From: Verrucomicrobiota bacterium JB023
Lineage (GTDB): Bacteria; Verrucomicrobiota; Verrucomicrobiia; Verrucomicrobiales; Akkermansiaceae
NCBI GenBank assembly: GCA_030673895.1
Contig: JAUTCR010000052.1
Coordinates: 1 to 64,000, forward strand
DNA: 64,000 nt
Direction: 5' to 3'
The position numbers and the translations under genes are program-made. The notes under the pieces were generated by a model that had not been told where the DNA came from, searched no databases, and saw only the letters and a list, made by a program, of their open reading frames with translations. Below are positions 1 through 64,000 of this stretch, in pieces; within the stretch, counting starts at the first letter, position 1; the number at the start of each line of letters is the position of its first letter.

Positions 1-2546
1 CCGATGCGATAGGCGCGGTCGGTGGCTTGAGCTTCTGCCGCAGGATTCCACCAGGGATCGTAGTGGATGACGGTGTCGGCTGCAGTGAGATTGAGGCCGG
101 TGCCGCCAGCTTTGAGAGAGATGAGGAAAATGGGGATCTCACTGTTCTGGAACTTATCGACAAGCTGGCCGCGGTTTTGGGACGAGCCGGTCAGCTTGAG
201 GTAAGGAGTGTTGATCCGCTGCAGTTCGCGCTCGATGAGCTCGAGCATCGTAGTGAATTGGGAGAACAATAGGATGCGTCTTTTTTCTGCAAAGAGAGTC
301 TCAAGCAGGTCGAACAGATAGGATAGCTTGGCCGAGGGTTGCGGGCTAACTTGCTCTGATTCGGAGCTGGCGGAATCCGCGTCAGGCTGGTCCCAAGTCG
401 CATCCATGAGGGCGGGGTGGCAGCAAATTTGCCGGAGCTTGAGGAGGGCGTCGAGAATGGTGATTTGCGATTGGGAGAGGCCACGTTCCGCAATGGCGTC
501 GCGGATTCGCTTGTCCATGGTGACTCGCACCGATTCATACAAGTCCTTCTGCCGGGAGGTGAGCTCGATGGGGTGAACGAGGATGGTCTTGGGGGGGAGG
601 TCTTTGGCCACTTCGTCCTTGGTGCGCCGGAGGATGAGGGGGGCGAGTCGTTGGCTGAGGGCCTCGCTACGTTCCTTATCCTCTTCTTTCTCAATCGGCG
701 TTTGGAAGCGGGTGCGGAAGGATTGTAAATCTCCGAGAAAGCCGGGGATGAGAAAGTGGAAGAGACTCCAAAGCTCCGTCAGGTTGTTCTCTACCGGGGT
801 GCCGGAGAGGCAGAGCCGATGCCGTGAATTGAGCTGTCGAGCGGCTTGGGAGACTTTGGCATCAGGGTTCTTGATGTGCTGGGCTTCGTCGAGAATCGCG
901 AAGTTGAATTCGTGCTTCTTCAGGTGCTCGATGTCCCGTTGAAGGAGAGCAAAGGAGGTCAGCACAATGTCCGCGTGGGGGATGGCGGGGTAGGACTTGC
1001 GGCGCTTGGGGCCGGAGAGAGTGAGCACCCGCAGGCTCGGGGTGAACTTCTTGGCCTCCGCTGCCCAATTGGGCACCACCGAGGTGGGAGCGATTACGAG
1101 TGAAGGTTTGGCAGCGTCGCCTGCCTCAGCCTTGGCACGGAGAAGCAGGGTGAGAGTTTGGATCGTCTTCCCGAGCCCCATGTCATCGGCGAGGATGCCA
1201 TTGAGGTCGTTGCTCGCGAGCGACGCCATCCATTCATAGCCCACCTGCTGATACCCGCGCAGGGTCGCCTGCAGGCCCTCGGGGGGGGCAAAGGTGGTTC
1301 GGTGCTTTTGGTCGCGGAGGTTCTCGCGCAATTTTTTGAGCGCCGGTGGGGTGCTCTCGGTAGCAAAGGTTTCCGCCAAGCGGGCGGCATCCACCGGGTG
1401 GATCGGGGCGCCGGGGTCGAGCACGGCAGAGAGGTTGTTGAGGATCTCACGGAGGCGGGAGACGGGCAGGTGGAGCGCCGAGCCATTGGGGAGGTGGACG
1501 AGGTGGCGCTGGTCATCGCCTTTGGTCGTCAATTGCTCAAGAGTGTCGTCCTCCAGCAAGCGGAGAAGAATCGGCAAGAGATCGAAACTTTCTCCATCGA
1601 CCTCGAAGCCAACCGAAAAGGTGAACCATCCTCCGGGAGCTTCGTCGAAGGCTGTGTCCAGCTCATGACTATCGACATCGTAGATGTGATGGCCGAAGTC
1701 GGGGTCGACCTCTACGGTCCAGCCAAGTTGTATTAACTTCGGGATGGCGGTGGCCCGGAACCACGGCCAGTAGAGGTCCGGGGTGGAGTGGTAGGGCTCG
1801 GGGAAATAGGCGGAAGCTTCCTCGGGTTGTTCGCCCTCGGAGAGGTTTTTGCTGGCGAGACCGAGAAGGAAGCGGAAGGAGGGCTGGCTGGCGATGGAGG
1901 TGAGGCCGAGCTTGGCGAGCTCCTCGAGGGCGCGGCGTTCGGCGGCGGCATCACGGGGAAAGGTGGTCTTCTGAGGCAGGCTGGTGAGGGGGAGCGACTC
2001 GCTGCCGTAGGTGACGGTGGGGCGGGCCACGAGCCAAGTGTCGCGGTCGCGCAGGCGGAGAGCCTGCAGGAGGAGGCGGACGACACGGGAGGCCGTGGGC
2101 TCGGGCTGGAGGGTGAGAGAGAACTGTGGAGGTTGAAGAGCGTCCTCGTCCGCGATGGCTGCGGGTGAGCGGGGAGCGTCGCGCTCGGTCGTCTCGTGCC
2201 CCGAGGAGGGAAGTGCGGAGGCCGCGCGAACCGAGGAACTCCAGATTCGGTGGCTCGGCTTGGCGGCGAGAAAGAGAGCGGCCGCAGCATGAGGGCAATC
2301 GTGGGCATGATCACAGGTGCAACTGGTATCGAAGTCCCATCCCGCCTCCTCGGGCCAAAGGTTGACCTCGACATCTTCGCCTTCGCAAGTCGCGGTCAAG
2401 GTGACTGAGCCGTCCTCCAATTTCTCGAGTGCGAGATCGGGGAGAAGTGGCTTTTTACCCAACTTCTTCCCCATCACGAGGATGTGGTCATCGAAGCGGG
2501 GGCACCATTCGAGCGAGGCGAGGAAGGGCTGGAGAGAAGAGGCCAA
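1..2546 (-). CDS. SNF2-family DEAD/DEAH helicase with N-terminal SWIM zinc finger (3' end outside window)
   Basis: ATP-dependent DNA translocase or remodelling helicase of the bacterial SNF2/RapA-like type. The reading frame stays open from about 2546 to the left edge, so the C-terminus is missing. A SWIM-type zinc motif (CxCx5CxH) sits near residues 76-86, Walker A (DDMGLGKT) has its Lys near 460, and motif II is DEAQ near 553. The late motifs [10 protein letters not shown] and [20 protein letters not shown] lie right at the edge. The start is uncertain: TTG 2546 is the only candidate before the upstream stop that keeps a protein-like N-terminus ([11 protein letters not shown]), while ATG 2474 would drop 24 residues. 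It is divergent from tpiA. The family assignment is sure; the cellular role is not known. Confidence 0.93.
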   Translation of the reverse strand, partial: [848 protein letters not shown]

Positions 2547-2697
2547 GGGCGGTTATTTCCGCCCACAATCGCGGAGGAGCAAGTCGGAACTGAGCCTTTT
2601 GACGCCTTCGAAACCGTTTCCGACCTTTCCCTCCTTGCTTGACGGACTCTGACGGGGTAGAGGAGCGGGGCAAACAACGCACCCCGCCTGATTGACA

Positions 2698-3468
2698 ATG
2701 AGAAAGCCGATTATTGCCGCAAACTGGAAGATGAACAAAGGGCCGTCCGAGACGGAGGACTTCTTGACGAGCTTTTTGTCAAAACTGGGCAAGGCCACTG
2801 ACAAGTGCGATATCGTTGTCGCGCCTCCTTTCGTGAGCCTTCCCAAGGCGAGCCAGATTCTGCATAGCCATGATGTCTCCGTCGCTGCGCAGAACGTCTC
2901 CCAATACGATGCCGGAGCCTACACTGGTGAGGTTAATGTCCTCATGTTGCGCGAACTGTTCGTCCCTTACGTGATCCTTGGCCACAGCGAGCGCCGTTCC
3001 GTTTTTGGCGAGAGCGATGAGGTCATCAATGCGAAGATGCTCAAGGCCCGGGAGGTCAACTTGAAGCCCATCTTCTGCATTGGAGAGACCTTGGAAGAGC
3101 GCGAGAGCGGCCAGCTTGAGGCGGTTCTCAAGCGCCAGGTCAACGAGGGCCTGAAAGGATTTTCCGAGAAAGACATGCTCGAGACCGTGGTTGCCTACGA
3201 GCCCGTCTGGGCGATTGGAACCGGCGTGACTGCTTCTCCCGAGCAGGCCCAGGAGGCTCATGCCAAGGTGCGGGTCTTGCTTGCCGAGCTCTTCGGCGGT
3301 GATGTGGCCGATAAGGTCCGCATCCAATACGGCGGCAGTGTGAAGCCTGCCAACGCGGCGGAGCTTCTTAGCCAGCCCGATATTGACGGTGCCTTGGTAG
3401 GTGGAGCAAGCCTCGAGGTGGCGAGCTTCCTACAATTGATCGAAAACGGAACCAACAAGGGCGAATAA
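2698..3468 (+). CDS. tpiA: Triose-phosphate isomerase
   Basis: Interconverts glyceraldehyde-3-phosphate and dihydroxyacetone phosphate in cytoplasmic glycolysis and gluconeogenesis. The 256-residue length is typical of the family. The active-site Lys is in AANWKMN near the N-terminus, the electrophilic His in GHSERR, the base Glu in VAYEPVWAIGTG (loop 6 follows), and the phosphate-binding YGGSV and GALVGGASL are near the C-terminus. I chose ATG 2698 over an in-frame TTG six bases upstream because MRKPIIAANWK is the usual family start. A PEP-CTERM gene follows 35 bases downstream on the same strand. Confidence 0.98.
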   Translation: MRKPIIAANWKMNKGPSETEDFLTSFLSKLGKATDKCDIVVAPPFVSLPKASQILHSHDVSVAAQNVSQYDAGAYTGEVNVLMLRELFVPYVILGHSERRSVFGESDEVINAKMLKAREVNLKPIFCIGETLEERESGQLEAVLKRQVNEGLKGFSEKDMLETVVAYEPVWAIGTGVTASPEQAQEAHAKVRVLLAELFGGDVADKVRIQYGGSVKPANAAELLSQPDIDGALVGGASLEVASFLQLIENGTNKGE

Positions 3469-3503
3469 ACGAGCCTTGTCGGAACCTGCCAGCTGGAGGC
3501 TTG

Positions 3504-3929
3504 ATGAAAACCGCACTTGCTTTGCTTGCCGCTGTTTTCATAAGCCCCGGCCAGTCATTCGCCAGCGTTGTCGATACTTGGTTGTCGAGCGACCCCGATA
3601 GGGCTGCGGCATGGATTCGAGCGCTGGAGGGCGCGACGCCGAGTGGACGGGATGAGCAGCAGTGGGCTCTCCCTTTCGTGCCCGCCTTGAGCAATGGTGA
3701 CACTTGGGACGGCCGCCTCCGTCCGCTCTATCGTTATCGCGAGCAGTTCTTGCTGACGGAGGAGCAGCGGCAGACAATTCATGACTCCCCGGTTTTCTTA
3801 GTCGCGGATTACCGCGAGTCCGGGGAGATGGTTTTTGGGGGCTTTTTGGCTCCTGTTCCCGAGCCTTCGGTTTGGTCGTTTGGAATTCTGGCTTTCGGTG
3901 CGAGCCTAGGCCGACGGAGGAAAGGTTGA
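3504..3929 (+). CDS. Small secreted protein with PEP-CTERM-like sorting tail
   Basis: 141-residue exported protein. An N-terminal signal peptide (MKTALALLAAVF...) is followed by a 90-residue unknown domain. The tail has the PEP-CTERM layout: VPEPS, a short hydrophobic stretch, then the basic end RRRKG. In other bacteria such tails are recognised by an exosortase (EpsH type); none is in this window. A good GGAGG ribosome site at 3495-3499 fixes the ATG. The next gene, isochorismate-synthase-like, starts 4 nt after the stop, so the two are probably co-transcribed. The mature domain is not recognised. Confidence 0.8.
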   Translation: MKTALALLAAVFISPGQSFASVVDTWLSSDPDRAAAWIRALEGATPSGRDEQQWALPFVPALSNGDTWDGRLRPLYRYREQFLLTEEQRQTIHDSPVFLVADYRESGEMVFGGFLAPVPEPSVWSFGILAFGASLGRRRKG

Positions 3930-3933
3930 ACGA

Positions 3934-4932
3934 ATGGACTGGGCTTGTTTTGCGGCTGCGGATGGCCGGATATTTTTGGGCGAAGGTCCATTCGAGCAAA
4001 GGAGTGAGGAGCCCGCCGCCGGGGTGGCCTTCTATCGCAATGATTTCGCCCTCAGCGAGAGCAAGCCTTGGTGGGTGCCGGCCCGGGTGGAGGAGGTGAC
4101 TTCTCTGGAGGCCGTCTTTTCGCAATGTAACGGTCGTCGGGAAGTGGAGTGGGAAGAGATCGATGCGGGACGCTTCGCGGAGGTGTTTCGGGAAGTGACC
4201 GCCGCCATCGGGGGAGGACAGCTTGAGAAGTCGGTGCCTGTGGTCACCGAGCAAGGGCGCTGGCAGGGGCCCCCGTCTGAGTGGGCGGACTTTCCCGGTC
4301 AGCTCGCCAAGGGGATGAGGCTCTTTGGCTGGGGGGAGGCGGGAGCGGGGGTGCTTTCGGCGACTCCCGAGCAGCTCTTCCGCCTCGACCGGGGGCTTCT
4401 GGAGACCATGGCTCTCGCCGGGACCTCCCGCCGTGAAGATCGCGAGCTTTTTGCCGTCGACGAGAAGGAGATTCGAGAGCATGAGTTCGTGGCCCAGACC
4501 TTGATGGCGAAGCTGGCCGACTTTGGCATGGTGCGCCGCAAGGCCCGCCAAGTGATGGATCTCGGGCAGTTGATTCACTTCCACACCCCCATTGAGGTGG
4601 AGCTTTATCAGAATGAATCGCCGGAGCGATTGGTCCGGCGCTTGCATCCTACGCCGGCGCTTGGGCCCCTACCCCGGACGGCGGAGACGCTGGATTGGTT
4701 GCTTGACTGGCGGCAGCGGCTTCATTGTCCCCGCTGGTTTGGAGCGCCTTTTGGCTTTTGGCATGACGGCGTTTTTGAGGCCCTCGTCGGCATCCGCATG
4801 GTTCTCTGGGAAGGGGAGCAGGTCATGGTGCCCTCCGGCTGCGGGGTGATCGAGGCGAGCCGTCTGGTCAACGAGTGGCGGGAACTCCGCCTCAAGCGGG
4901 AAGCGGTGCGCGGGCTTTTCCGTCTGGGCTAG
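3934..4932 (+). CDS. Isochorismate synthase-like chorismate-binding enzyme
   Basis: 332-residue member of the chorismate-utilising family (MenF/EntC/TrpE fold). The C-terminal half carries the family core: REHEFVAQTL, IHFHTPIEVEL, LHPTPALGPLPR, a divergent RWFGAPFGFW segment, and the terminal substrate-binding VPSGCGVIEAS. The LHPTPA..G motif favours isochorismate synthase (menaquinone or siderophore branch) over the anthranilate or aminodeoxychorismate enzymes. The N-terminal part is shorter and more divergent than in E. coli MenF. No other menaquinone genes are nearby. It starts 4 nt after the upstream secreted-protein gene. Confidence 0.85.
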   Translation: MDWACFAAADGRIFLGEGPFEQRSEEPAAGVAFYRNDFALSESKPWWVPARVEEVTSLEAVFSQCNGRREVEWEEIDAGRFAEVFREVTAAIGGGQLEKSVPVVTEQGRWQGPPSEWADFPGQLAKGMRLFGWGEAGAGVLSATPEQLFRLDRGLLETMALAGTSRREDRELFAVDEKEIREHEFVAQTLMAKLADFGMVRRKARQVMDLGQLIHFHTPIEVELYQNESPERLVRRLHPTPALGPLPRTAETLDWLLDWRQRLHCPRWFGAPFGFWHDGVFEALVGIRMVLWEGEQVMVPSGCGVIEASRLVNEWRELRLKREAVRGLFRLG

Positions 4933-4971
4933 ACTGTTTCGCCAGAGTCTGTCCGTCTATCGGGTTTTCCT

Positions 4972-6045
4972 TTAGTCCGCCAACGAGAGCCCGAGAGAAA
5001 GGGGGCTGCGACGATCCGCGATGGTGGGTTGGGGACCGGCTTGCGGCACTTGCTCGGGATCGCCGACATAGAGTAGGCGGGAGCCCGCATCAAAGAGTGC
5101 CGCCGTGCTACCGAGGAAGTCCATGCCGATGATGCCGTCAATCACCCGCCCATTGCGGTCGCGGAAGTTCTTCCGGACAACGGGCAGCGGGGTGACCGCG
5201 ACTTGAAACTCGGACAGCACCAGTCGCTCGAAGAAGACATTCTCCAAGACGGCGGAGCGCACCGGGGCATTATCCCCCGAGGCATCAATGATTCGGGAGG
5301 AGCTGGCCTCGGTGGCCAGATTCATCTGCCGGGCGCTCTCGGCCGAGAGGACGGAGACCTCGGCTCCGGTATCGACGATCCAAGTGATGAGGCGGCCATT
5401 CCAATTCGACTCCAGAACGAGGTGAGGCAGGTCGCGGGCGGGACGCAGGCGGAGGGTGGTGAAGCCGAGACCATTCTGGACGCCGAGAGGGGCGATGCGT
5501 TCGGTCTGCGAGTTGGGCGCGTTGCGACCGGGGACCCAGAAGGCTCCGGTGCGGAGGTCGATTAGCGCGCCCAGAGCCTCAAGGGCGTCGAGGCCCAGCT
5601 GCCCATCATAGCGGGAGGTCGCCGTCTGGCCGAGGTCGTCCTCCGCGAGCATGAAGGGGAAGGGAAGCGCGGAGACGGGCCCGGCAGAGAGAATGCCGAG
5701 GCCGACATTGGAAGTGACAGGCCGTCCGAGAGCCCCCCGGGAGACGACCTTCATTTTTCCGTCGATGCGGAGCCCGAGCGGGACGGCGAGGGAGCTGTCG
5801 AGGTCGGTCGAGTTCGCGCCGGAATCGATGAGCAGGTCAACCGGCTTCCCATTGACGAGAAACTTGCCCGAGTAGCGCGCGTCGTTGCTCGCCTTGCGGA
5901 GCTGGATGGTGGTGTAACCGAGTTGGGTCATCTTCTGCTCGCGCACCCCGTTGCTCTGCCCCACGCCGCTCGGCTGGGAGGGCATGCTACAGCTGACGAG
6001 GGCAAGGCAGAGGGCGAGAAGAGAAAGGAAAAGACGTGAAGACAT
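4972..6045 (-). CDS. Lipoprotein with two retropepsin-like aspartic protease domains
   Basis: 357-residue predicted lipoprotein with lipobox LVSC (Cys19). Two pepsin/retropepsin-type half-domains follow. The first has DSGAN with catalytic-type Asp near 74 and a later GQLGLDALEALGA; the second has DTGAEVS with Asp near 225 and GIIGMDFLG. Each D-T/S-G plus later hydrophobic-G element matches one retropepsin lobe, so a single chain could form the intramolecular equivalent of a retroviral-type dimer. This is inference. It is the last gene of a minus-strand run after the HAD phosphatase, with a 21-nt gap. Its substrate is unknown and its likely location is an envelope membrane facing the periplasm. 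Confidence 0.82.
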   Translation of the reverse strand: MSSRLFLSLLALCLALVSCSMPSQPSGVGQSNGVREQKMTQLGYTTIQLRKASNDARYSGKFLVNGKPVDLLIDSGANSTDLDSSLAVPLGLRIDGKMKVVSRGALGRPVTSNVGLGILSAGPVSALPFPFMLAEDDLGQTATSRYDGQLGLDALEALGALIDLRTGAFWVPGRNAPNSQTERIAPLGVQNGLGFTTLRLRPARDLPHLVLESNWNGRLITWIVDTGAEVSVLSAESARQMNLATEASSSRIIDASGDNAPVRSAVLENVFFERLVLSEFQVAVTPLPVVRKNFRDRNGRVIDGIIGMDFLGSTAALFDAGSRLLYVGDPEQVPQAGPQPTIADRRSPLSLGLSLAD

Positions 6046-6066
6046 GAGGGGAATCCGGGAGGGAGC

Positions 6067-6744
6067 TTAGCTTCTTTCCGATGAACGTCCATGAGAACGC
6101 TTAGCATCAAAGGACGAAGCGACTTCGGAGATACCGTGAAAAACCTGCTCGGCTTCCGAAAAATCGCTGACTTTTGTGATTCGGTTCGGGATGACCCAGC
6201 AGTCCATCCCCGCAGCGTGAGCGGCTTTCATGCCGTTAAAGGAATCCTCAATTACGAGGCAAGAGGCCGGGTCGAGTTCGAGCTGACGGGCGGCCTCGAG
6301 GTAGAGGTCCGGCGCAGGCTTGATGCGGGGGGCATCCCCCCGGCAAACCGTGGTCTCGAAGAAGCTCTCCAAGCTGTGCCGCTGCAGCCAGCCATCGACC
6401 CATTGGTGGGAGGAGGAGGAGACCACGGCAAGGCGGGTGACCGGTGCCAGCTGGGCGAGAACTGCCTCGGCCCCGGGCATGGCACCCTGGTCCGCTAGGT
6501 CGGCTTCGATTTCCCGTTGTCGGCCAGTGTCTAGATCGTGCCAGTCGAAGGATGTCCCGGTGAGGTCCTCAAGGTGGGTCTTGGGTGACCAGGTGGCGAA
6601 GTCGGAGCCGATGCACTGCACGTACACTTCCACGGGGAGATCGTGCCCATGGGCTTGGAAGGTGCGTAACCAAGCTTGATAAATGGCCCACTCGGTATCC
6701 ATCAAGGTGCCGTCGAAATCGAATAATATGGCCTCGAACTTCAC
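6067..6744 (-). CDS. HAD-superfamily hydrolase, beta-phosphoglucomutase/phosphatase type
   Basis: About 225 residues. Motif I is FDFDGT with nucleophile Asp9 and general acid Asp11. Motif II is VVSSSSHQW, motif III Lys is in IKPAPDLYLEAA, and motif IV is VIEDSFNGMKAA. The helical cap between motifs I and II makes it a subfamily I HAD like phosphoglycolate phosphatase or beta-phosphoglucomutase; the substrate cannot be read from sequence. The start is set at GTG 6744 (MKFEAILFDFDGT). An in-frame TTG at 6753 would add three residues. It lies between the membrane protein at 6814 and the retropepsin lipoprotein, all in the same direction. Confidence 0.9.
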   Translation of the reverse strand: MKFEAILFDFDGTLMDTEWAIYQAWLRTFQAHGHDLPVEVYVQCIGSDFATWSPKTHLEDLTGTSFDWHDLDTGRQREIEADLADQGAMPGAEAVLAQLAPVTRLAVVSSSSHQWVDGWLQRHSLESFFETTVCRGDAPRIKPAPDLYLEAARQLELDPASCLVIEDSFNGMKAAHAAGMDCWVIPNRITKVSDFSEAEQVFHGISEVASSFDAKRSHGRSSERS

Positions 6745-6813
6745 GTGCGGCAATCTTGTTCAGCTGTGCGGAATGGCCAAGTGGAATCCGCATCCACTTG
6801 ACTCAAATGCCTC

Positions 6814-7395
6814 TCACTGTGGAACAGGAGGAGGATTCCGGGGTTTGCTGAAGATGGAGATGATTCCCCAGACCATGGTGATGAATCCGATGATGCCCAG
6901 AAGGAACGCTCCGCCGGCACTCCCCAGGAGCTTGGTGAAGATCGCGCCGAAGGTGCCGTGGGTCACCGAGATGATGCGGGGTTCGCCCGGCGGGCCCTTA
7001 ACCTGCAAGGTGTAGGTGCCGGCCTCCGGAGTGTTGAAGGTGCCGACTGCCGAGCGGCGGGTGCTGCCGAAATGGCTCGTGGTATTCATCCCCGAGGGCT
7101 CCAGGGGAGCGAGAGGTTCGCCTCGGATGGTAGTCATCTCAAAGGAGAAGCCGCCGGGGAGGGCGGGTGGATTCTCGATGAAGGAGCTTGCATAATAAGT
7201 CTCATAGTCGTGCCAGACGGTGATTTTGGTCGCTTCTTTAACCGTAAAATCCGCCGAGCCGGGCGCCTCGAAGGCGACGAGCGACTTGGTGTTCTTAACG
7301 GTGGAGCTGAAGGCGCTCACCAAGAGGTAAACGGCGATGGCCCAGCAGGCGACAGTGGCTCCGAAGAGGAGCGAGAGTTTCAGTGGCTTAGTCAT
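6814..7395 (-). CDS. Membrane protein of unknown function, two TM segments
   Basis: 193-residue protein with a TM helix near residues 9-29, a soluble roughly 115-residue middle domain probably outside the cytoplasm, and a second TM helix (LLGIIGFITMVWGII) just before a short proline-rich tail. The middle looks like a beta-sandwich (AGTYTLQVKGPPGEP) but I do not recognise a family. It starts 18 nt after the sppA stop and is probably co-transcribed with it, so a link to membrane protein turnover is possible but unproven. Confidence 0.75.
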   Translation of the reverse strand: MTKPLKLSLLFGATVACWAIAVYLLVSAFSSTVKNTKSLVAFEAPGSADFTVKEATKITVWHDYETYYASSFIENPPALPGGFSFEMTTIRGEPLAPLEPSGMNTTSHFGSTRRSAVGTFNTPEAGTYTLQVKGPPGEPRIISVTHGTFGAIFTKLLGSAGGAFLLGIIGFITMVWGIISIFSKPRNPPPVPQ

Positions 7396-7413
7396 TGGAG
7401 CCCTCGGCGATTG

Positions 7414-9177
7414 TCAGTAGGTGGGGATGGGTGGGGCGATGAGCTGGACGCGTTCCGCCTCAAAGCTGCGCAGGGTGGCGAGCGCTTCCCGGATCTGGCG
7501 AGCCTTGGTCTCGGGGAGGCTTTGGAGCAGAGGATTGATAGTGAGCAAGCTCTCGATGTTCAGGCTGTCGGTGCGGGTCTGCATAGAAATGAATTCATCA
7601 CTGCTCTTCTCCGGCTCTTGGTTGAAGAGGTTATCCAGCGGGCTGGTGGGCTCGGGGAGCAGAATCGCTCTGGGAGAGTCGATATCACTCAGCTCGACTG
7701 CCCGGGCAATCGCTTCATTCAGGCCGCCCAACTCGTCGACCAATCCCAAGCGGAGGGCGTCGCTGCCAGTATAGACCCGTCCTCCGGCCAGCTTCTCGAG
7801 GTCTTTGGCGAGCTTATGGCCGCGGCCGTCCAGGATGCGCTGCTTGAAGGTGCGGTAAACATCCAGCATGGAATTCCGGATGATGGTGCGCTCCTGCTTG
7901 GTGAAGGGGCGGGTGGAATTGTAGATGTCCGCATGGTCGCCACGCTTCATCTCGTGAGTGGTGATGCCCAATTTCTCAAGCGCTCCGCCCATGGCGAGCT
8001 TCATTCCCACCACGCCGATGGAGCCGGTGATGGTGGCCGGCTCGGCGAAAATCTCATCGGCTGCGCTGGAGACGTAGTATCCACCGCTGGCGGCGACTGC
8101 GCCCATGGAGACGAGGAAGGGGCGCCCGGTGCGGGAGAATTCCTCGGTGGCTTCCCAGAGAATCTCGGAGGCCAACGCCGAGCCGCCGGGCGAGTTCACG
8201 CGCAGGACCAAGGCGCGGCACATTTCATCATCAGTCGCGGCGAGGATCTCATCGCGCACGGGGCTGATGCTCTCGAAGGTGATGCCGGCATCAAGCGCGA
8301 CCACGGCGACGTATTCCTCCTCGGGAGAACTCTTTTCCCCAGAGGAGAACATCAGCTTCATGAGGTCGAGCATGCTGTCGATCTCCGGCTCACTACTCTC
8401 GCCCCGCGCGTAGTCAGGCTTGAATTCCAGATTGCTGTAGAGGTCCTGCAGCTCGTTGACGAAGTCGGTGCGGTATTGCAGCCGGTCGACGAGGTTCTTG
8501 GCTTTCGCTTCTTCCGCCGTCACGAAGCCTTGGTCGACAAGGCTTGCAAGTGAATCCCGGGTAATGCCCCGACCAACGGCGATTTCCGTGAGCAGGGTGT
8601 TGTGAATGGAGTCAAAGAGTTCCTGCGATTGCTTCTCAGCGGCCTTCGAGGGGCCGGTGCGGTAGAAGTTTTCGCCCGCGGACTTGAAGTCACCGATGTG
8701 GACGACGTCGGCGACGATTCCGGCCTTGTCGAGAAGGCCCTTGAAATACATCGACTCTGCGAAAAGACCGGAGAGGGAGACGTCGCCTTCCGGGTTCAGG
8801 GTCAAATGGGTCGCGGCCGAGCCAAGCAGCGCCGTTTGTGAGTTGAGAGAATCGGTGTAGAGCCAGACCTCCTTGCCTGCCTCACGAATGTCGAGCAGAC
8901 CCCGGCGAATTTCCTCAAGTTGAGCGAGAGAGATGGCCGCTTGGTCGACCTCCAGGACGACGGCGGGGATCTCCTCATCAGCGGCTGCCTTTTCCAATGA
9001 GCGGACGACATCGAAGTGGGTCAGCGGGCGATGGGGGTTGGTATCGAATTCGAAGAGACCCGACGGGACGTTGCCGCTCTCGGTGAGCATGCCTGCGAGA
9101 TCGTAGACGGGGATGACAGGTTCGGCCAAAAGAGTCCCCGCAGCCATGGCCACGGAAAGGCAGGTCATTTTCATCAT
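7414..9177 (-). CDS. sppA: Signal peptide peptidase SppA, long (67K-type) form
   Basis: 587-residue serine protease that degrades cleaved signal peptides in the membrane (family S49). It has the two-repeat architecture of the long form. The N-terminal repeat carries the catalytic Lys165 in GDFKSAGE, and the C-terminal repeat carries the nucleophile Ser364 in AASGGYY. Their separation of 199 residues is close to the E. coli Lys209/Ser409 pair. An N-terminal hydrophobic segment anchors or exports it. VNSPGGSALASE and GSIGVVG are further family signatures. It is preceded by transketolase with a clear terminator in between, and a membrane protein gene follows after 18 nt. Confidence 0.96.
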   Translation of the reverse strand: MMKMTCLSVAMAAGTLLAEPVIPVYDLAGMLTESGNVPSGLFEFDTNPHRPLTHFDVVRSLEKAAADEEIPAVVLEVDQAAISLAQLEEIRRGLLDIREAGKEVWLYTDSLNSQTALLGSAATHLTLNPEGDVSLSGLFAESMYFKGLLDKAGIVADVVHIGDFKSAGENFYRTGPSKAAEKQSQELFDSIHNTLLTEIAVGRGITRDSLASLVDQGFVTAEEAKAKNLVDRLQYRTDFVNELQDLYSNLEFKPDYARGESSEPEIDSMLDLMKLMFSSGEKSSPEEEYVAVVALDAGITFESISPVRDEILAATDDEMCRALVLRVNSPGGSALASEILWEATEEFSRTGRPFLVSMGAVAASGGYYVSSAADEIFAEPATITGSIGVVGMKLAMGGALEKLGITTHEMKRGDHADIYNSTRPFTKQERTIIRNSMLDVYRTFKQRILDGRGHKLAKDLEKLAGGRVYTGSDALRLGLVDELGGLNEAIARAVELSDIDSPRAILLPEPTSPLDNLFNQEPEKSSDEFISMQTRTDSLNIESLLTINPLLQSLPETKARQIREALATLRSFEAERVQLIAPPIPTY

Positions 9178-9291
9178 ATTGACTACATACTCCGTAAAAG
9201 CGCCGATTCTTCAACAAGAGTTTTCCGCAAGGGGGAGAGATGCCTGGCCATTGCGAGGGCTCGGCTTGTCCCTCCCCGGGGCGAGGGGGAT

Positions 9292-9323
9292 AAAAAAACG
9301 CGCCCCCGGAGGGACGCGCTTTG
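9292..9323 (-). terminator. Intrinsic terminator of transketolase gene
   Basis: Read on the minus strand, an 8-bp G+C stem (9311-9318 with 9299-9306, one G-U pair) has a 4-nt loop and runs straight into seven T residues (9298-9292). It lies 27 nt past the tkt stop and before sppA. Confidence 0.88.
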
Positions 9324-9349
9324 AGCAGAATTCGAGAGATGCCAAGCGC

Positions 9350-11323
9350 TTAGGCGAGAGCGTCGGAGACGGCATCGCTGGTGATGCCGAGCTCGGAGAA
9401 GACGGTTGCGCCGGGAGCAGAGAGGCCGAAGCGGTCGATGCCGATGACTTGGCCCTCGGTGCCGACATACTTGTACCAGAGGCCGCTCACGCCGGCTTCG
9501 ATGGCTACGCGCTTGGTGCAAGCCTTGGGCAGCACCTCTTCCTTGTAGTCGTCACCCTGACGGTCGAAGCGCTCCATACAAGGCATAGAGACGACGCGGA
9601 CGCCGGGCTTGCCTTCCGCGCCCTGCAGGGCGAGGTCGAGCTCGGAGCCGCTGGCGAGGACGATGGCTTCGAGGTCGCCGTCTTCCTTCTTGGCGATGTA
9701 GCCGCCCCGGGTCACGCCTTCGCGGCGGGTTTGGACGGGGATTTGGCTCTGGGTCTTGACTTTCTGGCGGGTGAAGACGAGCGCGGTAGGCCCATCGGTG
9801 CGCAAGAGGGCGGAAGCGTAGGCTCCGGCCACTTCCTCGGGGTCTCCGGGGCGGATGACGTCCAGGTTGGGTATCACGCGGAGGCCGCTGACGGTCTCGA
9901 CGGGCTGGTGGGTTGGGCCGTCTTCACCCACACCGACGGAGTCGTGCGTGAAGATGAAGGTGACGGGCAGCTTGGAAAGAGCAGCCAGGCGGATGCTCGG
10001 GCGCAAGTAATCGGCAAAGACGAGGAACGTCGCGCCGGATGCGCGGAAGATGCCATCATAGGCGATGCCATTACAGATAGCACCCATGGCGTGCTCGCGG
10101 ATGCCGAACCAGATATTGCGGCCGAGGTGATTGGAGGGGCCGAAGTCGCCACCTTCCTTGATGTAATTCTTTGTCGAGCCAAAGAGGTCGGCGGATCCGG
10201 TCAAGAAGCTCGGGACCAGCTTCGCCACTTCGTTGATGACGACGCCACCGGCTCCGCGGGTCGCATCCTGATAATCGTCGGCAAAGGCGGGGATCGCCTC
10301 ACGCAGGTCGGAGGGGATCGCTCCGGAGACGCCGTCTTGCAATTCTTTCGCGAGCTCGGGGTTGTCCTTCGCCCATGCGTCGTACTGGGCCTGCCATTCG
10401 GCGAAGGTGGCCTTCTTTTCCTCGGCCTTGGCCGCGAAGTGCGCCTTCACCTCGTCTGAGACGAAGAAGGTGGTCTCGGGCAAACCGAGGCCTGCGCGAG
10501 CCTCTTCGGCGAACTTTGCGCCGCCTTCACCGTGGGCCTTGGCGGTGCCGGCTACTTCGGGGATGCCCTTGCCGATGAGGGTCTTGGCCACGATGACGAC
10601 GGGCTGCTTGACGGCGTCGGACTTGGCCTCGCGTAGCGCGGTATCGACGGCAACGGGATCGTGCGGATTCTCCAGCATAATCACCATCCAGCCGACGGAC
10701 TCGAAGTACTTCACCGGGTCCCAGCCTTGGGTGACCTCGGCCATGGCGTCGAGGGTGACGTCATTGGCGTCATAGATGAGGATGAGGTTATCGAGCTGGT
10801 TGTGGCCGGCGAAGGCGATGGCTTCCTGCGCGATGCCCTCCTGCAAGCAACCGTCTCCGGCGAGGGCGACGACGTGATTGTTGAAGATGGTGTGAGTGGT
10901 CGTGTTGTACTTCGCAGCCGCCCGCTTGGCGGAGAGAGCGTAGCCGACGGCATTGCCCACGCCCTGTCCGAGGGGACCGGTGGTTGCCTCGACGCCGACG
11001 GTCTCGAAGTTCTCCGGGTGGCCGGGAGTGCCGCTGTGGAGCTGACGGAAGTTCTTCAGTTGATCGAGAGAGACGTCATAGCCGCTCAGGTGGAGCCAGC
11101 TGTAGATGAACATGGAGCCGTGGCCCGCAGAGAGGATGAAGCGGTCGCGGTTGAGCCACTTGGGTGCTTCGGGGTTGAAGTTCAGGGTTTCGGAAAAGAG
11201 GACGGCGCCGATTTCGGCACAGCCAAGGGGGAGTCCCAGATGGCCCGACGAGCAGGCGTGGACGGCGTCGATGGCGAGGCCGCGTGCTTCGGTAGCGGCT
11301 TTCTGCAAAATGTCTGTGTTCAT
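9350..11323 (-). CDS. tkt: Transketolase
   Basis: Thiamine-diphosphate enzyme moving two-carbon units in the non-oxidative pentose phosphate pathway. With ATG 11323 the protein is 657 residues, the usual length, and begins [20 protein letters not shown]. Landmarks are [35 protein letters not shown], the ThDP motif [13 protein letters not shown] ending in DANDVT, and in the pyrimidine domain [32 protein letters not shown] and [14 protein letters not shown]. The frame stays open another 122 codons upstream, but that extension is low-complexity and lies beyond the family start, so I exclude it. It is divergent from yidD and followed by a strong terminator. Confidence 0.97.
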
Positions 11324-11552
11324 GGACGGCTCGGTTTTGAAGGCTGAGGTCGCAAATATGAAGCCCGAATTTGGCTCAGGGGTGTGAATCTCCCTTGTGG
11401 TTTTGTTGAATATGAACAGCTTTCGACAAGAACAGGGTGATTTTCGATGGCGTCTCTGCCTTAGGAGCAGTTGGTTTGACCATTTCAGGAAAGTTTTTGT
11501 CGTAAATCGACGGGTTGATGGCCCGGGGCAGGAAGATGGGAAGCCCCGTCCA

Positions 11553-11581
11553 TTGACTCCCCTGTGCCCGGCTCCTATAGT
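11553..11581 (+). promoter_or_regulatory. Sigma-70-type promoter for yidD-yidC
   Basis: -35 TTGACT (11553-11558), an exact 17-nt spacer, and -10 TATAGT (11576-11581). It sits 40 nt before the yidD start in the 298-nt divergent space between tkt and yidD, and is the best promoter match in the window. The rest of that space (11324-11552) shows no gene; in particular no rpmH or rnpA reading frame is present. Confidence 0.75.
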
Positions 11582-11621
11582 CGCGGGCGTCGCTTGATGG
11601 TGGGCGGCTCGCGCGCTCTCC

Positions 11622-11897
11622 GTGAAAATTGTCCTCAAAGGCCTCGTGCATGGGTATCGGCTCTTCCTGCGACCGATTCTTCTCTTCATGTCCGGAGGGG
11701 CGGGTTCCTGCCGGTATCAGCCTTCTTGCTCGGCATATTTCCTGGAAGCGGTGGACCGTCACGGCAGCATGAAAGGAGCTTGGATGGGCATTCGCCGGAT
11801 TTTGCGCTGTCATCCGTGGGGTGGTCATGGTTATGACCCCGTCCCCGGCTCACCCGAGGCGGCAGAGGGGACGGACGATGAACGCGCGTCCCAGTGA
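11622..11897 (+). CDS. yidD: Membrane protein insertion efficiency factor YidD
   Basis: 91-residue small cytoplasmic, membrane-associated protein that assists YidC-dependent insertion. It shows the family core: [11 protein letters not shown], then [19 protein letters not shown] (three conserved Cys/Pro positions), [15 protein letters not shown] and GHGYDPVP. The start is GTG 11622. It precedes yidC by 15 nt, the classical order, but the usual upstream rpmH-rnpA genes are missing here. Confidence 0.95.
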
Positions 11898-11912
11898 ATC
11901 AAACACGACTTT

Positions 11913-13763
11913 ATGGATCGCAAGGGACTGATTGGACTTCTGGTGTGCGGACTTCTTTTCGCAGCACACCTCTACTACTCCGGCATTGAGGCCAAGAAGA
12001 AGCAGGATGAACTCATCAAGCAGCGGAAGGCTGAGGAAACCGCGCAGGCCGAGGCGCCGGTGAGTGACGGCGAAGGCAACCCTGCGGAGCTCGCCGAACT
12101 TGACCAAGCGCAACCGGTCGAGGAGCAGACGGTCACTCTCGAGACCGACAAGGTCATCTTCACATTCACCAGTGCTGGAGGAGGGGTGAAGACGGCAGAA
12201 TTCAAGGAACAGTTGGCCGTCGGCAGTGAGAAGGAGCATGTGAAGCTCAATCGCTATGAGACTTCCGCCGTGGGTGAGCTGGTCAGCGGCAGCGTCGACG
12301 CACCACTCGGTGTCAATTACGAGATTGCGGACCAGACCGAAGATAAGGTGGTCTTCGGCGCTCGCACGGCGGACGGGCTCGCTATCGTCAAGACCTGGAC
12401 GCTCTCCAAGGAAGGCCGCGAGGTGGACGACTACCTCCTCAAGCTGGAAGTGACCCTTCAGAATACACAGCAGGAGGGGACCATTGACTTGGGAACTTAC
12501 GGCATCCACGCCGGGGCGGCGGCTCCCATTCACTCTGGCGAGGCCAATCGCTTCACCGGATTCTACTACTACACTGGCGGCCTGAAGTTCAAATCGGGCG
12601 GCAAGACCTACTTCAAGGAGCATGAGGACATCACCTACGCCGGGGTCTCCAACCAGTTCTTTGCCACCATGCTAGGCATGGATGAGCCGGTGAACTCTGC
12701 CATTCGCTCCCGCAGCCGGACCGTGACGATGGAGGAAACAGGTGGAGGGGAAGAGAAGCCCTCCGTGCGCATGGCTTGGGGATTGCCCCGGGAGGCGCTG
12801 CGCCCCAATGAGCACAAGACCTTGAAGTATGATGTCTTCATGGGACCAAAGGATAACAAGGTCGTCCGTCAGCTTGGCAAAGGACGAGGTGATCTGATGG
12901 CCTACGGCTTCTTCTCGCCCATCAGCCGCTTCCTGAACTGGCTGCTCAATCTTTACCACGACAGCATCTTTGCGAAGTTTGCCGACAAATGGGCGTGGGG
13001 ATTGGCCATTATCCTGCTCACCCTCACCATTCGCGGCCTCATGTGGCCGCTCCACAATGCGTCCGCCAAGACGATGAAGCGGATGTCCAAGCTCCAACCG
13101 CTGATGCAGGAGATTAAGGAGAAGCATCCTGATGATCCGCAGAAGCAGCAGATGGAGATGGCCAAGCTCTACAAGCAATACGAGATCAACCCGGTCGGCG
13201 GCTGCTTGCCGATGTTTGCCCAGATTCCCATCTTCTTTGGCTTCTTCTCGATGCTTCAGCACGCGGTCGAGTTCCGGGGGCAATCCTTCCTCTGGGTGCC
13301 GGATCTCTCCTTGCCGGATACTATTTTCGATATCCCTCTGCCCTTCTCCATCCCTTTCCTTGGCGACCACCTGCCGATTAACCTGCTACCCATCCTGATG
13401 GTGGTGACCATGTTCATCCAGATGCAGATTTCGCCGAAGGCAGGCGATCCGATGCAGCGGCGCATCTTCATGTTGATGCCCTTCATGTTCTTTTTCTTCT
13501 GTTACAACTACGCCTCTGCTCTGGCGCTCTACTGGACGACGCAGAACATCTTCTCCATCGGGCAAACGTGGTTGATGCAGCGTCAGCCGGAAGTCGAATT
13601 GCAGAAGAAGAAGCCGGGTAAGAAGAGCTTCTTCGAGAAGATGCAGGAGAAGGCCGAGGAGGCGCAGCGAATTCAGGAACAGCGTCGCAAGGGCGGCGGT
13701 GGCCCTTCCTCTCCCCAGACGAAGAAGCCCAAGAAGCCTCGCGGACCTCGCACCGGCGGTTGA
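11913..13763 (+). CDS. yidC: Membrane protein insertase YidC
   Basis: 616-residue inner-membrane insertase of the Gram-negative form. It has an N-terminal TM anchor (residues 6-22), a large periplasmic beta-supersandwich domain (about 60-330), then the conserved five-TM insertase core. Core signatures are WGLAIILLTLTIRGLMWPL with the functionally important Arg in the hydrophilic groove, MQEIKEKHPDDPQKQQ (cytoplasmic hairpin), NPVGGCLPMFAQIPIFFGFF, and YWTTQNIFSIGQ. A basic, low-complexity C-terminal tail may contact ribosomes. It is co-transcribed with yidD from the promoter at 11553 and ends at a strong terminator. Confidence 0.97.
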   Translation: MDRKGLIGLLVCGLLFAAHLYYSGIEAKKKQDELIKQRKAEETAQAEAPVSDGEGNPAELAELDQAQPVEEQTVTLETDKVIFTFTSAGGGVKTAEFKEQLAVGSEKEHVKLNRYETSAVGELVSGSVDAPLGVNYEIADQTEDKVVFGARTADGLAIVKTWTLSKEGREVDDYLLKLEVTLQNTQQEGTIDLGTYGIHAGAAAPIHSGEANRFTGFYYYTGGLKFKSGGKTYFKEHEDITYAGVSNQFFATMLGMDEPVNSAIRSRSRTVTMEETGGGEEKPSVRMAWGLPREALRPNEHKTLKYDVFMGPKDNKVVRQLGKGRGDLMAYGFFSPISRFLNWLLNLYHDSIFAKFADKWAWGLAIILLTLTIRGLMWPLHNASAKTMKRMSKLQPLMQEIKEKHPDDPQKQQMEMAKLYKQYEINPVGGCLPMFAQIPIFFGFFSMLQHAVEFRGQSFLWVPDLSLPDTIFDIPLPFSIPFLGDHLPINLLPILMVVTMFIQMQISPKAGDPMQRRIFMLMPFMFFFFCYNYASALALYWTTQNIFSIGQTWLMQRQPEVELQKKKPGKKSFFEKMQEKAEEAQRIQEQRRKGGGGPSSPQTKKPKKPRGPRTGG

Positions 13764-13774
13764 TTGAATGATTC

Positions 13775-13801
13775 AAGGCGCGGCGTCCCCGCGCCTTTTT
13801 T
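13775..13801 (+). terminator. Intrinsic terminator of yidC
   Basis: A perfect A/G+C-rich stem (AAGGCGCGG paired with CCGCGCC plus TT) with a short loop runs into TTTTTT, 11 nt after the yidC stop codon. Confidence 0.92.
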
Positions 13802-13833
13802 GTTGCTGCACTGCGGGATGGCCCGCTTTGCGA

Positions 13834-15669
13834 CTAGCGCGTCAGGGTGGGCTCGAGCCAAAGCCCCCAATCCGAGCCCCGTCCGTCTCCTCCGTCGCTG
13901 GTGAGTAGCCTCAGCGACTTGATGCCAGTGACATCAACGTTGAAGTCGAAGACCTGTCCGGGATTGGCGACCGGTGAGCGATAGAGCTCCTTGTCGTCCC
14001 CTTTGATGATGAAGACGACCGAGCCGGGCATGCCGTCGGCGAGACCGCAGTGTCCTTCGAAGGATGTCCACTTGCCGTCCAAGTTGTACTCGTGCCGGGC
14101 GGGCGCGTGGGCGTAGATGCCGTGGGCGTAGATGTGTCCGCCAGCTTCCAAGAGTAGGGAAGGCTTGGGAAGATGATCGTAGGTGGGCTCGCCAAAGCCG
14201 ACCTTGGCCTTGCTGGAAGCGGTCTCAGTGAGGGTGATTCTTGATATCGAGGAATCGAGGGCGGCGGGCTCTTGATGAGGCTGGTGGAAGGGCGCGTGAG
14301 AGAGGCGCTTGGCGATGTGATTAGCGCGGTCAAGCTCCGGCCCGGGCCCGAGCCGGGCGTGGAGCTGGTCGAAGGCGGATTGCAGCTTCGATTGATCCCG
14401 CGCATTGACAGCCTCCACGACAGGGGAGAGGGCAAAGGCCAGCTGAAGCGAAGCGATCTCTGGCCGACCAGCCTGATCAACGCTGTAGGAGTAAGTTTGC
14501 TGCGAGCTGGCCCCGTTGGCATGGAGGGCGACCAGCCGCATCTGTGCCGGCTTGCCAGGAACCAATTGTCGGCAACTCAGGGCAAAGTTGCCTTGCTTAT
14601 CGGGAATCGCGGTGGTGACGCGGGCGTTGTAGTCACTGTGCCCTTCGGGATCGAGATAGGCGATGAGGCCATAAACGGGCAACTCGCTGCGAATCCTTCC
14701 CGAGAAGCGAAATCCCTTGTCCGTTGGCTTGATATCAAGATGATTGAGCTCGATGCTCGTCTTGGAGGCCAACTCCTTGGCTGAGCGAGAGAAGAGGGGA
14801 TGGCTGGCGAGGCGGAGCGCATGGGCGAAGGTCAGGAAGGAGTCGCTCTCGCCTCCTCGTTCTGTCGCACCGTAGGTTTGTGATTTGTCACCCATCACCG
14901 CTCGGAAGCCTTGTCGGCGCGTGTCGGCGTCGGCTCGATTGTGGGGCAGGGCGAAGGCGTGACCCAGCTTCTGTGCCAAGGCACCGAGGAGGACGCTATT
15001 GTGCTCGCCCAAGGAGAGCTTGCCCAAGCGTCGGTCCTGGATGACAGGTCTCTTGACGGAAAGATGATTGGGGTCGAGTCGGGGATAGTCCACCTGCCAA
15101 ACGGTTCCCCCTCGGTGAGTGCCTCCCGCGTAGTCGGGAGAATTGTGGGTGAAGGTCTTTTTCTTAGCGTTCCAATTCGCGAGATGGCAGAAAATGACCA
15201 CGGTCTCCCGCGCGGGATCCAACCCGGCGGCGCGAAGGCTGGGGAGGCATTCCTGGCGAATCACGGAACCCGATTTTTTGCCGTATTCCTTGGCGGGCCG
15301 GCGACCTTTGACGAGGTGGATGGTCAGCTCGCCCGATTCCTCTCTGGCGAGGGGGAAGGTAGCGGGGCCGAAGCCATTGCGCTCCATTTCACTCCGATAG
15401 AAGTCTTGCAGGCTTTCCATGATGCGGGTGAGGCGTTCTCGATAGCCGGTAGCTGGTTCGCGATCAGAGGGCGTCCAGTAAACGACCTGGAGGCGGTGCG
15501 TGGAGGTGACGGGATCTTCTTCCTGCCAGGGTCGCAGAATGGATAGGGCCCGGCGTGATTGCTCGCGTTCCGATTCGGTCAGCACGGGCTGCGAGTCCTC
15601 GCTTTCGGCTATTGCGCAGATGGCCGCGGCCAAGAGGAAAAGGAAGGTGAATAGGGGAGCCTTGGGCAT
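13834..15669 (-). CDS. Secreted NPCBM-domain protein with degenerate metalloprotease motif
   Basis: 611-residue exported protein (signal peptide about residues 1-21). The N-terminal half resembles a zincin-type domain, but the expected HExxHxxGxxH is Q233-K234-L-G-H237-A-F-A-L-P-H243. The first metal His, the catalytic Glu and the conserved Gly are changed while the other two His remain. The C-terminal 120 residues are an NPCBM-like carbohydrate-binding module (YAHAPARHEYNLDG, FEGHCGLADG, FIIKGDDKELY, SLRLLTSDGGDG). I infer a non-catalytic carbohydrate-binding protein, or a protease with unusual metal use. It is convergent with yidC. Confidence 0.8.
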   Translation of the reverse strand: MPKAPLFTFLFLLAAAICAIAESEDSQPVLTESEREQSRRALSILRPWQEEDPVTSTHRLQVVYWTPSDREPATGYRERLTRIMESLQDFYRSEMERNGFGPATFPLAREESGELTIHLVKGRRPAKEYGKKSGSVIRQECLPSLRAAGLDPARETVVIFCHLANWNAKKKTFTHNSPDYAGGTHRGGTVWQVDYPRLDPNHLSVKRPVIQDRRLGKLSLGEHNSVLLGALAQKLGHAFALPHNRADADTRRQGFRAVMGDKSQTYGATERGGESDSFLTFAHALRLASHPLFSRSAKELASKTSIELNHLDIKPTDKGFRFSGRIRSELPVYGLIAYLDPEGHSDYNARVTTAIPDKQGNFALSCRQLVPGKPAQMRLVALHANGASSQQTYSYSVDQAGRPEIASLQLAFALSPVVEAVNARDQSKLQSAFDQLHARLGPGPELDRANHIAKRLSHAPFHQPHQEPAALDSSISRITLTETASSKAKVGFGEPTYDHLPKPSLLLEAGGHIYAHGIYAHAPARHEYNLDGKWTSFEGHCGLADGMPGSVVFIIKGDDKELYRSPVANPGQVFDFNVDVTGIKSLRLLTSDGGDGRGSDWGLWLEPTLTR

Positions 15670-15720
15670 CAGGAGAGGAGAGTTTTACGAAATGTTAGTG
15701 AGAAATCGTGCCGCAATTGT

Positions 15721-15738
15721 TCGAATTTTCAAATTCGA
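15721..15738. repeat. Short perfect inverted repeat in divergent promoter region
   Basis: TCGAATTT-TC-AAATTCGA, 8-bp arms, lies between the divergent NPCBM gene and the esterase gene. It could be an operator for either. This is a pattern observation only. Confidence 0.4.
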
Positions 15739-15815
15739 GTCCATGGGAAAGCTGCGCGGAGTGAGTTTTTTGCTTCTTTCTTGAGAGAGCGGCGCGGTTT
15801 GGCCATGACCTAACT

Positions 15816-16718
15816 GTGTTTAGATTAATGGTGATGCTGCTGTTGGGCTCTTTGGCGGTGAAGGCGGATTGGGTCGATCTCTGGCCTCACGAAGCACCGG
15901 GAGCCCCGCAACCTCCGGCAGGAAGTGAAAAGATCAATGAGGGTTCCCGCTACACAGACATCGAGGTTCCCCAATATCAGCTTTTCAAGGCTGCCTATCC
16001 CAATGGTCAGGGAGTGGTGATCTTGCCTGGGGGCGGATACCGCATCCTTGCCATGGATCATGAAGGGACCGAGATGGCCAAGTGGTTTAACCAGCGGGGA
16101 ATCACGGCAATGGTGGTGAAATATCGGGTGAGTGGCCGCAACGACTTTGGTTACCAGTTTCCGGTTCCCCAGCTTGATGCGCGGCGGGCGATCCGGACGA
16201 TGCGGGCCAACGCAGAGGAGTGGAACGTGATTCCGGCTCAAATCGGTATTGTGGGATCATCTGCAGGTGGTCACCTGGCTTCCACTTGCGCGACCCTGTT
16301 TGAGGAGCGCCTTGAGGAGGGAGAGGGTGATGAGATTGATGCGGTGAGTTGTCGTCCCGATTTCGCGGTGCTGCTGTATCCGGTCATCGGAATGGATGGG
16401 AGCTGGAGTCATGGAGGCTCCGCGAGGCGTCTCTTAGGGCCAGAACCATCGCCGGAATTGGTGCAGCGCTGCTCGACCCATCTGCGGGTCACGGAGAAAA
16501 CTCCGCCCATCTTCATCGTGCATGCGGCTGACGATCGTTCGGTGCCCTTGCGGAACGCGACCGAGTTCATGTTGGCGTGCGCTGAGAAGAAGGTGCCGGT
16601 GCGGGCGGCGATCTATCCGAGCGGGGGACATGGATTCGGTTGGAAGGGCAGAGGCGCGGCGGAAGGGTGGATCGAGGGACTCGGCGAGTGGTTGGGCACC
16701 TTGGAGGCGGGAAATTGA
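15816..16718 (+). CDS. Secreted alpha/beta-hydrolase, acetyl-esterase type
   Basis: 300-residue exported hydrolase with a short signal peptide ending near Ala17. Oxyanion-hole motif PGGGY is at 71-75, nucleophile Ser149 is in GSSAGGH, and a likely Asp in HAADDRSVP and His in GGHGFGW complete the triad. The pattern is that of BD-FAE/Axe2-like carbohydrate or xylan acetyl esterases. The start is chosen at GTG 15816 because it keeps a basic residue before the hydrophobic core; ATG 15828 is possible. It is divergent from the NPCBM carbohydrate-binding gene, so a shared polysaccharide role is plausible. Confidence 0.85.
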   Translation: MFRLMVMLLLGSLAVKADWVDLWPHEAPGAPQPPAGSEKINEGSRYTDIEVPQYQLFKAAYPNGQGVVILPGGGYRILAMDHEGTEMAKWFNQRGITAMVVKYRVSGRNDFGYQFPVPQLDARRAIRTMRANAEEWNVIPAQIGIVGSSAGGHLASTCATLFEERLEEGEGDEIDAVSCRPDFAVLLYPVIGMDGSWSHGGSARRLLGPEPSPELVQRCSTHLRVTEKTPPIFIVHAADDRSVPLRNATEFMLACAEKKVPVRAAIYPSGGHGFGWKGRGAAEGWIEGLGEWLGTLEAGN

Positions 16719-16786
16719 TTGCGGTCGAGGCCGAACTGAAACCCCTCCCCGGACTGCGTCAGCCTGCTGGAACGCGCCTTGGGCGA

Positions 16787-17185
16787 CTAGGGTCGGTCTT
16801 GCTCCATGGCGCGAAGGAGGATCTCGAGGGCGCCGCCACTCATCATGATTTCCCGAATCAACATGATGAGGGAGAGAGCCATCGAGATGAGCGCGATGGC
16901 AAACGTGTAGAAGCCCAAGGCGTCTCGCTCGGCCACGATTGAGACCATGGAGATCACACAAAGGAGCAGACTGAAGGCTCCGAACATCTGCATCAGGCGA
17001 ATCAGCACCAAGCGTCGCCGGATGTTGTCGATCTGCTTGAGAAGCAGGTGCTCGTGTCGCTCTTGCCAATCCTTGTGCAGGTTGCGAATGAGCGCCGAGA
17101 GGTGGAGAAAGCGATTCGTGTAGGAGAGGAATAGCAAGCTGATGGCGGGAAAGAGGAGAGCGGGGGTGGAGACGTCGATCTGCAT
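16787..17185 (-). CDS. DUF2721 family membrane protein
   Basis: 132-residue integral membrane protein with three TM segments: N-terminal PALLFPAISLLFLSYTNRFL, then FGAFSLLLCVISMVSIV and FYTFAIALISMALSLIML. The connecting loop is rich in Arg, Lys and His (RNLHKDWQERHEHLL). Layout and motifs fit DUF2721, whose function is unknown. It follows the SDR gene by 21 nt on the same strand and is convergent with the esterase gene. Confidence 0.85.
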   Translation of the reverse strand: MQIDVSTPALLFPAISLLFLSYTNRFLHLSALIRNLHKDWQERHEHLLLKQIDNIRRRLVLIRLMQMFGAFSLLLCVISMVSIVAERDALGFYTFAIALISMALSLIMLIREIMMSGGALEILLRAMEQDRP

Positions 17186-17206
17186 AGAAGGTGGATGGGG
17201 TTAAGG

Positions 17207-17863
17207 TCAGGCAACGGTGAGGCTGGCTCCGTTTTGCCGCGGGCTGAGGCTCTCAAGAAATGGGATGGCTGCTGCTTTCCACTCCTCAGCAGTCGGGAAG
17301 CCACTGGCTCCCTCGGCCCAGCAGGTGCGTAACATATCGGTATCGATGACGCCGGGGTTCAGCGCGACAGCACCCAAGCCGCGAGGGAGGTCTTCCGCAA
17401 GTGCCTTGGTTAGTCCTTCCACCCCCCACTTCGTTGCGCAATAGGGAGCGACCTCGGCCGAGACGCTGCGGCCCCAACCGGAGGACAAGTTGACGATGAT
17501 GCCGCTCCCTTTCTCAATCATCAGCGGAACGGCATGCCGGATGACGTTGGCCATGCCCTTGAGATTTACGTCGATGACGGCGTCGAACTCCTCGGCGGGC
17601 ACTTCCCAGAGGGCGGCGGGTCGGTTGACGAGGGCCGCGTTATTGATAAGGAGGTCCGGGGCCCCGGTCACTTGGTGCGCCTGTTGGCAGAATTCCTTCA
17701 CCGCGCTCTCCTGCCGGACGTCGAGGGATTGGAAATGACCAAGAGGGCTCTCCAGGGGTGACCGGGCGCAGCCGGCGACTTTCCAGCCTCGCTCGAGAAG
17801 GCCATCGGCCATTGCTTTTCCCAATCCTCGCGAGCAACCGGTGATCCATGCGACCTGTTCCAT
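17207..17863 (-). CDS. Short-chain dehydrogenase/reductase
   Basis: 218-residue NAD(P)-dependent oxidoreductase of the classical SDR family. It shows the cofactor glycine motif TGCSRGLG near residues 8-15, NNAA, a catalytic Ser in NLSSGWG, and the YCATK catalytic Tyr-x-x-x-Lys. Length is slightly short for the family. ATG 17863 is chosen; the frame extends 37 codons upstream but without family similarity. It lies downstream of queA and upstream of the DUF2721 gene. The substrate cannot be told. Confidence 0.9.
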   Translation of the reverse strand: MEQVAWITGCSRGLGKAMADGLLERGWKVAGCARSPLESPLGHFQSLDVRQESAVKEFCQQAHQVTGAPDLLINNAALVNRPAALWEVPAEEFDAVIDVNLKGMANVIRHAVPLMIEKGSGIIVNLSSGWGRSVSAEVAPYCATKWGVEGLTKALAEDLPRGLGAVALNPGVIDTDMLRTCWAEGASGFPTAEEWKAAAIPFLESLSPRQNGASLTVA

Positions 17864-17955
17864 AGGAGGATGAAAAAACCGGAGTCCGGTTTTGCAAGTC
17901 ACGATTCTCGCGCCTTGGGTTGAGTCGGCATCTCGTGGCGGTTCCCTTGCGTTCG

Positions 17956-18951
17956 TCAGAGGATCAGCATGCAATCCCCGTAGGAATAGAAGCGATAGCG
18001 TTCAGCCACGGCCTGGCGGTAGGCCTCGAGCATGAGATCGCGGCTGGCAAAGGCGGAGACCAGCATGAGCAGGGTTGATTCGGGGAGGTGAAAATTGGTG
18101 AGCAAGCCTCCGATGGCTTTGAACTGATAGGGCGGGTGGATGAAGATGTCGGTGGCTCCGCGGGTCGCCCGGGGGAAGTCGGCTTGGGTGGCGGCCAAGT
18201 GCTCGAGGACGCGGGTCACCGTGGTGCCCACGGCGATGGTGCGGCCGCGATTGGCGCGAATTCGTCCCGCTGCTTCCTCGCTGAGTTGGTAGTTCTCGGA
18301 GTGCATGTGATGCTCGGCGACGAGCTCGGTCTTGACGGGCCGGAAGGTGCCGATCCCGACGTGGAGGGTGAGGAAAGTGTGGGGGAGGCTGGCGAGCACC
18401 TCAGGTGTGAAGTGGAGACCTGCGGTCGGGGCGGCGATGGCTCCCTCATTCTTGGCGAAGGTGGTTTGATAGCGGTCTTCATCGCTGGCGTCGGGCTCGC
18501 GCTCCATGTAATGGGGGAGGGCGAGGGCTCCGAGCGAAGGATCGGGGGCGCGGTCCCAGTCGATGATGCGGTTGCCTTCCGCATCGACCTCGATGACCGT
18601 GCCGGTGGCTTCGCCCAGGGAGACTGTGCGACCGGGCTTCATCTTTTTCCCGGGGCGGACCATGGAGCGCCAACGGGTCGGCGAAAGCTCTTCGAGCCGC
18701 ATGAGCTCGATCTTGCCGTCATTGGAGAAAAAGCGGGCGGGGACCACCTTGGTGTCATTGAGGACGAGGAGATCGTCCTCGGCGAGCTGGCTGGTGAAAT
18801 CGCGAAAGGAGCGGTGCTCGATGGTGCCGCTGGCCCGGTTGATCACCATCATGCGGGAGGCGGTGCGGTCCTCGAGCGGTTGGGAGGCGATGAGTTCCGG
18901 GGGGAGGTCGTAGTGGAAGTCGGAGGTCTTGAGCACGGCGGGCGAGGGCAT
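17956..18951 (-). CDS. queA: S-adenosylmethionine:tRNA ribosyltransferase-isomerase QueA
   Basis: 331 residues. Transfers and isomerises the ribosyl moiety of SAM onto preQ1-modified tRNA to give epoxyqueuosine, the penultimate step of queuosine synthesis. Family signatures are FHYDLPPELIA near the N-terminus, LLVLNDTKVVPARFF, the central EGAIAAPTAGLHFT, LHVGIGTFRPVK, HMHSENYQL, and the C-terminal TNFHLPESTLLMLVSAF. Full family length. Another queuosine gene, queF, is in this window at 21867. A lipoprotein gene precedes it by 50 nt on the same strand. Confidence 0.97.
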   Translation of the reverse strand: MPSPAVLKTSDFHYDLPPELIASQPLEDRTASRMMVINRASGTIEHRSFRDFTSQLAEDDLLVLNDTKVVPARFFSNDGKIELMRLEELSPTRWRSMVRPGKKMKPGRTVSLGEATGTVIEVDAEGNRIIDWDRAPDPSLGALALPHYMEREPDASDEDRYQTTFAKNEGAIAAPTAGLHFTPEVLASLPHTFLTLHVGIGTFRPVKTELVAEHHMHSENYQLSEEAAGRIRANRGRTIAVGTTVTRVLEHLAATQADFPRATRGATDIFIHPPYQFKAIGGLLTNFHLPESTLLMLVSAFASRDLMLEAYRQAVAERYRFYSYGDCMLIL

Positions 18952-19001
18952 GATAGAGGCTGAGGCAATGCAAGCTCGATCTCGGGTCTTTCAGAGCGTG
19001 C

Positions 19002-19580
19002 TCAGAGAGTGGCGGATCGGGTTTCGCCATCGACTTCGTAGATGACCAGATTGTCGTCGAGGCGGAGGATGCGGGGCGGCTTGGGATTGGTGAGGAGGGC
19101 GGGCACCCGGGTGCCGTCATCCAGCTTGCGCATCTTCGTCTTCCCTGGAGCGGCGAGATTGATGCGCTCGGCGCTCCACGTGCTCATCGGTCCCGATTTG
19201 CGGAAGGCGAGAGTCTGGGAGCGGAGCCCATCCGGTGAAATTTCGTGGATGAGAATGGTTTCTCCCGAAGGACTGAAGCGGACGTCCTGCAAGCCCCGGT
19301 GACCCTCAGTGGGGAAGTAGGGAGGCAGCATGACGGAGGGGAAGGTGAGGTGGCGACGGTCCGCGTAAGGCATCTCACGGATGGACCAGACCATCCCGCG
19401 ACCTTCCTGCTCGAGGGAGAGAATGGCAGACGTGCCCGGCTGGGACCACTGCCACTTGGGGCGGAAGCGGTGGGCTTCGAACTTGAATTGATGGGCGATG
19501 TTCTGTCGCGGAGTCGCGATTTGTCCACTTGGACCGCAGGCCACCAGCGCAAGTAGGATGAGGGAAAGGAGCTTCTTCAC
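19002..19580 (-). CDS. Lipoprotein of unknown function
   Basis: 192 residues with a lipobox (LVAC, Cys15) after a short hydrophobic signal. The body contains WD/Tol-type beta-propeller-like phrases such as DVRFSPSGETILIHEISPDG, suggesting a small partial propeller or a single sheet of one. No catalytic motif is seen. It is divergent from the pabB-like gene and lies upstream of queA on the same strand. I do not recognise the family. Confidence 0.7.
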   Translation of the reverse strand: MKKLLSLILLALVACGPSGQIATPRQNIAHQFKFEAHRFRPKWQWSQPGTSAILSLEQEGRGMVWSIREMPYADRRHLTFPSVMLPPYFPTEGHRGLQDVRFSPSGETILIHEISPDGLRSQTLAFRKSGPMSTWSAERINLAAPGKTKMRKLDDGTRVPALLTNPKPPRILRLDDNLVIYEVDGETRSATL

Positions 19581-19667
19581 TGCGGCAATTTAGCGAAGAC
19601 GGCGGAGGGATGGCGAGTCGATAGTGGTCTCGGGAAAAGCTTGCGAAGAGCTGGAGGGGAGCAGAGT

Positions 19668-20927
19668 TTGAGCCCCGTGTTTGCAGCGAGCGCATTGGCC
19701 AATCAGGTCTGTCGGCCCTTGTCGATCAAGGCGTCGCCGGAGGAGGTCTTTGCCCGCCTGGGGCACCTGGCCCATCCTGTTTTTCTCGATACCGCCGGCC
19801 ATGTTCCCAAGGCGGCGGGCGAGGTCTACTCGCTTCTTGCCGGAGAGCCGGCAATGGTGCGGTGCGGGAACTTGTTCGACGACTGGCGGGGGCTGGATGA
19901 GGCCGTTCGTGGGACGAGGGAGCTAGCGGGGTGCCGTGCTCCCGGGCCCGGCTGGTTTGGCAGTGTTGATTACGAGGGAGACTATTGGTTCGGCCATTAT
20001 CCCTCCGTGCTCATCTATCACCATGGCACCGGCGAATGGTTTGAGGCAGGGGATGAGAAGCTCGGTGCTCGCCTCCGGGACGGGGAGTCCCAGCCCCTTC
20101 CCTCGGTGGGTGAATGGTCCTCGTCGGTCACGCGGCCGCAATTCGAAGCCATGGTCGCCCGTGCGCAGGAATACATTGCGGCTGGTGACATTTACCAAGT
20201 CAACCTCTCCCAACGTTTTAGCGCGCCCGTTGCAGCAGGGAGCCTGCAGGATCTTTACCTGAAGCTCCGCCGGACCTCTCCGGCTCCGATGGCGGCCTAT
20301 CTGGATACCGGGCGACGGCAAATTCTCTCCTCTTCGCCAGAGCTTTTCCTGAAGATGAATGGAGAGGAGATTGAGACTCGCCCCATCAAGGGGACCAGGC
20401 CGCGCTTCGCGGATGCAGCGGCGGATATCCGCTCCTCCCATGAGCTCCGCACCTCGGAGAAGGAAATGGCCGAGTTGATCATGATCACCGATCTCCTGCG
20501 CAATGACCTCGGCAAGCTGGCGCAGGTCGGGAGCGTGCGGGTCGAGGCCTTGGCACAGCTGGAATCCTTGGCGCAGGTCCATCACCTTGTCTCCACGGTC
20601 AAGGCGGACCTCCGGCCGGAGGTGGAGCATGTGGAGGCCTTGGCCAGTTGCTCGCCGGGCGGCTCCATCACGGGAGCGCCCAAGAAGCGGGCGCGGGAGA
20701 TCATTGAGGAATTGGAGCCCGTGCCCCGCGGGCTCTACACGGGTTCCATTGGTTACTTCTCCGACTACGGACAATCGCAATTCAATATCGCGATCCGCAC
20801 GCTGGTGCAGGAGGAGGGTATGCTCCACTACCATGTGGGGGCTGGCATTGTGGCGGACTCCCGCCCTGCCGCCGAATATGAGGAGACGTTGCACAAGGCG
20901 CGCGGGATGCGGCTGGCTCTCGCCTGA
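19668..20927 (+). CDS. pabB: Aminodeoxychorismate/anthranilate synthase component I (PabB-like)
   Basis: About 419 residues of the TrpE/PabB fold. It converts chorismate with glutamine-derived ammonia to aminodeoxychorismate (folate) or anthranilate. C-terminal landmarks are GDIYQVNLSQRF, SSSPELFL, ETRPIKGTRPR, TSEKEMAELIMITDLLRNDLG, LVSTVKADL, CSPGGSITGAPKKRA and YTGSIGYF. PIKGTRPR favours PabB, where this Lys is found, over TrpE. The N-terminus is short. The start is set at TTG 19668, 6 nt after a GGAGGGGAG ribosome site; GTG 19677 is the alternative. No amidotransferase partner gene is adjacent. Confidence 0.9.
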   Translation: MSPVFAASALANQVCRPLSIKASPEEVFARLGHLAHPVFLDTAGHVPKAAGEVYSLLAGEPAMVRCGNLFDDWRGLDEAVRGTRELAGCRAPGPGWFGSVDYEGDYWFGHYPSVLIYHHGTGEWFEAGDEKLGARLRDGESQPLPSVGEWSSSVTRPQFEAMVARAQEYIAAGDIYQVNLSQRFSAPVAAGSLQDLYLKLRRTSPAPMAAYLDTGRRQILSSSPELFLKMNGEEIETRPIKGTRPRFADAAADIRSSHELRTSEKEMAELIMITDLLRNDLGKLAQVGSVRVEALAQLESLAQVHHLVSTVKADLRPEVEHVEALASCSPGGSITGAPKKRAREIIEELEPVPRGLYTGSIGYFSDYGQSQFNIAIRTLVQEEGMLHYHVGAGIVADSRPAAEYEETLHKARGMRLALA

Positions 20928-21006
20928 AGCTCTCCCCGGTCTGGAGCAGCGGGGCGTTTTTTCCCCCTTGCCGGGTGGTCCCTTTTGTCGGAGCGTGGGC
21001 TTGCTT

Positions 21007-21858
21007 ATGAAATTGAAACCCTTTTTGCTCGCCCTCTTCGCCAGTGGTTCCCTGATTGGAATCACGACGGCGCAAGATGAACCTGAAAAGAAAGAAGACG
21101 TGTCTCTCGAAGCTCCCTCCGATGTCAAAGCCCCGCCCGCTGATGCCGAAAAAACCGATTCCGGCCTCGCCTCCAAAGTTCTCCAAAAAGGGGAAGGAAC
21201 CGAGAAGCCTGGTCCACGCGACCGCGTGACCGTCCACTACAGTGGCTGGACCACCGATGGCAAACTCTTCGATAGCTCGGTGCAGCGCGGCGAGACCATC
21301 ACCTTCGGCCTCAATCAGGTGATCCCCGGTTGGACAGAAGGTCTTCAGCTGATGGTGAAGGGCGAGAAGCGCCGCTTCTGGATCCCCGCCGAACTCGCTT
21401 ACGGCGAAACACCAAGCCGCCCCGGAGCACCTGCCGGAATGCTCGTCTTCGACGTCGAGCTTTTTGACTTCGAGAAGGCTCCCGAGCCACCGAAGGTCCC
21501 CGCCGACGTCGCGGCGGCTCCCGATGATGCCGAAACAACCGAATCCGGCCTCGCCTCCAAGGTTCTCGAAAAGGGTGAGGGAGAGACCCATCCCAAGGCC
21601 ACCGATACGGTGACAGTTCACTACAGCGGCTGGACCACTGACGGCCAGCTCTTTGACAGCTCCGTGGTGCGCGGCCAACCGACCTCCTTCCCCCTCAACC
21701 GGGTGATCAAGGGCTGGACCGAAGGCGTGCAGCTGATGGTGGAGGGTGAGAAGCGCCGCTTCTGGATCCCAGCCGACCTGGCCTATGGTGAGAATCCCGG
21801 CGGAGGAGCTCCCGGTGGCACGCTCGTCTTTGATGTCGAGCTTCTGGAAATCAACTGA
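21007..21858 (+). CDS. Secreted protein with two tandem FKBP-type prolyl isomerase domains
   Basis: 283 residues: signal peptide (to about residue 22), an acidic linker, FKBP domain 1 (about 60-155), a linker that copies the first linker (PADAEKTDSGLASKVL versus PDDAETTESGLASKVL), and FKBP domain 2 (about 187-283). Both copies have VTVHYSGWTTDG, FDSSV, GWTEGLQLM/GVQLM, KRRFWIPA and the closing LVFDVELF/LLE, so both look competent for peptidyl-prolyl isomerisation. This is a recent-looking internal duplication. Likely a periplasmic folding catalyst. queF follows 8 nt later. Confidence 0.93.
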   Translation: MKLKPFLLALFASGSLIGITTAQDEPEKKEDVSLEAPSDVKAPPADAEKTDSGLASKVLQKGEGTEKPGPRDRVTVHYSGWTTDGKLFDSSVQRGETITFGLNQVIPGWTEGLQLMVKGEKRRFWIPAELAYGETPSRPGAPAGMLVFDVELFDFEKAPEPPKVPADVAAAPDDAETTESGLASKVLEKGEGETHPKATDTVTVHYSGWTTDGQLFDSSVVRGQPTSFPLNRVIKGWTEGVQLMVEGEKRRFWIPADLAYGENPGGGAPGGTLVFDVELLEIN

Positions 21859-21866
21859 TTGAACCG

Positions 21867-22259
21867 ATGAGCGAGAGAAAACTTCTGGGCAAGGCCAGTG
21901 AGCTGCCTTCCGTTCCGACCCGCGATATTCTGGACCGATTCGAGAATTGTCGTCCGGAGCGTGATTATTGGATCCACCTGGATGCCCCGGAGTTTTCCTC
22001 GCTTTGTCCGGTGACCGGTCAGCCGGACACCGCTCATATTGAGATCCACTATGTCCCCGCCAAATGGTGCGTGGAGACAAAGTCCCTCAAGTATTACCTC
22101 GCGGCCTGGCGTAATCAGCCCGCGTTCAACGAAGAGGTCGTCAATACCCTACTGGATGATCTCGTCGCCATCTGCGAGCCAAAGGTGATGGAGATCACCG
22201 GAGCCTTCGGAGCACGCGGTGGCATTTCCTTAACGGTCGAGGCCCGCCACGAGGCGTAG
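21867..22259 (+). CDS. queF: NADPH-dependent 7-cyano-7-deazaguanine reductase QueF
   Basis: 130-residue short (unimodular) QueF that reduces the nitrile of preQ0 to the amine of preQ1 in queuosine synthesis. The nucleophile Cys47 lies in SLCPVTGQPD with the catalytic Asp54. The motif ETKSLKYYLAAWRN corresponds to the NADPH-binding QueF motif E-S/T-K-S-x-K. It is downstream of the FKBP gene by 8 nt and functionally linked to queA at 17956 in the same window. Confidence 0.96.
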   Translation: MSERKLLGKASELPSVPTRDILDRFENCRPERDYWIHLDAPEFSSLCPVTGQPDTAHIEIHYVPAKWCVETKSLKYYLAAWRNQPAFNEEVVNTLLDDLVAICEPKVMEITGAFGARGGISLTVEARHEA

Positions 22260-22302
22260 GGCGGGATTGCCAAAGACCGCATTTCACGGCAAAATTGGCT
22301 CG

Positions 22303-23262
22303 ATGGAAGAGCCACCCATGATCGACGTCGAGCCGACGAACGGGAATAAGTCGTCGCTTGGCCGGGCGATCGGATGCATGGCGAAGTCGCTCCCGGTCCT
22401 TCTCTTGGCCTTCTTTCTCCTCACTGGGGCCGTCTGGCTGGCCTTCCGCTATCTGGTCCCTCAGGAAGAGGCAACGATGGAGACGGCAAAGGCCGTCGAC
22501 TCCACTCCACCCGGCAGCGGCGGAGGATCTGCTTCACCCCCGGCTGGAAAGTCGGAAGAAGTCCCTGAGGAAGCGATTGCCGATAGCGAAGGGGCCGACC
22601 CGACCACTCTTCCGGCTAAGGAGGAAGTGGAGGCCAGCATCTTGGCCTACGAGCGCCAGCTCAAGGAGCAAGGAGTAGCTGCGGCTGAGCGAGGCCGACT
22701 GGTGAGGGAGAAATACGGTCCACAGGCTGAAGCGCTGGGCATCCTGATCGGAGGCTTGCCAGCAGCGGGCGAGGCCGAGCCGGAAGCAGGCACTCAGCCC
22801 GCCCCGCTCCCGACTGACGGAGGCTACACGAGCACCGTGGAGCGGAACGGCGGGCAAGGAGGCGGCTATCAGAAGTCGCGCGGGGATCTCTCCGCCGCCG
22901 GGACCGACCTTCGCTATGAGCTCATCTTCCAGGAGGCAGGCGGCCAGCTTCACTATCGCTTCTTTCTCCTCCCCTTCGACAAGCAGGCGGACAGGCTCTT
23001 CAAACAAGGGGAGAGCTACCTGACCCTGCGGCTGACCCAGTCGAGCCAGGGGAAAATGCTACCGGCCGACGGACCCCAGCCGCTGCCCCTCGCGGAGATG
23101 GTCGCCTTCGAGAGAGATGGCCGCCCCGCTGGCTGGGTAGTCAGGGGGATTCTTCCGGCCGGGATGCCGGTGGACGAGATTGACCTCGTCCGGGTGGGCT
23201 GGAACTTCGATGACCGCTTGGAAGGCTGGCTTAAGGAATTGAAACAATTGCGGGCTCGCTGA
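22303..23262 (+). CDS. Membrane-anchored protein of unknown function
   Basis: 319 residues from ATG 22303 (a TTG 36 nt upstream is in frame). A short cytoplasmic N-terminus is followed by one TM helix (SLPVLLLAFFLLTGAVWLAF), then a low-complexity Pro/Gly/Glu-rich stretch and a C-terminal soluble domain (about 215-319) rich in beta strand (RYELIFQEAGGQLHYRFFLL). I do not recognise the domain. It may be the last gene of a pabB-FKBP-queF run. Confidence 0.7.
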   Translation: MEEPPMIDVEPTNGNKSSLGRAIGCMAKSLPVLLLAFFLLTGAVWLAFRYLVPQEEATMETAKAVDSTPPGSGGGSASPPAGKSEEVPEEAIADSEGADPTTLPAKEEVEASILAYERQLKEQGVAAAERGRLVREKYGPQAEALGILIGGLPAAGEAEPEAGTQPAPLPTDGGYTSTVERNGGQGGGYQKSRGDLSAAGTDLRYELIFQEAGGQLHYRFFLLPFDKQADRLFKQGESYLTLRLTQSSQGKMLPADGPQPLPLAEMVAFERDGRPAGWVVRGILPAGMPVDEIDLVRVGWNFDDRLEGWLKELKQLRAR

Positions 23263-23304
23263 ACGTAGCTGCAGACCGGATTCTCTTCTCCACGTTTCAC
23301 GAAC

Positions 23305-24045
23305 ATGAAAATCAGCATCGTCATCATCTCCCTTCTCTGCGGCCTGCATGCCGCAGGGGAAGAAAAGGGCTGGGTCAGTCTCTTCAATGGCAAGGACCTC
23401 ACCGGATGGACTCCCAAGTTCAAAGGCTACGACCTGGGGGAAAACCCGAAGGACACCTTCCGCGTCGAGGACGGCCTCTTGCAGGTCCGCTATGACCAAT
23501 ACGAGAGCTGGGGTGAAATGTTCGGACATCTCTTCTACGAGAAGCCCTTCTCCCACTACATCCTCCGGGTTGAGTATCGCTTCGTCGGCGAGCAGGTCCA
23601 GGGCGGACCAGGCTGGGCCTGGCGGAACAACGGGGTCATGTATCACGGGCAATCCGCCGAGAGCATGGAGAAGGACCAATCCTTCCCCGTGAGCATCGAA
23701 GGGCAGCTCCTCGGCGGCGATGGGGAGAAGAAGCGTCCGACGAGCAATGTCTGTACCCCGGGAACCCAGATTGTGCAGCAGGGTGAGGTCATCAAGGCTC
23801 ATTGCATCACCTCGACATCAGAGACCTTCCACGGCGACCAATGGGTGACTGCCGAGTTCGAGGTCCATGGCAGCGAGAAAGTCATTCATCGGGTGAATGG
23901 GGAGGTCGTCTTCGAATACGAATACCCGCAAGCAGACGACGGCACGCTCATCGAAAAGGGCACCATCTCCCTGCAGGCGGAGAGCTCCCCGATTGATTTC
24001 CGAAAAATCGAAATCAAGGAGCTAGCGGTCGAGTCAGCCGACTGA
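23305..24045 (+). CDS. Secreted DUF1080 (3-keto-disaccharide hydrolase) protein
   Basis: 246 residues with a signal peptide (about 17 residues). The DUF1080 concanavalin-like fold is recognised by SLFNGKDLTGWTP near the N-terminus, FRVEDGLLQV, YILRVEYRF, NNGVMYHG, FPVSIEGQLLGGD and the terminal GTISLQAESSPIDFRKIEIKEL. Members act on or bind sugars; 3-keto-disaccharide hydrolase activity has been shown for some. Location is periplasmic or extracellular. It is convergent with the next gene, 11 nt between stops. Confidence 0.92.
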   Translation: MKISIVIISLLCGLHAAGEEKGWVSLFNGKDLTGWTPKFKGYDLGENPKDTFRVEDGLLQVRYDQYESWGEMFGHLFYEKPFSHYILRVEYRFVGEQVQGGPGWAWRNNGVMYHGQSAESMEKDQSFPVSIEGQLLGGDGEKKRPTSNVCTPGTQIVQQGEVIKAHCITSTSETFHGDQWVTAEFEVHGSEKVIHRVNGEVVFEYEYPQADDGTLIEKGTISLQAESSPIDFRKIEIKELAVESAD

Positions 24046-24056
24046 GTCGGCCTCGT

Positions 24057-24905
24057 TCATTCAAAAACGACCACGCGATAGAACCGGGGTGTCCCGCTCT
24101 CATCGGGGGTCACCGCGATGGTGATTTCCTCATCCGCGCCGATCCGGTTGGCGCTGCGAGTCCAATCACGGAGGTTGCTGGAGGTGTCGATGCGGTAGCC
24201 CTTGCCGGACTCGCCCAGCCAGGCGAGTTCGTATCCCTCCTCGTTGCGTCGCAGGGTGATGCTCTCTTGTGGCTCGCGAATGGTCACCGTATCGGGATCG
24301 ATGGTGAAGGAGACCCGGGAACTACCAGCAACGATCTGACCGTCGGCACTGGTCATCGAGCTCACCTTGGTGAGGCTATCGGGAAGGGTTTGGATGGTGA
24401 AAAGGTCGGAAGGCGTGGTCTCGTCACGAAACTCCAGGTTCATCGCCATCACCGACTCCTCGGTGACCAAGGGGAAGCTGGGAAATGAGGCGTCGGCTGC
24501 CGTGCTTAGATTCACCTCGAAGATGTCCGGCAGATTGGCAGTTGGGTTGGCGACGGAATCCCAGCAATCGGAGAAGAGGGCCTCGCTGCTTGCGGATGCT
24601 GTCGGCAAGGTGCCTGTCCACTCCGAGTCACCGATCCGGATGTTGACCATCAGGTTGATGTCGCCGACAAAGCGGGTGGACCCATTGCGGCTGCCGGCCG
24701 GGAATTGGAGAAAATTGACGGGAAGCTCGTTGGCCTCGCTGCTGTAGCTGACTTCGATGGATACCGTGCCGCCGTTTTCGGCGAGGGTTCCGAAGGCGTT
24801 GCCAGTGATTTCACTCACTTCGCCTTGGCCAGACCAAGTGATTGTTTCGGCCTCTGCCAAGACAGAGACGAGGGATAGGGAAAGGGTTAGGGGTAGGACG
24901 CGCAT
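24057..24905 (-). CDS. Secreted protein of unknown function
   Basis: 282-residue exported protein with a signal peptide ending near residue 19. The N-terminal part is a beta-rich domain. The C-terminal 70 residues (YELAWLGESGKGYRIDTSSNLRDW...RFYRVVVFE) form a small repeat unit that recurs at the ends of many large secreted proteins in this lineage and also ends the protein at 60357 in this window. I do not know its function; cell-surface attachment or a structural beta-domain are possibilities. Confidence 0.7.
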   Translation of the reverse strand: MRVLPLTLSLSLVSVLAEAETITWSGQGEVSEITGNAFGTLAENGGTVSIEVSYSSEANELPVNFLQFPAGSRNGSTRFVGDINLMVNIRIGDSEWTGTLPTASASSEALFSDCWDSVANPTANLPDIFEVNLSTAADASFPSFPLVTEESVMAMNLEFRDETTPSDLFTIQTLPDSLTKVSSMTSADGQIVAGSSRVSFTIDPDTVTIREPQESITLRRNEEGYELAWLGESGKGYRIDTSSNLRDWTRSANRIGADEEITIAVTPDESGTPRFYRVVVFE

Positions 24906-24994
24906 TGCGCGGCGACCTTGCTCTCAGGCCTGCATCACTCAAGAGTTAAATGATGAGGCTCCAAGACAAATTATTTGCCGCTCTTTGCAGCGTC

Positions 24995-25936
24995 TCATCG
25001 GCTCTTCACCCACTCCACGTATTTCTGGATTCCTTGCTCGATGGGGGTTTCCGGCGCGTAGCCGAGGAGCTCTCCGGCCTTGGTGACATCGGCCCAAGTG
25101 CGGGGGACATCACCGGGTTGTTCGCCAACGACTTCGATTTTCGCGCTCTTGCCGCAGGATTGCTCGATAAGGGAGATGAGCTGCGAGAGGGTGGTGGTCT
25201 GTGAGCCACCGAGGTTGAAGATTTCAAACTTCGACTTCTCATAACGCAGGGCACCGAGGATGCCTGCGATGATGTCGTCGATATAAGTGTAATCCCGCGC
25301 GGTGGACCCGTCTCCGTATTGCTGAATGGTCTCGTCGTTGAGGATCTTCTTGGTGAACTTCGAAATCGCAAGGTCGGGACGCTGGCGGGGGCCATAAACG
25401 GTGAAGAAGCGCAGGCACATCGAGCGGATGCCGAAGAGGTGGGAGTAGTTCGAGCAAATCTGCTCTCCCGCGAGCTTGGTGGCCGCGTAGGGAGAGATGG
25501 TGCGCTTGATGGGGTCGTCTTCCGCGAAGGGAATCTTCTCGTTCACCCCATAGACCGAGGAGGAGGAGGCGAAGATGAAGTCGGGAACCTCGTGGTAGCG
25601 GCAGGCATCGAGAAGATTGAAGGTGCCATCGATATTGGTGGTGAAGTAGAGCTTGGGCGAGCTGATTGAGGGGCGCACGCCCGCGCGGGCCGCAAGGTGG
25701 ACGACGGCATCGAACTTGCCCTTGCCAAAGGTGCGCTCGACGAGGATGGCATCACGGATATCGCCTTCGACGATTTCGATATGGTCTTGGATGCCCCGGA
25801 TGTTCTCTCGCTTGATATCGGGCGCGTAGTAGGTGTTGAAGTCATCGAGGATGACGACCTCGTTTCCCTCCTTCAAGAGAGCCTCGCACAAGTGTGAACC
25901 AATGAATCCGGCTCCTCCGGTGACCAGTATCCTCAT
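24995..25936 (-). CDS. NAD-dependent nucleotide-sugar epimerase/dehydratase (extended SDR)
   Basis: 313-residue extended SDR. It has NAD motif GGAGFIG near residues 7-13, a catalytic Ser in ASSSSVYG, and the Tyr-x-x-x-Lys of YAATKLAGE. RFFTVYGPRQRPD, RDYTYIDDI, and GDVPRTWADVTKA are typical of UDP-glucuronate 4-epimerase and related UDP-sugar epimerases. It is the last gene of a minus-strand pair with a PAP2 phosphatase (38 nt gap), consistent with supplying an activated sugar for envelope glycans. The exact substrate is not determined. Confidence 0.92.
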   Translation of the reverse strand: MRILVTGGAGFIGSHLCEALLKEGNEVVILDDFNTYYAPDIKRENIRGIQDHIEIVEGDIRDAILVERTFGKGKFDAVVHLAARAGVRPSISSPKLYFTTNIDGTFNLLDACRYHEVPDFIFASSSSVYGVNEKIPFAEDDPIKRTISPYAATKLAGEQICSNYSHLFGIRSMCLRFFTVYGPRQRPDLAISKFTKKILNDETIQQYGDGSTARDYTYIDDIIAGILGALRYEKSKFEIFNLGGSQTTTLSQLISLIEQSCGKSAKIEVVGEQPGDVPRTWADVTKAGELLGYAPETPIEQGIQKYVEWVKSR

Positions 25937-25974
25937 GGGCCTGTCTAAGCCCGCGCCGCTGGAGGTTCAACCAT

Positions 25975-27189
25975 TTAGAGAGTCTTGCCGACGCGAAGGT
26001 GGACCCCTGCTGGCACCTGCGGAGTGAGAACTTGGCAAGAGGCTGGAAGGTCAATGACCAGCTCGGAGGGGGCCGGACCGTCCGCGAGGCGAAGGGTCTG
26101 CCAATCCTTCCGGAGAGTGAGTCGGACGGGGAGATCCGTTGGTAGGGTGATGACGACCTTGTTGTTCAGCTCGGTGAAGAAGCCTTTTCTCCAATAGGTC
26201 ACGCTCACCTGATCCTCTGTCAGTTCGCCATCGGAGACGAGATAGCTCTTCGGGAAGCCGAAGCCATGGTAGTCACTGAGGAAGTGGAGCTTATCGCCCC
26301 ACCGGATTTCGACATGGCCTTCGCCAGTAACCTCGACGGGCAGGACGCCATCGACGAGGGGGAGATCGGCGCGGGCGAACTGTTCTTCGTTATCCTTGCT
26401 GCGGGGCCAAGCAAGCAGGCCGAGGGCGATGAAGAAAATTGAGCCTCCGATGGCAGCAAAGGAGACCCAAGCCGGCGGCTTCTCCTGCATGGGCTTGCTC
26501 GGAATGTAATCGAGACTTTGCTCGAGCTTGAGGGCCTTGGCCAGGCCGAGGGCGGTAAACCACATCACGGCAGCGGCCCAGAGGGTATCACTGGCGTAGT
26601 GCCCTCCCTGGGACATACGGACCCAGCCCATGACGAGACCGGTGGTGAGGCCGATGCCGATGGCGAGGGCTTTGAGCTTTCGCCTCCGGGTAAGGAAGTA
26701 GCCACCGAGGAAGAGAAAGCCCATCGTGGCATGGCCACAAGGGAAGCTCTTGCCCTCGCTACGGGAGTCGTAGTGAAGAAGCTTCTCGAAGGGGTAGGGT
26801 CCACCGAATTGCTCGGTCTCGCTCGGGCGCGGGCGACCCCATTCCCCCTTGAGAATCGCATTGGCCACTAGGCCGGAGCCAAGCAGGAGGAGCAGGAAGA
26901 TGAAGGCGGCGCGCTTGCGATGCCGGGCGAGAGAGGGCCGACCAATGCCGACCACGAGGACCGCAAAGGCGAGCACCCCGGCCAGAATGCCGGGGATCGG
27001 CAGGGCCTTGTAGAGAAACTCATGGAAGGGGCTGTTCTTGCCTGACCAACTATTGCTAACGGCATCATAGTAGGGTGCCTGCAGCTTGAGATCGAGCGGG
27101 GTGAAGAGAAAGGGAAGGGAGAGCGCGCCCAGAAGAATGAGGGGGAGGAGGACCGTCAGGAAGGTCCCCTTGGACGGAAGCGAGGGCAC
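25975..27189 (-). CDS. PAP2-family membrane phosphatase with C-terminal soluble domain
   Basis: About 404 residues with six TM helices carrying the lipid-phosphatase signature: KX6RP in KGEWGRPRP, PCGH (the usual PSGH has Cys for Ser) and RX5HX3D in RMSQGGHYASD. The domain probably dephosphorylates a lipid such as lipid A, undecaprenyl-PP or phosphatidylglycerol-phosphate. A seventh TM (WVSFAAIGGSIFFIALGLLAW) leads to a soluble beta-rich C-terminal domain (about 300-404) that is not part of the usual family. The start is GTG 27189 or TTG 27198; upstream sequence is not protein-like. It is divergent from a second PAP2 gene. Confidence 0.87.
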   Translation of the reverse strand: MPSLPSKGTFLTVLLPLILLGALSLPFLFTPLDLKLQAPYYDAVSNSWSGKNSPFHEFLYKALPIPGILAGVLAFAVLVVGIGRPSLARHRKRAAFIFLLLLLGSGLVANAILKGEWGRPRPSETEQFGGPYPFEKLLHYDSRSEGKSFPCGHATMGFLFLGGYFLTRRRKLKALAIGIGLTTGLVMGWVRMSQGGHYASDTLWAAAVMWFTALGLAKALKLEQSLDYIPSKPMQEKPPAWVSFAAIGGSIFFIALGLLAWPRSKDNEEQFARADLPLVDGVLPVEVTGEGHVEIRWGDKLHFLSDYHGFGFPKSYLVSDGELTEDQVSVTYWRKGFFTELNNKVVITLPTDLPVRLTLRKDWQTLRLADGPAPSELVIDLPASCQVLTPQVPAGVHLRVGKTL

Positions 27190-27274
27190 GGTGGGCAAGT
27201 AACAAACCGCGCGGGCAGGAAAAGAACAAATTCGTGGCTTGTTCGGCCAGCTCCGGCCAGTCAGGGATCTCTCT

Positions 27275-28021
27275 GTGACCGTCAGCACTGAAAAGAAGAA
27301 CGAGTGGACCCTCTTCCGGGAATGCTTCGCGAGCTGTCTCCGGGGCTTTGGCAAGGCCTGGAAATCTCACGCAAAGAAGTTGGGCCTCTTTCTCGCCCTC
27401 TGGCTCGCGGTGACGGGGATCATCATCTTCGCGAATGATTGGGAATGGCAGCGCGCGGCCTCCGGTTGGCGGATGCCGGAGTGGGGCATCGATAACGGCT
27501 TTCGCAAGAGCTTCTGTTCCTTCCTCAAGGAATACGGGGATTTCCATTACTTCAATATTGGCCTCACCGTGGTCATTTACCTCGTAGGGGTCTTTCGAAA
27601 GAGCAAGTACCTCCGCCGGGTAGCACTTTGCTTCGCCTTGGTGAGCGCGAGCGCGGGATTCACCGTGCAGAGCTCGAAGAGCCTCTTCGGCCGCCCGCGC
27701 CCCCGCACGGTCCTGAAGCAGGAGGACGCCGACGCCTACAAATGGCGCGGGCCAACGGTGAAGGGCGGCTGGCGCTCCTATCCTTCCGGCCACACGGCGG
27801 CCACCACCGCACCTTGCCTTCTCCTTGCTATTCTTCTGCCTCGCCTGGCTATCCCGGCGATTATTTTTGCTCTTCTCGTGGCATGGTCGCGCGTCTGGGG
27901 GGATTACCACTACCCGCTGGATGTGGTTCACTCGATGGGGATAGGCGCCTTTTGGGCCATCCTGTGGGCGAAGGCTGCCGAGGCCCCGGAGGACGAGCCA
28001 GAATCCGTCACTCAGGCTTGA
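27275..28021 (+). CDS. PAP2-family membrane phosphatase
   Basis: 248 residues with an N-terminal cytoplasmic stretch and about five TM helices. The catalytic signature is intact: KX6RP in KSLFGRPRP, YPSGH, and SRVWGDYHYPLD for SRX5HX3D. It resembles lipid phosphatases such as LpxE or PgpB. The start GTG 27275 is inferred; the frame opens further upstream. It is divergent from the first PAP2 gene (85 nt between starts). Its 3' end overlaps the convergent GT39 gene by 14 nt. With the glycosyltransferases it suggests lipid A or undecaprenyl-lipid processing. Confidence 0.9.
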   Translation: MTVSTEKKNEWTLFRECFASCLRGFGKAWKSHAKKLGLFLALWLAVTGIIIFANDWEWQRAASGWRMPEWGIDNGFRKSFCSFLKEYGDFHYFNIGLTVVIYLVGVFRKSKYLRRVALCFALVSASAGFTVQSSKSLFGRPRPRTVLKQEDADAYKWRGPTVKGGWRSYPSGHTAATTAPCLLLAILLPRLAIPAIIFALLVAWSRVWGDYHYPLDVVHSMGIGAFWAILWAKAAEAPEDEPESVTQA

Positions 28022-29753
28022 GCACGAGAAGCTCAATCCAAGAACTCGTCGCGGGAGACCAGCCGCTGACGACGGGCGCGTTCTCAATTCGCTCGCGGCC
28101 AAAGAGCTCGATGAGATCCTCGGTCTCGTCATCAACGGGCTCGACCTGTTGCAGGGTGAGGAGCGGCCAGATGGAGTCCTCGTCGATGCGCCAACGCTTC
28201 TTTTGCACGACCGAGAGAACCGAATTTTCGGGTTCCAGCTCCCGCTCCTTCACCTTGGCAAGGAAGCCGGTGACGTCCTTGTCATCGAAGTCATCGTAGT
28301 ACCAGACGAGGGATTCTTCCTGATAGCCGGCGGCTTCGAGCCGTCCGGGGCCGAGGTCACCGGTCAGCTCATGGAGACGGATGGTGAGGTGGGCATTGCG
28401 CGCGAATTGGGCCGCCAGGGTCACCGTGACCACGACGACGGCAGTGAGAATGACGAGCGGGCGAAGCTGGAGGGATTCGACTCGGGAAAGAAGTTGTCCG
28501 GCCCGCGCAAGGGCCGCGAAGAGGACTCCCGCGGCGAGGACAAGTCCGGCAAGAGAGCCATCCGCATGGGGCGAGAAGCTCTGCATGATGCCGGCCAGGA
28601 TCAGCAATCCACCGAAGAGGTAAGGCAAGCCAATGGCAACAGCGCGGAAGGTTTTGCCGAGCTTGCCGAGGTCGACGGAAGCCTTCGGGAGAACGGCGAG
28701 GAGCAGGAAGAAGGCAGGATACCCGGGCAGGATGTAGTGGGGCAGCTGCGTGGCGTAGAAGGAGAAGATAAGGAAGGGAGCCAGCAGCCAGGCGAGCAAG
28801 AAGCGGACCTCGAGCGTGCCTGCGCGGAGCCCCTTTTTCAAGGTGCCGGGTAGGAGCGGACTCCAGGGAAGCAGGAAAGGGATGATGGCGATGAAGTAGT
28901 AGAGGCCGGGGATGAAGAAGCGGCTATTGAGCGCGCCGGTGCCACGCTCGACGACGTGCTTGCCGATGCCGATGCCGAAGTAGGCACCCCGCGTATCGAT
29001 AAGGGCGGGAATGCCCCAGATGGCGACGAGGGCGAAGGAGGGGATGATGGCGAGGAGAAAGGCCTTTTGCGCGGGCCAGAGCTGGCGGCGTTGCTCAGTG
29101 AGTTCAGCGGTCTCCTCATCGTCGGCTTTCCGTCCTTTCCACCAGAAATAGAGTGGCAGGATAAGGAGGGGGAGTCCCGGGATGAGATGGGCCAGCGGTC
29201 CCTTGGCGAGAAACCCAAGGGCCAGCCAGAGGGCGAGCCAGCCGGTCTGGGGGAGCCGCTTTTCCGGCTCGCGGATGATTTTGTGAAGGGCGGATGCGCT
29301 GAGGGTGATGAAGAGGATAAGCGGCAGATCCGCCACCGCCATCCGGGAGTGGATGAGCACCTGCAAACACGTCAGCCAACCGGCTCCCGCGAAGAAGGCT
29401 CCCCGCCGCGAGGCACCGAGCCGGAGGGCGAAGAAATAGATGGCCAGCGCCGTGAGCCAGGAGGCTTGCACGGAATGAAGACGCGAGGAGAACTCATTGA
29501 TGCCAAAGACCGCGAAATTGGCCCGCATCCACCAATAGGTGAGCGGCGGCTTGTCGAAGCGGTATTCGTCATTGAAGTAGGGGACGACCCACTCGCCGCG
29601 ATCGATCATCTCCACCGTCGCGTGGGCGAAGCGGGGCTCGTCGCGGTCGATCAGAGGCAGGTTCCATAGCCCGGGTAGCAGGGTGAGGAGGGCCAGCAAG
29701 GTGAGGCCGAGAGGCGAGAAGAGCTTTTGGAGCTTGGACGATTCGTGATTCAC
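28008..29753 (-). CDS. GT39-family (ArnT/PMT-like) membrane glycosyltransferase
   Basis: 581 residues with about 11-12 TM helices. The first periplasmic loop has the GT39 motif DRDEPRFAHATVEM (acidic catalytic pair), then WVVPYFNDEYRFDKPPLTYWW, as in ArnT, which moves a sugar from undecaprenyl-phosphate to lipid A. A soluble C-terminal domain (about 450-581) ends the protein. It is preceded by LAB_N and GT2 genes on the same strand, the standard partners of such enzymes. The donor sugar is unknown. Confidence 0.93.
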   Translation of the reverse strand: MNHESSKLQKLFSPLGLTLLALLTLLPGLWNLPLIDRDEPRFAHATVEMIDRGEWVVPYFNDEYRFDKPPLTYWWMRANFAVFGINEFSSRLHSVQASWLTALAIYFFALRLGASRRGAFFAGAGWLTCLQVLIHSRMAVADLPLILFITLSASALHKIIREPEKRLPQTGWLALWLALGFLAKGPLAHLIPGLPLLILPLYFWWKGRKADDEETAELTEQRRQLWPAQKAFLLAIIPSFALVAIWGIPALIDTRGAYFGIGIGKHVVERGTGALNSRFFIPGLYYFIAIIPFLLPWSPLLPGTLKKGLRAGTLEVRFLLAWLLAPFLIFSFYATQLPHYILPGYPAFFLLLAVLPKASVDLGKLGKTFRAVAIGLPYLFGGLLILAGIMQSFSPHADGSLAGLVLAAGVLFAALARAGQLLSRVESLQLRPLVILTAVVVVTVTLAAQFARNAHLTIRLHELTGDLGPGRLEAAGYQEESLVWYYDDFDDKDVTGFLAKVKERELEPENSVLSVVQKKRWRIDEDSIWPLLTLQQVEPVDDETEDLIELFGRERIENAPVVSGWSPATSSWIELLVLKPE

Positions 29754-29807
29754 CAGGTGGAAAGTGAGAGGGGCTGTTGACCGGGACGCGGGCGCGGGGG
29801 CGCGCCG

Positions 29808-30188
29808 TCAATCCCCGGACTTGGCGGGCCCGTTCTTGAGGTCGAGCAGGAGATTGTAAAGGCCGACAAAGGAAGGAAAGAGATTGGAAAGGACGCCCAC
29901 CGAATCCGTCTTGCCGAAGGTGAAGTAGCTGAGCAGCGAGATGGACCCGAGGACGGACATGATCCAGAAGGCGCGGGGCATCTTGACCTGTTTCGCCTTC
30001 TTGGAAGCAAGGAGCTGGGGGAGCCAGCGCCCGGCGAACATGATCACGCCGAAGTAGCCGACAAGCTTCCAGGGATAGAGAATGACGGTGCGCCCGAAGA
30101 GTTCGCCATGAAAGAAGACCTGGTGCATGAACCCGTCTCCATCAGGGAGATCCGGAGTGGCTTGGGCGAGGATGAGAAGATCAAACAT
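29808..30188 (-). CDS. Lipid-A-disaccharide synthase N-terminal-domain (LAB_N) membrane protein
   Basis: 126 residues with three TM segments ([60 protein letters not shown]). It matches the stand-alone LAB_N family often found between a GT2 and a GT39 gene in lipid A modification clusters, exactly as here. Its start overlaps the end of the GT2 gene by 8 nt, indicating translational coupling. Its role is probably to support sugar-lipid transfer in the inner membrane. Confidence 0.9.
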
Positions 30189-30930
30189 CGGTTGGGTGTT
30201 CTTTCACGCGTTCCTCGGCGCTCGTTTTGCCGACCTTCGCTTGGTGTTCCTCGATCTTGAAGGGGACTTTCCGCTTGATGAGCCAAGAGACACCAATGAG
30301 GTCGTGGATCCCTCTCAGGGCGCGATCCCAGTTGGTGTATTTGGATTCTCCGGCGAAGCGGGAGCGATGATTGACGGGGATTTCGGTGAAGTCATGTTCG
30401 GCTTGCAGCAGGAGGGCGGGAATGTAGCGGTGCATGCCGTTGAAGGGGACGAGGGCATCGATGCACTCGCGTTTCATTGCCTTGAGCGAGCAGCCGGTAT
30501 CGCGGACTCCATCGTGGAGGAAGGCGCGGCGGATCTTGTTCGCGAACTTGGAAGCATAACGTCGGGAGGCGGTGTCCTGACGGTTGGCTCGGTAGCCGCA
30601 GACAAAGTCCTTCTCGGATTGTTCCAGCTCTGCGATGAGCTTGGGGATCTCGGCGGGGTCATTCTGCCCGTCACCATCCATGAGAGCGACGAGGGCTTGG
30701 GTGGAATTGCGAAGTCCGGCATACATGGCGGCGGATTGACCCTTGTTGACGGGAAGCTGCAGGGCCCGGATTTTCGGCACGAAGGATTGAAGAATCTCCC
30801 AAGTCTTGTCGGAAGATCCATCGTTGATGGCGATGATTTCCGCACCGGGGTTTGTCTCGATGACTTCTTCGAGGACGTCCTTGGCGGTTTCTTCCTCGTT
30901 GTAGAATGGGATGATGATGGAGTAGGACAT
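30181..30930 (-). CDS. GT2-family glycosyltransferase (polyprenyl-phosphate sugar synthase type)
   Basis: 249 residues with a GT-A fold. The nucleotide-sugar site begins [10 protein letters not shown], metal-binding DGDGQND is near residue 95, and [13 protein letters not shown] and [24 protein letters not shown] are typical of ArnC/dolichol-phosphate mannosyltransferase-like enzymes. It lacks the C-terminal TM pair of ArnC, so it probably relies on the overlapping LAB_N protein for membrane attachment. The predicted product is undecaprenyl-phosphate-sugar for the two GT39 enzymes here. Confidence 0.92.
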
Positions 30931-31024
30931 CGTGTCTTTGGCTTAATTTTAGGGTGCGGGCACTTGGCTGGCGAGGTTTTCGCGTGTCGTGATGAGTTTA
31001 GGGCGCGTGGCTTGGGCTGGTGGC

Positions 31025-32560
31025 TCAAGGCTCGATTCCCCGTCGCGAGCCGGGCACCGGGCTGGGCCAGCTGGTCACGGACGGGGTTCGATAGACGCGG
31101 AATCTCGGGTACTCGCGTGAGGGGTGGAGATCGTATTCCGCAAGGTATTCGAGGGGACCGAGGTGCTGGAGCATGACCTCACTGGGGGTGCCCCGGCTGG
31201 TTTTCTTCTTGCGGGCGATGACGACCAGTGCCGGTTGACCGGGCTCCGGCCCGGCCCAGAAATCGTATTGGTGATTGATGGTCGGTTTCTCGTTCCAGAC
31301 GTGGACCTCGGGCTGGCCGGGCATGTTAAAGGCTAGCTGGGAAGCCACATCGCGATGCCCGTGGAGGATGATGGCATGACGGCGATCCGGGTCGTGGGAG
31401 GCCACCTCGCGGGCGAGTTCGGGGAAGCCCCAGGCGGTGCGGTTTTGGGCGCGGGCGGCGGGGATGACCTTGAAGAGGGTCTCGGCCAAGGGGAAAGCGA
31501 GCAGAACCAGGGTGGTGAGGGCGGCCGGGAAGATGAGGGCGAACTTGAAGAGTTTGCCGCGCACGTTTGCTCTTGGATCGGTGAGGAGGAAGAGGCTAGC
31601 GGCGCAGGCCAGGGTGCCACCGTGATAGGCACCGGGCCAGTTGGGATTGACGTCTTGGCGAAAGGTCATGAGGAACATGACCGCGAAGGGCAAAGGGCCG
31701 TAGAGGATGAGGAAGAGGAACTTCGGCGCGATGGCGCGCTTCTCGCTGATCCATCTCCGCAGACTCATCGGAATGGCTGCTAAGGCCAGGGGATTGAGGA
31801 GAACTGCGGTGAGGAGGGCGAGCACGCCAAAGCGCTCCAGGATGCCGCCGATCTCGAACTTGTCCGGCTCAAAGTGGTGGGCGGTGTGCTGGAAGGTGAT
31901 CCAATCGTGCTGGGAATTCCAGTAGAGCGGGGGAACGAGGGAGATGAGGGAAAGAACCGGAACCAGGTAGGTGAGGGGATTGCGTAGCAGTGCGGGCCGG
32001 ATGAGCAGGGTGGCGAGAAGGAAAAGGACGATATTGACCAGCATCATCTGCTTCGCGAGGTGGCCGAGAGCGAGGGCAACGAAGAGGACCGCCCAAGCCC
32101 ATCCGGGAGGCGCTGCCTCCTTGGGGAAGAGGATGCGGACGGCGGCGAAGAGGCTAAGATTCCAGTAACAAAGCAGCTGGGCATCGGCCGTGAGAATGGA
32201 TGAGACGACTAGCTGACCGGGAGCCAGCAGGTAGAGAAGCCCGGTCCAGAAGGCGAAGCGTTGCCCGAACAGATGCCGCAGGGTCAGGTAAAAGAAGAGC
32301 GTGCTGAGACCGGCGAGGAGGGTGGAGGTTGCCTTGATGGCGAAGAGCGAGCCTCCCGAGAGCGCATTGACCAAGCCGTGGAGCCAGGCAGAGCCCGGAG
32401 GCTTCGAGTAATATCCCCAGGCAAGATGGCGCCCCCAGTCCCAGTTATAGGCCTCATCCCCCATGATGCCCACGGGATTGAGGAGCAGGTGCCAGAGCAG
32501 CCGCAGCAGCGTGATGCCGCCCAGCCAAAAGAGAAAGAAACGGGTGGAGTTGGTGGTCAT
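31025..32560 (-). CDS. GT39-family membrane glycosyltransferase
   Basis: 511 residues with about 11 TM helices. Its N-terminal periplasmic loop has the GT39 signature GDEAYNWDWGRHLAWGYYSKPPGSAWL. It is distinct from the other GT39 gene at 28008: that one has DRDEPRF, this one GDEAYNWDW, the form common in undecaprenyl-phosphate-dependent transferases of unknown acceptor. It is first gene of the minus-strand GT39-GT2-LAB_N-GT39 run (94 nt before GT2) and divergent from the OmpA gene. Confidence 0.92.
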   Translation of the reverse strand: MTTNSTRFFLFWLGGITLLRLLWHLLLNPVGIMGDEAYNWDWGRHLAWGYYSKPPGSAWLHGLVNALSGGSLFAIKATSTLLAGLSTLFFYLTLRHLFGQRFAFWTGLLYLLAPGQLVVSSILTADAQLLCYWNLSLFAAVRILFPKEAAPPGWAWAVLFVALALGHLAKQMMLVNIVLFLLATLLIRPALLRNPLTYLVPVLSLISLVPPLYWNSQHDWITFQHTAHHFEPDKFEIGGILERFGVLALLTAVLLNPLALAAIPMSLRRWISEKRAIAPKFLFLILYGPLPFAVMFLMTFRQDVNPNWPGAYHGGTLACAASLFLLTDPRANVRGKLFKFALIFPAALTTLVLLAFPLAETLFKVIPAARAQNRTAWGFPELAREVASHDPDRRHAIILHGHRDVASQLAFNMPGQPEVHVWNEKPTINHQYDFWAGPEPGQPALVVIARKKKTSRGTPSEVMLQHLGPLEYLAEYDLHPSREYPRFRVYRTPSVTSWPSPVPGSRRGIEP

Positions 32561-32683
32561 TGGCTTCGTGGGCGCGAGAGCGCCGATTCGGCGTCGAGAT
32601 GCGGAAAATATGAGGATCCGCCTTGGCAGGCAAGGAACCTCTCCACCATTGCGGGAAGGAATCTTTCGGGCTAGAAAGCAGAC

Positions 32684-34036
32684 ATGGAATACGAGGACGG
32701 AGACCGCGACTGGGTTCCGCTGCTGATCGCCGTTTTGCTAGCCCTTCTTCTGGTGGGTGGCGGTGCTTGGTGGTTCTTGCGGATTCCGGTTGCCGTGACT
32801 GAGGAGACGGTCGAGCCAGTGGAGGAAGTTGAGAGTCCGGGTGAAGGCTCACCGGAGAGCCTGGGTCAGCTCGCTGATCCCACGGAGGGGGAGTCGTCTC
32901 AAGATGTTTTAGACAGCCTGGGCGTGAAGGTGCAGGCGGCGGACCCAGAGGACGTGGCTCGCTTGATTGCGGCCCAGCTTGAGGCCGGCAATTTCCAACA
33001 AGCGGCCTCCGCGATGGGGGACGAAGGGCTTTCTTCGCTCGAATTGCAGCGAATCCTGGGGGCGAATGGCGCGCGACCGCAAGGAGTGCGGGAGGTGGGC
33101 GAGCTGGAGACGAACCGACGCAAGCGCTTTGCGGTAGAGTTCGGAGACGAGCGGGAGCCACTCTACCTCGACCTCGCCAAACGGGAGGATGGTCAATGGG
33201 AGGTCGAGTCCGCCCGCCTCGCCGATGAGGCGATGGCCCACTTGCCAGAGCTTGAGGAAGTTGATGCGCCTCCCGGTGAGCGGAATGTTCCCAAGCATGA
33301 CGCCTTGCACGTCAGCGACGCCTTCTTGCAAGCCGCTCTTGCCCAAGAGTTTGAAAAGGCGAAGCGCCATGTCGATACGGCCAGGGTCTCCGATGCGAAA
33401 ATTGCCGCGATGTGCATCCTCTTCGAGGAGGGCCACTACCGCCTCGATCCCGTGAAGCCGCTTAAGGTCCTCTTCAACCGTGAGCGGGCCGCAGGCTATC
33501 TGGCCAATGTGTTGACCGGTGAGAAGGACAAGCCCGCGCAGTTCACCTTGAGTCTGGTGCGTCCGGCGCCGGACGTGCCTTGGCGGGTGAGCGAGATCAA
33601 TCTGGACGCGCTCTTGGCTGATTATGCTGACAGGGTGGCCGGGGGTGATGTCTATTACACTCCGCTGGTTCCTAAGCCCGAGGGAGGCGACCGGCTGGTC
33701 CTTTTCTTTGGCTTTGACCAAGACAATCTGGTGCCTCGGACCGAGCGCCAATTGAGCATCGTCGCCGATGTCCTGAAGACGGATCCGAACCGGAAGCTCA
33801 CCATCAGTGGCCATGCTGACGCTCTCGGGAGCGAGGACTACAATCGAACACTCTCTGCCGAGCGAGCGGAAGCGGTACGCCGTTTCTTGGTCGCTCAAGG
33901 AGTGCGGGCGGAGCAGATTGTGACCATCGCTGCTGGCGAGGCCGAGCCGCTTCGGCCGAATGAAACGGAGGCCGGAGAGGACAATCCGGAAGGCCGCCGG
34001 GCGAATCGACGCACGGAGATCTATCTCGATTTTTGA
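32684..34036 (+). CDS. Membrane-anchored OmpA-family protein
   Basis: 450 residues. An N-terminal TM helix (WVPLLIAVLLALLLVGGGAWWF) is followed by an acidic linker and two unrecognised domains (about 85-190 and 195-320). The C-terminal OmpA-like peptidoglycan-binding domain (about 335-450) has FGFDQDNLVPRTERQL, TISGHADALGSEDYNRTLSAERAEAV and RRANRRTEI. Likely bound to both inner membrane and peptidoglycan. Its TGA stop overlaps the ATG of the M23 peptidase gene, so the two are translationally coupled, pointing to a joint cell-wall role. Confidence 0.9.
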   Translation: MEYEDGDRDWVPLLIAVLLALLLVGGGAWWFLRIPVAVTEETVEPVEEVESPGEGSPESLGQLADPTEGESSQDVLDSLGVKVQAADPEDVARLIAAQLEAGNFQQAASAMGDEGLSSLELQRILGANGARPQGVREVGELETNRRKRFAVEFGDEREPLYLDLAKREDGQWEVESARLADEAMAHLPELEEVDAPPGERNVPKHDALHVSDAFLQAALAQEFEKAKRHVDTARVSDAKIAAMCILFEEGHYRLDPVKPLKVLFNRERAAGYLANVLTGEKDKPAQFTLSLVRPAPDVPWRVSEINLDALLADYADRVAGGDVYYTPLVPKPEGGDRLVLFFGFDQDNLVPRTERQLSIVADVLKTDPNRKLTISGHADALGSEDYNRTLSAERAEAVRRFLVAQGVRAEQIVTIAAGEAEPLRPNETEAGEDNPEGRRANRRTEIYLDF

Positions 34037-34815
34037 TGAAGAAGAAACATGCCCTCACGGTTGGGGTGATATTATTGGCCGCCACCTTTCTCGCTTGGGC
34101 GATTTGGCAAGGACCGGATTCTGGCCCGCCGCAGGTGCAGAATCTCCGCTCATGGCAGGAGGCCGATGCGCCGGGTGGCTACGAGGTCGAGATGGAAGGA
34201 GGACGCCGAGTGCCCGGCTTCGATCATCGCCTGCATCTCCTCAGTGGCATTGAGCGCTTTCGGATCCCACTGGCCAATCGCTTCGACTTTCCGATGGGAT
34301 CGACCGATGGCGCGTTGACCTACAATGCGCAGGCCTTTTGGGAGATGAACGAGCGCCGGGGAGGTCGCCATACCGGCGACGACCTCAATGGCATTGGTGG
34401 GATGAATACCGACTTGGGTGACCCTGTTTTCTCCGTGGCCAATGGCCTCGTCATCTATGCAGGCACGCCGAGTCGCGGTTGGGGTAAGACGTTAATCGTG
34501 GCCCATCGCACCGAGGATGGGGAAATTTTGCAATCCATGTACGCCCACCTGCACTCCATCTCGGTGGCGATGAACACGGTAGTGCAGCGGGGCGAGCGAA
34601 TTGGTCGGGTCGGTGGGGCGGATGGGGTTTATCCGGCTCATCTCCACTTTGAGATGATTGATGCCAATGGCCTCAGCCTGTCGCCGGGTTACCTGATGCA
34701 TCGCACCAATCGGATCGATCCGACGGGCACGCTTGAGGCGCGGCGGGGGCCAGGCCCCCCGGTCTCCATCGACTTGATCTTGGAGAATGCGGAGCGCGAT
34801 CAGGCGGGCTTCTGA
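34036..34815 (+). CDS. M23-family (LytM/lysostaphin-like) peptidoglycan endopeptidase
   Basis: 259 residues with an N-terminal signal anchor (TVGVILLAATFLAWAIW). The metallopeptidase core has zinc ligands in GGRHTGDDLN (HxxxD) and HLHFEMID (HxH) plus the conserved GDPVFSVANGLVIYAG. All key residues are present, so it should cut peptide cross-links of peptidoglycan. The start ATG lies in TGATG with the OmpA gene stop. It is convergent with the EamA transporter, 14 nt between stops. Confidence 0.92.
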   Translation: MKKKHALTVGVILLAATFLAWAIWQGPDSGPPQVQNLRSWQEADAPGGYEVEMEGGRRVPGFDHRLHLLSGIERFRIPLANRFDFPMGSTDGALTYNAQAFWEMNERRGGRHTGDDLNGIGGMNTDLGDPVFSVANGLVIYAGTPSRGWGKTLIVAHRTEDGEILQSMYAHLHSISVAMNTVVQRGERIGRVGGADGVYPAHLHFEMIDANGLSLSPGYLMHRTNRIDPTGTLEARRGPGPPVSIDLILENAERDQAGF

Positions 34816-34829
34816 GCGCTTGAACGGAC

Positions 34830-35720
34830 TCAGGCGAGCAGGGCCACCCCGACCATGATGCCGATCACGGCGAGAACCTTGGTCGGACGGATCTGCTCCT
34901 TGAGCAGCCAAATGCCGAGGGCAAAGGAGACCACGGCCGCCGCCCGGCGGACTGGGGTGATGAGGGAGATGAGCGCCTCCGGCTGGGCGATGGCGCTGAA
35001 GTAGAGGAGATCAGCGAGGAGAAGAGCGACCCCGATGGCCGGGATGGACCAGCGGAACTCGAAGTGATTGCGCTCCCGCCGCTGGAACCACCACCAGAGG
35101 GCGGGCAACATGGCAGGCACGGAGTAGAGGGAGAACCAGGCCTGCACCTCGGTCACGCTGAGGTCGGCATCTTGCAGAAGGAATTTATCGAGAATCGACG
35201 AGCAAGCGCCCAGCATAGTGGCGATGATGATGAGATAGACCGCCTTGCTGCGGTGGAAGTGGATGCCTTCCTTCTTCCCTGCCATGGAGAAAATGAAGAA
35301 TGAGGAGAGAATGATGCCGACGCCGACCCACTGGCGGGTGGTGGGGCTCTCGCCGTAGATCAACAGGGCGAGGGAAATCGTCCAAATTGGGCTGGTGGCC
35401 CGGATGGGGGTGGCGATGGAGAGAGGAAGGGACTTGAGCCCGAGATAGCCAAAGATCCAGGAGGCCACCACGAGGGCTGATTTGGCGAAGACCTGCAAGT
35501 GCTGCAGCGGGGTGATCGCGGTGACGTGAAGGGCAGGATGGGGAAGACTCGCGGGAGCGAGGCCCGACCAGATGACGAGTGGCAGCCAGATGAGGGCTCC
35601 GGCGGCGATTCCCCCAAAGATGACGGGCAGAACAGCGTTATTGGTTAGGGCCGACTTCTTGAGGAAGTCGTAAACCCCAAGAAGAAGAGCGGAAATGATA
35701 GTCAGCCAGAGCCAGGACAC
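34830..35720 (-). CDS. EamA/DMT-family transporter
   Basis: 296-residue integral membrane protein with ten predicted TM helices in two five-helix repeats. The first ends near GIILSSFFIFSMAG and the second near VLAVIGIMVGVALL. The repeated GESPTTRQWVGVGII and KEQIRPTKVLAVIGI segments are the EamA pattern. It probably exports a small metabolite; the substrate cannot be read. It is divergent from the coiled-coil protein gene. Confidence 0.9.
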   Translation of the reverse strand: MSWLWLTIISALLLGVYDFLKKSALTNNAVLPVIFGGIAAGALIWLPLVIWSGLAPASLPHPALHVTAITPLQHLQVFAKSALVVASWIFGYLGLKSLPLSIATPIRATSPIWTISLALLIYGESPTTRQWVGVGIILSSFFIFSMAGKKEGIHFHRSKAVYLIIIATMLGACSSILDKFLLQDADLSVTEVQAWFSLYSVPAMLPALWWWFQRRERNHFEFRWSIPAIGVALLLADLLYFSAIAQPEALISLITPVRRAAAVVSFALGIWLLKEQIRPTKVLAVIGIMVGVALLA

Positions 35721-35819
35721 GGGCGCGGTGTGACTGCGGTGAGCCGGATGGTCAAGTCAGGGTTCCGGCTCCGCTTTTTCGCATCGCTTATTGATAACGG
35801 ATTTGATTGCTTGGAGATA

Positions 35820-37718
35820 ATGAAACGATTGGGTTGCTTGATGATGATGGTGGCGGGAGCCGGAGCGCAGGTTTACACGCCCCCACCTCCCGCGCCCGGC
35901 GGCGGGCCTCCTCCCCCGGTCGATGTGGCGCCCGCCCCTCGGGAGAAGGAGGCGGAATCTCCCTTTGGCCAAGAAGTCCCGCTCCTTGATCCGGCGGCTG
36001 AGACGGTCACCGTCGCCGGGATCGCGATCCCGCTCGGCGATTCCCGCGTGATCAAGGCCCGCTTCGAGAAGTATCTCAATGAGCCGCCCGAAGATTCAGA
36101 GGAGGCCCAGCTCTATCGGGAGACGATCGACGAGGTGCTGGAAATCCTTTCCCCCCAACGGCTTGCCAGTCTTTCCGGAACCCAGGGGAATGGCCCGAGC
36201 CTCGCCGAGGCCTTCAAGCTGCTTCCCCAGGCTGCGGCTTATCCGGGCGATGCCCGTGTCTCTTCCTCATTGGCTGAGGCGGTCTATACCGCGATGCTGG
36301 CCAAGCAGGATAACCGGAACCTCCGTCACATCAATGAAAAGCTCGCCGAAGAGCGGGAAAGGGTGAGCAAGACGGCGGACGACATGGCGCGCAATGAGAG
36401 ACCGAATCGCATGAACGTCGAGAAGAAGGTCACTGAGCAAGGCGACCGGCGCATCGAGGAAACCTTCTCCCCGGGCGTGGGCGAGCAGTCCCACCGCTAT
36501 GCGGAGCACGTCCGCCGCCTGGCCGAGATTGAGGCCATGCGAAAGGCCAATATTGCGCGCACCGAGGTGTCCCTGATCAGCTCCAAGTCGCAATATCAAG
36601 CGGCCATGATCCAGTGGTTCTTGCAGCGCCGCTTCCAGCACGTGCTGATGGCCTCCCGCTTTTACAATCAGATTTGGCGGGACGGCGACCGCGTCCTGCA
36701 AATCAAGGAAGGCTCCGATGTATCGCGCCTCTTCTCCGAATCTCTCGGGACCACACCCACCGTATCCACCCTGGATTCCTTGGCCTCGGAGGCCATCCGG
36801 GATTCCGAGAAGGCGATTGGCGCCTTCAACTATCTCCTCGATCAGGGTGAGATCCACACCGCCTCCCAGCGCTTGATGGAGGCCTTCGCCCTAGGCGAAT
36901 ATCTTGAGCCCGTTGCCACCCTTCCTCTCTCTCGCAAGCGCCAGGTCCAGGGCTACATCCGCGACCTCAATCTCCTCTACGGCGCCATGCAGGCACGGGA
37001 TTACGGAAGAGCCAAGGAATTGGTGACCGCTCTCAAGTCGCAGGCCCGGGACTTCCCTGCAGCCAAGGCCGATGGCGCCATCGCCGGCTACACCTTGGCC
37101 AGTGACCTCGCTATCGAGGAGGCCAAGGCTGCCCTCTTGGCGAAGCAAAATGACAAGGCCTCTGAATCCATCAAGCAGGCCGCCACCATCTGGCCAACCA
37201 ATCCCAAGCTGCAGGAATTTAGCTCGATGGTGGGCTCGACCTCGGAACTCGTGACCGCGCGCAATGCCTTCGACCGGCTGCTGAGCGAGGGCAATTATCG
37301 GGAAATTGCCAAGCGCGCCCAAGAGGGCGAGTTCATCCTCGCGGTGCGCGGCGACGAGGAGCGGACAGCGGCCTTGCGTGAAATCACGGACAACTTGCAA
37401 GCGATCGAGGTGGCCATCTCGAAGGCGGAGGAATTCTCCAAAGTAGGGGCGGACTACGCGGCTTACGAGCAATTGGCGCGCATCCGGGAAGAGTTTCCCG
37501 ATGATCCCAAACTCGGTCGGGAGATTGAATTGCTGGCGCCCCGGGTGGCCGATTTCACCAAAGCACTCGATGAGGCCAACAAGATGCGCAATCGACGCGA
37601 GCCGCAAATTGGCTCAGCCATGGCTCATTACCTTAAAGCCCGCGCCATCTACCCGAACTCCGAACTCGCCGAGGAAGGAATCACCGCGATGATGGCGGAG
37701 ATCCTCCCGGGCGAGTGA
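35820..37718 (+). CDS. Large secreted helical/TPR-like protein of unknown function
   Basis: 632 residues with a signal peptide (about 17-20 residues), a Pro-rich segment, then an almost entirely helical body with coiled-coil parts (about 190-270) and TPR-like helices towards the C-terminus (about 380-632). A GGAG ribosome site precedes ATG 35820; the frame extends 30 codons upstream, but the signal sequence favours this start. Only 6 nt separate its stop from the convergent manA gene. Homologues appear restricted to this lineage as far as I can tell, and function is unknown. Confidence 0.78.
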   Translation: MKRLGCLMMMVAGAGAQVYTPPPPAPGGGPPPPVDVAPAPREKEAESPFGQEVPLLDPAAETVTVAGIAIPLGDSRVIKARFEKYLNEPPEDSEEAQLYRETIDEVLEILSPQRLASLSGTQGNGPSLAEAFKLLPQAAAYPGDARVSSSLAEAVYTAMLAKQDNRNLRHINEKLAEERERVSKTADDMARNERPNRMNVEKKVTEQGDRRIEETFSPGVGEQSHRYAEHVRRLAEIEAMRKANIARTEVSLISSKSQYQAAMIQWFLQRRFQHVLMASRFYNQIWRDGDRVLQIKEGSDVSRLFSESLGTTPTVSTLDSLASEAIRDSEKAIGAFNYLLDQGEIHTASQRLMEAFALGEYLEPVATLPLSRKRQVQGYIRDLNLLYGAMQARDYGRAKELVTALKSQARDFPAAKADGAIAGYTLASDLAIEEAKAALLAKQNDKASESIKQAATIWPTNPKLQEFSSMVGSTSELVTARNAFDRLLSEGNYREIAKRAQEGEFILAVRGDEERTAALREITDNLQAIEVAISKAEEFSKVGADYAAYEQLARIREEFPDDPKLGREIELLAPRVADFTKALDEANKMRNRREPQIGSAMAHYLKARAIYPNSELAEEGITAMMAEILPGE

Positions 37719-37724
37719 AGCGGA

Positions 37725-38651
37725 TTAGGGAATAGTGATGCGGAGAACGGCGCTCTTCTCCCCGGCGCTGAGGTCCTGGCTTCCGGGTGGGAGCAGGACA
37801 AATTGACCGGGCTGGTAGCTCTCTCCTCCGGCGGTCAGGCATCCACTCACGACCGCGATGAGGGAGAAGCGGTCCGCTCCCGCATTGCCAATCCCCTCGC
37901 CCGGTGCCAGCTCGAAGCGTTCGGTGTGAAAGTAGTCGCATTTCGCCAGCGTGTTGCCTTCCGGAGTATCCATCCCGGGCTCGAAGTCATTGAAGTCAAT
38001 GGAGGCGAGGGATTCCTCGACATGGAGCTGACGCGGCTTGCCGTCGAGACCCATCCGGTTCCAATCGAAGACCCGGTAGGTGGTGTCGGAGTTTTGCTGG
38101 ATTTCGAAGATGAGATTGCCGCCGCCGATGGCGTGGCAACGACCGGAGGGGATGAAGATGGACTCGCCAGCCTTTGGCACGATCTTGTGGACGGCCTCGG
38201 CGACGGTGCCTTCGTTGATGGATTGCTCGAAGGATTCCCGGGTCACGCCCTCCTTGAAGCCGATGTAGAGAGAGGCATCCGGGGTGGCATCGGCGATGAA
38301 CCACATCTCCGTCTTGGGTTCTCCGTTAAGAGAGTCCGCCAGATGGACCGGCGGGTGAACCTGGATGGAAAGATCATCCCGACAATCGAGGATCTTGATC
38401 AAGATGGGAAAGCGAGGGGCGTCAGGCACCTTGCCAAAGACTTCCTCACGATGGCTGGTCCACAGTTCGTGGAGGCTTTTGCCCTCGAAAGGCCCGCTGG
38501 CGACGACTGATTGGTCATCCTCACGGTCGACGATTTCCCAAGCCTCACCGTAGGGCTGGTCATCGGGCAATTGACGCCCGTAGATTGTCTCGAGGGAGCG
38601 GCCGCCCCAGACGCGGGTTTTATAGAGTGGAGTGAAGGTGATTGGGTTCAC
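37725..38651 (-). CDS. manA: Mannose-6-phosphate isomerase, class I (cupin)
   Basis: 308 residues. Interconverts mannose-6-phosphate and fructose-6-phosphate, feeding GDP-mannose synthesis. Zinc ligands are in QVHPPVHLAD, the Glu in KTEMWFIAD, and the His in SGRCHAIGGG; Y-K-x-x-x-W-G-G occurs at the N-terminus. It is the short class I form (YvyI-like). GTG 38651 (MNPITFTPLYK) is preferred to a TTG 21 nt upstream. It is downstream of hslR on the same strand. Confidence 0.95.
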   Translation of the reverse strand: MNPITFTPLYKTRVWGGRSLETIYGRQLPDDQPYGEAWEIVDREDDQSVVASGPFEGKSLHELWTSHREEVFGKVPDAPRFPILIKILDCRDDLSIQVHPPVHLADSLNGEPKTEMWFIADATPDASLYIGFKEGVTRESFEQSINEGTVAEAVHKIVPKAGESIFIPSGRCHAIGGGNLIFEIQQNSDTTYRVFDWNRMGLDGKPRQLHVEESLASIDFNDFEPGMDTPEGNTLAKCDYFHTERFELAPGEGIGNAGADRFSLIAVVSGCLTAGGESYQPGQFVLLPPGSQDLSAGEKSAVLRITIP

Positions 38652-38699
38652 GGGGGAAACCGTTATCAGCAAACAGCTATCTCCACATCATTTTTTCCC

Positions 38700-39107
38700 T
38701 CAGTCTTCGCCGAAGAAAGGTGAGTGTTTGTTCCACTCCCGACGTTTCTTTTTCGTCATCCGGCCTTGGTCGCCTTCCTGGCGGAAGAGGCGCTCCTGCC
38801 TGAGGATGGATTTCTTGGCTTCCGCTTCCGAGATGGCTGCTTGCGACGTGTGTTCGGCGTAGGCCTCGCGGGCCAAGGGCGCGGAGACCCGCTTCTCGAG
38901 CAGCTGCTTCACCTCGAGTTGACGGGTGAGGAGGTTATCCGGCGGAGTGACTTCCAGATGGTCGCCGATGCGAATCGAGGCTGAAGGCTTGAGGGATTTG
39001 CCAAGCCGCTTGATTTTCCCCGCTTCGCAAGCTTTGGCTGTCAAGGAGCGCGTCTTATAGATGCGGACGGCCCAGAGCCATTTGTCGATTCGGCAGGTCT
39101 CAGGCAT
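38700..39107 (-). CDS. hslR: S4-domain RNA-binding heat-shock protein HslR/Hsp15 type
   Basis: 135 residues. The N-terminal S4 domain (RIDKWLWAVRIYKTRSLTAKACEAGKI) binds RNA; Hsp15 recognises stalled 50S subunits carrying nascent peptidyl-tRNA. A basic C-terminal tail (MTKKKRREWNK) is typical. It starts 3 nt after the stop of the alpha/alpha-toroid protein gene, so it is probably in the same transcript. Confidence 0.93.
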   Translation of the reverse strand: MPETCRIDKWLWAVRIYKTRSLTAKACEAGKIKRLGKSLKPSASIRIGDHLEVTPPDNLLTRQLEVKQLLEKRVSAPLAREAYAEHTSQAAISEAEAKKSILRQERLFRQEGDQGRMTKKKRREWNKHSPFFGED

Positions 39108-39110
39108 GAG

Positions 39111-40316
39111 TTAGGATTCGGTCTTTCCCAGATAGCGGGCGAGGCTGGTGAGTGCATAACCCGTGCCATAGGCCTGATGATAGGCGTAGAGCGGGTAGTC
39201 CCACCAGGAGCCATCCTTCTCCTGCTTGTCGAGGAGGAGGCGGGCGAGGGGCTCGAGTAGGTCCGCGCGGTCTTCTTCCGCTAATTCCTGGAAGCAACCA
39301 GCCGCGTAGTAATGGGCGTAATAGTAGAAATAGCCGGAAATCTGGAAATGGGTCTCATGTGGCACCGGACGCTTGCGTCCAATGGAGAGGAAGCCGTCGC
39401 GCTTGGTGAGGCGGTCGAGCCATTCAATGAGGCGCTCGTCGGTGATGCGCTCATCCCCGTAGGCCCGTTGGGCGAGCTGGCATGCCTGGGAGCGGGCGAG
39501 AGAGCCGGCGGGTCGATTGATCCCTCGGCGGGGCACGATCCAGTGGCTGTAGGAATAGTTGTAGGTCCCATCGGGATTTTCGCAGAAGCGCAGAAGCCGG
39601 AGAGCGCCTTTGACGACTTTGGGATCGGGCTTCAGCCCAAGCGTCTGCTCCGCCTCCTTCATGGCGAGCAGGGCGGATGCAGTGGTGAAGGGGGTGGGTG
39701 TGCCTGTGGGTGTGCTCGTGGCGAGATCGTCGCGCTCGTAGTAACCCCAGCCTCCATTGAGATCGGCGTAGCGATGGAGGAGTTCCAGCTGTTGCTCGGC
39801 GAGGCGCACGAGAGCTGCTCGCTTGGAGTCATCGCCCTCGCGCAGACGGTAGAGGCTGCAGATCGCGCGGAGGCCGTAGGCATGGCCCCAGATATTATAC
39901 ATCGTAGTCTGCTCCGCGCGACGGAGCCGGGGAAGCTCTGTGAGCATCCATTGTTCGGCTTTGTCGATGGTGGCCATCGTGGCCGGGCGACGGTCGCCGG
40001 ATTCAATGATCCCCTGGAGGGCCAAGCCTGTGGTGCCAGCGCGGAAGGCGTGGTGGGCACCGGGCAGGGGAGCGTAAACATTCAGGCCCTTGGTGCGCGT
40101 CGCGCTGCCCCAGGAGCCGTTCTTGTTTTGTGATGAGTTCAGGTAATCCACCCCCCGCGTCAGGGCATCCTCCATCTCTTGCCGGATGGCTTGGCTCTCG
40201 TTGGCGGAAGCCGCCGCCGCGGCAGGAGAATCTGCCTGCGCGGGTGCTTCCTGGGCGGGAAGCATGGCTGTGCCGAGGAGGAGAAGGATGGCGGAGGTTG
40301 TGAATTTGGCTGACAT
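39111..40316 (-). CDS. Secreted alpha/alpha-toroid (prenyltransferase/squalene-oxidase repeat) protein
   Basis: 401 residues with a signal peptide (about 22 residues). It contains QW-type or prenyltransferase repeats: YLNSSQNKNGSWGSA near residue 60, LNGGWGYYERDD near 190, and LLDKQEKDGSWWDYPLYAYHQAYGTGYALTSL near the C-terminus. These define the alpha/alpha-barrel found in terpene cyclases, prenyltransferases and complement-like proteins. I see no DXDD or DDXXD acid motif of cyclases, so a binding or scaffold role is more likely than catalysis. It is downstream of a membrane-fusion-like gene and a hairpin. Confidence 0.8.
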   Translation of the reverse strand: MSAKFTTSAILLLLGTAMLPAQEAPAQADSPAAAAASANESQAIRQEMEDALTRGVDYLNSSQNKNGSWGSATRTKGLNVYAPLPGAHHAFRAGTTGLALQGIIESGDRRPATMATIDKAEQWMLTELPRLRRAEQTTMYNIWGHAYGLRAICSLYRLREGDDSKRAALVRLAEQQLELLHRYADLNGGWGYYERDDLATSTPTGTPTPFTTASALLAMKEAEQTLGLKPDPKVVKGALRLLRFCENPDGTYNYSYSHWIVPRRGINRPAGSLARSQACQLAQRAYGDERITDERLIEWLDRLTKRDGFLSIGRKRPVPHETHFQISGYFYYYAHYYAAGCFQELAEEDRADLLEPLARLLLDKQEKDGSWWDYPLYAYHQAYGTGYALTSLARYLGKTES

Positions 40317-40330
40317 CACTTGTTGAATAA

Positions 40331-40350
40331 GGCGGCGATTGCTCGCCGCC
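40331..40350 (-). terminator. Hairpin between adaptor and toroid genes
   Basis: A perfect 8-bp G+C stem (GGCGGCGA/TCGCCGCC) with a 4-nt loop lies 8 nt past the stop of the adaptor gene and 14 nt before the toroid gene start. Only a weak TTATT follows on the minus strand, so it may be an attenuator or an mRNA-stability element rather than a full terminator. Confidence 0.5.
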
Positions 40351-40358
40351 CATGAAGT

Positions 40359-41714
40359 TTAGTGAAGGATGACCTGACCTTCCTCAAGGCCGGAGACGAC
40401 CTCGACGAGGTCGCCGTTTTCTTGCCCGGTTTGGATGACGCGCTCCTCGGGGTCACCTTCGGAGAGCTTGACGCGCACATAGCGGGTTCCGTCCTCCCGC
40501 TCTTTGATCGCGGCCTTCGGGATGGTGATGGCCTCGTCATTCTTGTAGAAGGTGATCTCGGTTTTGCCCTTGGAACCGGCGAAGACGAAGGGCTCGGGCT
40601 TGGCGGCAGGGATGGTGACGAGGTGCTTGCCCTCGAGGTCTGGCCATGAGGCGATGCTGGCGAGCGGAGCCGGCTCGGTGGCGGAGTTGAGTGTGCTCAA
40701 CTTGGCTGCGGTTTCGCTATCGACCAAGGCGTTCAGGGTGAGAGGCGCGTCAGTTGGAACCACGGTCAGTACCACGGTCTCGAGGGGCAGCGTGCCGCCG
40801 ACCTTGAAGTACTTGTTGGCGTCGCCTTTTTTCCAGCGTCCGTCTTCGAACTCGCCGAAGTAAAGGCGTCCGTCCATTTCAGCGAGTTGCTCGAAGAGCG
40901 CGCCGTCCTCTTTGCCTTCAGCCAGCTTTTTGCGGGCAAGCTCAAGTTCGCGCTCGGCTTTGCTCACTTCGACTGCCTTGAGATTGTATTTCCGCTCCAG
41001 ATTGCCCTTCGCGGTGGCATAGTTGATTTGGGCTTCGGTCACGGCTTGCTCCATCTTCTCCTGTTTCCGGGGGAGCGCGGCCTCCAGGCTGCGCTGGGTG
41101 CGGCGCTTCATTTCCGCCAACGAGAACTTGGCGGATTCGACGGAGTTTTGCTGGCGGACAAGGATGATTTCCTCGGTCTCTTCGGTGAGGTCGTCTTCCT
41201 CATACATCTGCTTGAGCTGCTTAAGCTCTTCCTCCTCGTAAGCGAGGGACAGTTCGCGCTGTTTGACGCTGAAGGCGAGGTCTTCTTTTTCAGCCGGTAG
41301 GCCAACTTCGAGGAAATACTTCAAGTCGGATTCGGCATGATCGAGAGCTTCCTTGGCCCGGGCGAGGGTCAGCTCGTTTTTCTGCTTCAGCTCGGTCAAT
41401 TCGCGGTTGGAGATGGCGAGTTGAAGCTCTTTCGTCTTCACCTCGTCCTCCAAGCCGGCCAGCCATTGGTCGTACTCGTCCTTATCAAAGGAGAGGAGGC
41501 TGTCGCCTTGGGCGACGGTGGAGCCATGTTCTGGCTGTTCGGTGAGAACGAACTTTTTCCATTGTTTCGGAGAGAGGGAAACCTCCTGGGCCTCGGCGGG
41601 TAGGTAGAGACCCTCGAGGGTTTCGGTGATGGTGAAAGGAGATTTCGTAACGGAATGTTCGCCAGCGGCCTGCAGCAGGCCGGGAATGAGGAGCAGAAGA
41701 CAGAAGCGTTTCAT
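40359..41714 (-). CDS. Periplasmic adaptor/membrane-fusion-like protein
   Basis: 451 residues with a signal peptide (about 17 residues). The domain order resembles HlyD/RND adaptors: a beta-barrel/lipoyl-like part (about 25-75), a very long coiled-coil hairpin (about 85-275, strongly Glu/Lys/Leu rich), then a second lipoyl/barrel part and a membrane-proximal domain. The latter has ITIPKAAIKEREDGTRYVRVKL and VVSGLEEGQVILH, which are typical RND adaptor phrases. No RND pump, MacB-type ABC or TolC-like gene is nearby; the next gene encodes the alpha/alpha-toroid protein. Confidence 0.82.
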   Translation of the reverse strand: MKRFCLLLLIPGLLQAAGEHSVTKSPFTITETLEGLYLPAEAQEVSLSPKQWKKFVLTEQPEHGSTVAQGDSLLSFDKDEYDQWLAGLEDEVKTKELQLAISNRELTELKQKNELTLARAKEALDHAESDLKYFLEVGLPAEKEDLAFSVKQRELSLAYEEEELKQLKQMYEEDDLTEETEEIILVRQQNSVESAKFSLAEMKRRTQRSLEAALPRKQEKMEQAVTEAQINYATAKGNLERKYNLKAVEVSKAERELELARKKLAEGKEDGALFEQLAEMDGRLYFGEFEDGRWKKGDANKYFKVGGTLPLETVVLTVVPTDAPLTLNALVDSETAAKLSTLNSATEPAPLASIASWPDLEGKHLVTIPAAKPEPFVFAGSKGKTEITFYKNDEAITIPKAAIKEREDGTRYVRVKLSEGDPEERVIQTGQENGDLVEVVSGLEEGQVILH

Positions 41715-41872
41715 CGAAGGTGTGGGCAGCTAAGCAAATTGCGCTCGGAAAGCGAGGCAGGAGATGATTTCAGGTTCAAAAAAAATCCCTGCGGAAGCCG
41801 GAGTCGTGAGCGACGCTGGCTTGGCGCAAGGATGTAGGGGACAATCGGAGCGGGGCAGACCCCGCGAAGGGG

Positions 41873-42358
41873 TTACGGAACGATGAAAATCTTGGCCTTG
41901 GACTTGTCCGGCTGTCCGGAGGCATCGACGTAGGGCTTGCCGGTGGCGGGGTCGATGGGGATGGTCGAGGTGTCGTAGGCTTTTTGCCCGCTCTTGAAGC
42001 CCTCAACGTTGATCACATTGTAGGGAGCGTAGGGAGAGATGACGGTGTTGGGCTTCACTCCGGGGGTTGCGGTCAGGTAGTTGGACTCATTCGTCGGGGT
42101 GATGGAAGGAATGGTGATCGGATCCGGACGGTAAGGGCGCGAGGGGTCCGTGCTGGAGCTGCCGCTGCTCGCCGAGGGACTCGTCGGAAGCCGATTGGGA
42201 GTGGCACTGGGCCGGGTCGGCGAGTAGTCAGGAGCCGGAGTCATGGGGGCCGTGCCCGGGGAGGCCCCAGGGATGGGTGGATATTGTGGCTGGTAGGGCA
42301 CACAGGAGACCAGTGATAGGGCGGTGCCGGCGGCGACCATGGCTAGGAGTGTTTTCAT
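41873..42358 (-). CDS. Proline-rich lipoprotein
   Basis: 161 residues with lipobox LVSC (Cys19), followed by a long Pro/Ser/Thr-rich disordered region (about 20-110) and a short C-terminal segment (NVINVEGFKSGQKAYDTSTI). No catalytic motif. Likely an envelope spacer or wall-associated lipoprotein. It is separate from the upstream gene by 73 nt and from the adaptor gene by 158 nt, a stretch in which I see nothing else. Confidence 0.72.
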   Translation of the reverse strand: MKTLLAMVAAGTALSLVSCVPYQPQYPPIPGASPGTAPMTPAPDYSPTRPSATPNRLPTSPSASSGSSSTDPSRPYRPDPITIPSITPTNESNYLTATPGVKPNTVISPYAPYNVINVEGFKSGQKAYDTSTIPIDPATGKPYVDASGQPDKSKAKIFIVP

Positions 42359-42431
42359 AAAGGATTCCAGAGAATAGGTGGTTGAGGTGATTTAACAAAC
42401 TGCAAGCACGACACTTGCCGAGTGTCTTCGA

Positions 42432-43130
42432 TCAGGAGGATTTTGATGGAGCGACCATTTGGCGCTTCTCGTCCGCGGGTGCCTTGGAGTTCTGTTGGAG
42501 GCGTTTCTGGTTCTTGAAGTCTTCGTCACGCTGCTCCCTCTCTTCGGCTCCGGTATCGACGGCGGCGTTGCGTGGCAATTGGTTCTCTTTGATGATCCCG
42601 GTCGCGAGGCAAAGGAGATTGTAGTTGTGGCTGATTACGGCCGGGAAGCTGACGCGGCCGGGCTCGGCAATGTTTTCCTGCAGAAGCTTGGCCGAGAGAT
42701 CGGCCACGAGGTCGGTCCCGACTTTAGCAATCTTGTCGATAGCGACCATAGAGGAGCCTGCGGTGGTGCCGAGCCGGATAGCGTCGGAGGTGATTCGCTT
42801 GCCCTGCAGCGCCATGGATGAGCTGGCCTCGGTGATGTTGCCGTGCCGGTCGAGGGTGACTTGCAAGATGGCGTGATCATCGGATGCGAAGACGCCGCGC
42901 AGGTGATCGATGCGCAGAGAGATGAAAATGCCACCATCCAGCATGGCGGTGACCTCGGGCTTCCAGGTGCGATACTTCGACCCCGAGCTTTCATACTCTG
43001 CCGCGCGATCACCTTTCTCGTTCCAGCCGCCTAGGCGCTGGCCAAGTTGATCGATGTTCACGATAGGCCCGGCGAGGAGACCGGAGGCCAGCGCGAGGTT
43101 GAGAAGGAGGAAGGGAACCAGTTTCATCAT
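42432..43130 (-). CDS. Secreted protein of unknown function
   Basis: 232 residues with a clear signal peptide ending near Ala20-Gly21. The middle is an alpha/beta domain of unknown type with no catalytic motif, and the C-terminal 45 residues are charged and low-complexity (EEREQRDEDFKNQKRLQQN). Two consecutive ATG codons at 43130 and 43127 begin the gene. I do not recognise a family. Confidence 0.68.
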   Translation of the reverse strand: MMKLVPFLLLNLALASGLLAGPIVNIDQLGQRLGGWNEKGDRAAEYESSGSKYRTWKPEVTAMLDGGIFISLRIDHLRGVFASDDHAILQVTLDRHGNITEASSSMALQGKRITSDAIRLGTTAGSSMVAIDKIAKVGTDLVADLSAKLLQENIAEPGRVSFPAVISHNYNLLCLATGIIKENQLPRNAAVDTGAEEREQRDEDFKNQKRLQQNSKAPADEKRQMVAPSKSS

Positions 43131-43266
43131 GTCGTCTGAATGTCGGTTAAGAAGACGGAGGTTGCCGCCAATTTGTTCATGCTAAATTTGCAGCACAAGA
43201 ATTTTATTCCGAGTGGCGGTGCACCGCTGAGTCACCAATAGGTTGGCTTGATGACTTCGCAACCGC

Positions 43267-43806
43267 TCAGGAGCGACGTTTCCGCTTCTTCTTGGGAGCC
43301 AAATCAATGGCTGCGGGGTCGAAGGCCTCTGGATCATAGCCGGGCAAATCCCAGGCTATTTCCCCGCTGAGGGCTTGCATGTAGCGGAAGGCGCCGCCGA
43401 AGTCCTCCGGAGGGCCATTGCGCTCCCCTTCAAGAAGCTCCAGGCCTTCCCCCTCGTCTTTCTTTTCGAAGACGATCTCGTGAATCCAGTCCTCCGCGAA
43501 GTCGTACCGGAAAAGAATGCGGACGGGAGTGCGGCGGCGGCCAATGAATTCCTGCAAAGTGATCTTCTTTTCGTCCTGAAAGGCTCCTCCCATCGGCACT
43601 TGGTCGGCGAGGCCTACCGGCCCGATGACGTCGACCAGACGCTTTCCCTTACCGTGACGGAATTCATGCGGGTGCTTGTTCTCCCACCCCAGGGATGCCT
43701 GAAGGGCGTCGTTGAATTGTTCGAACGTGAAATCAGCGGGGACGGCAAGGCGGCGCCAAATTTCCGGAGTGATCTGGTAAAGAAAAATTTTGACGATGTA
43801 ACGCAT
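43267..43806 (-). CDS. Plasmid pRiA4b ORF-3-like family protein
   Basis: 179 residues matching the pRiA4b ORF-3 family: VKIFLYQITPEIWRRLAVPADFTFEQFNDALQ at the start, LGWENKHPHEF, ILFRYDFAEDWIHEI, and PEDFGGAFRY near the C-terminus. First described on an Agrobacterium plasmid and often seen near mobile elements, its function is unknown. A basic tail (APKKKRKRRS) ends it. No transposase or repeat is visible beside it. Confidence 0.93.
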   Translation of the reverse strand: MRYIVKIFLYQITPEIWRRLAVPADFTFEQFNDALQASLGWENKHPHEFRHGKGKRLVDVIGPVGLADQVPMGGAFQDEKKITLQEFIGRRRTPVRILFRYDFAEDWIHEIVFEKKDEGEGLELLEGERNGPPEDFGGAFRYMQALSGEIAWDLPGYDPEAFDPAAIDLAPKKKRKRRS

Positions 43807-43984
43807 GGGCGAGACCGCAGCGTGTAAGCAGGCAGGAGGGATTTGCCAATGGGAAAGATGAGGTGAATGAGAGCGGGAAGGGGAGTTGCACCGGCGATGT
43901 GGCGGGTGACAATCCCGTCAAGAAACACAGGATTCCGGTGATATTGGCTTGAGGGTCGGCTCGCCTGTGGGAGGGTGGGCGGTG

Positions 43985-45415
43985 ATGAGTCGTGCAATTC
44001 CTCTCTTGGCCTTGATGTTGATGAGCCTGCAGGCGCTAGGGCAAACCTTCGGACCGACCCGGGAGCGTCCCCCTGCCGTCCCGCGCGAATTCCGGGGGGC
44101 ATGGGCAGCCTGCGTTTATAATATCGATTGGCCCAGCCGCAAAGGGTTGAGCGCCGGAGCCCAGCAGGCCGAATTGCGCTCGATTCTCAATCGCATGCAG
44201 AGCCTGAACATGAACGCCCTCATCTTTCAGGTCCGGCCTAATGCGGATGCGGTATATCGTTCGTCCATCGAGCCCTGGAGTTCTTGGCTGACTGGCACCA
44301 TGGGCCGTTCCCCGGGCTACGACCCCTTGGAATACTGCATCCAGCAGGCCCATGCGCGAGGCATTGAGGTCCATGCCTGGTTCAATCCCTTCCGCGCCCT
44401 GCCAAATGCCAGCATGGCAACGAGTTCGAATCATGTCACTCGGACCAATCCTTCCGTGATTCGAAAGTTCAAAACCTACAAGTGGATGGATCCTGCAAGC
44501 TCCTTCACTCGCAAGCGGGCCCTTGATGTGATGCTCGATGTCGTCCGCCGCTACGACGTCGATGGCATCCATATTGATGACTACTTCTATCCCTATCCAG
44601 ACGTCGACTCATCCGGTCGCCCCAAGCAGCAGTTCCCTGATGGCAAAAGTCCGTCCCAGCGTCGGGCCTATGTCGATGGCTTCGTCAAAGACATGTATGC
44701 CTCCGTCAAGCGGGTGAAGCCCTGGGTACGAGTAGGGATCAGCCCCTTTGGCATTTGGCGTCCCGGCGTCCCGGCAGGCACCACCGCCCGCATTGACGCC
44801 TACTCCCACCTGTCTGCCGATTCACGGAAGTGGTTGGCCAATGGTTGGTGTGATTACCTGAGCCCGCAGCTGTATTGGCGCATCGGGAGCGAACAAGATT
44901 TTCGCAAGCTGCTCTCCTGGTGGCGCTCCCAAGGGAGTCGACCCGTGTGGCCTGGTATCGCCACCGCGCGAGTCAACTCCTCTGAAGACCCGGGCCGGCC
45001 GGCGGGGGAAATTGTGAAGCAGGTGAATCTGTCGCGCTCGATTGGAAGAAATTGGGTGGGTCATGTCCACTGGAGCATGAAGTCGGTGATGCAAAATCGC
45101 GGCGGAGTGAGCTCGGCCATGAAGGGGAGTGTCTATCAAGAGCCGGCTTTGGTGCCCCCTATGCCGTGGCTGAGCAAGAAGCCCTTGCCCAGCCCGAGAG
45201 TGACAGCGAGCGGAACCTCGGTCAGCTGGTCCAAGGTATCCGGAGCGTCCAAGTATGCGGTGCAAGCTCGCTATGGAAAAACCTGGCGATGCACTCACGT
45301 TGTCTCGGCAGGGACCACATCGGTTTCGCTTCCGCCGGGAGCACAAGCAGTTGCCGTCACCGTAGTTGACCGATTTGGTACTGGGAGTGCTCCCACTGTC
45401 TTGGCGCGGAATTAA
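43985..45415 (+). CDS. Secreted glycosidase-like GHL10 (family 10 glycosylhydrolase-like) protein
   Basis: 476 residues with a signal peptide (MSRAIPLLALMLMSLQALG). The (beta/alpha)8-type GHL10/YddW domain follows: EFRGAWAACVYNIDWPS, LNMNALIFQVRPNADAVY, GYDPLEYCIQQAHARGIEVHAWFNPFRA, YDVDGIHIDDYFYPYP and WVRVGISPFGIWRPG. The Asp-rich DGIHIDDYF strand is the probable catalytic face. A C-terminal fibronectin-III-like domain (about 400-476) is present. Probably acts on cell-wall or extracellular glycans. ATG 43985 is chosen; the frame is open 36 nt upstream. Confidence 0.92.
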   Translation: MSRAIPLLALMLMSLQALGQTFGPTRERPPAVPREFRGAWAACVYNIDWPSRKGLSAGAQQAELRSILNRMQSLNMNALIFQVRPNADAVYRSSIEPWSSWLTGTMGRSPGYDPLEYCIQQAHARGIEVHAWFNPFRALPNASMATSSNHVTRTNPSVIRKFKTYKWMDPASSFTRKRALDVMLDVVRRYDVDGIHIDDYFYPYPDVDSSGRPKQQFPDGKSPSQRRAYVDGFVKDMYASVKRVKPWVRVGISPFGIWRPGVPAGTTARIDAYSHLSADSRKWLANGWCDYLSPQLYWRIGSEQDFRKLLSWWRSQGSRPVWPGIATARVNSSEDPGRPAGEIVKQVNLSRSIGRNWVGHVHWSMKSVMQNRGGVSSAMKGSVYQEPALVPPMPWLSKKPLPSPRVTASGTSVSWSKVSGASKYAVQARYGKTWRCTHVVSAGTTSVSLPPGAQAVAVTVVDRFGTGSAPTVLARN

Positions 45416-45518
45416 AGAAAATCGACACTTTGATTAATTTTGCTTAAACAAAATGTTTCTTTATGCAATCGTGGCGGCGGTGAGCTGAGGGTATTTTCCC
45501 TTTTTTTGCCGCATCCAC

Positions 45519-45547
45519 TTGACCTGCGAGCGAACTTTTTTTATCCG
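45519..45547 (+). promoter_or_regulatory. Possible promoter before small secreted-protein gene
   Basis: -35 TTGACC (45519-45524), 17-nt spacer, and a partial -10 TATCCG. It sits 49 nt before the ATG at 45597. The -35 is good but the -10 is weak. Confidence 0.35.
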
Positions 45548-45596
45548 CCGGTCACCCTAACCCGACACAATACATCCCCCGAAAGAACTCCTACGA

Positions 45597-45785
45597 ATGA
45601 AAATCCCCGCCTTTATCACGACTTCCTCCCTCGTTTTGTTTGGTTGGCTTGCAGCAAGCTACACCCAGGAGTTATCGGAAAGTGGATACGCTCTGGATGC
45701 CGCCCCTTCTCTTTCACCTGGCCTCTTCGAGGCTGCCCTGAAGAGCGAACAGTCTGAGCGAGAGGCTCTGACCGCAGTCAAGTAG
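45597..45785 (+). CDS. Small secreted peptide of unknown function
   Basis: 62 residues with an N-terminal hydrophobic signal sequence (IPAFITTSSLVLFGWLAASY) and a short hydrophilic tail rich in Ser and Glu. No strong ribosome site is seen. It is supported mainly by the signal sequence, the candidate promoter upstream and the terminator-like hairpins downstream (45816-45889). It is too short to assign. Confidence 0.5.
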   Translation: MKIPAFITTSSLVLFGWLAASYTQELSESGYALDAAPSLSPGLFEAALKSEQSEREALTAVK

Positions 45786-45815
45786 TCTTCTTGGCGTTCT
45801 CTTTCTTGAGAAAGC

Positions 45816-45844
45816 TTGGAGGCTATGCTAGCTTTAGCCTCCAA
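45816..45844 (+). repeat. Perfect 10-bp stem hairpin
   Basis: TTGGAGGCTA (45816-45825) pairs with TAGCCTCCAA (45835-45844) around a 9-nt loop, 30 nt after the small gene stop. No T run follows. It shares the GGAGGC/GCCTCC core with two other hairpins in the window. Confidence 0.55.
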
Positions 45845-45863
45845 TGCCAAAAACCAAATTTCT

Positions 45864-45889
45864 CGACGCGGCTCATCGCGTCGCCTTTT
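45864..45889 (+). terminator. Probable intrinsic terminator
   Basis: CGACGCG (45864-45870) pairs with CGCGTCG (45877-45883) around a 6-nt loop, followed by CCTTTTC. It lies downstream of the 62-residue gene. The rest of the 45890-46193 stretch before the zinc-ribbon gene shows no convincing coding region. It does hold a small GAGTTT-C-AAACTC inverted repeat near 46156. Confidence 0.65.
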
Positions 45890-46193
45890 CATGTTGGCGG
45901 AATTGTTTTCGCTCGTGCGCCAAGCAGGTCCTCACATTGCGGGACACCATTGAAGCGAGTTCGGAGCAGGCCGCCGCAAACATCTTAGCTTTTTGGACAT
46001 CCGGGCATTCCAACTCCCGCGCGGAGTTGGCCAAAATTCCCGTTGCTGATGCTCATCGGCCTCGCGCCACCCGGCGGGAGGTCGCCCTCTGGCGTCGATT
46101 TTAATTTTGAATAGGATGAACCCCGGCGGGTTAAACTTGCCAGAGGGGTCGGTTTGAGTTTCAAACTCACTTCCTTAAGTTCTATTTCTTTTG

Positions 46194-47714
46194 ATGTCTG
46201 TTTTGCTAAAATGCGCCGCTTGCGGGCACGAAGTGCCGTTTGCTGACGGCAGTTTGGAGACCGAAGCGATTTGTCCCGGGTGTGAAGTGCTCCTCCGCCG
46301 TCGTTCAGAGGGAGATCAGATGGCCATTCCGGTGAGCATGGAGATCCCGGAGAGCTTCGGTCACGCGGATCTTGAGCATGTGCCCAAGCAATCCGATGTG
46401 CTGGTTCATCGTTATCAGCGCCAGCTCCCTCCCTCGCGAGGGGGTGGTAAGGTGGATCCGCATGCGGAGAGTAATTTTGCTCTCGCCAAGGCGATTGAGA
46501 AACTCGCGTCTGCCATTGAAGGAAAAACAGGCTTAATTGATGGGGTGGCTGCTGCGGTGGCCGAGACTGCGTCTCCTCCGGCTTCTGGTCACTATGAGGA
46601 AAAGGCGACCCGGCCTTCCGAGGCTTCGACTGCAGGCGAGAAGGTTCCCGTCTTGAATGGAGGCTCTTCAGCGATGCCTGCACCTTCCGGAACGCATGCC
46701 AATGGGAGGAAAGAAGAAGGAGTCCGGAGTAGCCCGCTTCCTGCCAGAGTGCTCGTCCGCCGCGAGGCAGCGGCGGAAGCACACCGTTTCCGCCGCGATA
46801 TTCAGGCGGCGACCGACGTTAAGGGAGAGCATCGCTCAGCACTCAGTGTCTGGGTGGAGAGTCATCCCATGACGATGCTGATTTCTGGCCTGGTTCTGCT
46901 CATTGCTTTGGTTGTGATGACCGCGATCGTCATGGAAGGGGCCATTTCTCCGCAAACCGCAGAGGAGGAGGGCTCGTCCTCGGTGATGGGCTCGCAATGG
47001 TCCAGCGAACCCGACTTTGCTAGTGCGGAGCAACAGGCTCGTGGATTTCTCAACGCGGTCGCCCTCAAGTCCGCATTGCCCTATATTTTCCAATCGACTG
47101 AGATTCGAGAGAAGCTTGACCGCTTTTTCGAGCCCATTGCGAATCCGGGTGACTATGAGCTGAGCCTCCGTCAACGTCAGTCGGCAGGAGAGCGAGCGGT
47201 CTATTATTACCAAGTCAAGAGTGGCTCGGAGACCCTGCCCTTGGCCGTGTTGCAAGAAGGACAGAATTTTAGGGTTTTCTGGGAATTTGGCGCCGCGGTG
47301 GGTGACCTGAGCTGGGACGCCTTTTTGAAGGAAAAGCCGATCGAGCCAACCTTGATGAGAGCCTTCCTGAGGCCTCATAATCACTATGACGCCAGCCATA
47401 ATCCGGAAGAATGGAGTTCCTGGCTGGTGGAGGGGCACGGCCCCAACCAGCAGGTTGTCGGTTTCGTCAAGCGGGGAGGTCCTGAAGAGCTTCGCCTTAA
47501 TGCGGCTTTGGAAGAAAACGCAATCACCCGCAAGCGCGCCAGCTGGGTGATGGGGCAAGTGATGATGGCCTGTCCCGAGACCTCGCTGACATCAGACTCT
47601 GTGGTCGCGGAGATCTCTGAGGTTCCGCTGGCCTCATGGTTGCCAGAGGAATTTGTGAGTGGCAATACCTTCTACTCAGACAAATACAAAGTGAAGGAGA
47701 AGCCCTCACTCTAG
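46194..47714 (+). CDS. Membrane protein with N-terminal zinc ribbon
   Basis: 506 residues. A zinc ribbon of the form CxxC-x16-CxxC (CAAC...CPGC) lies in the first 30 residues. A Ser/Pro/Ala-rich linker follows (about 60-215), then one TM helix (MTMLISGLVLLIALVVMTAIVM, about 223-245) and an external domain (about 265-506) of unknown type. ATG 46194 is used; a TTG immediately precedes it. The layout, cytoplasmic Zn ribbon, single TM and large external part, suggests a sensor or scaffold, but no enzyme motif is visible. Confidence 0.78.
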   Translation: MSVLLKCAACGHEVPFADGSLETEAICPGCEVLLRRRSEGDQMAIPVSMEIPESFGHADLEHVPKQSDVLVHRYQRQLPPSRGGGKVDPHAESNFALAKAIEKLASAIEGKTGLIDGVAAAVAETASPPASGHYEEKATRPSEASTAGEKVPVLNGGSSAMPAPSGTHANGRKEEGVRSSPLPARVLVRREAAAEAHRFRRDIQAATDVKGEHRSALSVWVESHPMTMLISGLVLLIALVVMTAIVMEGAISPQTAEEEGSSSVMGSQWSSEPDFASAEQQARGFLNAVALKSALPYIFQSTEIREKLDRFFEPIANPGDYELSLRQRQSAGERAVYYYQVKSGSETLPLAVLQEGQNFRVFWEFGAAVGDLSWDAFLKEKPIEPTLMRAFLRPHNHYDASHNPEEWSSWLVEGHGPNQQVVGFVKRGGPEELRLNAALEENAITRKRASWVMGQVMMACPETSLTSDSVVAEISEVPLASWLPEEFVSGNTFYSDKYKVKEKPSL

Positions 47715-48160
47715 CGAGACGAGGCGCTAGGTTCCACCCTCCTCGGACCGTCCAGCCCCTTCGGTGCTAGCCGCCCAAAGGGGTCAATGGGGTTATGGTA
47801 GGCAGTAACTGATGAGCGGGGCGCAGAGGGCGGAGGGCAAAATCCAAACTCAATCGGTCGGCCAGTATTCTACTTGGCGAGCCGATATGGATCCCTAACC
47901 AGTAGTCCCTCTCTGGCGAGGAGGCTGCGAGTCGGATAGCGAGTTTGGTTCCGCCGATTCCCCGAGGATGCCATCAACCTAGGCAGTCAGGTTAGAAGCG
48001 CTGGTTTGAGCGGTTTCCCATGCTGTTGCCCGTCGGGAGCTCTTTCGGGAGAGCGATGTGGTTTTTGCGGGCCAAGTTGGGCCCGAAAGCGCCTGCTACC
48101 AGCAAGGTTAAAAGCCGACATGGAGTGACGCGGATCTTGCCCCATCTTCATCAGGACACT
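47715..48160. other. Intergenic region, no gene recognised
   Basis: About 445 nt between the zinc-ribbon gene stop and the desaturase terminator. A CCCCTT...AAGGGG inverted repeat near 47756-47786 is present. I see no convincing coding frame, no tRNA, and no SRP RNA, tmRNA or RNase P RNA core. It could hold an unannotated small RNA; nothing is proven. Confidence 0.4.
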
Positions 48161-48190
48161 AAAAAAGGCCTCCATGGTGGAGGCCTTCTT
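48161..48190 (-). terminator. Intrinsic terminator of the desaturase gene
   Basis: On the minus strand an AAGGCCTCCA stem, short loop and TGGAGGCCTT are followed by a TTTTTT tract (48166-48161). It lies about 52 nt after the desaturase stop codon. The near-perfect symmetry may also allow it to act on the plus strand. Confidence 0.9.
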
Positions 48191-48241
48191 CATTAAAGGG
48201 CTGCTAAGAGCGAGGTCGCTGAGCGCTCGCTCAACTTTCTC

Positions 48242-49363
48242 TTAGACCGTAAGCGGCATGCGGCGGCGGCGAAGGCGACCCAGGTCTGCGATGATCTCGC
48301 GGGCCTCTTTGCGCCAAGTCTCCACGGCTTGCTTGGAATGGGTCACGCTGTCGGAGAGTGCTTTCTCCATCTCGGAGCAGCTCTCGGAGAAGCGTTCCAT
48401 CAGCTCATGGGCCATCCGTTCCGCGGACTCGCGCCAGGCGTGGTCGTGGTGGTTTGAAATCTTCGCCAGAGTCGCCTCGGCCTTCTTTCGCGCGACGCGA
48501 ATCTCAGCCAAAACCACCCGTGAGGAAGGAACGCGGCGGAGATTGGAGGCCAAGCCGACCTTCTCGAGTAACCAAATCGCCCACTTGGTGGGGTCGAAGT
48601 TCCAAGGCTTCACCCCGTTACGGTAGTCGTGCTGAAACTCGTGGTGATAGTTGTGGTAGCCTTCGCCGAAGGTGAAGAGCGACATGAGAAAGCTATCGCG
48701 GGCGCTGCAACGGGTGGAGTAAGGCTGACGGCCGACTGTGTGGCAGAGAGAATTGATGAAGAAGGTGCACTGCTGGACGAGGAATACCCGAAGGACGCCA
48801 GCAAGAAGGAAGCCACCGAGAGCGCCTACCGGGCCGCTATGGAGGTAGCCAAGGCCGGCGGGGAGAAGGAAGCCGACGACAAGGGCAATCACCTTGTCCC
48901 ACTTGTGCTGCCACATGACCATCTTGTCCTTGCGGAGGTCCGCGACGTTGTCGAGGGGTGGCTCAGGGTTCACCTTGAAGAGGATCCAACCAATGTGGGC
49001 CCAGAAAAAACCATTCGAGATGTTGTAGGGGTCATCATCGTGGTCGGTGTGCTTGTGGTGGCGACGGTGGTCCGAGCACCAATTGAGCGCCGAGTTCTCG
49101 AAGGCGCAGGAGCCGAAAACGAGGGTGAACAGGCGGACGGGCCACTTGGCCTTGAATGAAAGGTGAGAAAAGAGGCGGTGATAGCCGAGCGTGATGCTCA
49201 TCCCAGTGGCGATGATGTAAAAGAGCATCATTCCAGCTTGGAACCAGTTGATGCCGTGGTGCCAAAGGTAAATGGGGGAGGCGACGAGGGCAAGAAGGGT
49301 AATGACCGAAAGAAAGACGGTATTGACCCAATTGACACGGGCGAACGGAATGCGGAGAGGCAT
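48242..49363 (-). CDS. Acyl-lipid/acyl-CoA delta-9-type fatty acid desaturase with C-terminal helical extension
   Basis: 373 residues. Integral-membrane di-iron desaturase inserting a double bond into fatty acyl chains. Three histidine boxes are present: HRLFSH (62-67), HRRHH (99-103) and HNYHHEFQHD (about 236). TM pairs flank them (NTVFLSVITLLALVASPIYL, FQAGMMLFYIIATG, then KVIALVVGFLLPAGL and GFLLAGVLRVFLV). After residue about 290 there is an 80-residue charged coiled-coil-like extension (KKAEATLAKISNHH...) not usual for the family. It is divergent from the S9 peptidase gene and ends at a strong terminator. Confidence 0.95.
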   Translation of the reverse strand: MPLRIPFARVNWVNTVFLSVITLLALVASPIYLWHHGINWFQAGMMLFYIIATGMSITLGYHRLFSHLSFKAKWPVRLFTLVFGSCAFENSALNWCSDHRRHHKHTDHDDDPYNISNGFFWAHIGWILFKVNPEPPLDNVADLRKDKMVMWQHKWDKVIALVVGFLLPAGLGYLHSGPVGALGGFLLAGVLRVFLVQQCTFFINSLCHTVGRQPYSTRCSARDSFLMSLFTFGEGYHNYHHEFQHDYRNGVKPWNFDPTKWAIWLLEKVGLASNLRRVPSSRVVLAEIRVARKKAEATLAKISNHHDHAWRESAERMAHELMERFSESCSEMEKALSDSVTHSKQAVETWRKEAREIIADLGRLRRRRMPLTV

Positions 49364-49497
49364 GTCTTATTTGTTTATTGTCTTTAGTGCCGAAATGGCA
49401 AAGGCGGGAGGATAGCGGAACGATTTCAACTGGCGAGCCTAGATTGAGGAAAGTCATCCATTAAGATAAGGATGCCAATATCGACCGTATTCTGAGC

Positions 49498-51525
<2,028 letters not shown>

Positions 51526-51537
51526 ATGAAAGGGAAA

Positions 51538-51572
51538 TCCCGCTGTGGCTCGGTGAACGAGTCGCAGCGGGA
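51538..51572. terminator. Strong bidirectional terminator hairpin between convergent genes
   Basis: A 15-bp stem (51538-51552 with 51558-51572, two G-U pairs) has a 5-nt loop GTGAA. It lies 13 nt after the S9 peptidase stop and 18 nt before the end of the TPR/STN gene, so it can stop both transcripts. Confidence 0.75.
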
Positions 51573-51589
51573 GATATCTCTTCCTTAAT

Positions 51590-52111
51590 TCATTTGCCCA
51601 TGGGGCGAATGGCGATGGCGTGCTCGCTCCACACGGCCCGCGCTTTACCCTGCGACAGCACGTAGTCTAGAACGGCAGAGGCAGGGATGTTGCGGAGGCG
51701 AAGGTTAATCTTATTGTCCGCAATGCCGGAGCTCGAATCGTCGAGGACGAAATTAGGGATGAATTCCTCCTCACTCGCTTGCTCGATCATCACGCCCAAG
51801 TCTTGCAGCACCTCCCGGAGCGGCGTGTCCTCGAAGTTGACTTGCTTGAGCCGTATCTTAGCCAACTGGCGTTTCTTGATTTTCACCTTCGCTTCGCCAG
51901 CCACATCTTTGAGGCTAAGAAGGCGGAAGCGGGCGTTGCCGTGCTGGGGATTGAGCCGGAGAGCTTGGGTATAGGCTGAGCGGGCGGTGGCTAGATTACC
52001 TTGCTCGAGGGCCGCTTCTCCTTGCTGGAAGTAGTCTTCAGCCGTCTTGGCATCGCCCAGGGCTGGGCCTGCGAGCAGCATCGCGCACAGGATGAGGGAT
52101 GATGGTTTCAT
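51590..52111 (-). CDS. Secreted TPR plus STN-like (secretin N-terminal) domain protein
   Basis: 173 residues with a signal peptide (about 20 residues). A TPR-like helical pair follows (AEDYFQQGEAALEQGNLATARSAYTQALRLNPQ). The C-terminal domain is of the secretin/TonB N-terminal (STN) type: KIRLKQVNFEDTPLREVLQDLGVMIEQ...INLRLRNIPASAVLDYVLSQ. No secretin, TonB or pilus genes are nearby, so it is an orphan; a periplasmic binding or assembly role is possible. Confidence 0.85.
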   Translation of the reverse strand: MKPSSLILCAMLLAGPALGDAKTAEDYFQQGEAALEQGNLATARSAYTQALRLNPQHGNARFRLLSLKDVAGEAKVKIKKRQLAKIRLKQVNFEDTPLREVLQDLGVMIEQASEEEFIPNFVLDDSSSGIADNKINLRLRNIPASAVLDYVLSQGKARAVWSEHAIAIRPMGK

Positions 52112-52386
52112 TGTTTACTAGGTGTTGCGTTAAAGCCCGATCAGAATAGATCGAGCATTGAGTACACTATCTACCAAGGATGCAGACGTCAAGATAACGC
52201 GCTCTGACGAGAAAAGGAACGGGCGGCTCTGATTGCTAACAGTCTATCTTCGTGAGGTATATTGAACTATCATTCAGCGATTAATCATCTAACTCCTAAG
52301 GCGCCTTCCGCCTGAACGCGCTGCTGAGGTGGGGACACTCTGGGCGGCGGTGCTGAATTCCCTTCAATGCGGCCATTTGAAAGAAG
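52112..52386. other. Intergenic region, no gene recognised
   Basis: First part of the long gap before the permease gene. No coding frame or RNA gene is recognised. The rest of the gap (52387-52748) holds two inverted repeats described separately, and the candidate upstream starts of the permease gene. Confidence 0.4.
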
Positions 52387-52420
52387 TGCAGCCTCCTTGC
52401 CCGAAGACAAGGAGGCTGCA
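52387..52420. repeat. Perfect 13-bp hairpin
   Basis: TGCAGCCTCCTTG (52387-52399) pairs with CAAGGAGGCTGCA (52408-52420) around an 8-nt loop. No T run follows on the plus strand. It shares the GCCTCC/GGAGGC core with hairpins at 45816 and 48161. It could be a terminator element or an RNA-processing site. Confidence 0.6.
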
Positions 52421-52520
52421 ATCGCTACAAACTTCCATGTGTTGCCTTGGAAGGGACTTTCATCCCCGCGTCCAGCCTCACACCGATAGGATGGGAAGAT
52501 CCGATAGCGTGGTCAATAGT

Positions 52521-52558
52521 AAACAAAACTATTTATCAAATTGGTTAAATAGTTTGTT
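52521..52558. repeat. AT-rich long inverted repeat
   Basis: A stem of about 12 bp with one bulge (AACAAAACTATTTA and TAAATAGTTTGTT) and a 10-nt loop, within a G+C-rich genome. It lies about 190 nt before the permease gene. It could be an operator or a relic of a mobile-element end. Confidence 0.5.
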
Positions 52559-52748
52559 CGGTTGCTAGAAATCGCTGCTCCTTTTAACCTGTAGTTTTCC
52601 GAATTGCGGCAAGGAATCAACTTCGTGCATTTTGGATGGGCTTGCACTCGATCCAAGTGGCTCCGGAGCTGGAGCGGACGGGATAAGAGTGTCGCTGAGC
52701 GAGGATACCCGATTGAACAAACAGCGAATTCGGACCAGACTGTCGGGC

Positions 52749-53732
52749 ATGCAGGATGTCGACGAGTGGTGGCGTGAGCGTGATTTGCCCGAGAAGCTCG
52801 GACCGATGTTGTCCAAGGAGTTGAGGCAAGGTTTGCGGCGGGGGAGCTTCTTCCTTCCGTTCATCGGGATCCAGGTTCTGGCTGTCATCGCAATGGTCGT
52901 CGAATTTCAGATGAATGCGGACGATGTGGAGAAGAGCACCCAGTATGGAGGGGTCCTCAATCTTCTCATGTTCTTCCCCGGAGACATGTTTTCCGGGCCG
53001 TTTTGGGTCGTGGCGGGCTTTGTTTGCCTCTTTCTCATGCCGCTGGGCGGCTTGCTTCTGATGGGGCAGGAGCTCGAGGAGGGGAATCACGAGCTCTTGC
53101 TCATGACTCCGCTTTCCCGCTGGAAGGTGGTGCGAGGCAAATTCCTCGTTATCTGGGGGATCTGTCTCCTGACTTTCTCCTCCCTGCTTCCTTATGCGAT
53201 CGTTCGCTACTTCATCGGAGGGATCGACGTGACGCGGAATCTGGCTCTCGCGTTCACCGTCATTCTTGGCTCAGGGATGTTTGCGGCTGGTGCGATTGGA
53301 GCATCATCGTTCCGAGGAATAGGAGCCCGTATTATGATTCTGTTCCTCTTCGTTATTTCCATGCTGGCTTCTTGTGGCCCGCCGATGATGGCGGCGGCCG
53401 CGCACGAAGATAAGGCCGGCATCTGGTTTCATCTCAATGCCTTGGGAGGGTGGTTCTGCTTTACGGTCTTGGGCTTGGCCATGGCTCGGTCCCGGATCCG
53501 CCTGGTTGTTCACCATTATGAAGTTAAGCCAAGCTGGATGATCGTCGGTATCCTCATTTTTACGCCATTCGTCGCGGGGATGGCAACGGCGGTGACCTTT
53601 GGCTACGCCGGACTCTTGGGGTTGGTCGCGATGGGCCTTGTGGGCTGGTATGCTGATGTGACGCCCAAAGCTGCCAGCTGGGTGACTGCGCCGAATCCCA
53701 ACATTCCGAAGCCACCCGACTTGCCGACTTGA
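52749..53732 (+). CDS. ABC-2-like membrane permease without visible ATPase partner
   Basis: About 327 residues with six or more TM helices: FFLPFIGIQVLAVIAMVVEF, VVAGFVCLFLMPLGGLLLMG, WGICLLTFSSLLPYAIV, IMILFLFVISMLASC, and later ones. The phrase EELEEGNHELLLMTPLSRWKVVRGKFL is a typical ABC-2 permease signature linking TM2 and TM3. No ABC ATPase is next to it. ATG 52749 is chosen because upstream codons look unlike the family; the frame opens at 52632. Confidence 0.78.
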   Translation: MQDVDEWWRERDLPEKLGPMLSKELRQGLRRGSFFLPFIGIQVLAVIAMVVEFQMNADDVEKSTQYGGVLNLLMFFPGDMFSGPFWVVAGFVCLFLMPLGGLLLMGQELEEGNHELLLMTPLSRWKVVRGKFLVIWGICLLTFSSLLPYAIVRYFIGGIDVTRNLALAFTVILGSGMFAAGAIGASSFRGIGARIMILFLFVISMLASCGPPMMAAAAHEDKAGIWFHLNALGGWFCFTVLGLAMARSRIRLVVHHYEVKPSWMIVGILIFTPFVAGMATAVTFGYAGLLGLVAMGLVGWYADVTPKAASWVTAPNPNIPKPPDLPT

Positions 53733-53763
53733 GCTGGAGCCATTCCCGACCTACTTTCTTTCC

Positions 53764-54627
53764 GTGAACTACTCCGGCGGGCGATTGATGAGGGAGAACT
53801 GGGCTCCTCCCCTGTTTCATTTGGGCAAAGTGCCGATCAATCTCACTCTCCTGGTCATTCTCCTGCAAGCCGTCGGCATGCTTGCGGTCGTCATGCGCCC
53901 AGAGTTCTTTCTCCAGCTGGGTGAAGTTTCTGCGAGTCAAATTGCCGAGGGTCAATTTTTGACCGTCCTGACGTATCCTTTTCTCGAGCCACCTTCCTTT
54001 TGGCTCTTCCTCGGATGGTTCTTCTTCTTCAGCTATGGCGGGATGCTGGAGGCGGATCTGGGGAGGGAGAAGTATGCTAAATTGCTCGTCTCCGTGATGC
54101 TGTTGCCGGTGGCGATTGTCGTCTTACTCGGCTTTGCTGGCATTCCCGGAGTCTTGCTGGGCTCTCATATCCCACACCTTTCCATCTTTGTGGCGGCAAT
54201 CGCGATGATGCCGCATGTCCCAATGGCTTGGCTGAACATACCTATCAAGTGGCTGGCTGTCGTCTTCGTCGGGCTTGCGCTCTTGCAATTCGTGATGATG
54301 AGGAACATTTGCTCGGCGGCTGCTCTCGTGGCAAATTGCGCCTTGGTCGTCTGGTGGATGAGGCAGCATGGGCATGTGAGCCAGTGGAACGTGATGGGCG
54401 ACATCCTGGGCCCTCGCGGCGGCTCGGGACGGGCTCCCAAGCGCCGGACGAAAAAGGCGAGGCTCGCGAAGCGGAAGAGCTACGAAACCAAGCTTCGCCC
54501 GCGCGCCGAGATCAAGCCCTCGAGACGCCAGGACATCGACCAGATCCTCGACAAGATCAACGAGCAGGGCCTCCACTCCCTCACCGAGGAAGAGCGCCGC
54601 ATCCTCAAAGAGGCCTCGCAGAAATAG
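53764..54627 (+). CDS. Rhomboid-like membrane protein lacking the GxSG catalytic motif (pseudorhomboid)
   Basis: 287 residues. About six TM helices in the rhomboid pattern span residues 20-215, including ILLQAVGMLAVVM, WLFLGWFFFFSYGGMLEADLG and WLAVVFVGLALLQFVMM. The place of the catalytic GxSG in TM4 reads GSHIPHLS, so the Ser-His dyad appears lost. The basic tail ends in DQILDKINEQGLHSLTEEER, as in the DUF6576 motif found on other bacterial rhomboid-like proteins. Probably a non-proteolytic membrane chaperone-like protein. The start is GTG 53764; ATG 53788 is possible. Confidence 0.8.
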   Translation: MNYSGGRLMRENWAPPLFHLGKVPINLTLLVILLQAVGMLAVVMRPEFFLQLGEVSASQIAEGQFLTVLTYPFLEPPSFWLFLGWFFFFSYGGMLEADLGREKYAKLLVSVMLLPVAIVVLLGFAGIPGVLLGSHIPHLSIFVAAIAMMPHVPMAWLNIPIKWLAVVFVGLALLQFVMMRNICSAAALVANCALVVWWMRQHGHVSQWNVMGDILGPRGGSGRAPKRRTKKARLAKRKSYETKLRPRAEIKPSRRQDIDQILDKINEQGLHSLTEEERRILKEASQK

Positions 54628-54772
54628 GTGTCTCCATCGCCTTTTCTGCCTTCTCTTTACTGCGGTCGGACTTCCGGAGGCCTAAGGGCTGGCCAATCAG
54701 GTGACCTTGAGGGTTAATCAGCGGCCTCCGATGCCGCAGGCTGCGCGCATTGGCTGAACCAGAGACAAGTAA

Positions 54773-55597
54773 ATGACCGACGAGGAGATGATTTCATGCG
54801 CTGACAAGGGGCGCCAGATCGAGAGGTTGAGAGCTATCATGCACCGCCTGCGGGCGCCGGGCGGGTGCCCCTGGGATGCGGAGCAGACCCATGAGTCTCT
54901 GGTGCCCAATTTGTTGGAAGAAGCTTATGAAGTGGTCGCGGCCATTCGCGAGAGCGACGAAGAGAATCTCCAGGAAGAGCTGGGAGACCTGCTGCTGCAA
55001 GTTGTCTTCCACAGTGAATTGGCTGCCGAGGAGCAGCGTTTCGACATGGATGAGGTGGCCCGGGGCGTCTCTGACAAGTTGGTCCGCCGGCACCCGCATG
55101 TCTTTGGAGACAAAGCGGCTGGGGATAGTGGAGCTGTTCTCAAGCAATGGGAGGAAATTAAGCGTGCGGAGAAGGGTGATGAGGAGAAGCCTTACCTTCA
55201 TGGAGTTGGCAAGGGCTTGCCGGCTCTTTTGCGCGGCGCGAAGATTCAGAAAAAAGCCTCGAAGGTGGGCTTCGACTGGCCGGATCCCAAGGGAATCGCG
55301 GACAAGATCGAGGAAGAATTTGGAGAGGTGAAGGACGAACTTGAGCGCTACCTGGCGGAAGGTGACAATCGGGAGGCGCTGGAGGGAGAGATCGGGGATC
55401 TGCTCTTCATCGTCGTTAATCTGGCGCGGAAGCTAAAGATTGACCCGGAAGTCGCGCTGGAAGGCACCAACCGCAAGTTCGAGAAACGCTTCGGCTATCT
55501 GGAGGCCAAGTTACGAGAGAAAGGCATGAGTCTGGAAGACGCCTCCATGGAGGAGATGGATTCCCTCTGGGACGAGGCGAAGACACTGGCCAAATAA
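54773..55597 (+). CDS. mazG: Nucleoside triphosphate pyrophosphohydrolase MazG
   Basis: 274 residues with two MazG domains. The N-terminal copy has GCPWDAEQTHESL, EEAYEVVAAI and EELGDLLLQVVFHS, with acidic metal-binding residues of the EExxE...ELGD kind. The C-terminal copy has KVGFDWPDPKGIADKIEEEFGEVKDEL and EIGDLLFIVVNLARKL. The enzyme hydrolyses NTPs to NMP plus PPi and limits (p)ppGpp and damaged nucleotides. The two-domain length matches E. coli MazG. The mazF-mazE toxin-antitoxin pair found next to it in E. coli is not present. Confidence 0.96.
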   Translation: MTDEEMISCADKGRQIERLRAIMHRLRAPGGCPWDAEQTHESLVPNLLEEAYEVVAAIRESDEENLQEELGDLLLQVVFHSELAAEEQRFDMDEVARGVSDKLVRRHPHVFGDKAAGDSGAVLKQWEEIKRAEKGDEEKPYLHGVGKGLPALLRGAKIQKKASKVGFDWPDPKGIADKIEEEFGEVKDELERYLAEGDNREALEGEIGDLLFIVVNLARKLKIDPEVALEGTNRKFEKRFGYLEAKLREKGMSLEDASMEEMDSLWDEAKTLAK

Positions 55598-55624
55598 GAA
55601 TCGAAAGGAGACGAGAAGAGAACG

Positions 55625-56041
55625 ATGCGACTGATTGCCTGCCTAACAAGCGCTCTCACCTTGGTATTGGCTAGTTGCGGCCACGTGTCCCGCAATGTCT
55701 TGTTGCCGGAAACTGGTCGCGGGAGGTTCACCGAGAGCGGAGAGAAGGTCTTGCCCGTGGCCTCGATTCCGGTAGGCGAGAAAACTCTGGCCTACAAGAG
55801 TCGGGTTGGCTTCCCGCCCATGTTCGGCGGCTATTTTCCCACCTTGATGGTTGGGGATGAGTCGGTGGCGAAAGTCGATTATGTGAACCGCTCGAGAGGA
55901 AGTGATACCTACCTGACCGGCTTGCAGCCCGGTGAGACCCTGGTTTACGTCGTCAACGCGGCGGGAAAGCCTCGTCAGGATGAGCTTGATCCCCGCAGTG
56001 CGTCCTACCGCCTGCGGGTCCTTGCCCAGCCACTGGATTAG
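55625..56041 (+). CDS. Small lipoprotein of unknown function
   Basis: 138 residues with lipobox (LASC, Cys18). The body has a cluster of beta-strands and conserved-looking glycines (GFPPMFGGYFPTLMVGDESVAKVDYV, GLQPGETLVYVV). No catalytic motif. A GGAG-like site precedes the ATG. Its stop overlaps the convergent M42 peptidase gene by 4 nt. It follows mazG by 27 nt. Confidence 0.75.
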   Translation: MRLIACLTSALTLVLASCGHVSRNVLLPETGRGRFTESGEKVLPVASIPVGEKTLAYKSRVGFPPMFGGYFPTLMVGDESVAKVDYVNRSRGSDTYLTGLQPGETLVYVVNAAGKPRQDELDPRSASYRLRVLAQPLD

Positions 56042-57114
56042 AGCTTGTGCTCGAACGCGTTCTTGGGCTTGAGGTCGAGCACGAGATTGGCAAGAAGCTT
56101 GATGATGTCCTCGATGTCGCTCTTGTGCGCGGTCTCCACGACCGAGTGCATGCAGCGGAGAGGTAATGACACCAGTGCGGAAGGGATTCCACTGTGAACA
56201 TCGTAGATGGAGTCCGTGTCCGTGCCGGTGAAGCGGCCCGCGGCTTCATGCTGGATCTCGATGCCAGACTTGTCGGCGATATCCATCAGCTTCTCGACCA
56301 TGAGCGGGTGGTTGGCTGCCCCGTGGGTGAGGGAGGGCCCTCCGCCGAGGGTGACCTCGCCATGTTGGGATTGATCGATGCTGGGTGTATCCGTGGCGTG
56401 GGTGACGTCGAGACAAACGCAAGCGGTAGGGTGTAGGCGATTGGTTGCCATCTTGGCTCCGTAGCCGCCAATCTCTTCCTGCACGGCATTGAGGCAGACG
56501 AGGTTCCAGGCCGGCTTCTTCTTAGCCTTCGAGACCAGCTTCAGCACTTGGGCGATGATGTACCCGCCCACGCGGTTATCGAGAGCGCGTGAGACAAGGA
56601 GGTCCTCGCCCATCTCCATCGGGCCGTCGGTATAGACGGCGGGGTGACCGACACGGATCCCCCGGGCCGCTACTTCTTCCCGATTGGATGCTCCGATATC
56701 CACCCAGAGCTGATGAACCTTCGGCGCCTTCTCATTGGCGAGGGAGTCGCGCCGCAGATGGATGGCGGTATTCCCGATGATTCCGATGACGTCCCCCTTG
56801 TCGCCAAGGAGGCGCAGGCGGCGACCGCGGGCGGTGGCGGCATCGGAGCCACCCAAGCGGTCGACCCGGAGGAAGCCGTCCTTGGTCACATGCTTCACGA
56901 TGTAGCCGATCTCATCGGCGTGCGCTTCCAGCATGAGGGTCTTGTCGCTTGTTCCCTCAATCGTGGCCCAAGTGGAGCCGTAGGTGTCGCACTCCACGGA
57001 GTCCGCGTATTCCTTCGCGAAGTCGGCCCACACCCGTTGCCCCGGCATTTCCCATCCGGTGGGGCTGGGGGTCTCAAGGAGTTGAAAAAGAAAGTCGCGG
57101 TCAGCTTTGGTCAT
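56038..57114 (-). CDS. M42-family metallopeptidase (aminopeptidase/endoglucanase M type)
   Basis: 358 residues. Di-zinc cytoplasmic peptidase of the glutamyl or tetrahedral-aminopeptidase type. First metal motif EAHADEIGY has the His and adjacent Asp, then DNRVGGYI, the acidic pair VQEEIGGYG, CLDVTH, and the last metal His in RCMHSVVE. Family length fits with ATG 57114; an upstream 30-codon extension is not family-like. Likely cleaves peptides inside the cell. Confidence 0.94.
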   Translation of the reverse strand: MTKADRDFLFQLLETPSPTGWEMPGQRVWADFAKEYADSVECDTYGSTWATIEGTSDKTLMLEAHADEIGYIVKHVTKDGFLRVDRLGGSDAATARGRRLRLLGDKGDVIGIIGNTAIHLRRDSLANEKAPKVHQLWVDIGASNREEVAARGIRVGHPAVYTDGPMEMGEDLLVSRALDNRVGGYIIAQVLKLVSKAKKKPAWNLVCLNAVQEEIGGYGAKMATNRLHPTACVCLDVTHATDTPSIDQSQHGEVTLGGGPSLTHGAANHPLMVEKLMDIADKSGIEIQHEAAGRFTGTDTDSIYDVHSGIPSALVSLPLRCMHSVVETAHKSDIEDIIKLLANLVLDLKPKNAFEHKL

Positions 57115-57236
57115 GGAGGAGATACAAGACGGGAGACCGCAAGATTCAAGGATTATGGATGTGTTGCACCTTCCTCGCGAGACACTCGCCAAAGCCGTTG
57201 GCAAAGGCGGTCGCGCCTGACTGCTTCTTCTGTGAA

Positions 57237-58571
57237 TCAGCTCTGACGCAACCAGCTGAAGAAGGCCTCCTCTCCGGGGGTCATCGGGATGGAAGCCTTC
57301 GGCTCATCCGCCAGGCAGGCCAAGCGCTCCGGGATCTCGACAGCACCTTTTCCAAGCTCTTCCTCCATCGTGGGGAGAAACTTGGAGGGATGGGCGGTGG
57401 AGAGGATGATGCGGTGTCCTTGACTGACTGTGCCCTTGGCGGCCAGATAGCCGACTGCGGTGTGCGGGCACATCGCGTAGCGGAATTCGTCCCAGACCTC
57501 GCGGATGGCTTCACGGGTTTGTTCGTCGGTGAAGGATGCCCCACGGATCGAGGCCCGCATCGCGGTGAGGGCGTCCGCGTCGCCTAGCTGCTCGGCTTCG
57601 GGTTTGTCGGGGCGGGCAAAGAGATCGACCATGCGGGCGAAGTTCGAAGGCGCGCCCACGTCCATGGCATTGGAAATCGTCGCGACGGAAGGGCGGGGAT
57701 CATACTGGCCATTTAGTAGATAATTGGGGACGACATCATTGACATTTGTGGCGGCGACAAAGCCAGCGACCGGGAGGCCCATCCGGTGGGCCAGGAGCCC
57801 GGCAGTGAGGTTGCCGAAATTACCTGATGGAACGATGAAGGTGGCCTCGCTGTCTTCGGGCAGTTGGCGGGCAGCATCGAAGTAGTAGAAAGATTGCGGG
57901 ATCAGACGAGAGATGTTGATCGAGTTCGCACTAGTGAGATTGAGTTTCTCGGAGAGTTCCCGGTCGGCGAAGGCCGCCTTCACGAGACGCTGGCAGTCAT
58001 CGAAGGTGCCGTCCACTTCGAGCGCGGTGATGTTGCCGCCCAGGGTGGTGAGCTGCTTCTCCTGCAAGCCGGAGACCTTGCCGGAAGGGTAGAGGATGAT
58101 CACCCGGGTGCCGGGCACGTTGTGGAAGGCGCTCGCTACGGCGCCTCCCGTATCTCCCGAGGTCGCGACCAGCACGGTGAGTTCGCGCCCGTCGTCCTTG
58201 GTCAGGTGGCCCATCAGACGGGCCATGAAGCGGGCGCCGAAGTCCTTGAAGGCGAGCGTAGGACCATGGAATAGCTCTAGCACCGAGAGGTCGTTGCCGA
58301 GGGAATGCAGGGGAGCGGGAAAATTGATGGCCCCGGCTACGAGCGAGCGAAGTTCATCCTCCGGGATCGCTCCCTGAAAGAGGTGGCTGGTTACCCGGTA
58401 GCCAAGTTCCGCGAGGGATATCTCCCTCCAATCATCCCAGAAGGATGCCGGTAAGGGCTGGATCTCCTCCGGCATGTAGAGGCCCCGGTCCGAAGGCAAG
58501 GAGCGAAGAACAGCCTCCTTGAGGGGCTGGATATTGCGGCGATTGTTGGTGGAGTAGTATTGGGTTGCCAT
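57237..58571 (-). CDS. thrC: Threonine synthase
   Basis: 444 residues. PLP enzyme converting O-phosphohomoserine to threonine. Schiff-base Lys109 lies in TLAFKDFGARF; phosphate- and PLP-binding segments are TSGDTGGAVASAF and SGNFGNLTAG. It matches the long (E. coli-type) class with N-terminal YYSTNNRR and GLYMPE. It lies downstream of thrB on the same strand, but with a gene on the opposite strand in between (58744-59232). Confidence 0.97.
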   Translation of the reverse strand: MATQYYSTNNRRNIQPLKEAVLRSLPSDRGLYMPEEIQPLPASFWDDWREISLAELGYRVTSHLFQGAIPEDELRSLVAGAINFPAPLHSLGNDLSVLELFHGPTLAFKDFGARFMARLMGHLTKDDGRELTVLVATSGDTGGAVASAFHNVPGTRVIILYPSGKVSGLQEKQLTTLGGNITALEVDGTFDDCQRLVKAAFADRELSEKLNLTSANSINISRLIPQSFYYFDAARQLPEDSEATFIVPSGNFGNLTAGLLAHRMGLPVAGFVAATNVNDVVPNYLLNGQYDPRPSVATISNAMDVGAPSNFARMVDLFARPDKPEAEQLGDADALTAMRASIRGASFTDEQTREAIREVWDEFRYAMCPHTAVGYLAAKGTVSQGHRIILSTAHPSKFLPTMEEELGKGAVEIPERLACLADEPKASIPMTPGEEAFFSWLRQS

Positions 58572-58743
58572 CTCGCTGTGGCCGTCAAGCTAACGGTTTT
58601 TTCGGCGAAAACGGAAGCCTCTTTCGGGGCCTGGCGGCGAGCTCGCAGGGGTCAAGGTATTCTCCATTTGCACGATTACGAGGCTGGGGCACCTTGGGTG
58701 GTCGGTCTTTCGAGGCCGGCAGATGAACCCAAATTACTGAATT

Positions 58744-59232
58744 ATGCCCCAGACCCCCCAAACCAAACTTGATACCGGGGATCCGTTTCCCAAAATGGAT
58801 CTCAAGCTAACAACCGGAGAGTCCCTTCAATTGCCCAAGGGCAACTGGACCTTCTTCCTTCTCTATCGCGGCAACTGGTGACCTTTCTGTCGTCAGCAGT
58901 TGGCTGACTATCAGGAACGCCTCGCGGAATTTCGTGAGAAAGGCGTCGATATCGTCGCGGCCTCCGTGGAGACCGAGGCTGAAGCGAAGGAGACCGTTGA
59001 AAAACTGGGCCTCGACTTTCCTGTGGCCTATGGAATTGACCCCGTGACCTTTGCGAAAACGACCGGAGCTTATTATGCGAAGGACGAAGACGGCGATTTC
59101 TTGCATGCCACCGGCTTCATGTTGAAGCCGGACAATACCATCGATGTGGCTGTCTTCAGCTCTGGTGCCATCGGCCGCCTGGAGGTGGGCGATGCCCTTC
59201 AGTTCGTCGAATTCCGGCTGAAGAACGACTAA
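58744..59232 (+). CDS. Putative selenoprotein: peroxiredoxin-like (AhpC/TSA family) with in-frame TGA read as Sec46
   Basis: A 162-residue thioredoxin-fold protein if the in-frame TGA at 58879-58881 is read as selenocysteine (residue 46, motif W-U-P-F-C, Cys49). ATG 58744 is bounded by a stop two codons upstream. The TGA falls exactly where AhpC/TSA-like proteins have the first Cys of CxxC (usual context RGxWCPyC). Coding continues cleanly for 116 codons after it, with typical Prx-like features: YQERLAEFREKGVDIVAAS, FPVAYGIDP, TGFMLKPD. A bSECIS-like hairpin follows (58884-58917). Without Sec it would be a 45-residue fragment. Likely a thiol/selenol peroxidase or reductase. The alternative, a TGT/TGC to TGA nonsense mutation, cannot be excluded from one genome, but the hairpin argues against it. 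Confidence 0.8.
58884..58917 (+). promoter_or_regulatory. Candidate bacterial SECIS element
   Basis: Two stacked stems start 2 nt after the TGA. The lower one is TTTCTG (58884-58889) with CAGGAA (58912-58917), one U-G. A small internal loop follows, then the upper GTCAGC (58892-58897) with GCTGAC (58903-58908). The apical loop AGTTG (58898-58902) has G at its second position, about 18 nt from the UGA. This fits the published bSECIS rule: a loop of 3-14 nt, G in the first two positions, 16-37 nt from UGA. Confidence 0.75.
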
Positions 59233-59251
59233 TCCCCAGCCTTTTTCCGGA

Positions 59252-59277
59252 GAGGCCCCGTCGCCAGGCGGGGCCTC
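59252..59277. terminator. G+C-rich hairpin between convergent selenoprotein and thrB genes
   Basis: GAGGCCCCG (59252-59260) pairs with CGGGGCCTC (59269-59277), 9 bp, loop 8 nt. No T run follows on either strand. It sits in the 49-nt space between the two convergent genes. Confidence 0.5.
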
Positions 59278-59281
59278 GGCG

Positions 59282-60247
59282 TCACGCGATGACCGGAACC
59301 TTGTCCACCACCCGGACGCCCTGACGGTTGATCGGGGAGATGTGCATCTGGTTATTGAGGGGGATTGCCGAGAATACCTTGGCGATCGCCTCGCCGACTT
59401 GGTGGGCGTTCTCTTCTCCCTCACAGAGGGCGAAGACGCTGGGACCCGCTCCAGAGATGGAGAAGCCCAGCGCTCCTGCCGCCATCGCCGCGCGCTTGGC
59501 TTTGTAGAAATCCGGGATCAGCTTTTGGCGACGGGGCTCGGCGATGACGTCGTGAATCGAGCGCCCGATCATTGCGTAGTCGGACTGAATGAGTCCGCAG
59601 AGGAGTCCGCCGAGATTACCAATCTGTTGAGTGGCGTTGCGGAGCGGGATATCCTTTGCGAGGATCTCGCGGGCCACCCGGGTGAGGATCTCGATATCCG
59701 GGTGGACGACGGCGGCCCAGAGATTGTCGGGGACAGGAAGTTCCGCGACGTCCAGCTCCTCATTGTCCCGGATGAAGATGATGCCGCCGAGCAGGCAGGG
59801 ACCGACATTGTCCGCATGCCAGGCCCCGTCGGCCGAGGCCTCCCCTTGCATGGCGAAGGGGAGGAGCTGCTTCTTGGAAAGTGGCTCACCGATCAGCTTG
59901 TTGACCGCGTAGGCTCCCGCGACGGCGGATGCTGCCGAAGAGCCCAGACCGGACCCGAAAGGCATGCGCTTGTGAATCTCCATCTCAATGCCGCGGTCGG
60001 TCATGCCAAGGTGGTGCAGGAGGTCGAGCGCGGAGACGCCGGCTGTATTCTTGGACGGATCCGTCGGGAGCTTGCCATCATCACCAGTGATGGCGGTGAT
60101 GCGCAGGCCGGGCTTGTCCGAGTGGCGGACGACGACGAAATCTCCAGGCTCGTTAATGGCAAAACCGAGGACGTCGTAGCCACAGGCCACATTGGCGACG
60201 GTGGCTGGAGCGAAGACGGTGACTTGCTGCTGTTCAGCGGGCGACAT
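59282..60247 (-). CDS. thrB: Homoserine kinase
   Basis: 321-residue GHMP kinase. ATP-dependent phosphorylation of homoserine to O-phosphohomoserine for threonine synthesis. The N-terminal VFAPATVANVACGYD and the ATP-binding loop PFGSGLGSSAAS (96-106) are typical, and the C-terminal SISGAGPSVFALCEG is the GHMP motif 3. It would normally feed straight into thrC, but here the selenoprotein gene lies between them on the other strand. Confidence 0.97.
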   Translation of the reverse strand: MSPAEQQQVTVFAPATVANVACGYDVLGFAINEPGDFVVVRHSDKPGLRITAITGDDGKLPTDPSKNTAGVSALDLLHHLGMTDRGIEMEIHKRMPFGSGLGSSAASAVAGAYAVNKLIGEPLSKKQLLPFAMQGEASADGAWHADNVGPCLLGGIIFIRDNEELDVAELPVPDNLWAAVVHPDIEILTRVAREILAKDIPLRNATQQIGNLGGLLCGLIQSDYAMIGRSIHDVIAEPRRQKLIPDFYKAKRAAMAAGALGFSISGAGPSVFALCEGEENAHQVGEAIAKVFSAIPLNNQMHISPINRQGVRVVDKVPVIA

Positions 60248-60356
60248 ACCGGGTGGGTAGCAGAGACTGGGAAAAGGGACAATTGAACAATTCGTTGAAG
60301 CTTCCCGGAGCCATTTTGCCTCGCCTGGAAACTCGCGACAGGGCCGGAACAGCCCC

Positions 60357-61733
60357 TCAGTAGATGAGCAGCCGGAAGAAGCGGGGCCCCTCTGCGAGGG
60401 GTGAGGACAAGGTCATCTCATGACTCTCTGGATCGTCCGCGAGGGTGTGAGACGGGGGAGCGGCGCTCCACTGGTCGGAGTTCCCTGGGCGGGTGGAGAG
60501 GGTGGTCCACTCGGTGAGATCCGCCGAAGTCTGGATGGCGAGCGTCACGCCTTCCTGTTGAGGGGAAGGAAAGGTGAAGCGGGCAAGCTCGTCCTCGACA
60601 GAGGCTCTCAGGAGCGGGCGAGATTGGCCGTCCTGCTCGTCCGAGCCCAGAACTTGCTCAAGAATATCGGTGAAGCCGTCGCCATCGCGGTCCTCCAAGG
60701 GATTGGCAGGTAGATTGGCGCTTTCACCCAGGAAGCCGGCGGCTTCTGCGGAGGCCGAGAGAAGGACTGGGGGATCTGAAGTGACGTTGTTTTGCCCTCC
60801 ACCGCCCAAGAAGGAAATGGCCATGTTTTCCAGCACCTCCTCTGTGAGCGCCGGATCAGGTCGCCGGAAGCGCACGTAGTCGATCTGCGAGATGAGGTCC
60901 GGCTGACCTGTGGCTGGTGGTGCGTAGTTGAAGTGATAGGTCGAAGCGGCTCCGCCTTGCCAATAGGGTTGGGCGGTGGGCCAATCCGTGTAGGCAGTGA
61001 TGCCCACCTGAAGGGCTTCCCCGAAGTCCGGCAACGGGTGGTTGGGATTCGGGTAGCGATTCTCAACAATCCAAGGGCCCTCCTCGGAATGCTTGCGGAG
61101 GCAGACGAAGGTGTCACCGACGCGAACGATCTGGAGCCAGGCTTCCGTTTGGTCCTGGTCGATGCCGGTGGTGTCGTAGTAGAGGCGGGAATTGGAGTTT
61201 CGGGTCGACTTGGTCTCGAACTGCCGCGTGCCGGCATTCCCTGCCGTTCCGTATGAAAGGAAGAGGTAGTTCTCGCTATCGGGCACGTAGTCGCTGCCAA
61301 AATCCTGCGGTGGCCAGACGGGCTCGGTGGTGAAGGGCGAGGGCGCTGCCTGAGTGATATCGCGGGGAGCGTGGATAAAGAGGCCGGCCAGCGAGAAGGC
61401 CCGGTTGGGGACCTCGGTCGGGTCCTCGGGGTTGTGTCGACTCAGGACCCGCACCTTCATGGTGGCGATGAAGTCTCCTTCGATTTCCTTGAAAAAGAGC
61501 AGCCCCCGCAGGTTCTCGAACCACATGCTCGTCGCAGGGACGATGTGAAAGTGGCCTGGCTCGGTGATGTCGATATCCGCGGTTTCGTGTGCGGAAGTGT
61601 GCCAGCCTTCTACTGCCACGAGGTCATGCCAGTTAGCCAGGGTGGCCGCGTTGTCGAACTCATCGGACAGGAGGCTGAGGTCATCGGCCTGGACGAGCAG
61701 GGGAAAAATGGGGAGGGGGAAAGACGGCTTCAT
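60357..61733 (-). CDS. Large secreted protein with Ca-binding-type repeat
   Basis: 458 residues with a weak signal peptide (about 16 residues). The N-terminal 280 residues resemble DUF1349/concanavalin-like domains (FYFVVLR-type strands, AWLQIVRVGDTFVCLRKHSEEGPW). A linker with an EF-hand-like acidic loop, DRDGDGFTDILEQVLGSDEQ, is followed by the terminal beta repeat (TLAIQTSADLTEWTTL...RFFRLLIY), also seen in the protein at 24057. Probably an extracellular, Ca-stabilised protein; its substrate is unknown. Confidence 0.78.
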   Translation of the reverse strand: MKPSFPLPIFPLLVQADDLSLLSDEFDNAATLANWHDLVAVEGWHTSAHETADIDITEPGHFHIVPATSMWFENLRGLLFFKEIEGDFIATMKVRVLSRHNPEDPTEVPNRAFSLAGLFIHAPRDITQAAPSPFTTEPVWPPQDFGSDYVPDSENYLFLSYGTAGNAGTRQFETKSTRNSNSRLYYDTTGIDQDQTEAWLQIVRVGDTFVCLRKHSEEGPWIVENRYPNPNHPLPDFGEALQVGITAYTDWPTAQPYWQGGAASTYHFNYAPPATGQPDLISQIDYVRFRRPDPALTEEVLENMAISFLGGGGQNNVTSDPPVLLSASAEAAGFLGESANLPANPLEDRDGDGFTDILEQVLGSDEQDGQSRPLLRASVEDELARFTFPSPQQEGVTLAIQTSADLTEWTTLSTRPGNSDQWSAAPPSHTLADDPESHEMTLSSPLAEGPRFFRLLIY

Positions 61734-61787
61734 TTCAGTGGCTTTGCTTCTGAAACCGGATTGAGAGCGGCCTTTTCCCTTCTCATG

Positions 61788-62093
61788 TTAAGCGGGCGGA
61801 CCGTCCTGCACGAGGCCGGTATCCCAGATGATACGGCATCGCTTGCAGGCGAATGAGATGCGGGAATTGTCTTTCATCGCTCTTTTCAAGGTCGCCCCGC
61901 ATTTTTCGCAGCGACTGCGGCGGAAATGAATTCTTTTGAGGGTGAAGGTGGCGATGCCGGCGATGAGGGAGGGGAGAAACCACCAGTGATTGGCATGGGC
62001 ACCTGCGAAGGCGAAACCGAAGATGAAGAGCGCACCAGTGAAGTCGCAGGCGAAGTGCCGCCGTTTCCAGGTTTTGGCCGGGAGCCGTTTCAT
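61788..62093 (-). CDS. Small membrane protein with zinc ribbon
   Basis: 101 residues. One or two TM segments (FALCDFTGALFIFGFAF region and WWFLPSLIAGIATFTL) are followed by a zinc ribbon CEKC...CKRC in the last 40 residues. It starts 3 nt after the rlpA gene stop on the same strand, so it is probably co-transcribed. No function is known to me. Confidence 0.72.
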   Translation of the reverse strand: MKRLPAKTWKRRHFACDFTGALFIFGFAFAGAHANHWWFLPSLIAGIATFTLKRIHFRRSRCEKCGATLKRAMKDNSRISFACKRCRIIWDTGLVQDGPPA

Positions 62094-62096
62094 GGT

Positions 62097-62600
62097 TCAG
62101 AAGGGCCAGAGAGAGAAGCCGCGCTTGGCCTTGCGTCGATAGGACCCATCACCGACTGAAATCACTTCCACTTCGACGTCGGTCAGCCCTTGTTCCTCGA
62201 AGCCCAGCTTGCGCGCTGCCCGGGGAGTGAGATCGATGATCCGACCCGGGATGAAGGGGCCGCGGTCATTGAGCCGGAGCTTCAAGGTTTTGCCGTTCTT
62301 CAAATTGGTGACCTTGACGCGGCTGGGAAGAGGCAGGGTCTTGTGCGCTCCCGAGACGTCCCAGGGCATCACCTTCTCGCCCAGCGACGTGTTCCCCCTC
62401 TTGAGGCCGAGGAAGGAGGATTCGTCATACCAAGAGGCAATCCCTCGCTCCTTGTAATGAAGGGCTTGCTCGACGGAGAGAGGATGATAACGGACCCCAC
62501 GGATGGTGTAGGATCTCGTCATGTAGCCCTCATAGCCTCCACCGCCGCAAGAGGTGAGGAGAATGACCAGGGGCAGGACGAACAAGCCGCATGTCTTCAT
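62097..62600 (-). CDS. rlpA: RlpA-family septal ring lytic transglycosylase (lipoprotein)
   Basis: 167 residues with lipobox (LTSC, Cys18) and a double-psi beta-barrel RlpA domain: GIASWYDESSFLG, TSLGEKVMPWDVSGAHKTLPL, VKVTNLKNGKTLKLRLNDRGPF, RIIDLTPRAARKLGF. It cleaves denuded glycan strands of peptidoglycan at the septum in other bacteria. ATG 62600 gives a proper lipoprotein signal; the frame opens 12 codons earlier. A SPOR domain is absent. A hairpin lies just upstream of the start (62608-62633). Confidence 0.93.
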   Translation of the reverse strand: MKTCGLFVLPLVILLTSCGGGGYEGYMTRSYTIRGVRYHPLSVEQALHYKERGIASWYDESSFLGLKRGNTSLGEKVMPWDVSGAHKTLPLPSRVKVTNLKNGKTLKLRLNDRGPFIPGRIIDLTPRAARKLGFEEQGLTDVEVEVISVGDGSYRRKAKRGFSLWPF

Positions 62601-62607
62601 ACGAGTA

Positions 62608-62633
62608 AGCCTGCCCCGTTTCCGGAGCAGGCT
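62608..62633 (-). terminator. Hairpin between HU and rlpA genes
   Basis: On the minus strand AGCCTGCTCC pairs with GGGGCAGGCT (10 bp, one G-U) around GGAAAC. It ends 7 nt before the rlpA ATG and lies about 30 nt after the HU stop. It could terminate HU transcription, or mask the rlpA ribosome site. Confidence 0.5.
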
Positions 62634-62662
62634 CAATAAAAGGGGGTGTCTTAGAGGGACGC

Positions 62663-62983
62663 TTAGTTGCTCTCCTTCTCCTGGATCGCAGGAAGAACCG
62701 GGGCAACCTTCTCCTTCATCTCCTTGCCGGGCTTGAACTTGACGACTGCCCGTGGCGGGATCGGCACATCCTTGGAAGGATCCTTGGGGTTCCGCCCAAT
62801 CTTGGCCTTGGTCACCTTGACTTCGAACGTGCCGAAATTTCTCATGACGACGGTATCGCCTTTGGCGAGATCGTTGGTGATCTCTTCAAGAGTGTGTTGG
62901 ATGACATCGAAGACCTGATTCTGGGTCAGCCCGCAGATGTTGCTGATGCGATTGACCAAGTCTCTTTTTGTTACAGTAGCCAT
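62663..62983 (-). CDS. HU/IHF-family DNA-binding protein
   Basis: 106 residues. Nucleoid-associated histone-like protein. The family core is VTKRDLVNRISNICGLTQNQVFDVIQ, then GDTVVMRNFGTFEVKVTKAKIGRNPKDPSKDVPIPPRAVVKFKPGKEMKE, with the usual RNP arm residues. A short Glu-rich tail is added. Divergent from mutY, with about 205 nt of AT-richer upstream sequence. Confidence 0.95.
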   Translation of the reverse strand: MATVTKRDLVNRISNICGLTQNQVFDVIQHTLEEITNDLAKGDTVVMRNFGTFEVKVTKAKIGRNPKDPSKDVPIPPRAVVKFKPGKEMKEKVAPVLPAIQEKESN

Positions 62984-63188
62984 AGTTGCGTTGAGTTGGT
63001 GTTAGGGAATAGCGAGTTGGATAGGTTGAGAAAATTGTTTCGAGTGACAATTCGCGCACAAACCAATTACAGCCAATACCCAAGCATATTTAATGCCGGA
63101 CGAAAGAGGCTTTTTCTCTCAAAGATAAAAAAATAACTGTGTCAGGGCGAGAACTTGCAGAATGCGCTGTAGAAGAGAGATTTCGCCA

Positions 63189-64000
63189 ATGTTAAAACTG
63201 CAGGCCGATAAAGATCCCTTGCACGATCGCGAATTGATGCGAAGCAGTCTGATCTCGTGGTTTTTGGAACGCGCCGAGGATCACCCTTGGCGTCGGACGC
63301 GGGATCCGTGGGCGATTCTGGTCTCGGAAGTGATGCTGCAGCAGACAACCATCGCCACGGTGCGGGGCGGCCGCCGGTTCGAGCTCTTTATGGAAGAGTT
63401 TCCAGACTTGGAAACAATCGCGCAAGCTCCCGAAGAGGCTCTTCTAAAGGCATGGGAAGGATTGGGTTATTACAACAGGGTCAGAAACTTACAGCGAACG
63501 GCGTGTGCCGTGATTTCAGATTGGGAGGGAAAATTTCCTCGGACAGCCAAGGAGCTGGAAACGTTGCCGGGGATCGGAGCTTATACGGCCGGAGCCGTCG
63601 CAAGCTTTGCCTTCGATGCCCCCGCTCCCATCGTCGATGGTAATATTGCAAGGGTGCTCTCGCGGCTCTTCGATTTTCAAGAACAAGTCGATGATGCCCA
63701 CGGCCGCCGGATGCTCTGGACTTGGGCAGGAGAGCTGGTGGACCCTAAATCTTCGCGTAACTTTAATTCCGCTCTGATGGAGTTAGGGCAATTTATCTGT
63801 CGGCCTAAAAAACCAGATTGCTTTTCCTGCCCCTTAGCGAAATTCTGCCAAACTCGGGAGCCAGAAAAGTTACCCATCAAGCGAAGCAAACAGACAGTAG
63901 TGCATTTAGCAGAGAAAGCTGTCTGGGCCCAGGACCGAGGGATGGTTTTGCTAGCTAAAGAGGCTGGATCGCGGCGCAAGGGATTTTGGCGATTGCCGCT
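63189..64000 (+). CDS. mutY: A/G-specific adenine glycosylase MutY (3' end outside window)
   Basis: 270 codons in the window, frame open to the right edge. Base-excision repair glycosylase removing adenine opposite 8-oxoguanine. The HhH-GPD core reads LPGIGAYTAGAVASFAF with the catalytic Asp in VDGNIARVLSRLF. SEVMLQQTTIATV is the N-terminal catalytic-Glu region. The [4Fe-4S] motif CX6CX2CX5C is complete (CRPKKPDCFSCPLAKFC). The start of the C-terminal NUDIX-like domain (AQDRGMVLLAKEAG) is reached at the edge. ATG 63189 follows a GAAGAGAG site. Confidence 0.95.
   Translation, partial: MLKLQADKDPLHDRELMRSSLISWFLERAEDHPWRRTRDPWAILVSEVMLQQTTIATVRGGRRFELFMEEFPDLETIAQAPEEALLKAWEGLGYYNRVRNLQRTACAVISDWEGKFPRTAKELETLPGIGAYTAGAVASFAFDAPAPIVDGNIARVLSRLFDFQEQVDDAHGRRMLWTWAGELVDPKSSRNFNSALMELGQFICRPKKPDCFSCPLAKFCQTREPEKLPIKRSKQTVVHLAEKAVWAQDRGMVLLAKEAGSRRKGFWRLP

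Follow-up and report, generated by a model that had tools for sequence, protein, structure and literature searches.

The gene at positions 58744-59232 (+ strand) of the window, by which we mean the whole 64,000-nt stretch of DNA that was analysed, very probably encodes a small peroxiredoxin (Prx)-like redox enzyme whose active site receives selenocysteine (Sec) at an internal TGA codon. The frame, open once this TGA is recoded, is conserved among relatives, the genome has the Sec machinery, and both a hairpin and a UPFC motif are present. Taken as one whole, the explanation that this is a Sec-decoding selenoprotein gene with a SECIS element, whose product is a redox enzyme of the Prx fold with a UPFC site, has in our estimate a probability of about 95%. 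The data effectively rule out a sequencing error, a pseudogene or a chance occurrence. An earlier note on this DNA had read the gene as encoding a Sec-containing oxidoreductase, and this reading is supported by the Sec genes, the recurrent TGA, the intact downstream frame and the alignment with Cys.

The recoded frame and its homologues

The coding sequence comprises 162 residues from ATG 58744 to a TAA stop (59230-59232), and its sole interruption is TGA 58879-58881 within RGNW-U-PFC; coordinates, frame and motif are as the earlier note gave them. With the TGA translated as Sec, the product reads MPQTPQTKLDTGDPFPKMDLKLTTGESLQLPKGNWTFFLLYRGNW-U-PFCRQQLADYQ...(162 aa). Truncation by normal gene finders had also been anticipated, and the list of ORFs made without recoding indeed contains just a 110-aa ORF with a TTG start (58900-59232). 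The PF00578 (AhpC-TSA) domain spans residues 12-133, reaching to either side of the TGA, with 63.8 bits relative to a cut-off of 26 (E = 1.8e-17). No signal or membrane anchor was apparent in the 162-aa protein, no clear Shine-Dalgarno sequence was found before ATG 58744, and Rfam returned no match at gathering scores across the whole window. Single-sequence structure prediction of the protein gave a mean pLDDT of 42.6, too low for the model to be of use. Scanning the window for other ORFs joined through a TGA yielded five candidates, all unconvincing; the scan omitted the selenoprotein gene itself because a 205-aa minus-strand ORF (58807-59424) overlaps it.

Comparison with a copy from the same genus shows purifying selection on the frame both before and after the TGA: NG86 estimates were dN 0.32 and dS 1.10 before this codon and dN 0.23 and dS 1.29 after it. 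The differences between the two copies fall on codon positions 1/2/3 of the + strand in the proportions 39/28/80. This pattern is expected of a + strand coding frame and argues against the overlapping minus-strand ORF as a gene.

The TGA codon, which would encode U46 of the UPFC motif, is found at one alignment column in 11 homologues, which represent 10 genomes of two phyla and make up every row of the Sec group, while four Cys homologues present TGT or TGC at this column. The alignment of the TGA with the Cys of non-Sec homologues, put forward earlier as a check, was therefore borne out. In the assembly from which the window comes (4.03 Mb in 77 contigs, 97.5% complete), another contig carries a paralogue that is 57% identical and has TGA at the same codon. 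The assembly also contains two distant relatives without a stop that present the motif WCPYC. A search of 116 relatives at 1e-20 gave matches in four genomes, the own genome included, and every copy carried the TGA. Scanning named genomes added one more TGA copy in a 'Deltaproteobacteria' assembly (labelled Myxococcota by the tree tool), and 395 genomes from the phylum of that assembly provided five more. The Cys homologue L029, from the same class as the window gene, has TGT in place of TGA; the other aligned Cys homologues are plasmid genes of Deinococcus aetherius, Mycobacterium kansasii and Lichenihabitans. No relatives of the gene were found in the viral contigs that were searched.

When the distant Cys rows were left out, the TGA rows formed one side of a branch with a support of 99/98; the tree that included these rows was poorly resolved. 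In an unrooted tree, such a split is compatible with a single gain of the TGA form and is not proof of it. Two genomes of the same genus (G002 and G003) possess selA and no copy of the family, and the patchy spread of the TGA gene suggests loss or transfer. Two irregular homologues were also encountered. In a selA-positive genome (G760), only the last ~80 residues of one homologue are in frame, its 5' portion being either missing or shifted out of frame, and this may be a decaying copy or an assembly error. Another, on a plasmid of Deinococcus sp. QL22 (1483-1975), is annotated as two overlapping ORFs (a redoxin domain and a hypothetical protein) and is therefore possibly frameshifted.

Sec machinery and a predicted SECIS hairpin

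This genome contains all four Sec genes that the earlier note had proposed to look for: selA (441 bits, cut-off 268), selB (329 bits, cut-off 242), selD (374 bits, cut-off 125) and the tRNA-Sec gene selC (62 bits; anticodon TCA according to ARAGORN). selA exceeded its cut-off in 10/10 genomes with the TGA gene versus 0/5 genomes with a Cys homologue, relative to a background of 49/116 relatives (about 42%). The closest Sec/Cys contrast in this comparison is provided by L029 (genome G171), because the other four of the five Cys homologues are distant (HCPxC). The selD gene of this genome (contig C17, 129582-130511) presents its own in-frame TGA in SSCAG-U-ASKLS, and SelD is therefore probably a selenoprotein too; this site corresponds to the catalytic Cys position of E. 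coli SelD.

A bacterial SECIS upper stem-loop is predicted at 58892-58908 (+ strand), where 58892-58897 pairs with 58903-58908 around the loop AGUUG (58898-58902). The hairpin, UCAGC-AGUUG-GCUGA, lies 11 nt after the UGA and has a 6-bp stem, a 5-nt loop and a spacing of 16 nt between UGA and loop. A possible lower stem (58884-58917, + strand; 58884-58889 with 58912-58917) is conserved in some of the homologues but not in all. A published bSECIS model allows a loop of 3-9 nt, within whose first two positions there is a G that precedes G/U, a stem of 4-16 bp, a spacing of 16-37 nt and an MFE of at most -7.5 (PMC13188914). The hairpin of the window gene passes this model on loop, stem, spacing and energy (MFE -13.7). 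The hairpin folds in 11/11 TGA homologues, one of which (L054) narrowly misses the -7.5 limit with a 42-nt energy of -7.1. The core UCAGC-AGNUN-GCUGA is shared by 11/11 TGA genes, including L058, which encodes different residues there (QQVAE), and the hairpin is absent from the Cys homologue L029.

The four codons under the hairpin are the most codon-conserved stretch of the gene set. Across the 11 rows, the first two are always CAG, the third is TTG or TTA and the fourth is always GCT, a codon that specifies 14% of the Ala residues in the rest of these genes. Mean codon identity was 0.91 under the hairpin versus 0.40 elsewhere (permutation p = 2.5e-5), a p-value that is only a guide since the tested range (codons +5 to +8) was picked after the hairpin had been seen and the rows are related. 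An earlier synonymous test with six rows and codons +1 to +10 gave p = 0.03. Taken by itself, the hairpin is weak evidence, because the same bSECIS model also accepts 22.7% of the TGAs present in the window. Its energy alone does not reach significance in the window gene, where the fold has modest stability given its base composition (z = -1.58; synonymous recoding gives p about 0.1), and the case for a SECIS therefore rests on conservation. Little covariation was seen in the helix, which is uninformative because 5/6 pairs never vary.

These observations bear on the ways in which the TGA might be something other than a Sec codon. An in-frame TGA is by default a stop, and gene finders would give only the downstream 110 residues, as would be seen if a nonsense mutation had struck a decaying gene. 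This is very improbable: the same TGA is found in 11 genes from two phyla, purifying selection continues past it, and none of the 11 rows shows another stop or a frameshift. The earlier note had considered that close relatives might carry frame-breaking changes after the TGA, but they keep the downstream frame intact. It had also considered that re-sequencing might reveal TGT or TGC. The genome is indeed a draft in 77 contigs, but the same TGA recurs in independent genomes and in the in-genome paralogue and is therefore not a sequencing error; we consider an error of sequencing or assembly at 58879 the least probable of these alternatives. Finally, the TGA could be read as Trp or Gly under another code, or as some other amino acid by ordinary readthrough. 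Neighbouring genes, however, end and read normally under table 11, the TGA aligns with Cys and not with Trp or Gly, and the complete Sec machinery occurs together with a SECIS-like hairpin, which leaves this reading a very small probability as well.

Active site, genomic context and likely function

In the profile alignment, WUPFC matched two motifs, WCxxC in ResA and FTPVC in the peroxiredoxin 6q5v, which places Sec46 at the nucleophile position of thioredoxin (Trx) and at the Thr of the Prx TxxC. The second residue of the UxxC motif, Cys49 (58888-58890, + strand), aligns with the peroxidatic Cys of 6q5v, and Arg145 in GAIGR (59176-59178, + strand) is matched to the Gly-Arg of peroxiredoxins of the Prx6 type. 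U/C46, C49 and R145 are invariant across the 15 aligned rows (11 TGA and four Cys). The earlier note had placed the TGA at the active-site Cys; this holds for the leading residue of a Trx-like UxxC but not for the peroxidatic Cys of peroxiredoxins, whose position is taken by Cys49. The protein thus presents UxxC, as UPFC, in place of the TxxC/TxxU of peroxiredoxins. The PxxxT/SxxC peroxiredoxin motif is not matched, as Arg42 stands for Pro and Sec46 for Thr and only Cys49 is kept. Scores also remained below the NCBIfam equivalog cut-offs for AhpC (29 vs 272), PRK13189 (28 vs 211) and PrxQ (23 vs 260), and below that of the SelL-related redox protein NF040769 (27 vs 120 bits).

The window gene lies alone on the + strand between the minus-strand genes for threonine synthase (thrC) and a homoserine-kinase-like GHMP kinase (57237-60247), which suggests that it was inserted into a threonine gene cluster. 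No informative operon partners of the window copy were found. The same-genus copy (L037) is located elsewhere. The own-genome paralogue and the copy in genome G085 adjoin similar TetR regulators, with SDR, flavodoxin-fold, ABM or zinc-dehydrogenase genes. The Cys homologue of Deinococcus aetherius adjoins trxA and a flavin oxidoreductase, and the Mycobacterium kansasii gene has both a TetR regulator and a further Prx-like gene as neighbours. These neighbours in relatives point to an oxidant or electrophile response. Near the G085 copy, on the reverse strand of L040, an AhpC-TSA_2 (PF13911) ORF (7264-7644) has a frame that runs upstream through a TGA near 7672 in LRHYG-U-IFCREQL, again a UxxC, and is a candidate further selenoprotein.

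We propose that SelA and SelD would make Sec on tRNA-Sec(UCA), and that SelB with GTP and Sec-tRNA would bind the predicted hairpin 11 nt past UGA 58879 and deliver Sec to the ribosome. The product would be a single-domain, probably cytosolic, redox enzyme of the peroxiredoxin fold. Most likely, Sec46 would attack a peroxide or disulfide substrate, Cys49 may resolve the intermediate via a selenenylsulfide, and the enzyme would be re-reduced by thioredoxin or by another dithiol donor of this sort. The protein is most likely a Sec-dependent, Trx-fed reductase of peroxides or disulfides. It may be that the same selenoprotein is a thiol:disulfide oxidoreductase of the ResA/Trx type instead of a peroxidase-like enzyme, to which we give somewhat less than an even chance. 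ResA is the best-scoring solved relative, its WCxxC aligns with WUPFC, and the class has been named 'Prx-like thiol:disulfide oxidoreductase' (PMC9312934, PMC1794560). However, the Prx-type Gly-Arg and the Cys at the peroxidatic position are both invariant, and the genes that flank the relatives suggest a role in detoxification or in the response to oxidants.

Known systems and significance

Prx-like UxxC selenoproteins with PF00578, of which WP_010940744.1 is one example, have already been catalogued (PMC1088965; PMC2398784, as 'Prx-like 1'; PMC9312934), and members of the class have been described from Geobacter, Syntrophus and Desulfotalea (PMC1794560). The window gene belongs to this catalogued kind, whose stated features it matches: PF00578, a UxxC with Sec first, distant homology to Prx and a bacterial SECIS after the UGA. 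In the literature searched on this class, the lineages that carry the WUPFC group are not mentioned. Sec peroxiredoxins with TxxU, such as the Prx of Eubacterium acidaminophilum, likewise combine a Prx fold with an active-site Sec, but their Sec occupies the peroxidatic position, whereas that of the window protein lies three residues earlier and a Cys takes its place. A cd02970 peroxiredoxin-like selenoprotein (PMC13188914) shares the Prx-like fold and the Sec at the first position of the motif, but presents UxxS where the window protein presents UxxC. Thiol-disulfide oxidoreductases of the ResA/TlpA type, whose WCxxC aligns with WUPFC, are the best solved matches. ResA is membrane-anchored and extracytoplasmic; the window protein, in contrast, has no apparent signal or anchor and has Sec instead of the first Cys.

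In this sample, the WUPFC group consists of 11 Sec members from two phyla with no Cys member inside, and its SECIS stem-loop is nearly letter-identical across the phyla. It is conceivable, though we think it unlikely, that this group is a separate, uncatalogued Sec subfamily that was transferred between phyla together with its SECIS and whose active site brings together a Trx-like UxxC and the Prx-type Cys and Arg.

The analysis adds a firmly supported Sec gene and its paralogue to this lineage, in which standard annotation would leave only the last 110 residues of the protein. It also provides a clean contrast between Sec and Cys forms, in which machinery, codon and SECIS are present or absent together. 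Finally, a site that unites UxxC with the Prx-type Cys and Arg allows a simple test of what Sec contributes to a peroxiredoxin-like fold.
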